From assembly GCA_005778035.1 (NCBI GenBank), contig SXKT01000012.1, forward strand, positions 1 to 32,619: DNA of 32,619 nt, in the 5' to 3' direction. Within the stretch, counting starts at the first letter, position 1. Each line of letters opens with the position of its first letter. This document shows positions 1-32,619 of the stretch, piece after piece. Under the pieces are notes generated by a model, which searched no databases, was not told the origin of the DNA, and saw nothing but the letters and a program-made list of their open reading frames with translations. The translations under genes and the position numbers were made by a program. The DNA comes from Chloroflexota bacterium. GTDB lineage: Bacteria > Chloroflexota > Anaerolineae > Anaerolineales > Villigracilaceae.

Positions 1-333
1 ATGATTGAGACCCGCTTGGATATGTCTGCGATTCAGGTGATTCCACCTGGTGTTGTTTCCCAATCTGCGATCGATAAGGACAAACTTGTCTTTCATTGGC
101 GCTTGCTCCCCCGGGAGGGGGGTGGTACGGGGACATTGTGGGTTTGGTTGCGAGGAGTGGGGGGTGGAACACAAATGGCGGAAAAGCAGGTTTTGCTAAG
201 CCGGCCTATCTCGGTTGAAGGTGATAAACTATGGGAAATCCAGGCTTTTGCGAAATTGATCGGCGGTTTGGTGCTGATAGGCCTTGCTGCCTGGGTTCAA
301 TTGCGCCGTGCCTGCCAGGGAGATCGGCAATAG
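1..333 (+). CDS. C-terminal part of an uncharacterised protein, probably starting upstream of the window; predicted C-terminal TM segment
   Basis: Open frame from base 1 to stop at 333; C-terminal hydrophobic stretch FAKLIGGLVLIGLAAWVQL; no family recognised. Confidence 0.5.
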   Translation: MIETRLDMSAIQVIPPGVVSQSAIDKDKLVFHWRLLPREGGGTGTLWVWLRGVGGGTQMAEKQVLLSRPISVEGDKLWEIQAFAKLIGGLVLIGLAAWVQLRRACQGDRQ

Positions 334-471
334 CGTAGGTTTGGAACCTGCCAGGGTATATTGGTATTAAAGCTGTGTTATTGGCCATATCCTCAAAACC
401 CACAGCACCTGATTGGTGACAAAAATCACAGAAATTGAGTATCATACGCCGTGCAGCCGGTCGTGTAGATG

Positions 472-480
472 TGTTAAAAT
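472..480 (+). promoter_or_regulatory. Candidate extended -10 promoter for the nuo operon (TGT-TAAAAT)
   Basis: TGtTAAAAT about 51 nt upstream of the nuoA ATG; no convincing -35 box. Confidence 0.35.
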
Positions 481-531
481 CTCAATGTGCCGCTATGCGC
501 TCGGCCGTTAATCTGATTTAAAGGAGTACCT

Positions 532-888
532 ATGCACAATACATGGTTATACGTGGGATTGTTCTTGATCGTGGGCATCATATTCCCCGTGATACCTTTG
601 GTGTTATCCGCTTTGGTAGCCCCCCGCAAGCCCAATCCCATCAAACAGAGTACGTACGAGTGCGGTTTGGAAACGGTGGGGGAGAGCCAAGTACAGTTCA
701 AAGCCCAATATTATGTTTTTGCACTTGTTTTCCTGATTTTTGATGTTGAGACAGTTTTCTTGTTTCCGTGGGCGGTCAGCCTCAACATTCAACCATATTT
801 TGTGGTTGTAGAGGGTATTCTTTTCATATCGATCCTGATCGCTGGGCTTAGCTATACCTGGCGAAAAGGCATGCTCGAGTGGGCGTAA
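532..888 (+). CDS. nuoA: NADH-quinone oxidoreductase subunit A
   Basis: 118 aa, three TM segments, YECGLE motif and FLIFDVETVFLFPWA motif typical of NuoA; SD AAAGGAG upstream. Confidence 0.96.
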   Translation: MHNTWLYVGLFLIVGIIFPVIPLVLSALVAPRKPNPIKQSTYECGLETVGESQVQFKAQYYVFALVFLIFDVETVFLFPWAVSLNIQPYFVVVEGILFISILIAGLSYTWRKGMLEWA

Positions 889-903
889 CTGAATTAATGT
901 TTC

Positions 904-933
904 GAAAGGCTGACCTGAAAAGATCAGCCTTTC
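904..933 (+). other. Intercistronic stem-loop between nuoA and nuoH
   Basis: Perfect 10-bp inverted repeat GAAAGGCTGA (904-913) / TCAGCCTTTC (924-933), 10-nt loop, no strong U tract. Confidence 0.7.
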
Positions 934-955
934 AATTGAATTCTGAGGAGCATCA

Positions 956-2146
956 ATGAACTTTTGGTCTGATCCGATCAATTCTGTATACGAGAGCTGG
1001 TTGTTAGCTTTCACAGGTTGGGGTTTGGATGCTACTTTATCCCAGGTGATCATTTACATCCTGGGCATCCTTATCCTGATCACCTTCGCCATGGTGATTG
1101 ACATTTTATTGGTATGGGTAGAACGCAAAGTGGTTGCCCGATTTCAAGGCCGCCTGGGCCCGAACCGCATTGGCCCCTTTGGTTTGTTCCAACCAATCCC
1201 TGATGTCATTAAACTGATCATCAAGGAAGATACAACACCCGCGAACGCCGATAAATTCGTTTACAACCTTGCCCCGGTACTCTCTCTGGCATCCGTATTG
1301 TTTTTATGGGCGGTTGTTCCGTTGGCGGTAAATATCTTTGGCGTCGATTTGAACATTGCCCTGTTATATATGATCGCCACAGGCGCCTTTGGGACCCTCT
1401 CCATCATTATGGCCGGATGGTCTTCCAATAATAAATACGCCTTGTTGGGCGCATATCGCCAAGTTGCTTCCATGATCTCCTTCGAGATCCCGATGGTCGT
1501 TTCTCTCCTGATCCCCGCCATCATCACCGGCACACTCAGCATGAAAACGATCACTGAATACCAGGTCAATAACTTCTGGTTCTTTTTGGTTTCGCCACTG
1601 GGCGCGTTGCTGTTCCTCATCGCTGCCATCGCTGAGTTAGGGCGTTCACCTTTCGACCTTAACGAAGGCGAGTCTGAGATCGTCTCCGGTTACCATATTG
1701 AGTACTCGGGCATGAAATTTGGCTTGTTCTACGCGGGGGAGATGTTGCATGCCTTTACCTTCGGTGGTTTGCTGGCAGTGTTGTTCTTTGGTGGTTGGCA
1801 CGGTCCCTTCTCCAGTGAATTTCCGTTGCTGGGGGTGCTTTACTTTGTAGCCAAGGCAATGTTTGGTTACTGGATCATTATGTGGATCAAGTACACTGTT
1901 CCCCGTATCCGTATCGACCACATGCTGTTATTCAACTGGAAATTCCTGACCCCCCTGGCGTTTGCTCTTTTGATCGTTACTGCGCTGGTTCACCCCTTGC
2001 TAAAGGATCAGCCCCAATGGATCTATATCCTTGGTATGTTCCTTTCCAACCTATTGTTGGGATGGGTAACGATTGAGATCCTGCGTGGCAGGTCTGCCAA
2101 AGAACGCGCAGCGGTTGAGCCTGTCGCGGCCGTGGGCCATCACTAA
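956..2146 (+). CDS. nuoH: NADH-quinone oxidoreductase subunit H
   Basis: ERKVVARFQGRLGPNRIGPFGLFQPIPDVIKLIIKE and FDLNEGESEIVSGYHIEYSGMKF motifs. Confidence 0.97.
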   Translation: MNFWSDPINSVYESWLLAFTGWGLDATLSQVIIYILGILILITFAMVIDILLVWVERKVVARFQGRLGPNRIGPFGLFQPIPDVIKLIIKEDTTPANADKFVYNLAPVLSLASVLFLWAVVPLAVNIFGVDLNIALLYMIATGAFGTLSIIMAGWSSNNKYALLGAYRQVASMISFEIPMVVSLLIPAIITGTLSMKTITEYQVNNFWFFLVSPLGALLFLIAAIAELGRSPFDLNEGESEIVSGYHIEYSGMKFGLFYAGEMLHAFTFGGLLAVLFFGGWHGPFSSEFPLLGVLYFVAKAMFGYWIIMWIKYTVPRIRIDHMLLFNWKFLTPLAFALLIVTALVHPLLKDQPQWIYILGMFLSNLLLGWVTIEILRGRSAKERAAVEPVAAVGHH

Positions 2147-2160
2147 ATCGGAGGATACCC

Positions 2161-2670
2161 ATGGAACCCACACAGATCATTTTCCTTGTTACCGCCATCA
2201 TGATGCTTTCTTCAGCAGTGATGGTTGTGTCGTCTCGCCATTTGGTTCATGCTGCCTTGTGGTTGATCGTGACCTTATTTGGAGCAGCGGTCCTTTTTGC
2301 CTTGTTAGAAGCAACGTTTATCGCGGTGATTCAGGTGGTGGTGTATATTGGCGCCATCGCGATCATGTTCATCTTCGCGGTAATGCTCACCCGCAGGGAA
2401 TTGCGCGATAGCGCGGATCCTTGGAACAAGGGTTGGCCGGTTGCCTTGGCCTTGACCGCGGTTGTCGCTGTTACCCTTGGTTCCTTCTTGTTAAAGTGGG
2501 ATGGGTTACTGAAAACTTCACAGCCAATGGCTGAAGGGTACGATTCGGTAGCCAGCCTTGGAACCGCCCTGATCTCTCCCGATGCCTTTGTGCTTCCATT
2601 CGAAGTCGCTTCGGTACTGCTATTGGCAGCCTTGCTTGGCTCGGTTTATGTAGCCATGAATAAGAAATAA
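2161..2670 (+). CDS. nuoJ: NADH-quinone oxidoreductase subunit J
   Basis: 169 aa, NuoJ-like: HAALWLIVTLFGAAVLFALLEATFIAVIQVVVYIGAIAIMFIFAVMLT. Confidence 0.95.
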   Translation: MEPTQIIFLVTAIMMLSSAVMVVSSRHLVHAALWLIVTLFGAAVLFALLEATFIAVIQVVVYIGAIAIMFIFAVMLTRRELRDSADPWNKGWPVALALTAVVAVTLGSFLLKWDGLLKTSQPMAEGYDSVASLGTALISPDAFVLPFEVASVLLLAALLGSVYVAMNKK

Positions 2671-2682
2671 GAGGTGGATTTG

Positions 2683-2991
2683 ATGATCCCGATCAGCTGG
2701 TATTTATTCCTTTCTGCCGCATTATTCAGCGTTGGTTTGTTTGGTGTATTGGTGCGCAAGAATGCCATCGCCATCTTGCTTTCGGTCGAATTGATGTTGA
2801 ACGCGGTCAATATCAACCTGGTATCTTTTTGGCGATATGGCAACACCGCCGATATGGCCGGGCAGGTGTTTTCGATCATCGTATTTGCCGTGGCCGCCGC
2901 TGAGGTAGCCGTTGGCCTTTCGCTGGTCTATTCCGTTTATCGCCGCCGCAATACTGTTATTGCCGACGAATTAGACATGATGAAGTGGTAG
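2683..2991 (+). CDS. nuoK: NADH-quinone oxidoreductase subunit K
   Basis: NuoK pattern IPISWYLFLSAALFSVGLFGVLVRKNAIAILLSVELMLNAVNINLV; ATG at 2683 preceded by GAGGTGG (ORF track start 2674 is a GTG). Confidence 0.95.
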   Translation: MIPISWYLFLSAALFSVGLFGVLVRKNAIAILLSVELMLNAVNINLVSFWRYGNTADMAGQVFSIIVFAVAAAEVAVGLSLVYSVYRRRNTVIADELDMMKW

Positions 2992-3001
2992 GAGAACCGA
3001 A

Positions 3002-5173
3002 ATGTCGATAGAAAATATCATTTGGCTTATTCCGCTTCCGCCGCTTTTGGCTTTTTTCCTGATCGTCCTTTTTACCAATAAGAACAAAGCACTAAGCCAT
3101 TCGGTTGGTGTATTTGCGGCCTTCTTGTCGTTTGTGGGCAGCATGGTGGTCTTCTTTAGGGCTCTGGGAATTCACGAATTTGGCAAAGAGATCTTTGCCA
3201 GCTCGATTGAGTGGTTGCCTACTGGTACCAGTTACCTGAAGATCGGCGTGCAAATCGATCCGATCTCGGCGGTGGTCTTGTTTTTCGTTAGCATTACCAT
3301 CCTGATGATCTTTATTTACTCGGTCGGGTATCACAATTACGGCCAACCCGCTGGCGACCACGACCACAAGGGCTTGCCTCCGCACGGAGCAACGGTAACA
3401 GATGAACATGGCCACAGCCATACCGTCCTCTCCGTTGAGCCGATGTACTCCCGCTTCTTCGCGTTTTTGGCCTTGTTCGCCTTTGGCATGTACACGCTGG
3501 TAGTCTCCGACAACCTGCTCACCTTGTTCGTTGGGTGGGAGGTGATGGGCCTGTGCTCCTACTTGTTGATCGGTTTTTGGTACGCCAAACCATCCGCACG
3601 CGATGCCGCGGTAAAAGCCTTTATGACCACCCGCGTAGGCGATGTTTTTATGCTTTTGGGTCTGGCTTACCTTTACTCGCTTACCGGCACGCTTGGCTAC
3701 CGTGAGATCTTCTACAACGAAGAAACCCTGCATATGTTGGCCACCACTGCCGCTCCTTTGTTCGGTATGAGCGCATCGGGGTTGATCGCCCTGCTGTTGT
3801 TCATTGGAACGGTTGGAAAAAGCGCACAATGGCCGCTGCATATTTGGTTACCCGACGCGATGGAAGGCCCCACTCCTGTTTCAGCCATGATCCATGCGGC
3901 TACAATGGTTTCGGCGGGTGTGTACATGGTTATTCGTATCTTCCCGCTACTCACCGCCGATTGGCATCATGGTGAACCGCTTACCACCACACTGACCATT
4001 GTTGCCTTCATTGGCTCCTTTACCGCGCTGTTCGCGGCGACCATTGCATTGGCGCAAAATGACATCAAAAAAGTGTTGGCGTACTCTACCATTTCCCAAC
4101 TCGGTTTTATGATCGCCGCATTGGGCATTGGTGCGTATGTTGCTGCCGCCTTCCATTTAGTCACCCACGCTTTCTTCAAGGCTTTGCTGTTCCTTGGTTC
4201 CGGGTCGGTGATCCATGGGATGGAGCACGGTGTGATGCACACAGGTGACCACCACGTAGACCCGCAAGACATGAAGAACATGGGCGGGCTTGCCAAAAAG
4301 ATGCCGATCACTTTTTGGACCTTTGTGATCGGTGGTTTTGCCCTATCGGGCTTTCCGTTGGTCACCGCTGGTTTTTGGTCCAAGGATGAGATCCTGGCTG
4401 ATGCCTTTGCCAACGGTCATTGGGCAGTGTTCGCCACATTGGCCATCGCGGCGCTGATGACAGCTTTCTATACCATGCGGCAGATCACACTTACTTTTTT
4501 GGGTGAACCACGAACCAAGGAAGCTGAGCATGCCAGCGAGACCCCGTGGACGATGACCACACCTTTGGTGATCCTTTCTGTGTTCGCGGTGGGTTATGGT
4601 TGGGTAGGCATTCCAGAGCATTTCCCAGCCATCGGCGGTTTAATGCCCAACTGGTTCCATCACTTTGTGGGTGCCACTTTGCTACACGAGGCAGAAGCCT
4701 TGGAATTTGCATGGCCACCATTGCTGACATCCTTGGTCGTTGCCCTGGGAGGCCTTGGTTTAGGCTGGTTTGTGTACAAAGATTACAAAGCCGGACAACC
4801 CGACCCATTGGAAAAACCACTTGGCGCTCTCTACCCGGTTCTGCAGAACAAATATTACTTCGATGAGCTGTATATGGCTTTGTTTGTAAAACCGATGAAC
4901 TGGGTTTCAGAGGTCTTTACACCCGCGATGGACCGCAATGTCATTGATGGCATCCTGCACTTTGTTTCCCGCAGCGCCTTGTTCATTGGCCATTCGCTGC
5001 GCAACTACATCGATAAACCCATCATCAACGAATTGATCGGTGATGGCAGCGCCGAAGTGGTCTGGAAAGCGCAAGCGATCAAGGTGATTCAAACCGGTCG
5101 TGCGCAATCGTATTTATTGGGTTCGGTCAGCGCTTTCCTGGTGATTGTTGCTGTGCTGTACTATTTCTTCTAA
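3002..5173 (+). CDS. nuoL: NADH-quinone oxidoreductase subunit L, long form (723 aa)
   Basis: GWEVMGLCSYLLIGFW, GKSAQWPLHIWLPDAMEGPTPVSAMIHAATMVSAGVYM motifs; His-rich insert and long C-terminal region. Confidence 0.97.
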   Translation: MSIENIIWLIPLPPLLAFFLIVLFTNKNKALSHSVGVFAAFLSFVGSMVVFFRALGIHEFGKEIFASSIEWLPTGTSYLKIGVQIDPISAVVLFFVSITILMIFIYSVGYHNYGQPAGDHDHKGLPPHGATVTDEHGHSHTVLSVEPMYSRFFAFLALFAFGMYTLVVSDNLLTLFVGWEVMGLCSYLLIGFWYAKPSARDAAVKAFMTTRVGDVFMLLGLAYLYSLTGTLGYREIFYNEETLHMLATTAAPLFGMSASGLIALLLFIGTVGKSAQWPLHIWLPDAMEGPTPVSAMIHAATMVSAGVYMVIRIFPLLTADWHHGEPLTTTLTIVAFIGSFTALFAATIALAQNDIKKVLAYSTISQLGFMIAALGIGAYVAAAFHLVTHAFFKALLFLGSGSVIHGMEHGVMHTGDHHVDPQDMKNMGGLAKKMPITFWTFVIGGFALSGFPLVTAGFWSKDEILADAFANGHWAVFATLAIAALMTAFYTMRQITLTFLGEPRTKEAEHASETPWTMTTPLVILSVFAVGYGWVGIPEHFPAIGGLMPNWFHHFVGATLLHEAEALEFAWPPLLTSLVVALGGLGLGWFVYKDYKAGQPDPLEKPLGALYPVLQNKYYFDELYMALFVKPMNWVSEVFTPAMDRNVIDGILHFVSRSALFIGHSLRNYIDKPIINELIGDGSAEVVWKAQAIKVIQTGRAQSYLLGSVSAFLVIVAVLYYFF

Positions 5174-5186
5174 CGGGAGTGGAACA

Positions 5187-6752
5187 ATGGATTTTCTGAA
5201 CACTCACCTTCTTACTACCATCTTGTTCTTCCCGGTCTTTGCCGCTTTACTGATCTTGTTCATTCCCAATGAGCAAGTGAAGGCGATCCGCTGGACCGCG
5301 TTGATGACCAGCTTGGTACCGTTCATCCTTACGATCATCTTGTGGGGTCGTTTTGATAGCACCGCAGCTGGATTTCAGTTCCAAGAGCAATACTCATGGT
5401 ACGAGGCGATCCACTCGACTTTTCACGTTGGCGTCGATGGCCTCTCTTTATCAATGGTCTTGCTGACAACCTTACTGACCCCGCTTGCCATCCTGGCATC
5501 CTTCGGCATTGCCGACAAGGTGAAAGCCTACATGATGCTTTTCCTCTTTTTGGAAACGGGCATGTTGGGCGTTTTTCTGGCGATGGACCTATTGATCTTC
5601 TTTGTCTTTTGGGAGATCGGACTCGTGCCAATGTACTTCCTGATCAACCAATGGGGCAGCCCCAAAGGCGAAAGGGAGTTATGGGCTGGCGTGAAAGTTT
5701 CCGCACGAAATTATGCCTCGCTCAAGTTCATGGTTTACACCATGGCTGGTTCCCTGGGTTTGTTGTTGGCCATTCAAATGTTGGGCGTATTGTTCCAAAA
5801 TTACGACTTGGCTTACCTAACCGAGCAATGGAACGCGCTGGATGGCAACGCCAGCTTGCTTGGGCTTACAGTATCTCAGGTTAAAACAGTAGCCTTCTGG
5901 GCCTTTGTGGTAGCTTTTGCCCTCAAGGTTCCAGTTTGGCCGTTCCATACCTGGCTTCCTGATGCCCACACCGAGGCTCCTACCGCCGGTTCAATGATCC
6001 TGGCGGGTGTGTTGCTCAAACTGGGCGCGTATGGTTTCTTGCGCTTGGTGTTGCCACTTTTCCCGGCTGAAGCACAACAATACGCCGGCTGGATGGCCTT
6101 CCTGGCTACCATGGCGATCGTATTCGGCGCTTTTGCCAGCTATGGACAAACCGACTTCAAGCGTTTGGTTGCCTATAGCTCGGTAAACCATATGGGATTT
6201 GTGTTACTCGGCATTGCCGCGGCAGCGACAGCGATCGGCACTAAGGAAGCCACCATTGCACTCAATGGAGCGGTGCTCCAGATGTTTAATCACGGCTTAT
6301 CTGCCGCGGGCATGTTCTTTTTGGTGGGTGTGATTTATGAGCGAACCCATACCCGAAACCTGGAAGAATTTGGCGGGCTTTTCCCGCTGGTGCCGGTTTA
6401 TGGTGGCATCCTGATCTTTACGAGCATGGCATCCTTGGGTTTGCCTGGCCTCAATGGCTTCGTTTCCGAGTTCATGGTGGTGCAGGGATCCTTCCCGCTC
6501 TTGCCAGTTTATACATCCTTGTCCATGATCGGCCTGTTGTTCACCGGCGCTTATATCCTAAAAGGGGTCCGCAAGATCCTACATGGCCCGCTGAACGAGC
6601 ACTGGGCGCATGGCGAACACAAACTAACCGAGATCAATGGTCGCGAGATCATTGTAATGGCGCCGTTGATGGCATTGATCCTGTTCCTTGGCTTGTGGCC
6701 GATGCCCCTGCTGGATGTGATCAATAAAGCAATGGTCCTGCTGTTCCATTAG
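5187..6752 (+). CDS. nuoM: NADH-quinone oxidoreductase subunit M, copy 1 (canonical TM7 Lys)
   Basis: FWEIGLVPMYFLINQWG and FALKVPVWPFHTWLPDAHTEAPTAGSMILAGVLLKLGAYGF; ATG at 5187 with GGAGTGGAAC upstream. Confidence 0.96.
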   Translation: MDFLNTHLLTTILFFPVFAALLILFIPNEQVKAIRWTALMTSLVPFILTIILWGRFDSTAAGFQFQEQYSWYEAIHSTFHVGVDGLSLSMVLLTTLLTPLAILASFGIADKVKAYMMLFLFLETGMLGVFLAMDLLIFFVFWEIGLVPMYFLINQWGSPKGERELWAGVKVSARNYASLKFMVYTMAGSLGLLLAIQMLGVLFQNYDLAYLTEQWNALDGNASLLGLTVSQVKTVAFWAFVVAFALKVPVWPFHTWLPDAHTEAPTAGSMILAGVLLKLGAYGFLRLVLPLFPAEAQQYAGWMAFLATMAIVFGAFASYGQTDFKRLVAYSSVNHMGFVLLGIAAAATAIGTKEATIALNGAVLQMFNHGLSAAGMFFLVGVIYERTHTRNLEEFGGLFPLVPVYGGILIFTSMASLGLPGLNGFVSEFMVVQGSFPLLPVYTSLSMIGLLFTGAYILKGVRKILHGPLNEHWAHGEHKLTEINGREIIVMAPLMALILFLGLWPMPLLDVINKAMVLLFH

Positions 6753-6766
6753 AGCGAGGTGACCCA

Positions 6767-8254
6767 ATGCAATTTCCTATCATAAGTATCATCGTTTTTA
6801 CCCCGCTGGTCGCCGCGGTCATCATGTTGATGATGAGCAAGGAGGCCAAGACCGAGGTTCGCGTACTCGCGTTGGCAGCCGCGGTTTTCGACCTTATACT
6901 TTCGGGCTGGCTGTATTTTCAGGTATATGCCAACCCAACCACCGCTTACCAATTTATCGAGAAAGTGGCATGGTTGCCGATCCTTGGTATCTCCTACCAT
7001 GTAGGTGTTGATGGCATCAGCGCCCCTATGGTGTTGCTAACTGGCATCGTTATGTTCACTGGCGTGCTCATTTCTTGGGGAGTGGATGACCGACCTCGCG
7101 AATTCTTTGCCTTCCTGTTTTTATTAGCAGGTGGCGTATTCGGTGTGTTTGTCTCGCTGGACCTGTTCATGTTGTTCTTCTTCTACGAGATCGCGGTCTT
7201 CCCAATGTATTTGCTGATCGCCATTTGGGGATGGAAGGTTACCCGCGAGTATGCGGCGATGAAGTTGACCTTATACCTTTTCATTGGTTCAGTATTCGCT
7301 TTGGTTGGAGCCTTGGCAATGTATTATGCCAATTACCAGATGCACGGGGTACTTACCTTTGATATGCTCGAACTGGAAAAGGCAGGCTTCTCCAGCGCCT
7401 TCCAATACATTTGGTTCATGCCGGTGTTTATGGGTTTCGCGGTGTTGGGTGGTATCTTCCCCTTCCACAACTGGTCTCCCGATGGCCACGTGGCTGCCCC
7501 AACCGCGGTGTCCATGTTCCATGCAGGTGTGTTGATGAAACTGGGCGCTTTTGCTGCTTTGCGAGTTGGTATTATGTTGCTGCCAGAAGGCGCTAAGCAA
7601 TGGGGATGGCTGATCTTTGGCTTTGCCATGGTAAACGTAGTTTACGGTGCTTTCATCGCCATGATCCAAACCGATATGAAATATGTGATCGGTTTTTCAT
7701 CGGTCTCTCACATGGGGTTGGTTTCACTGGGTTTTGCAACGCTTAACCGCGAGGGCATGATCGGTGCCAGCTTACAAATGTTCAGCCACGGCGTAATGAC
7801 AGCCCTCTTCTTTGCCGCAGTCGGTATGGTGTACGACAGGGCCCATACCCGCCAGATCCCTGAGTTGGGAGGTATGTCGAAACCGCTTCCATGGGTGGCG
7901 GTTGCCTTTATCATTGGCAGTTTGGTTTCCATGGGTATGCCTGGTTTCTCCGGTTTTGTGGCAGAGTTCCCCATCTTTATGGGGGTATGGCAGGTCAGTT
8001 CCATCGCTGCCATAGTGGCTTCCATTTCCATCGTAATAACCGCGGCGTATGTTTTACTGGTCGTACGCAAAGCCTTTTTTGGCGATATGCCTGAACATCT
8101 GGAAGGCCACATCACACCCATCCGCCCGTTGGACAAGGTTGCTCTGGTGACCTTGTGTTTGCTGATGATCACCTTGGGCACCTTGCCTGGAGTGATGGTG
8201 CCGATGGTCTCTCAGGGTGTTGAAAATGTTCTACGAATTTTGGGAGGCGCCTAA
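6767..8254 (+). CDS. nuoM: NADH-quinone oxidoreductase subunit M, copy 2 (divergent paralog)
   Basis: FFYEIAVFPMYLLIAIWGW and GFAVLGGIFPFHNWSPDGHVAAPTAVSMFHAGVLMKLGAF; 495 aa NuoM-type antiporter-like subunit. Confidence 0.94.
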   Translation: MQFPIISIIVFTPLVAAVIMLMMSKEAKTEVRVLALAAAVFDLILSGWLYFQVYANPTTAYQFIEKVAWLPILGISYHVGVDGISAPMVLLTGIVMFTGVLISWGVDDRPREFFAFLFLLAGGVFGVFVSLDLFMLFFFYEIAVFPMYLLIAIWGWKVTREYAAMKLTLYLFIGSVFALVGALAMYYANYQMHGVLTFDMLELEKAGFSSAFQYIWFMPVFMGFAVLGGIFPFHNWSPDGHVAAPTAVSMFHAGVLMKLGAFAALRVGIMLLPEGAKQWGWLIFGFAMVNVVYGAFIAMIQTDMKYVIGFSSVSHMGLVSLGFATLNREGMIGASLQMFSHGVMTALFFAAVGMVYDRAHTRQIPELGGMSKPLPWVAVAFIIGSLVSMGMPGFSGFVAEFPIFMGVWQVSSIAAIVASISIVITAAYVLLVVRKAFFGDMPEHLEGHITPIRPLDKVALVTLCLLMITLGTLPGVMVPMVSQGVENVLRILGGA

Positions 8255-9690
8255 TGAATTTCAATTTGATGGCAGTTTTTCCTGAATTGCTCTTGTTGGC
8301 GCTTGCTGTTGTAATTTTGGTGGTAGACCCATTTTGGAAAGATAGCAACCGCAAAAACAACCTGGGTTGGTTAGCTACCCTCGGTTTGTTTGGTGTCATC
8401 CTTGCCAGTTTATTATTCGCGGCACCTGCACAGGACCAATTGGCTTTGGGTGGCATGGTTCGTTACGACGGTTTGGGTTTCGTCTTCAAGATGTTGTTCA
8501 TCTTTACGGCAGCTGTTTCTTCCCTGTTCTTTATGGATTCTGAGAAACTGGCTAACCGTGCTGAAGCTTATGTTCTTTTGATCGCGGCGACCATTGGTAT
8601 GAACTTCATGGCCAGCTCTACCGACCTGGTGATGATCTACCTGGCTATCGAGACCACTTCGATCCCAATGTATGTTCTCAGCGGTTTCATGCTCGATGAC
8701 AAGAGATCGACTGAGGCTGGGTTCAAGTATTTGTTATTCGGCGCTTTCACCTCGGCGATCTTCCTTTATGGCTTGTCCTTGGTTTATGGCTTCTCTGGTA
8801 CTACCCAGATCAGCGATATGCGCGGCTTTTTTGGAACTTTCAATCCCGTCTCTGGCGGATTGTTGTTCCTGCTGATTGTTGGGCTTGGCTTTAAGATCTC
8901 TTTGGTTCCTTTTCACTTTTGGGCACCCGATACATATGAAGGCGCACCCACACCGGTGGCGGGTTTCCTCAGCACTGCGTCCAAAGCTGCCGGCTTTGCG
9001 TTGCTGATGCGCCTGTTTGTGATGGCCTTCCCTCAGATGGCGGAACACTGGCAGATGTTGTTGGCTGTGATGGCGACCCTCTCTATGACCTTGGGTAATT
9101 TGGTCGCTTTGGCACAAACCAACATCAAACGCCTTCTTGCCTATTCCTCCATTGCCCATGCTGGTTATGCCTTGGTTGGTTTGGTTGCCAATAGCAAATT
9201 TGGCATCGAATCGGTGGTGTATTATTTGATCGCCTACGTGGCCACCAACTTGGCAGCATTTGGCATTATCGCTGTGTTCCAAAAATCGACAGGCAGCGAC
9301 GAGATCAGGGCATTTGATGGCATGAGCCGACGGTCTCCCTACTTGGGTTTGGCAATGTTGGCAGCCTTCCTTTCCTTATCCGGCATGCCACCCTTTGGCG
9401 GTTTCATCGCCAAGGTGTTGGTATTCGCCGCCGCTATGGAAGCCGGTTGGACCTGGTTGGTCATCGTTGGCGTACTCAATTCGATCGTGGGTGTGTACTA
9501 CTACCTGACCGTACTTAAGTACGTGTACCTGTACCGCATGGAAGGGGAAGTGGAGGAGGGACACCCGATCCATTCCAGCCGCCCCGCCGTGATCGCATTA
9601 TCGATCGCCTCACTCGGCGTGATCGTGGTAGGGGTCATTTTCTCGCCTTGGTTTGGGATGGCAACCCGAGCCGCGGCAAGCTTGTTTTAG
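8254..9690 (+). CDS. nuoN: NADH-quinone oxidoreductase subunit N
   Basis: VGLGFKISLVPFHFWAPDTYEGAPTPVAGFLSTASKAAGFALLMR; start overlaps nuoM2 stop (TAATG). Confidence 0.96.
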   Translation: MNFNLMAVFPELLLLALAVVILVVDPFWKDSNRKNNLGWLATLGLFGVILASLLFAAPAQDQLALGGMVRYDGLGFVFKMLFIFTAAVSSLFFMDSEKLANRAEAYVLLIAATIGMNFMASSTDLVMIYLAIETTSIPMYVLSGFMLDDKRSTEAGFKYLLFGAFTSAIFLYGLSLVYGFSGTTQISDMRGFFGTFNPVSGGLLFLLIVGLGFKISLVPFHFWAPDTYEGAPTPVAGFLSTASKAAGFALLMRLFVMAFPQMAEHWQMLLAVMATLSMTLGNLVALAQTNIKRLLAYSSIAHAGYALVGLVANSKFGIESVVYYLIAYVATNLAAFGIIAVFQKSTGSDEIRAFDGMSRRSPYLGLAMLAAFLSLSGMPPFGGFIAKVLVFAAAMEAGWTWLVIVGVLNSIVGVYYYLTVLKYVYLYRMEGEVEEGHPIHSSRPAVIALSIASLGVIVVGVIFSPWFGMATRAAASLF

Positions 9691-9701
9691 AAATTTGTCC
9701 A

Positions 9702-9743
9702 TCATCAACCGCTCTTCCGGGGTCACCTGGGGGAGCGGTTTGA
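9702..9743 (+). terminator. Possible weak hairpin/terminator at the end of the nuo operon
   Basis: AACCGCTCTTCC ... GGGGGAGCGGTT can pair over ~12 bp with two G-U wobbles; only a short T run follows. Confidence 0.4.
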
Positions 9744-9745
9744 GA

Positions 9746-9772
9746 TTGACCAACGATTGTTTGTGATATAAT
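9746..9772 (+). promoter_or_regulatory. Candidate promoter for the atp genes: TTGACC - 15 nt - TGA TATAAT
   Basis: Perfect TATAAT (9767-9772) with extended -10 TG (9764-9765), TTGACC at 9746-9751; only 8 nt to the ATG at 9781. Confidence 0.6.
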
Positions 9773-9780
9773 ACACGACC

Positions 9781-10050
9781 ATGAATGAGCAAGAACGCAA
9801 AAACTCTGACAAACAGGCGCGATCCAACCTTGCCTTGGCAGCAGTTGCCAGCCAGGTGGGGGTGGTCACGATCGTAATTGTTTTTGCGGCACTTATTGGT
9901 GGTTTGTTGTTGGATAAGCAATTCGATACCAAACCAATGTTCACCCTTTTGTTACTGGTGTTCAGCATGCCGGTAACTGTTTTCCTAATGATCAAGATCG
10001 TCAAGAGTGCCACAAGTCGCATTCAGCCGGTCATCAAAAAAGAAGAATAG
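9781..10050 (+). CDS. AtpI/AtpZ-like small membrane protein of the ATP synthase operon
   Basis: 89 aa, two predicted TM helices, position directly before atpB, AtpZ-like pattern GGLLLDKQFDTKPMFTLLLLVFSMPVTVFLMIK. Confidence 0.75.
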   Translation: MNEQERKNSDKQARSNLALAAVASQVGVVTIVIVFAALIGGLLLDKQFDTKPMFTLLLLVFSMPVTVFLMIKIVKSATSRIQPVIKKEE

Positions 10051-10076
10051 AAAATCTTATAAGGAGGTAATTCGTT

Positions 10077-11090
10077 GTGACAGGAACTCCAAAACAGAAA
10101 GTATGGGGCCGTTGGGTTGTTCTCGCGGCGTTCGTGCTTGGCTTGTACCTGTTCACCGGCTTCTTTGGGTTTGGCCTTGCCATCCCGGTTGTAATGCCGG
10201 CCGTTGTACTGCCTACCGAACCACTCACAGAGATCATCCACACCCCATTGGGCGAGTTTTTCCTTAGCGGCACCTTGGTTGCCTTGCTCATCGCAGATGC
10301 AGCCATCATCGCTATCGCGCTTGGCATCAGCGCCGCAGTAAAAAAAGGCGACCTGATCCTGACCGGTATCGTGGGTGCTGTTGAAGCCTTGTTGGAAATG
10401 CTGCATGGCATGACCGAAGGCACCGCCGGTAAATGGACCAAACAGATCTTCCCTTGGTTTGCTACCATCACCTTGCTGGTGATGATCGCTAACTGGACCG
10501 AGCTTTTGCCTGGCGTTGAAACGATTGGCCGATTAGTGCAAGATGAAAAAGGCCACTATGAGTTACAACAAGTAGGCCCGATCCAAAGCATCATTAATCC
10601 TGCCGAAGATGGCCATGCTGCTGAAGGTGAGCATCACGAAGGCTGGCACCTGTACCCATTTGTCCGTGTTGTCTCAACAGACTTAAACTTCACGGTCGCC
10701 TTGGCACTGGTCGCGGTGGTGATGATCCAGTACTTTGGCATCAAATCGCAAGGCCTGGCTTACTTTTCCAAGTTTTGGGCAACAGGCACGGTCTTCTCCA
10801 AACCGATCTTTGGTGTGATCGATTTTGGCGTTGGTCTGCTTGAGATCGTCTCCGAATTTTCAAAGGTCCTGTCATTTGCCTTCCGTCTTTTTGGTAATAT
10901 TTTCGCTGGTTCCGTTTTGCTGTTTGTTATTGGCTCCTTGGTACCAGTATTTGCACAGTCCATCTTTTATTTGTTGGAATTTTTCGTGGGCGCCATTCAG
11001 GCGTTCGTGTTCGGTCTGTTGGCAATGACCTTTATGGCGCAAGCCACACAAGGCCACGGCGGCGAACATCACGAGGAAGCACACGCGTAA
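10077..11090 (+). CDS. atpB: ATP synthase subunit a
   Basis: FRLFGNIFAGSVLL (essential Arg helix), C-terminal FVGAIQAFVFGLLAMTFMAQATQGH; SD AAGGAGG. Confidence 0.95.
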   Translation: MTGTPKQKVWGRWVVLAAFVLGLYLFTGFFGFGLAIPVVMPAVVLPTEPLTEIIHTPLGEFFLSGTLVALLIADAAIIAIALGISAAVKKGDLILTGIVGAVEALLEMLHGMTEGTAGKWTKQIFPWFATITLLVMIANWTELLPGVETIGRLVQDEKGHYELQQVGPIQSIINPAEDGHAAEGEHHEGWHLYPFVRVVSTDLNFTVALALVAVVMIQYFGIKSQGLAYFSKFWATGTVFSKPIFGVIDFGVGLLEIVSEFSKVLSFAFRLFGNIFAGSVLLFVIGSLVPVFAQSIFYLLEFFVGAIQAFVFGLLAMTFMAQATQGHGGEHHEEAHA

Positions 11091-11150
11091 GCTTCGGGCG
11101 CTTGCCCGGGTAAACCATTTTACAATTGGCGGAACCCCCGCCCGAAACTT
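11089..11150 (+). other. atpB-atpE intercistronic stem-loop
   Basis: TTCGGGCG (11093-11100) pairs with CGCCCGAA (11139-11146); stem extends to 12 positions with one mismatch; lies just upstream of the atpE SD GGAGGA. Confidence 0.55.
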
Positions 11151-11168
11151 TAACGGAGGATTTGATCT

Positions 11169-11396
11169 ATGGATGCAAATGCAGCTAAATTAATTGGTGC
11201 TGGTCTGGCTATGATCGGTGCCATCGGCGCAGGTGCCGGTATTGGTATCGTCGCGAGCGGCGCTGTACAGGCGATGGGCCGTAACCCAGATGCCACCGGT
11301 ACGATTCAGACCAACATGATCCTTGGCATCGCGTTCGCTGAAGCCGTGGCCATTTACTGTTTGGTCGTCGCTCTCCTTATCCTGTTCGTTTTCTAA
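11169..11396 (+). CDS. atpE: ATP synthase subunit c (75 aa, predicted H+-type)
   Basis: Glycine-rich TM1 GAGLAMIGAIGAGAGIGIVASG, RNPDA loop, carboxylate in GIAFAEAVAIY. Confidence 0.96.
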   Translation: MDANAAKLIGAGLAMIGAIGAGAGIGIVASGAVQAMGRNPDATGTIQTNMILGIAFAEAVAIYCLVVALLILFVF

Positions 11397-11414
11397 GATA
11401 ACAGGAGGTACACC

Positions 11415-12149
11415 TTGGAAGCTTTAGGTATTAATGGATCATTTTTACTGGTTCAAATCGTAAACCTGATCATCGTTTATGTTGTTGTTAGCAAATGGAT
11501 CGTCGGCCCGATCATCTCCATGCTCGAGAAACGCCGCGAAACAATTGCCCAAGGCATCGAAGATGCCCGTGTAGCCGCTGATGCCCGCGCCAATGCTGAG
11601 AAAGAAGCTGAGAAGATCATTGCCGAGGCTCAAACCAAGGCCAGCAAGGTTGTTCGTGATGCCAATGAGCGTGCCGAATCAGTGGCCCGCGATGTTAAAT
11701 CTGCTGCCGAAGCCGAAGCTGGCAAAGCCCGTGAAAAGGCCCTTGCCGGTGTTGAGGAAGAACGTGCCCGTATTTTGGGTGATCTTCGTGGCCAGGTTGC
11801 CGCCCTTTCCATCGCAGCTGCCCAAAAATTGGTCAACGATGCCCTGGATGAGAAACGCCAGCGCGCCCTTATCGATGAATTCTTTACCGGCGTAAAAGCC
11901 GGCAAGATCGTCGTGCTCGAAGATGCCAGCCTTACCGGCGCTACCGCTGAAGTGACCAGCGCTTTGCCACTTACGAGCGCTGAACAGGAATCCGCCAAAA
12001 AAGACGTCCTCGCCAAAACTGGTGCCCAGGCTGTATCTTTCAAGGTAGATCCTTCCATTCTCGGTGGTTTGGTTATCAAGGTCGGCGACAAGGTCGTAGA
12101 CGGTTCCGTCTCCGGCAAGCTCGAAGGCCTGCGCGCCAGCCTGCGCTAA
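11415..12149 (+). CDS. atpF: ATP synthase subunit b fused to the C-terminal domain of subunit delta
   Basis: N-terminal TM and long charged helix typical of b (LEKRRETIAQGIEDAR...), then delta-C pattern AEVTSALPLTSAEQESAKKDVLAKTGAQAVSFKVDPSILGGLVIKVGDKVVDGSVSGKLEGLRASL; TTG start with AGGAGG upstream. Confidence 0.88.
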   Translation: MEALGINGSFLLVQIVNLIIVYVVVSKWIVGPIISMLEKRRETIAQGIEDARVAADARANAEKEAEKIIAEAQTKASKVVRDANERAESVARDVKSAAEAEAGKAREKALAGVEEERARILGDLRGQVAALSIAAAQKLVNDALDEKRQRALIDEFFTGVKAGKIVVLEDASLTGATAEVTSALPLTSAEQESAKKDVLAKTGAQAVSFKVDPSILGGLVIKVGDKVVDGSVSGKLEGLRASLR

Positions 12150-12169
12150 TTACAGTTTTTGCTTGAACC

Positions 12170-12209
12170 AAAGCAGCCCTGATGTTATTATTGGGGCTGC
12201 TTTCTTTTT
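12170..12209 (+). terminator. Intrinsic terminator closing the bioenergetic block
   Basis: Perfect 10-bp stem AAAGCAGCCC (12170-12179) / GGGCTGCTTT (12194-12203) followed by CTTTTTA. Confidence 0.9.
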
Positions 12210-12211
12210 AA

Positions 12212-13822
12212 ATGATGACTATGAAAAGTAAAACTCTCCTCGATTTGCTCCCGGTTTTCACAAATGATTTTCCAGCCTCCTTCAACCTAACCCAGGTGGT
12301 GGCAGGTGTAACCGACGATTCGCGAAAGGTTATGCCTGGGTTCGTTTTTGTTGCATACTCGGGCGATAGTTCTGATGGCCACAAATACATCGAAACAGCC
12401 CAAAAAAATGGGGCCATTTTGGTTGTGGGAGACAAGCCTGCACAGCAACTGTGGTTGCCCAATTATGTGCAGGTAGAAAATTCTCGCAAAATGCTTGCCC
12501 ATTTGGCCGCGGCATTTTATGGCCATCCGGCTCATCATCTTACCGTTATTGGGGTAACGGGTACCGATGGAAAAACCACCACCGCGAACCTGATTTACGC
12601 GATCCTGCGGCATGCGGGTATTAAAGCCGGTCTGATATCGACCGTCAACGCGGTTATCGGAGATCAGGTGTTGGATACCGGTTTTCACGTAACCACGCCA
12701 GATGCACCTGCTGTTCAGCAGTACCTGGCGAAAATGGTGGAAAGCGGATTGACACATGTGGTGCTCGAAACTACATCGCATGGGTGGGCGCAATATCGAG
12801 TGGATGCTTGTGAGTTTGATATTGGAACAGTCACAAATATCACCCACGAACATTTGGATTACCACAAGACCTATCAAAACTACCTTCAGGCAAAAGCGCG
12901 CTTGCTTGAATCTCTCTCAATAACAAAACCCAAATCCAGCGGGCAGATCGGCCTCGCTGTGATAAACCGTGATGACGCGTCGTACGAGGCGCTCTCGCAG
13001 GTGGGTGTGCCTTGGGCTGTCTCGTATGGTTTCAAACACGGCTCTACGGTTTTGGCCAGCGATTACACCGCTACTGAAGCGGGAATTTACTTTAAGGTTA
13101 AACTGGAAGACAGTGAAACGGAACTGACTGTGCCACTGTACGGGAAATATAATGTTAGCAATTGCCTGGCGGCGATTGCGACGTCCGTATATGGGCTCGA
13201 GGTACCCTTACAAACCGCAACACAGGCACTTTCCCGGTTTGGTGGCATCCCCGGTCGGATGCAACGGTTTTCATTGGGGCAAAATTTTCTGGCCTTCGTC
13301 GATTTTGCACATACACCCAACGCTCTTGCTGTAACCCTGCAAACCGCCCAACAAATTCGCCAAAGCATGGTATCGGCTGGAAAACCTGCTGGGCGGGTGA
13401 TCGCGGTATTTGGATCGGCTGGGCTGCGTGATCGCGAAAAACGCCGCCTTATGGCTGAAGTAGCTGCCAAGAATGCTGATGTGACCATCTTGACCGCCGA
13501 AGATCCCCGAACTGAAGACCTTGGGGCGATCTTGTCAGAAATGTCTGCTGCGGCGATCAGCAACGGAGCCGAGGAAGGAAAGTCTCTCTTCAGCATTCAG
13601 GACAGGCCATCAGCCATTCGGTTTGCAGTAAGGTTGGCCACTGAAGGCGACATAGTTTTGTGCTGTGGCAAAGGACATGAGCAATCGATGTGCTTTGGAA
13701 CTGTGGAATACGCCTGGGATGATGCAGCAGGGCTTCAGGCTGCCTTGGCGGAATTATTAGGCAAGAACGGACCCGCAATGCCATTGTTGCCCACGACTCC
13801 CGGTTTTATCGCGAGGCCCTGA
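12212..13822 (+). CDS. murE: MurE-family UDP-N-acetylmuramyl-tripeptide synthetase
   Basis: GVTGTDGKTTTANLI P-loop, TTPDAPAVQQYLA, ETTSHGW, THEHLDYHKTYQNYLQAKARL, TAEDPRTED, CCGKGHEQ. Confidence 0.9.
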   Translation: MMTMKSKTLLDLLPVFTNDFPASFNLTQVVAGVTDDSRKVMPGFVFVAYSGDSSDGHKYIETAQKNGAILVVGDKPAQQLWLPNYVQVENSRKMLAHLAAAFYGHPAHHLTVIGVTGTDGKTTTANLIYAILRHAGIKAGLISTVNAVIGDQVLDTGFHVTTPDAPAVQQYLAKMVESGLTHVVLETTSHGWAQYRVDACEFDIGTVTNITHEHLDYHKTYQNYLQAKARLLESLSITKPKSSGQIGLAVINRDDASYEALSQVGVPWAVSYGFKHGSTVLASDYTATEAGIYFKVKLEDSETELTVPLYGKYNVSNCLAAIATSVYGLEVPLQTATQALSRFGGIPGRMQRFSLGQNFLAFVDFAHTPNALAVTLQTAQQIRQSMVSAGKPAGRVIAVFGSAGLRDREKRRLMAEVAAKNADVTILTAEDPRTEDLGAILSEMSAAAISNGAEEGKSLFSIQDRPSAIRFAVRLATEGDIVLCCGKGHEQSMCFGTVEYAWDDAAGLQAALAELLGKNGPAMPLLPTTPGFIARP

Positions 13823-14430
13823 TGATGCAAATGCCGGAACCAACCATATTGAAGGGCAAATTTATCCAATTGGAGCCAATGACGCTGGAGCATGTGGGCG
13901 GGTTGGCTTATGCCGGCAGAGATCCATCGATTTGGACTTATATGCTGTATGGCTTGGTGAATACTGAGGAAAAAATGGCCGGTTTTGTGAAAGAAATTTT
14001 GAGCCGCAAGGATGCTGGAACCGATGAGCCATACATTGTTCGTGACCTGGCAAGTGGCCGGATTGCAGGTGCAACCCGCTACCTGGATATTCGTAAAAAA
14101 GACCACGCGGTTGAGATAGGCGGAACTTTTTATGATACAGATTTTCAACGGACCTATGTCAACTCAGAAGCCAAGTATTTGTTGTTACAAAACGCCTTCG
14201 AAAAATTAGGCTGCATTAGGGTTCAATTTAAAGCCGATTCCCGCAACCTGCGATCTTTGGCAGCCATTGAAAGGTTGGGAGCTGTGAAGGAAGGCGTTTT
14301 GCGTAACCATATGCTCCTTGAGGATGGTACCTACCGGCATTCGGTCTATTACAGTATCTTGCCTGAAGAATGGCCGGTGATCAAACATACCCTTGCAGAG
14401 CGTTTGCAACTTTCTTCCGATCCAATTTAA
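13822..14430 (+). CDS. GNAT family (RimJ/RimL-like) N-acetyltransferase
   Basis: Acetyltransferase pattern LEPMTLEHVGGL... EIGGTFYDTDFQRTYVNSEAKYLLLQNAFEKLGCIRVQFKADSRNLRSLAAIERLGAVKEGVLRNHMLLEDGTYRHSVYYSIL; start overlaps murE stop. Confidence 0.85.
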   Translation: MMQMPEPTILKGKFIQLEPMTLEHVGGLAYAGRDPSIWTYMLYGLVNTEEKMAGFVKEILSRKDAGTDEPYIVRDLASGRIAGATRYLDIRKKDHAVEIGGTFYDTDFQRTYVNSEAKYLLLQNAFEKLGCIRVQFKADSRNLRSLAAIERLGAVKEGVLRNHMLLEDGTYRHSVYYSILPEEWPVIKHTLAERLQLSSDPI

Positions 14431-17408
14431 AGCAGTTGTTTTTTGCGGGCTTGAATAATTGCTTGAACCCGATTATTGACGCCCAATTTTAGGTAGATAT
14501 TTGCGATGTGGGTCTTGATAGTGCTTTCTGAAACTGATAATTTTTGAGCCATCTCACGGTTCGAATCACCAAAGGCAAGTAACCGCAACACATCCAATTC
14601 TCGTGCGCTGATCATGCCTTCGTGAATCGCGCCAGAACTGGCCTCTATAACGGGGAATTCGCGGTGGGGGGCCAATTCTAAAAGATCTCTGACAAAAAAA
14701 CGTGCCTGAGGTGGCAACCCTTCAACGCTTACCGACATCGATAACAATGGCTGACACAGGTCCAGGCGTTCAAAAAATGGACGAGTAATGTTTTCCTGGG
14801 CAGCGCTCTTTACAACATCGGTGAAGGCGATCTTGGCCTTTGAAATTTGGTCCGTTTCGAAGTATGAGATAGCACGCAAAAGTAAAATATCGGTGATCGG
14901 TTCTGATTGAATCATTCCGGGGAATTTTTCCAATAACTCATCCAAATAAAAAGCCGCCAAATCGGGTTGGCGCCGGCGAAGCAGAAATTCACTCTGGACC
15001 AATTGGGTTAGCATATGCCCGCTAATATTTTCATTCTCCGCCAATAATTTGCGGGTCTTGTCCATATTGCCCTCTCTCAGGCTTACTAATGCGGCGTAGG
15101 CTGTCAGATCTGGGTCTTGCCATTGGCCGGAAGGCCTCCGGGAATGCGCTTCGCGCAGGTTGTTAATCGTATCGGCCGCTGCGGTAAAGTTTTTTTCACC
15201 CAAAAAGATCCGGGTTTGCCAAAGAGCATGTAATACCGGCATGTTAAAGCTGGCAGGGTTTGGGTCCACCTCTTTAGATTGGTTGAGGTATTTTTGGGCA
15301 AGTGAGAGATCATTCCGCTCGATGAAAACCCTGCTAAGTCCGGCCAAGATCATGCTGGCAGGTTCGGGTAACTTGCCTCGTTTTTCCAGAACAGTTTCAA
15401 GCGTTTGTCGGCAGATCATCTCACTCTTTTTTAATTGCCCCATCTGAAAAGACAAACGTGCGTAGGCGTTTCCAGCCATCAGGTAAACAAAAAGATTCCC
15501 TTGTTTTATTGAGCGATCATAAAGGTCGACAATCTTGCGCTCATTTTCCATTGGGGATTCAAAATTGAGTGCACGCACAACGTGCAAATCGCTGAGTAAT
15601 TTCCACCGTTCAGATGAATGGGTGGATCGGGCTGGAATGTTGAAGCCTTCATTTTCAGCCCAGTAGTTACGCAACACCTGAATCTCGGCGAGCATATCGC
15701 GCTCATCCAAGTTAAGGGTGTGGTCAGGTTTGCGGCGAAGGTTGTTTTCAATGTGCGAAACAAACCTTTCAATTCTTTGTGGTGGAAGGGCAACGTAGGC
15801 AAGCCGAAGGTATACGAAAAGCAAGTCTTTGTGGTTTTGAACAACATTCACTGGTAATTCTTGAAGCCAACGAAGCAATCGAGAATCCTCGCCGTATTGT
15901 TCCAGCTCTCGCATTGCCATCTCTTCGATCAGCAATGCTGCTTCATCCCAAGCCTTGGTAGCCAGCAAATGATGGATCGCATCCGCTGAGGCAACCTGAT
16001 CGTGATACCACTTTGCGGCTTTTAAGTGAAGTTCTTCTGATAGTCCTGGAAATCGGGCGTTGAGCTGGCTTTGCAACATTTCTGCAAACAGGTCGTGGTA
16101 TCGGTACCAGCCAGGTTGTTCCAGCCGGACAATGAACAAATTGTCTTGCCACAATCGATCCAACATTTCCGCCCCGTTAAAATCACCTGTTACAGCGCAA
16201 CAAAGATCAGCATTTAAATTTTTTAAGATCGAGGTTTTGAGAAGGAAATTTTGCATTTCTGTTGAGGATCGATGTAAAACGGTTTCCATAAAATATTCAC
16301 GCATATAAATATGGGCACCACTAAATGTCTCAACAAATCTGTGTGGGTCTTCGTGTTTGCCCAAGGCCATTGCCGTCAAGGTTAGGCCTGCTGCCCAACC
16401 TTCGGCATGCGAACTTAATTTTTCGTAATCCACCCGCTGCAAACTATCGATCCGCGAATACTTCTGTAAATAACTGACACCTTCATCAAGGCTAAAACGC
16501 AGGTCATTGACGTCAAACTCAGTCACCAACCCCCGCGCACGCATGTCTCCAAGCATTAAGGGGGGTTTGTTATGACCAGAGATGACCAACATGAAGTTTG
16601 ATGGCAGTGATTGCAACCAGTGTTGGATCGCGTCAAAAATCTCGCTATTGTGGATGCGGTGAAAATCATCCAAAACAAGGCCGATCTTCCGGCCAATTTT
16701 CGACCAATTACTGATCCCGTTCGCAAGCCTGGAAACGATCTCGTCAATAGGTGTAGAAAGTCCGCTATTCAGAATTCCCACAATATCCATGCCAAATTCA
16801 GGGTCGATGGTTTGCAAGGCTTTTAAAACAGAATAAAAAAAACGAGAGCGGTAATTATCCTCTTTATCCACAGTTAGCCAGGCAACCGGGAAACCGCATT
16901 TTTGGCGCCATTCATTTAGTAAGGTACTTTTGCCAAATCCACTGGGCGCGTAGATCACCGTAAGTGGATTTTGGATCTGTTCCAGCAAATTGGGTCGTGA
17001 TACCAAAATCCGAGGAAGCATGGGGACATCCACTTTGGAAAGTGGAAAGGATGGATGTTCGATACGCGGTTCGTGACGGGGAGGTTTCTCGTCTGGAATA
17101 ATTTCGAGATAATTTGAAAGCAAACTTTGGCGGTGGAACGAGTGGCTAACTTGCACCAGCTTTTCTTTGGAGATTTGCTCGGATTTCCCCAAATATACTT
17201 TTTCTAACCGTCCGTTGACCTTGTGGTAAGCGTACCAGTACGAAGAATTTCGCCTTTGCTCCCTTTGGGCCAAATACTGGCCTTCGCTCCCATGATAATG
17301 AAAGCGGTCATTTGTTTGCAGCCAAAGAAACCATGCTGGGGATCCGATCTCAACTGGATCAGGTTCGATCAATAGTTGGTTTTGTCGGACGATGGTTTTA
17401 TTTTTCAT
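14427..17408 (-). CDS. MalT-like STAND ATPase transcriptional regulator with LuxR-type HTH
   Basis: Walker A APSGFGKSTLLNEW, Walker B IGLVLDDFH, C-terminal LuxR HTH ISARELDVLRLLAFGDSNREMAQKLSVSESTIKTHIANIYLKLGVNNRVQAI; likely start MKNKTIVRQ at 17408 (ORF track start is 17546). Confidence 0.9.
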   Translation of the reverse strand: MKNKTIVRQNQLLIEPDPVEIGSPAWFLWLQTNDRFHYHGSEGQYLAQREQRRNSSYWYAYHKVNGRLEKVYLGKSEQISKEKLVQVSHSFHRQSLLSNYLEIIPDEKPPRHEPRIEHPSFPLSKVDVPMLPRILVSRPNLLEQIQNPLTVIYAPSGFGKSTLLNEWRQKCGFPVAWLTVDKEDNYRSRFFYSVLKALQTIDPEFGMDIVGILNSGLSTPIDEIVSRLANGISNWSKIGRKIGLVLDDFHRIHNSEIFDAIQHWLQSLPSNFMLVISGHNKPPLMLGDMRARGLVTEFDVNDLRFSLDEGVSYLQKYSRIDSLQRVDYEKLSSHAEGWAAGLTLTAMALGKHEDPHRFVETFSGAHIYMREYFMETVLHRSSTEMQNFLLKTSILKNLNADLCCAVTGDFNGAEMLDRLWQDNLFIVRLEQPGWYRYHDLFAEMLQSQLNARFPGLSEELHLKAAKWYHDQVASADAIHHLLATKAWDEAALLIEEMAMRELEQYGEDSRLLRWLQELPVNVVQNHKDLLFVYLRLAYVALPPQRIERFVSHIENNLRRKPDHTLNLDERDMLAEIQVLRNYWAENEGFNIPARSTHSSERWKLLSDLHVVRALNFESPMENERKIVDLYDRSIKQGNLFVYLMAGNAYARLSFQMGQLKKSEMICRQTLETVLEKRGKLPEPASMILAGLSRVFIERNDLSLAQKYLNQSKEVDPNPASFNMPVLHALWQTRIFLGEKNFTAAADTINNLREAHSRRPSGQWQDPDLTAYAALVSLREGNMDKTRKLLAENENISGHMLTQLVQSEFLLRRRQPDLAAFYLDELLEKFPGMIQSEPITDILLLRAISYFETDQISKAKIAFTDVVKSAAQENITRPFFERLDLCQPLLSMSVSVEGLPPQARFFVRDLLELAPHREFPVIEASSGAIHEGMISARELDVLRLLAFGDSNREMAQKLSVSESTIKTHIANIYLKLGVNNRVQAIIQARKKQLL

Positions 17409-17450
17409 TTTTTTGCTATGGTATATAAAAATATTCCAAAGGATAGGGAT

Positions 17451-17456
17451 ATTATA
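17451..17456 (-). promoter_or_regulatory. Candidate -10 (TATAAT on - strand) for the LuxR/MalT-like regulator
   Basis: + strand ATTATA at 17451-17456, ~43 nt upstream of the predicted start. Confidence 0.45.
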
Positions 17457-17458
17457 CA

Positions 17459-17525
17459 TGTTGGGTAACTTTTTGAACCAAATTGGTGATAGAAGGACCA
17501 TAGAAACGCAGAGAGTTACCCAACA
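17459..17525. promoter_or_regulatory. Divergent-promoter dyad: TGTTGGGTAACT ... AGTTACCCAACA
   Basis: Perfect 12-bp inverted repeat, arms 17459-17470 and 17514-17525, 43-nt spacer; smaller palindrome ACCAA-A-TTGGT (17477-17487) inside. Confidence 0.7.
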
Positions 17526-17664
17526 ACAAGGTAATAATTCATCCAACTGCCTGATTTCATTTAGAGCGTGGATGGCATAAACTTTTATTGCTTATATGGT
17601 GCCACCTAACGGCGTTCGATGATATGGATGAGGGGCGTAAACCATATGGCAAAAACCTTTGTGA

Positions 17665-17684
17665 ATTACCAAGCAATTGGTAAT
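17665..17684. promoter_or_regulatory. Palindrome ATTACCAA-GCAA-TTGGTAAT upstream of the SBP gene, candidate operator
   Basis: Perfect 8-bp arms with a 4-nt spacer, ending about 23 nt before the ATG at 17707. Confidence 0.65.
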
Positions 17685-17706
17685 AAATTTTGAGAGGAGA
17701 AAAGTA

Positions 17707-19599
17707 ATGAAGAAAAATTTGAACGTTTTATTCACCTTGCTGGTATTGCTCGGCATCATGCTTTCAGCATGCTCCGCGCCTGCCGCAACCGAAGCTCCTG
17801 CTGCTGAAGCCCCTGCGGCTGAGGCTCCTGCCGCTGAAGCCCCTGCGGCCGAAGCTCCTGTAGCTGAGGAACCCGTCACCGCCGATACTCTTCCCCGTGA
17901 ACAGACCATGTATTTCAATGGTTTACAGTGGGGCCCCATCACTGGTTGGAATCCCTATTCCTCCAACAACAACAATGCCATGGCTGTAAACCAACAGGAC
18001 AATGCCCTGTTGACCATGTTCGAGACCCCCTATGCCTACAATATGCTTAGTGGTGAGTTCGTGCCGTTGTTGGCTGATGGCCCCTACGCTTGGGATGAGG
18101 GCATGACCGCCATCACCTTCAAGATCAAATCCGCTGCCAAGTGGAGCGATGGCACACCCATCACTGCTGATGACGCGGCTTACACATGGGCTACCAACAT
18201 TAAGTATGAGACCAATGCCGGTGTTTCCAACAAGGAATACATTGACACCATTGAAGCTGTTGATGCGCAGACTGTGGTTGTAAAAGCCAAGTTAAACGCC
18301 GATGGCAAAGCTGTCAATCCTTTGTTGGTTGCCAACTACCTCACCAACAACTACATCATCCAAAAAGCCTGGACCGAGACCCTCGAAGCCCGTTCCGCTG
18401 ACGCTGCGGCTTTCAAGGCTGATCCTGCCGAGGATGTGGTTGGATCTGGTCCTTACAAGAAGTTCTTTGCTGATGAAACCAAAGTAGTTTTGGAACGTGA
18501 TGACAATTATTGGGGCCAGGATGCTTCCATGTTTGGCAAGCTCCCCACTCCCAAGTACTTGGCTCATATCATGTACAAAGACAACGCTGCCGGTTTCACT
18601 GCCTTCCAGGCTGGTGAAGTTGATGTGTCACAACAGTTCAACGCCAACATCCAGGATCTTTGGTTGAAGGATATGTTGCCTGTTTCGACCTACCTGCCCG
18701 AGGCCCCTTATGGCATCGGCGCCAGCTTGCCGACTGCATTCTTCAACGTTGCTTCCAACGGTTTGGATCAGGTTGCCATCCGCAAGGCGATCGCCATGGC
18801 TGTCGACTATGACACCATCATCGCGAATGCTATGACCAACCAGTCCGCTACCTTCACCCAGGTTCCTCGCTCCATCATGAACCCGACCGCTGGTGAGCAG
18901 GGTATGTACGACCAAGCCGCAGTTGCTGAACTCCAATGGACCGGTAAGGACATTGAAGGCGCCAAGGCCATGCTCGACGCCGCTGGTGTTGTTGACAGCG
19001 ACGGCGATGGCTGGCGCGAATACAACGGCAAGAAGCTGAGCTATGTTGCTCTGTGCCCCAATGGTTGGTCCGACTGGCAAGCAGCCATTGAAGTTGTGGC
19101 CGCTGCTGGCAAGGAAATTGGCATCGAGATCACTACCAACTTCCCCGAGTGGGCAGTTTACCAAACCGTTGTTACCAACTGGCCGCTTCCCGAAGGTTAT
19201 GACATCTTCATGATGTGGTCTGATGGTGCCGGCCCTGCCCAGCCTTGGGCTCGTGTCCGCAAGTTGATCGGTTCCGAATTTGCCCAAACCCAGGGCAACT
19301 GGAACGGCAACTGGGGTGGTTACAAGAACGCCGATGCTGACGCTCTCATTGCCGGTATCCCTGGCATGACCGACCCCGCTGAGGTAAAGGCTGCTTACAC
19401 CGAGCTGACCAAGATCTACCTCACTGATGTTCCTTCCTTCACACTTATGTATCGCCCGCAGAACTTCCACGCTGTGAACGAGACCGTTTGGACCAACTTC
19501 CCGCACGACGGGGATGGCACCAATCCTCCTGTTCCCCCGATGGACCTCGTCTTCGGTTGGGGTATCGCTGGCCTCTATAACGTAGAGCTGGTGAAGTAA
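17707..19599 (+). CDS. ABC transporter substrate-binding lipoprotein, family 5 (peptide/oligosaccharide type)
   Basis: Lipoprotein signal [25 protein letters not shown]_bac_5-like features ([43 protein letters not shown]). Confidence 0.93.
17791..17865 (+). repeat. In-frame 15-bp tandem repeat coding EAPAA linker (about 5 units) behind the lipidated Cys
   Basis: GAAGCTCCTGCTGCT / GAAGCCCCTGCGGCT / GAGGCTCCTGCCGCT / GAAGCCCCTGCGGCC / GAAGCTCCTGTAGCT. Confidence 0.85.
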
Positions 19600-19617
19600 T
19601 TCTTCCCTAAGCATCAA

Positions 19618-19652
19618 TACAGCCATGTTCCAACCGTTGGAACATGGCTGTA
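19618..19652 (+). other. Perfect 17-bp inverted repeat (hairpin) between SBP and permease genes
   Basis: TACAGCCATGTTCCAAC (19618-19634) - C - GTTGGAACATGGCTGTA (19636-19652), followed by A-rich, not T-rich, sequence. Confidence 0.9.
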
Positions 19653-19675
19653 CCTTAAAAAAAGGAGATGAGGCC

Positions 19676-20680
19676 TTGAAAGGATACCGAAAGTATTTTC
19701 TCAACAAATTGTTCTGGTTTTTGCTAACTTTTGTCGCGGCTTTTTTACTAAATTTCATTTTGCCGCGCCTAATGCCAGGTGACCCTGTTGCGGTGATCAC
19801 CCAAAAAGTGGCAACCGGCATGCAAAGTCAGGCTGCTGTTCAGGCTGTTTACCAACAATACGCCGAGCAGTTCGGTACCAATAAGCCGCTCCACGAACAA
19901 TTCTTGCTTTACGTAACCAATGTTTTCAAGGGCAATTTCGGTACATCTTTCAGCCAATTTCCAAGGCCAGTATCTGAGATCATCAAAGCCTCTCTCGGTT
20001 GGACCCTCGCTTTACAGTTTCCGGCGATCATCTTTGGATGGATCGTTGGCAACCTGCTGGGTGCGTTAGCGGCATACCTTAAAGGTACTTTCGACAAATT
20101 TGTAATGCCTGTCAGCATTTTTATCAGCAATCTTCCCGCGTTTGGTATGGCAGTGATCTTGTTGGTGGTTTTTGCCGTCAACTTGCGCTGGTTTCCCACG
20201 TCTGGCGGCTACGGTTTCGATATGATCCCCAGCTTGAGGTGGGATTTTGTAAGATCGGTCATACATCACTACCAATTACCCTTCTGGTCAATTGTATTGA
20301 TCATGATCGGTGGCCAGGCGATCGGCATGAGGTCGATGGCTATTTATGAATTAAACGCAGATTACGTAAAATATAGCCGTTTTATGGGTATCAAGGATCA
20401 AAAGATCATTGGTTATGTTTTTCGTAATGCCATGCTGCCACAGGTTACCGGGTTGGCCTTATCTATTGGTACCATGGTTGGTGGCGCGCTCATTGCCGAG
20501 ATCATTTTCAGCTATCCTGGTTTGGGTACAACCATGCTTAGCGGAATTATGGGGCAAGACTATCCGCTGATCTCTGCAGTTACCTTGATCATTACCTTGA
20601 TGACGTTGTTTGCCAACTTCGCCATTGAGATCATTTATGGCATCATCGATCCGCGCATCAAAGCGGCCCAATCGGACTAA
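19676..20680 (+). CDS. Opp/Dpp-type ABC transporter permease 1 (DppB-like)
   Basis: [48 protein letters not shown]-like region [33 protein letters not shown] start at 19676 with AAAGGAGATGAGG upstream. Confidence 0.92.
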
Positions 20681-20692
20681 GGGAGCCAAGCC

Positions 20693-21943
20693 ATGATTCA
20701 TACCCTTCAACAGATCTTCCATTCTGGAAAGTTCAAATTGGGCTTTGCCATTTTCACCTCTTTGCTTGCTTTTATTTTTATTTACCCGATTTTTATACCT
20801 GAAGCACCTTTGGCAATCCTCGGCCAAGGCACCTTCTTCCCACCAGGGATTTATGTGAATGTATACGATAGCCTCGATACTTCAAAGTACATCATCAACC
20901 AGGAAGGCGCGGCAAAACGGCGCATTGCCAACAAGCTATCTGAGGATGACAGGGTCGCGATCAAAGAGTATTTGGTTGCTGCCGGTGTTGACGAATCTCG
21001 AATTGACATCACCAACACCGATGAACTTTTGCAACAATGGAAGGCAACCTTTGACCCAAAAAGAAGTATCAAAGGCTTTACCAACGCAAAAAGAAATTAC
21101 TATATCCGGTTGAATACCGCCCTTCAATCACTTTACTCCACAGGTCCGGCTATCATCGCAGTCAACGACCCTGAAACCAACACGCTTTTAGAATCCAAAA
21201 AAGTTACTGTCACTGAATATGTGAATGTAAACGAAGTCCCCACTGTCCGGATATTCCCCCTGGGGACAGACAATTTTGGCCGCGATATGCTTACGGAGCT
21301 GGTAGCGGCTACGAAAACATCATTGCAGATCGGTTTTATCGCCGGGCTAATAGCCACCCTTATCGGTCTTACTTTGGGTTTGCTCGCGGGGTATATTGGC
21401 GGTTTTGTCGATGACATCATCAATTTCATCAGCAATCTATTTATTGTAATTCCACCATTTGTTTTATTGGTGCTCATATCCTTCAGCATTGGCCAAGAGC
21501 AACGAGGGGCATCTACCGTGGCTGCAGTGATCGGTTTTACATCCTGGGTATGGACAGCACGTGCGGTGCGCTCGCAGGTCATTTCGTTACGCAACCGAGA
21601 CCATGTCAACTTATCCAAGTTGTCTGGCCATTCCATCCCTCACATTATCCTGACTGATATTTTGCCCTACATCGCTTCCTATGTCATTATGGCAATGATC
21701 CTTCAGATCTCATCCGGCATTTTGGCTGAAGCCAGCTTATCCATTCTTGGTTTAGGGCCGAAAACCACCGAAGTGCCGACATTGGGCTTGATGATGAACT
21801 GGGCAATGATCTACCAAGCCCAACTGCAAGGCAATTGGTGGGCATACTTCCCGGTTCTGGCTGTGATCGCATTGATCGCTTTTTCCATGAACCTGATGAA
21901 CACTGGTCTCGACCAGGTATTCAACCCCTCACTGCGAGATTAG
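20693..21943 (+). CDS. Opp/Dpp-type ABC transporter permease 2 (DppC-like) with long extracytoplasmic insertion
   Basis: [25 protein letters not shown] motif, C-terminal LSILGLGP...NWAMIYQAQ; about 150 residues between TM1 and the GTDxxGRD motif. Confidence 0.9.
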
Positions 21944-21952
21944 GCGGAATCC

Positions 21953-22960
21953 ATGGGAAAAGTTATCCTTGAAGTAAAAGACCTTACTACGAAATACATC
22001 ACTCGTTTCAAAGAGGATGTCTACGCAGTGGACCACGTCTCCTTGAAAGTGGAGGAGGGAAAATCGCTCGGGATCGCGGGCGAGTCGGGGTGTGGAAAGT
22101 CCACATTGGCTCTTAGCCTGATGGGCTATTACTTCCCGCCCCTCTATTACACCAGCGGCGATATTATCATCGATGGCAAGCATATTTCCGGGATGGACCC
22201 TGACGAAGTCCGCAAGACTATCCTCGGCAAAGAGATCGCGTATATTCCCCAGGCGGCGATGAATGCGCTAAACCCGACCCAAAAGATCATCAATTTTGTG
22301 GAAGATGTTGTTAGGGCGCATAATCCGAGCGCGACGAAAAAAGATATCTATGATATGGCGCGACAGCGATTCGAATTTTTAGGCCTGCCAGCCAACGTTT
22401 TAGATAAATACGCGGTGGAGCTTTCTGGCGGCATGAAACAAAGGACGGTCATCGCTATATCGGTGATCCTCGGGCCAAAAGTGCTCATCGCTGATGAGCC
22501 TTCATCTGCTTTGGATGTAACCTCGCAGAAAATGGTCATAAAAATGTTGCGAGACTTGATGGACAAGGGCATCATCAAGGCGATGATCTTTATCACCCAT
22601 GAGTTGCCGTTGCTATATAACGTCACCAATGACATCATGGTGATGTATGCAGGGCAGATCGTAGAACGAGGGTCTGCCAAGGAAGCAGTCTTTGATCCGC
22701 TCCACCCGTATGCAAAGGGTTTGATGGGCTCGATCATCGTGCCTGAGGAAGGATTGCGAAACGTCAAGCTTACCGCGATTCCAGGTGTTCCGCCCAACCT
22801 TAAGCACCCACCCGCGGGATGCCGTTTTGCCGAACGATGCAAATTTGCCAAACCTGAATGCCGGGTTATTTCGGTGCAAATTAAAGAGGCTGGCCCTGGC
22901 CGCACCTACCGTTGCATCTTTTCAGAATCTGAATTGAGGGAGGCGTATAAAAATGGCTGA
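21953..22960 (+). CDS. Opp/Dpp-type ABC transporter ATP-binding protein 1 (DppD-like, with C-terminal Cys-containing oligo_HPY domain)
   Basis: [36 protein letters not shown]-terminal [16 protein letters not shown]. Confidence 0.94.
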
Positions 22961-23768
22961 AAAACGGAAATTGTGCCTTAGCGCCAAAGGGTTAACAAAG
23001 GTATTTGGTTTTGGCAAGACCCGCACAGTAGCGGTGGATAACGTGGATTTTAGTTTCTATGAAGGGGAAGTCATTTCAATTGTTGGTGAATCGGGCAGTG
23101 GAAAGACCACCCTGAGCAAGATGTTGCTCGGCCTGATCAACGAGACAGAAGGAGAGATCTTCTTCCTGGGTCAGAAGAGGGATATTCGCTCTCAGCGAAA
23201 CAAACAAGAATACTGGAAAAACATTCAGGCGATCTTTCAGGATCCCTTTTCTTCCTACAATATTTTTAACAAGATCGATTCTGTCTTGCTGGACTGCATT
23301 AAAATGCGCGGTGGCGGTAATTTGCCCAAGGAAAAAAAGATAGAAATGATGCGGGAGGCATGCAGTTTTGTCAACCTTAAGTTCGATGAGTTGACCAATA
23401 AATACCCATTTGAGCTGTCTGGCGGGCAAATGCAACGGTTGATGATCGCCCGTATCTTTTTACTCAAACCCAAGATCTTACTGGCAGATGAACCAACATC
23501 AATGATAGATGCCTGTTCCCGTGCCACCATTTTGGATATGTTGATGGAGTTGCGCAAAGAGATCGGCATGACTGTAATCTTCATTACCCATGATATTGGC
23601 CTCGCATACTATGTATCGGACTCCGTTTATATTATGGAGCATGGAAAATTTGTAGAGTCGGGTACACCTGATGAAGTGATCTTGCACCCCAAACAACCCT
23701 ATACAAAACGATTAATCAATGATGTTCCAAAGATCTATGAGGAATGGGACCTATCGACAGTTGGGTAA
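22953..23768 (+). CDS. Opp/Dpp-type ABC transporter ATP-binding protein 2 (DppF-like, short C terminus)
   Basis: [45 protein letters not shown]; overlaps previous CDS by 8 nt. Confidence 0.94.
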
Positions 23769-23801
23769 CACGCCTGAATTTATAAAAAGTAGGTGACATT
23801 A

Positions 23802-26255
23802 ATGATGGAAATTTTAAAATTGAGCGGGGCATGGCAATTTTGCCAGGCAGAAGAAAATGAATGGCACCCAGCCACGGTGCCGGGTGGTGTCCACACTGAT
23901 TTGCTGGCTTTGGGGTTGATCCCTGACCCATTTTTTGGGGATCATGAAAAATCGGTTGCCTGGGTTGCCAAAAAGGATTGGCAATATCAACGGGAATTTG
24001 AGATCAGTCCCCAAATGATTAACAACGCGGGCATGTTTCTTGTCTGTGATGGTTTGGATACGCTCGCGACTGTGGCCATTAACGGTAAAACAATTGGTGC
24101 AGCCGATAATATGTATCGGCAATATCGCTGGGATGTGAAAGAAAGCCTAAAAGTGGGCAAGAATCACATTTCGATAACCTTTCATTCGGCTGTAAATTAT
24201 ATTTCCGAAAAACAGGCTAATTTACCGCTTGCCGGGGTGCCGCAGGCGATCGCCGGGGGGCCACACCTCCGCAAGGCACCTTGTCAATTCGGCTGGGACT
24301 GGGGTCCCCAACTTCCACCGATCGGTATCTGGAAGGATATTCGGCTTGAATTTTCCGATGGTGCTCGAATTGAGCAAGTATGGTTGCGGCAAACGCATAG
24401 ATCAGGAACTGTGACCATTACAGGTGATGTACGGGTAGATGGTGATGTTGCGGGAAAAAATGTCAAACTCTTGGTCACCGGACCAGACGGCGCTGTATAC
24501 CAAAGCCTGGCTGCCGCGGGCACGACACTATCAGTTGAAGTGGACCAACCGAAGTTGTGGTGGCCCAACGGATACGGCCATCAACCTCTTTACGATGTAA
24601 AGGTCTCCCTGATAAATGGAGATGACTCTCTGGATGAAAAAAAATTACGCCTTGGACTCCGAACAGTTGAATTGCGCCAGCAGCCAGACCAATGGGGCAA
24701 GTCTTTTACTTTTGTGGTGAATGGCCAGCCGATCTTTGCAAAAGGAGCAAACTGGATCCCGGCAGATTCTTTCCCTACCCGTTTGAATCGTTCGTCGATC
24801 GAAAGATTATTGCGCTCAGCGGTAGAGGTTAACCAAAACATGCTGCGTGTTTGGGGCGGTGGTTTTTACGAAGAAGACGCCTTTTACGACCTGTGCGATG
24901 AACTCGGAATTTTGGTTTGGCAGGATTTTATCTTCTCCTGCAGTATCTACCCGTTAGGTGATGCGGCCTTTTTGGAGAATGTGCGAATTGAGGTTGAGCA
25001 AAACGTTGCCCGAATCCGACATCATGCCAGCCTGGCTTTGTGGTGCGGAAATAATGAGATGGAACAAGGATGGGTGGAATGGGGTTGGAATAAACCAGAG
25101 TTGGCTACATTAAAACAAGACTACCACAACTTTTTCCATTCTACTTTGGCGGGTTGGGTAAAGGAATTGGACCCCGACCATAGCTATTGGCCAAGCTCCC
25201 CATCTTCAGATACGCCCTTTGAAGATCCCAACGGCCAAAAACAGGGTGACGCCCATTATTGGGACGTTTGGCACGGCCGTAAGCCATTTACCGCTTATCG
25301 CAACCAATACCCCCGCTTTATGAGTGAATTTGGTTTTCAAGCTTTGCCGCCGATTGAGACCATCGCGATGTATGCGGAACCTAAAGACTGGAATATGACC
25401 TCGTACATTATGGACCAGCACCAAAAAAATGCCAGCGGCAACTCCTTGATGGTAGGGCAGATGTTGGATACGTTTAGGATGCCAAAAGATTTTGAATCGT
25501 TGGCTTACCTTAGCATGGTGTTGCAAGCTGAAGGGATTCGATATGGTGTTGAACATTGGCGCCGTTATCCTGAACGTGTTTCTGGAATTATTTATTGGCA
25601 GTTAAACGATTGCTGGCCTGTAGCCTCTTGGTCCAGCCTCGATTATTATGGCCGTTGGAAGGCTTTGCATTATTCGGCAAAACAGTTTTTCGCGCCTGTT
25701 TTGCTCTCCATAGAAGATGCACCACCCATTCAAAAGGTATTCATCACCAACGATACTGGTTCAGCCTGGAGTGGTTCGATGGACTGGAGGCTTGAGACCT
25801 TGGATGGCGAGTTGATTAGGCATGGAACTGAGATAGTGGCATGTTTGCCGTACAGTTGTGCCAAAATCGCTGAATTTGATTTCTCGGCTGAGGTGGATGA
25901 TTCCAGATCGCGGCAGACTGCCTTTATTGTGGATCTATATCAAAACGGCAATTTGGTCGCGACAAAAAGCGCCTATTTTCAGCCGACCAAACATGTAGAA
26001 CTGGAAGACCCAAATATCATTGCCAAAATTGATACAACAGGAAATTCTGTCTTGGTGGAATTAACCTCCAAGAGTTTGGCTCGTTTGGTTGAAGTCAAGT
26101 TCGCCGGGGTGGATGGTATATGGAGCGACAATTACTTTGACCTTCCCGCTAACAAACCAAAGATTGTAACCTTCAACCCCCAAGTGGCCATGAATTCGGA
26201 AAAAGCGAAACAATTATTGCAGGTACGATCCGTTTACAACAGTTTTGCGAATTGA
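23802..26255 (+). CDS. Beta-mannosidase-like glycoside hydrolase, family GH2
   Basis: GH2 sandwich/TIM-barrel layout; PCQFGWDWGPQLPPIGIWKDI, WGGGFYEEDAFYDLCDELGILVWQDFIFSCS, acid/base WCGNNE, nucleophile region RFMSEFGFQA; no signal peptide. Confidence 0.93.
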   Translation: MMEILKLSGAWQFCQAEENEWHPATVPGGVHTDLLALGLIPDPFFGDHEKSVAWVAKKDWQYQREFEISPQMINNAGMFLVCDGLDTLATVAINGKTIGAADNMYRQYRWDVKESLKVGKNHISITFHSAVNYISEKQANLPLAGVPQAIAGGPHLRKAPCQFGWDWGPQLPPIGIWKDIRLEFSDGARIEQVWLRQTHRSGTVTITGDVRVDGDVAGKNVKLLVTGPDGAVYQSLAAAGTTLSVEVDQPKLWWPNGYGHQPLYDVKVSLINGDDSLDEKKLRLGLRTVELRQQPDQWGKSFTFVVNGQPIFAKGANWIPADSFPTRLNRSSIERLLRSAVEVNQNMLRVWGGGFYEEDAFYDLCDELGILVWQDFIFSCSIYPLGDAAFLENVRIEVEQNVARIRHHASLALWCGNNEMEQGWVEWGWNKPELATLKQDYHNFFHSTLAGWVKELDPDHSYWPSSPSSDTPFEDPNGQKQGDAHYWDVWHGRKPFTAYRNQYPRFMSEFGFQALPPIETIAMYAEPKDWNMTSYIMDQHQKNASGNSLMVGQMLDTFRMPKDFESLAYLSMVLQAEGIRYGVEHWRRYPERVSGIIYWQLNDCWPVASWSSLDYYGRWKALHYSAKQFFAPVLLSIEDAPPIQKVFITNDTGSAWSGSMDWRLETLDGELIRHGTEIVACLPYSCAKIAEFDFSAEVDDSRSRQTAFIVDLYQNGNLVATKSAYFQPTKHVELEDPNIIAKIDTTGNSVLVELTSKSLARLVEVKFAGVDGIWSDNYFDLPANKPKIVTFNPQVAMNSEKAKQLLQVRSVYNSFAN

Positions 26256-26281
26256 CCATTTTGATGAAAGAGGAAAGCACA

Positions 26282-28591
26282 ATGAGTAAAAACTTGGCGG
26301 AACTGATCTCACAAATGACCTTGGAAGAAAAAGCCGGTTTGTGTACCGGCGCCAGTGCGTGGACGACAACACCCATAGAGCGGCTTGAAATCCCTGAATT
26401 GATCTGTTCTGATGGCCCGCATGGTGTCCGCCGGCAGCCGAATGTCCACGATATGGGAGCGAAGTCTCTCCCGGCTACCTGCTTCCCTACCGCTTCGTGC
26501 GTATCGGCCTCCTGGGATGTTGACTTGATCCACGAAATGGGCCAGGCTCTTGCGGAAGAGTGCATCGCGCTGGATGTCGATATGTTATTAGGCCCCGGCA
26601 CAAATATGAAAAGGTCTCCGCTGGGCGGCCGCAACTTTGAATACTTTTCAGAAGACCCGTACATGGCCGGTGAGATGGCTGCCAGTTTTATCAATGGTGT
26701 GCAATCACTTGGTGTTGGCACATCTCTAAAGCATTATGCCGCCAACAATCAAGAATTTCAACGGTTCAGTATCAGTGCCGAAGTGGACGAACGAACGCTG
26801 CGAGAGTTGTATTTGCCCGCTTTTGAGACTGCGGTAAAAAAATCGCAGCCTTGGTCTGTCATGTGCTCTTACAACAAAGTTAATGGCACTTTTGCCTCAG
26901 AGCATAAGGTTCTGCTTACCGACATACTAAAAAAAGAATGGGGATTTGAAGGCTTGGTAGTATCGGACTGGGGTGCGGTGCGTAACCGTGTTAAGGCGTT
27001 GCAAGCCGGTTTGGATTGGGAAATGCCCGGGCCTCAAGATCGGCGTGTACAAGCGGTCATTGAGGCGGTTCGTGCCGGAACTCTCGATGAATCGGTGTTG
27101 AATGAATCTGTGAGGAGGATTTTGCGCATAGTCTTTAAAGCGCAAGAAACACCCAAAACCGGAAAATTCGATATTGATGGACATCATGCCTTGGCTCAAA
27201 AGATCGCATCCGAAGGTATGGTTCTCTTGAAAAATGATGGAATTTTGCCATTAAAAGCTCCCCAGCATGTTGCTATCATTGGCAAAGCGGCAGAGCAAGC
27301 TCATTTCCAGGGTGGCGGAAGTTCGCATATTAATCCTACCAAGGTGGCTGTACCGTTTTCTGAGTTGCAATCACGCGGTGGGAATGCTGAATTTTCTTAT
27401 GCGGAAGGGTACCCTGCTGACAATAGCTTCCAACCGATGATGATCGATCAGGCGGTTGGCATAGCCCGGTCTGCTGATGTGGCGGTTTTATTCATTGCGT
27501 TACCTACATACAAAGAGTCTGAAGGGTACGACCGAAAAGATCTGGATCTTACCGACCAGCAAATCGCCTTGATCAAGGCGGTGAGCGCGGCCCAACCAAA
27601 ATGCGTGGTTGTGCTTAATAACGGATCTCCTGTAGTAATGAAGGAGTGGATAGACAGTGTACCAGCCGTATTGGAGGCTTATATGATGGGCCAGGCTGGC
27701 GGTGCTGCGGTGGCAGATGTATTGTATGGCAAGGTAAACCCGAGTGGAAAACTAACCGAGACATTCCCTCTGCGTTTGGAGGACACACCATCCTTTACCA
27801 ATTGGCCGGGTGAAACAGGCACGGTGCACTATGGCGAAGGGATGTTCATTGGTTACCGCCATTATGACAAACGAAAAATCCCGGTTCAGTTTCCTTTTGG
27901 GTTTGGCTTAAGCTACACCACCTTTGATTATGCTGACATAACGGTGTCTGCCAAGAATTTTAGGGACACCGATGGCCTTACCGTCACAGCCAGAATAACA
28001 AATACTGGCAAGGTTGCCGGCAAGGAAGTGGTGCAGTTATATGTGCGTGACAATGAAGCAAGTTTGGTGCGGCCTGAAAAAGAATTAAAAGGCTTTGCAA
28101 AAGTAAGCCTAAACCCAGGGGAAAGCAAGATCGTTCGTTTCAAGTTGGATTTCCGCAGTTTTGCCTTTTACCATGTAGAACACAAGCAATGGATCACTGA
28201 AGATGGTGAGTTTGAAATCCTGATCGCAGCATCAGCTACCGATATAAGGTTGTCAGAGACGGTTACTTTAAAATCCAGCCTGGTCTTGCCATGTATTTTG
28301 GATATTGAATCCACCATTAAGGAATGGTTGTCGGATCCCCGAGGCAAGATGGTAATAAACCCGATTTACCAGCAGATTGAAAACCATTCACGGGCTATGT
28401 TTTCTCAACAGGATAGGTACGGCGATAACAAACCCGACACCACCGACAACCTTGGTATGGGTGATGTGATGGAGATGATGAATGACATGCCTTTGGTCAG
28501 CGTGTTGATGTGGCAACAAGGTACCCTTACCATGCCAGCGGAGGATATGGTCGAAGGATTATTAATGCAAGCGAGGAATTTGGGAAAGTGA
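26282..28591 (+). CDS. Beta-glucosidase-like glycoside hydrolase, family GH3 with C-terminal Fn3-like domain
   Basis: GPGTNMKRSPLGGRNFEYFSEDPYMAGEMA, SLKHYAANNQE, VVSDWGAV (nucleophile Asp), FPFGFGLSYTTFDY; no signal peptide; ATG at 26282 preceded by GAGGA. Confidence 0.93.
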   Translation: MSKNLAELISQMTLEEKAGLCTGASAWTTTPIERLEIPELICSDGPHGVRRQPNVHDMGAKSLPATCFPTASCVSASWDVDLIHEMGQALAEECIALDVDMLLGPGTNMKRSPLGGRNFEYFSEDPYMAGEMAASFINGVQSLGVGTSLKHYAANNQEFQRFSISAEVDERTLRELYLPAFETAVKKSQPWSVMCSYNKVNGTFASEHKVLLTDILKKEWGFEGLVVSDWGAVRNRVKALQAGLDWEMPGPQDRRVQAVIEAVRAGTLDESVLNESVRRILRIVFKAQETPKTGKFDIDGHHALAQKIASEGMVLLKNDGILPLKAPQHVAIIGKAAEQAHFQGGGSSHINPTKVAVPFSELQSRGGNAEFSYAEGYPADNSFQPMMIDQAVGIARSADVAVLFIALPTYKESEGYDRKDLDLTDQQIALIKAVSAAQPKCVVVLNNGSPVVMKEWIDSVPAVLEAYMMGQAGGAAVADVLYGKVNPSGKLTETFPLRLEDTPSFTNWPGETGTVHYGEGMFIGYRHYDKRKIPVQFPFGFGLSYTTFDYADITVSAKNFRDTDGLTVTARITNTGKVAGKEVVQLYVRDNEASLVRPEKELKGFAKVSLNPGESKIVRFKLDFRSFAFYHVEHKQWITEDGEFEILIAASATDIRLSETVTLKSSLVLPCILDIESTIKEWLSDPRGKMVINPIYQQIENHSRAMFSQQDRYGDNKPDTTDNLGMGDVMEMMNDMPLVSVLMWQQGTLTMPAEDMVEGLLMQARNLGK

Positions 28592-28605
28592 ACCAAATTG
28601 GATGA

Positions 28606-28644
28606 AAAAATAGAGCCTTGGTTTATTCCCAAGGCTCTATTTTT
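28606..28644. terminator. Bidirectional intrinsic terminator between convergent genes
   Basis: Perfect 16-bp stem AAAAATAGAGCCTTGG (28606-28621) / CCAAGGCTCTATTTTT (28629-28644), 7-nt loop, A/T tracts both sides. Confidence 0.95.
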
Positions 28645-28648
28645 ATTG

Positions 28649-29500
28649 CTACCGATCGTACCGTAAACATTCTTCACAAACGCAATAGGGATCCGATGCA
28701 TTATGTTTGGTATTTGTCTTGCGTTTGGCAAACGCAGCTGCGCGGGCAGATTTCTTGGCAATGTGGGCTTCTTCTGTCTTGGATAGTTTAATAGGACCAA
28801 AGTCGCGCATTGGGTCTATGGGCAGACAATTTTCAGTGATATAAGTCGCCAACGTATCCAATTGTTCATCAACCAGATCTGCCAAATTTTGGATCTTGAT
28901 CACGACTGTGTCTGTATCCCATCCTGCGGAAAAAAACGCATGGCTGGTCATATTGTATCCGGTCAACAATTCCTCCACGGCGGTATCGTCATCATCGAAG
29001 GCGACCATGATCAATTTGGGTTTATATTGGTCAAGTGCTTCCCGCAAGAATTCAGAACGTAATTTGCCTGCCTTTTGGCGATATGTAGAATGGTCAAGGA
29101 ATTTGGGTAGTATGCTTGTTATCTGCTGCCTGAATTCCGGACCTTCAGGGATTGGATAAAAAGGTATCAGAAATGAATTGTGCTTGTCCGTGAATAATTT
29201 TTCTTTGGCTAATTTGGCCACTTCCGTGGCAGTCGGCTTTTTCCCCTCCAATAGCAGGTACAACTTGGCCAATGCGTTGCCTTGCCCCAGAAGGTTTTGT
29301 TGGTCAAACTTTTGCCAGGACATTCCAAGCACATCCAAGGCATCTTCCATGGAAACCAAGGAATCCAAGTTCAATCGTCGTTCCAATTCAGCAATTGAGC
29401 CATCGGATTCGTGGCCTACCAAAAACCATAGGTCTGATTCAGCCTGCCCATAACCAAAAAAGTTTAGCAGTTCGTACATTTCATCATCAGAAAATGCCAT
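28649..29500 (-). CDS. Protein of unknown function; possible uracil-DNA-glycosylase-like fold; C-terminal CxCxxC
   Basis: Start MAFSDDEMYELLNFFGYG at 29500 with GGGAG upstream (ORF track start 29518); GYGQAESDLWFLVGHESDG N-terminus, LIPFYPIPEG middle motif, YCVCEEC tail. Confidence 0.75.
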   Translation of the reverse strand: MAFSDDEMYELLNFFGYGQAESDLWFLVGHESDGSIAELERRLNLDSLVSMEDALDVLGMSWQKFDQQNLLGQGNALAKLYLLLEGKKPTATEVAKLAKEKLFTDKHNSFLIPFYPIPEGPEFRQQITSILPKFLDHSTYRQKAGKLRSEFLREALDQYKPKLIMVAFDDDDTAVEELLTGYNMTSHAFFSAGWDTDTVVIKIQNLADLVDEQLDTLATYITENCLPIDPMRDFGPIKLSKTEEAHIAKKSARAAAFAKRKTNTKHNASDPYCVCEECLRYDR

Positions 29501-29508
29501 TGCGTAGG

Positions 29509-30567
29509 TTACTCCCACTCTTTTTTGTCATTCATGCAAAACCCTTCCAAAGGGAGTGCCTGAATGCTGGTTCGAAATCCATTTACTGTAGTAGCCATAA
29601 ACAAAGAATTGAGGATCGCTTCTTCGGTTGCTTCGATCGCACCCAGAAACAATGGTGAAATAATATCGTTGCTCAATTCATCATACCGCGAAACCGCCAT
29701 TATGCGTTTCTCAGCTGTGCGAATGGTGTTGGGGTGGGTGGAAAATGCTATCGCATAATCGCCGCTACCATTGGAAAACGCCGCCCCTGTACGAGCCAAT
29801 CCCGCCATTGACCGCGCGGCCAACCTGTTTAAGTTCCGGTCTGAGACAGGCGCGTCTGTCGCCAGTATGATCATAACAGAGCCATCGGTGCGGGATGTAG
29901 GCGTGGTAGTGGCAGATCTTGGCTGCAAGGGTTGGTTGCCAACCCGTAATTGGCCACCGAAGTTGGATTGAACCAATACTCCAACCGTATAAGGGTTTCC
30001 ATCGATTTGGCACACACGGCTACTGGTTCCAATTCCACCTTTGTATCCAAAGGCGATCGTGCCACTACCTGCTCCAACACTTCCTTCTTCAACGCAGCCA
30101 CCATGCGCATTTTCTATCGCCTGAATAGCCATTGAGGTTGTGATGCTGAATTGGGTAATGTCATTAAGAATGCCGTCGTTAGTTTCGCCTACAATGGCAT
30201 TGATCGAGCGTATGTCGGATTCTTGGTTGGTTTTCAGAGTAAATTCAATGATGGCTTGCATCGCTGTTGGAACTGCCAAGGTGTTGGTGAGCAAAATGGG
30301 GGTTTCGACCTCACCCAATTCAGCCAGTTGGGTGCTACCGGCCAATTTGCCAAAACCATTAGCGATATGGATGCCAGCGGCAACTTTGTTATGGTAAAGC
30401 GATTTTGAATGTGGCAAAATGGCGGTTACACCAGTATGAATATGGCTGCCCTGGTGTAAGGTGATATGACCAACGGATACCCCTTCAACGTCTGTGATCG
30501 CATTCAAGGAGCCTGTTGGTAATATCCCAATTGGACCGATCAAATTGCGTGCCCGGGTGCGTTCCAT
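29509..30567 (-). CDS. P1 family peptidase (DmpA/BapA-like, N-terminal nucleophile aminopeptidase)
   Basis: NAITDVEGVSVGHITL, GVTAILPHS, GSVGAGSGTIAFGYKGGIGTSSRV (autoprocessing region), GSVMIILATDAPV. Confidence 0.92.
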   Translation of the reverse strand: MERTRARNLIGPIGILPTGSLNAITDVEGVSVGHITLHQGSHIHTGVTAILPHSKSLYHNKVAAGIHIANGFGKLAGSTQLAELGEVETPILLTNTLAVPTAMQAIIEFTLKTNQESDIRSINAIVGETNDGILNDITQFSITTSMAIQAIENAHGGCVEEGSVGAGSGTIAFGYKGGIGTSSRVCQIDGNPYTVGVLVQSNFGGQLRVGNQPLQPRSATTTPTSRTDGSVMIILATDAPVSDRNLNRLAARSMAGLARTGAAFSNGSGDYAIAFSTHPNTIRTAEKRIMAVSRYDELSNDIISPLFLGAIEATEEAILNSLFMATTVNGFRTSIQALPLEGFCMNDKKEWE

Positions 30568-30574
30568 AACTAAC

Positions 30575-31798
30575 CTATGCCTTAGCAGGCTGAACGTTAA
30601 AAGATTTTAAGCGGGAAATTGCAAACAAAATGGCAGTGCTGGCAAGGCCCAAAGCCAAGCCGCCCCACCATATGGCAACGGGGCTTACCTGGTCGTGCAA
30701 GGTGCCACCAACCAGAGGAGCAAACGCGCGAGAAATTCCCCATGAAAGCCAATACAAGCTCATGTATCTGCCACGCAAGTCTACAGGAGCCATATCGGCG
30801 ATGTATTTGGTCGCGGTTGGAATCAAGATCAATTCTCCAATGGTCATGATCACCATGCTGAGCCAAAAACCCCAAAAGGAATTCATTACCGCAACCGAGC
30901 CGACACCAATCGCATAGGCAAACATCCCCAAAGCGATAGCAGATCGGGATTCCATTTTTTTAACCACCATAGTGACAGGATATTGGATGAACACGCACAT
31001 TAATGCATTTGTCATCGGAATCAGGCTGTATTGGGTCTCTTTGATACCAAAATATTTGTTGGTATACACGGCCAGTAACATCCACAATATCATTGGCGCC
31101 ATAATTCCGACGGTAAGGGTACCTAAAAATACCAGATATTTGTGGTTTCGGAGAACCAGTGCGTATCCTCGGGGTTGTTCGGCAGATGAGGCAGTGGATG
31201 TCGCGCGTTCGCTTTTTTGGAGGGTTTCGCGAGTGAACAACCAAAGGTAAAAGCCGTACAATGTCATGGCAATTGCAGCAATGATGAACCCAAGCTGATA
31301 AGAGCGAGCGACGATTAAACCACCGATGGCCGGGCCAATTGCAATGCCGGTGTTGTTAAACATCCGCAATATGGAATACGCTGATGAACGTTTTTCAGGC
31401 GGGATCATGTCCGCCATCATAGCATCGGAACCGACAGAATAGAGCGGCATTGCAGCACCGATGAGCGTCATGGGGACCAAAAAGGCCACATAACTGCCTG
31501 CCAAACCCATTAACAGGTAAGCAAACCCATGTGAAATTTGGGCAAATATCATTAGGTTGCGCCTGCCGAATCGGTCGGCAAAAAAACCACCCAATGGCGA
31601 GGCCCCCAAAGCGGTAAGAGAGCTGATGGTTATGATCGATGTGACCGTGGAGATCGGCATATCCAACGTTTGGCTAACGTAAATCAGTTGGAATGGCCAG
31701 ATCATACTTGAACCGGCAGAGCTGATCAATACACCAACAGTTACGATCCAAAATTGGCGGGGATATTCATGGAAGAGGTTGTGCAGTTTTTGGTACAA
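30575..31798 (-). CDS. MFS transporter
   Basis: 12-TM-like hydrophobic pattern, ASPLGGFFADRFGRRNLM signature in the first loop, DMAPVDLRGRYMSLYWLSWGISRAFAPLVGG. Confidence 0.93.
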   Translation of the reverse strand: MYQKLHNLFHEYPRQFWIVTVGVLISSAGSSMIWPFQLIYVSQTLDMPISTVTSIITISSLTALGASPLGGFFADRFGRRNLMIFAQISHGFAYLLMGLAGSYVAFLVPMTLIGAAMPLYSVGSDAMMADMIPPEKRSSAYSILRMFNNTGIAIGPAIGGLIVARSYQLGFIIAAIAMTLYGFYLWLFTRETLQKSERATSTASSAEQPRGYALVLRNHKYLVFLGTLTVGIMAPMILWMLLAVYTNKYFGIKETQYSLIPMTNALMCVFIQYPVTMVVKKMESRSAIALGMFAYAIGVGSVAVMNSFWGFWLSMVIMTIGELILIPTATKYIADMAPVDLRGRYMSLYWLSWGISRAFAPLVGGTLHDQVSPVAIWWGGLALGLASTAILFAISRLKSFNVQPAKA

Positions 31799-31819
31799 GG
31801 CAGGTTACCAGTGGTTATG

Positions 31820-31851
31820 AAAAAACAAGGGCGGGTTTGAACCCGCCCTTG
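31820..31851 (-). terminator. Intrinsic terminator downstream of pnp
   Basis: Perfect 12-bp stem CAAGGGCGGGTT (31826-31837) / AACCCGCCCTTG (31840-31851); on the - strand followed by TTTTTT. Confidence 0.9.
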
Positions 31852-31878
31852 CGTACTTGCTTGTTGGGTTCTTGTGGA

Positions 31879-32619
31879 TCACTTTCTAAAATTCGAACGG
31901 CCGCGATCACCACCACGGTCTCCACCGCGCCCGTGGCCACGGTCTCCACCGCGTCCACGATCACCACCCCTGTCACCACCGGGGCGGGGGCCGCTCTTCT
32001 TGGAGTCTTTTTCCTGGGCTTCTTCCAGTGTCCAGCCTTCCAAAACGGCTTGTCGGCTCAGGCGGATCTTGCCGGCAGGGTCAATGCCGGTGACCATTAC
32101 GGTAACTTCATCACCCAGGTCGTACAATTCCTCAACCTTGTTAACACGTTCGCTGGCCAGTTGGCTAATATGAACCAAGCCATCGGTGCCTGGCAGGATC
32201 TCAACGAAAGCTCCAAAATCGGCAATGCGAACGATCTTGCCGGTGTAGATACGGCCCAGCTCCACTACCTCGCCCAAGGCCTCAACCCGTTGACGGGCGA
32301 TCTCGGCGTTTTCACCATCGGTGCTGGCAATGTATACGGTACCATCCTCTTGCACATCGATCTTGACCTTAGTCTCTTCTTGAAGCGCGCGAATGTTCTT
32401 GCCGCCGGGGCCGATCAACGCACCGATCTTATCGACAGGAATCTTGACGGTGATGATTCGGGGTGCGTGAGGTTTAAGCGATGCGCGAGGTTCAGGAACG
32501 ATTTCAAGCATTTTGCCCAAAATGAACAGTCGGGCTTCGCGTGCCTGTTCCAATGCTTCTTTCATCATGGCAGTGCTCAGCCCGCTGATCTTGATGTCCA
32601 TCTGCAGGGCGGTAATGCC
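31879..32619 (-). CDS. pnp: Polyribonucleotide nucleotidyltransferase, C-terminal part (KH + S1 domains, Gly/Arg/Asp-rich tail); 5' part lies beyond the window
   Basis: [29 protein letters not shown] motif [25 protein letters not shown]1 domain [33 protein letters not shown], tail [28 protein letters not shown]. Confidence 0.96.

Follow-up and report, generated by a model that had tools for sequence, protein, structure and literature searches.

A b subunit fused to the C-terminal domain of delta alone in the F-type ATP synthase of Anaerolineae

The window (the whole stretch of 32,619 nucleotides that was analysed) contains an Fo operon, in which atpI, atpB and atpE are followed by a fusion gene; murE (named from sequence) comes next. 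The fusion gene is a 244-aa open reading frame with a TTG start codon and an AGGAGG motif approximately 8 nt upstream. The relevant features are:

9781..10050, + strand, atpI-like ATPase_gene1 protein (PF09527, E 6.5e-8)
10077..11090, + strand, subunit a (atpB), 337 aa (PF00119, E 8.2e-36)
11169..11396, + strand, subunit c (atpE), 75 aa (PF00137)
11415..12149, + strand, b-deltaC fusion gene, 244 aa, TTG start
11415..11894, + strand, subunit b part of the fusion (residues 1 to ~160): membrane segment, stalk helix and C-terminal helix 146-161
11895..11930, + strand, linker of ~12-15 residues, in the place where the delta N-terminal domain would be (pLDDT <50 at residues 159-172)
11922..12146, + strand, C-terminal domain only of delta (OSCP), profile positions 97-172 of 172
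12170..12208, + strand, intrinsic-terminator-like hairpin and T run in the gap between the fusion gene and murE (15-pair stem followed by CTTTTT)

The hairpin is a putative terminator which would close the Fo operon; the number of terminator-like sites in the region does not exceed that expected by chance, though the placement of this one fits. The Fo genes directly follow nuoM and nuoN (positions 6767-12149 of the window) and are separate from the F1 genes, which are located elsewhere. Among the 80 loci with this architecture that a scan of public genomes found in Anaerolineae/Chloroflexota, most share the gene order nuoM, nuoN, atpI, a, c, fusion, murE. In two cases the F-type Fo operon is immediately followed by an operon for a V/A-type ATPase, whose C, I, E, A and B subunits were named from sequence (L104:9271-16732 and L109:2579-10125).

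The first-pass annotation described the protein as a normal b subunit joined to the C-terminal domain of delta, with no delta N-terminal domain (NTD) between them, and both the Pfam boundaries and the predicted structure bear this out. Residues 11-140 match ATP-synt_B (E 1.8e-22) and residues 14-157 match TIGR01144, which, together with the N-terminal membrane segment and the location within an atpB-E-F operon, identifies an F-type subunit b. Residues 170-243 match OSCP (E 9.6e-18), at profile positions 97-172 of 172 only. The AlphaFold2 model (mean pLDDT 72, ~60-70 in the C-domain) places helices at residues 8-140 and 146-161 and, after a linker of low confidence (159-172), the E-H-E-E-E-H arrangement of the delta C-domain at residues 177-243. 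The six-helix NTD of a typical F-type delta is absent from the protein according to both the Pfam HMM and the model, which leaves no space for it.

The metagenome-assembled genome containing the window is incomplete (63.75%) and has no atpA, and for this reason the absence of the NTD was judged from relatives. An NTD profile, built from 13 delta proteins and tested on held-out delta-bearing genomes, recovered the separate delta in all five of the latter (E 3e-22 to 4e-29), but detected none in 16 near-complete genomes carrying the fusion, closed ones included (top stray matches E 0.45 and 0.77), which supports the annotation's reading. It should be borne in mind that a strongly reduced NTD could escape this profile, since the shortened NTDs of two Chloroflexia went undetected as well. 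Apart from genomes that encode an N-ATPase in addition, each fusion genome has a single ATP-synt_B gene; in G327 a 120-aa frame gives a second match, below the cut-off. Judging from this gene content, a homodimer of b-deltaC is the expected form of the stalk.

The fusion is widely distributed. An OSCP match is present in 55 of the 61 genomes of the order, in every case covering the C-domain only; these matches begin at profile position 76-105, mostly in frames of ~240-280 aa. All 24 aligned relatives are 244-247 aa long and share the same architecture, and three named cultured strains (Thermanaerothrix daxensis, Leptolinea tardivitalis and Anaerolinea thermolimosa) are among the 80 loci. Such constancy in 24 relatives and recurrence in 80 loci exclude chance or an assembly error. 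In Chloroflexota outside the large class Anaerolineae delta is mostly full-length (profile 1-172), and within this class a separate delta of full length persists in G134 and G222. In some Chloroflexia the separate delta has a shortened NTD (~118 aa in L068 and L078, ~157 aa in L076 and L080); the L080 protein is identical to PDB 9itj_S (157 aa, reduced NTD).

The genome G222, in which the b and delta reading frames abut, points to a possible origin of the fusion. In comparison with these frames, the fusion retains b to approximately residue 158 and delta from approximately residue 103, so that it looks like the product of a single in-frame deletion joining neighbouring atpF and atpH genes. A single origin within Anaerolineae is probable, through loss of the atpF stop codon and of the NTD part of the adjoining atpH; in the alpha tree one change suffices for the fusion lineage, with modest support (73/90).

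How, then, is the stalk attached to F1? The annotation argued that, if there is no separate delta, the attachment must differ from that of known enzymes, which is a sound inference. In the canonical enzyme, one alpha N-terminal region is contacted by deltaC and the other two by the NTD, which occupies the threefold axis and is held to cap the number of stalks at one (Ueno 2025, PMC12229609). The alpha N-terminal helix has been kept in all 30 fusion-lineage alphas that were aligned (hydrophobic positions L7, I8, I11, L15, I19 and F22 of 30 aligned columns). Its retention suggests a remaining partner, for which deltaC is the obvious candidate. We propose that the b coiled coil would be formed by two copies of the fusion, giving two deltaC domains per stalk, at least one of which would grip the amphipathic alpha helix directly, as FliH grips FliI; in the FliH complex the two C-domains have different targets, FliI helix 2-21 for one and a basic patch for the other (PMC9114704). 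If the threefold axis of the F1 crown is free of an NTD, no known factor would limit attachment to one alpha, and the enzyme could bear more than one peripheral stalk, with a further a-subunit accompanying each, as in Chloroflexus aurantiacus. To this explanation taken as a whole (an ordinary F-type stator, direct deltaC-alpha attachment, more than one stalk permitted, origin by a single deletion) we assign an even chance.

A 46-54-residue insert was observed in alphas of the fusion lineage (L031, L034-L060, L073, L082 and L083), just before the conserved GG-SLTALP motif. It is absent from full-delta class-mates, Chloroflexia, the N-ATPase alpha and one fusion-bearing family (f11; L032 and L033). 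We considered it as a replacement anchor and rejected this idea: the insert is not required, since family f11 has the fusion without it.

The possibility of several stalks is raised by the C. aurantiacus structures. The PDB entries contain 6 gamma, 18 alpha and 12 delta chains (in 6 entries each) as well as 72 b and 36 a chains (in 18 entries each), which by chain counts gives each F1 one gamma and three alpha, together with two delta, four b and two a. In one solved Chloroflexota enzyme a reduced NTD is thus combined with two stalks (the latter by chain counts), and the complete loss of the NTD in Anaerolineae makes it plausible that several stalks may occur there. The parallel is incomplete: the C. 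aurantiacus delta retains a reduced NTD (157 aa), and a homodimer would place two deltaC domains on each stalk, unlike the b2-delta arrangement of C. aurantiacus, so that crowding could limit the number of stalks. In an engineered enzyme in which the NTD was removed and deltaC fused to alpha (deltaDeltaN-alpha), up to three stalks were formed, each with an a-subunit, and H+/ATP reached 5.8 (PMC12229609). Its deltaC was carried by alpha and not by b, which counts against the comparison, and its authors feared unstable binding of deltaDeltaN alone (PMC12229609). The extended N-terminal half of subunit a was tried as a marker of multiple stalks; it is uninformative on this point, because it is common to relatives with full delta. 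A search of literature and structures found no Anaerolineae ATP synthase structure or biochemistry, and no paper on 9itj or on an Anaerolineae delta was recognised in the literature covered. That Anaerolineae might naturally possess a multi-stalk enzyme as their main F-type ATP synthase, with 2-3 b-deltaC stalks and a-subunits per F1, a raised H+/ATP ratio and a V/A-like stator acquired through deletion of the delta NTD, is offered tentatively, with a likelihood somewhat below even.

The strongest competing view is that the enzyme has a single stalk, a b-deltaC homodimer that holds one alpha through deltaC and is accompanied by one a-subunit, the NTD having become dispensable once delta was covalently tied to b. 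With the two covalently joined, delta no longer needs an affinity for b, in the canonical enzyme deltaC by itself touches one alpha, and no evidence of several stalks was found for N-ATPases with the same long b. Against it stand the argument that the NTD is what limits stalk number (Ueno 2025) and the two stalks, by chain counts, of the nearest solved enzyme of the phylum; we regard this view as a real possibility, although one that we doubt.

An unrelated or highly diverged protein could instead occupy the place of the NTD on the F1 crown. The strong conservation of the alpha N-terminal helices leads one to expect a partner, and a profile search overlooks relatives detectable by fold only; the reduced NTDs of two Chloroflexia were passed over as well. 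Nevertheless, neither a convincing NTD match in the 16 genomes (best E 0.45 and 0.77) nor an extra gene standing out in the Fo operon (80 loci) or beside atpA (one F1 locus examined) was found, and such a substitute is improbable.

Finally, it is most improbable that the protein belongs to an accessory pump of the N-ATPase type instead of the main ATP synthase: like an N-ATPase, the lineage combines a long b with no delta gene, and TIGR03321 (alternate F1F0 b) matches the similarly built fusion nearly end to end (E 1.7e-17), but this match is far below its cut-off (64 bits vs 224.7) while TIGR01144 passes its own (105), the alpha tree groups the relatives' alphas with ordinary Chloroflexota alpha and separates the N-ATPase alpha (100/100), and two genomes (G051 and G215) have a true N-ATPase in addition. 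Because of this separation, the fusion also looks independent of the N-ATPase b. A second, N-ATPase-like operon, whose b likewise ends in a delta-C-like part, was noted in two genomes of the order (L085:525-1316 and L086:534-1328). The fusion is thus assigned to the stator of the ordinary F-type ATP synthase in this organism.

These results bear on a general question. The restriction of F-type enzymes to one peripheral stalk is attributed to the delta NTD, which an entire lineage has here removed. With a two-stalk enzyme deposited from the same phylum and cultured Anaerolineae (the three strains named above) in existence, the question of stalk number and H+/ATP ratio becomes testable in nature. 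If confirmed, a multi-stalk enzyme with raised H+/ATP would be well matched to an anaerobic life at low proton-motive force.

Several known systems resemble the fusion in part. The N-ATPase b (TIGR03321; 23% identity along the length) is also long, has a delta-C-like end, lacks a separate delta and has been described as E-like (PMC5706428), but it serves a second, accessory enzyme, whereas the fusion belongs to the ordinary F-type enzyme of the whole order and scores as an ordinary b. The annotation overlooked this precedent, in which N-ATPases do without delta while having a long b (PMC5706428), and also the intermediates that occur in the same phylum. Mycobacterial b-delta (PDB 9vkp_d and 7jg5_d), the top fold match, also joins b to delta; as the annotation stated, it contains a whole delta (chains of 445-448 aa), and it is accompanied by a second, short b, while the Anaerolineae protein has no NTD and is encoded by the only b gene, and thus is not an AtpFH. 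The C. aurantiacus enzyme (PDB 9itj and companion entries) comes from the same phylum and provides the closest solved b and a (for a, chain 9itj_T, E 2.5e-41); it has a shortened delta NTD, and each F1, by chain counts, bears two stalks with two a-subunits, but its delta is a separate 157-aa protein, present once per b2. The engineered Bacillus PS3 deltaDeltaN-alpha and the natural Acidaminococcus delta-alpha fusion (PMC12229609) also join a delta without NTD to a stator part, the partner being alpha rather than b. Finally, FliH/SctL and the V/A-ATPase subunit E combine a stalk helix and a delta-C-like domain in one chain without an NTD, and the fusion shows sequence matches to subunit E and fold matches to V-ATPase subunits and FliH (5b0o). 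Those proteins serve other ATPases, E paired with G and a FliH dimer bound to each of six FliI, whereas here a FliH/E-like chain forms part of an F-type stator, in the enzyme that serves a bacterial lineage as its main ATP synthase.
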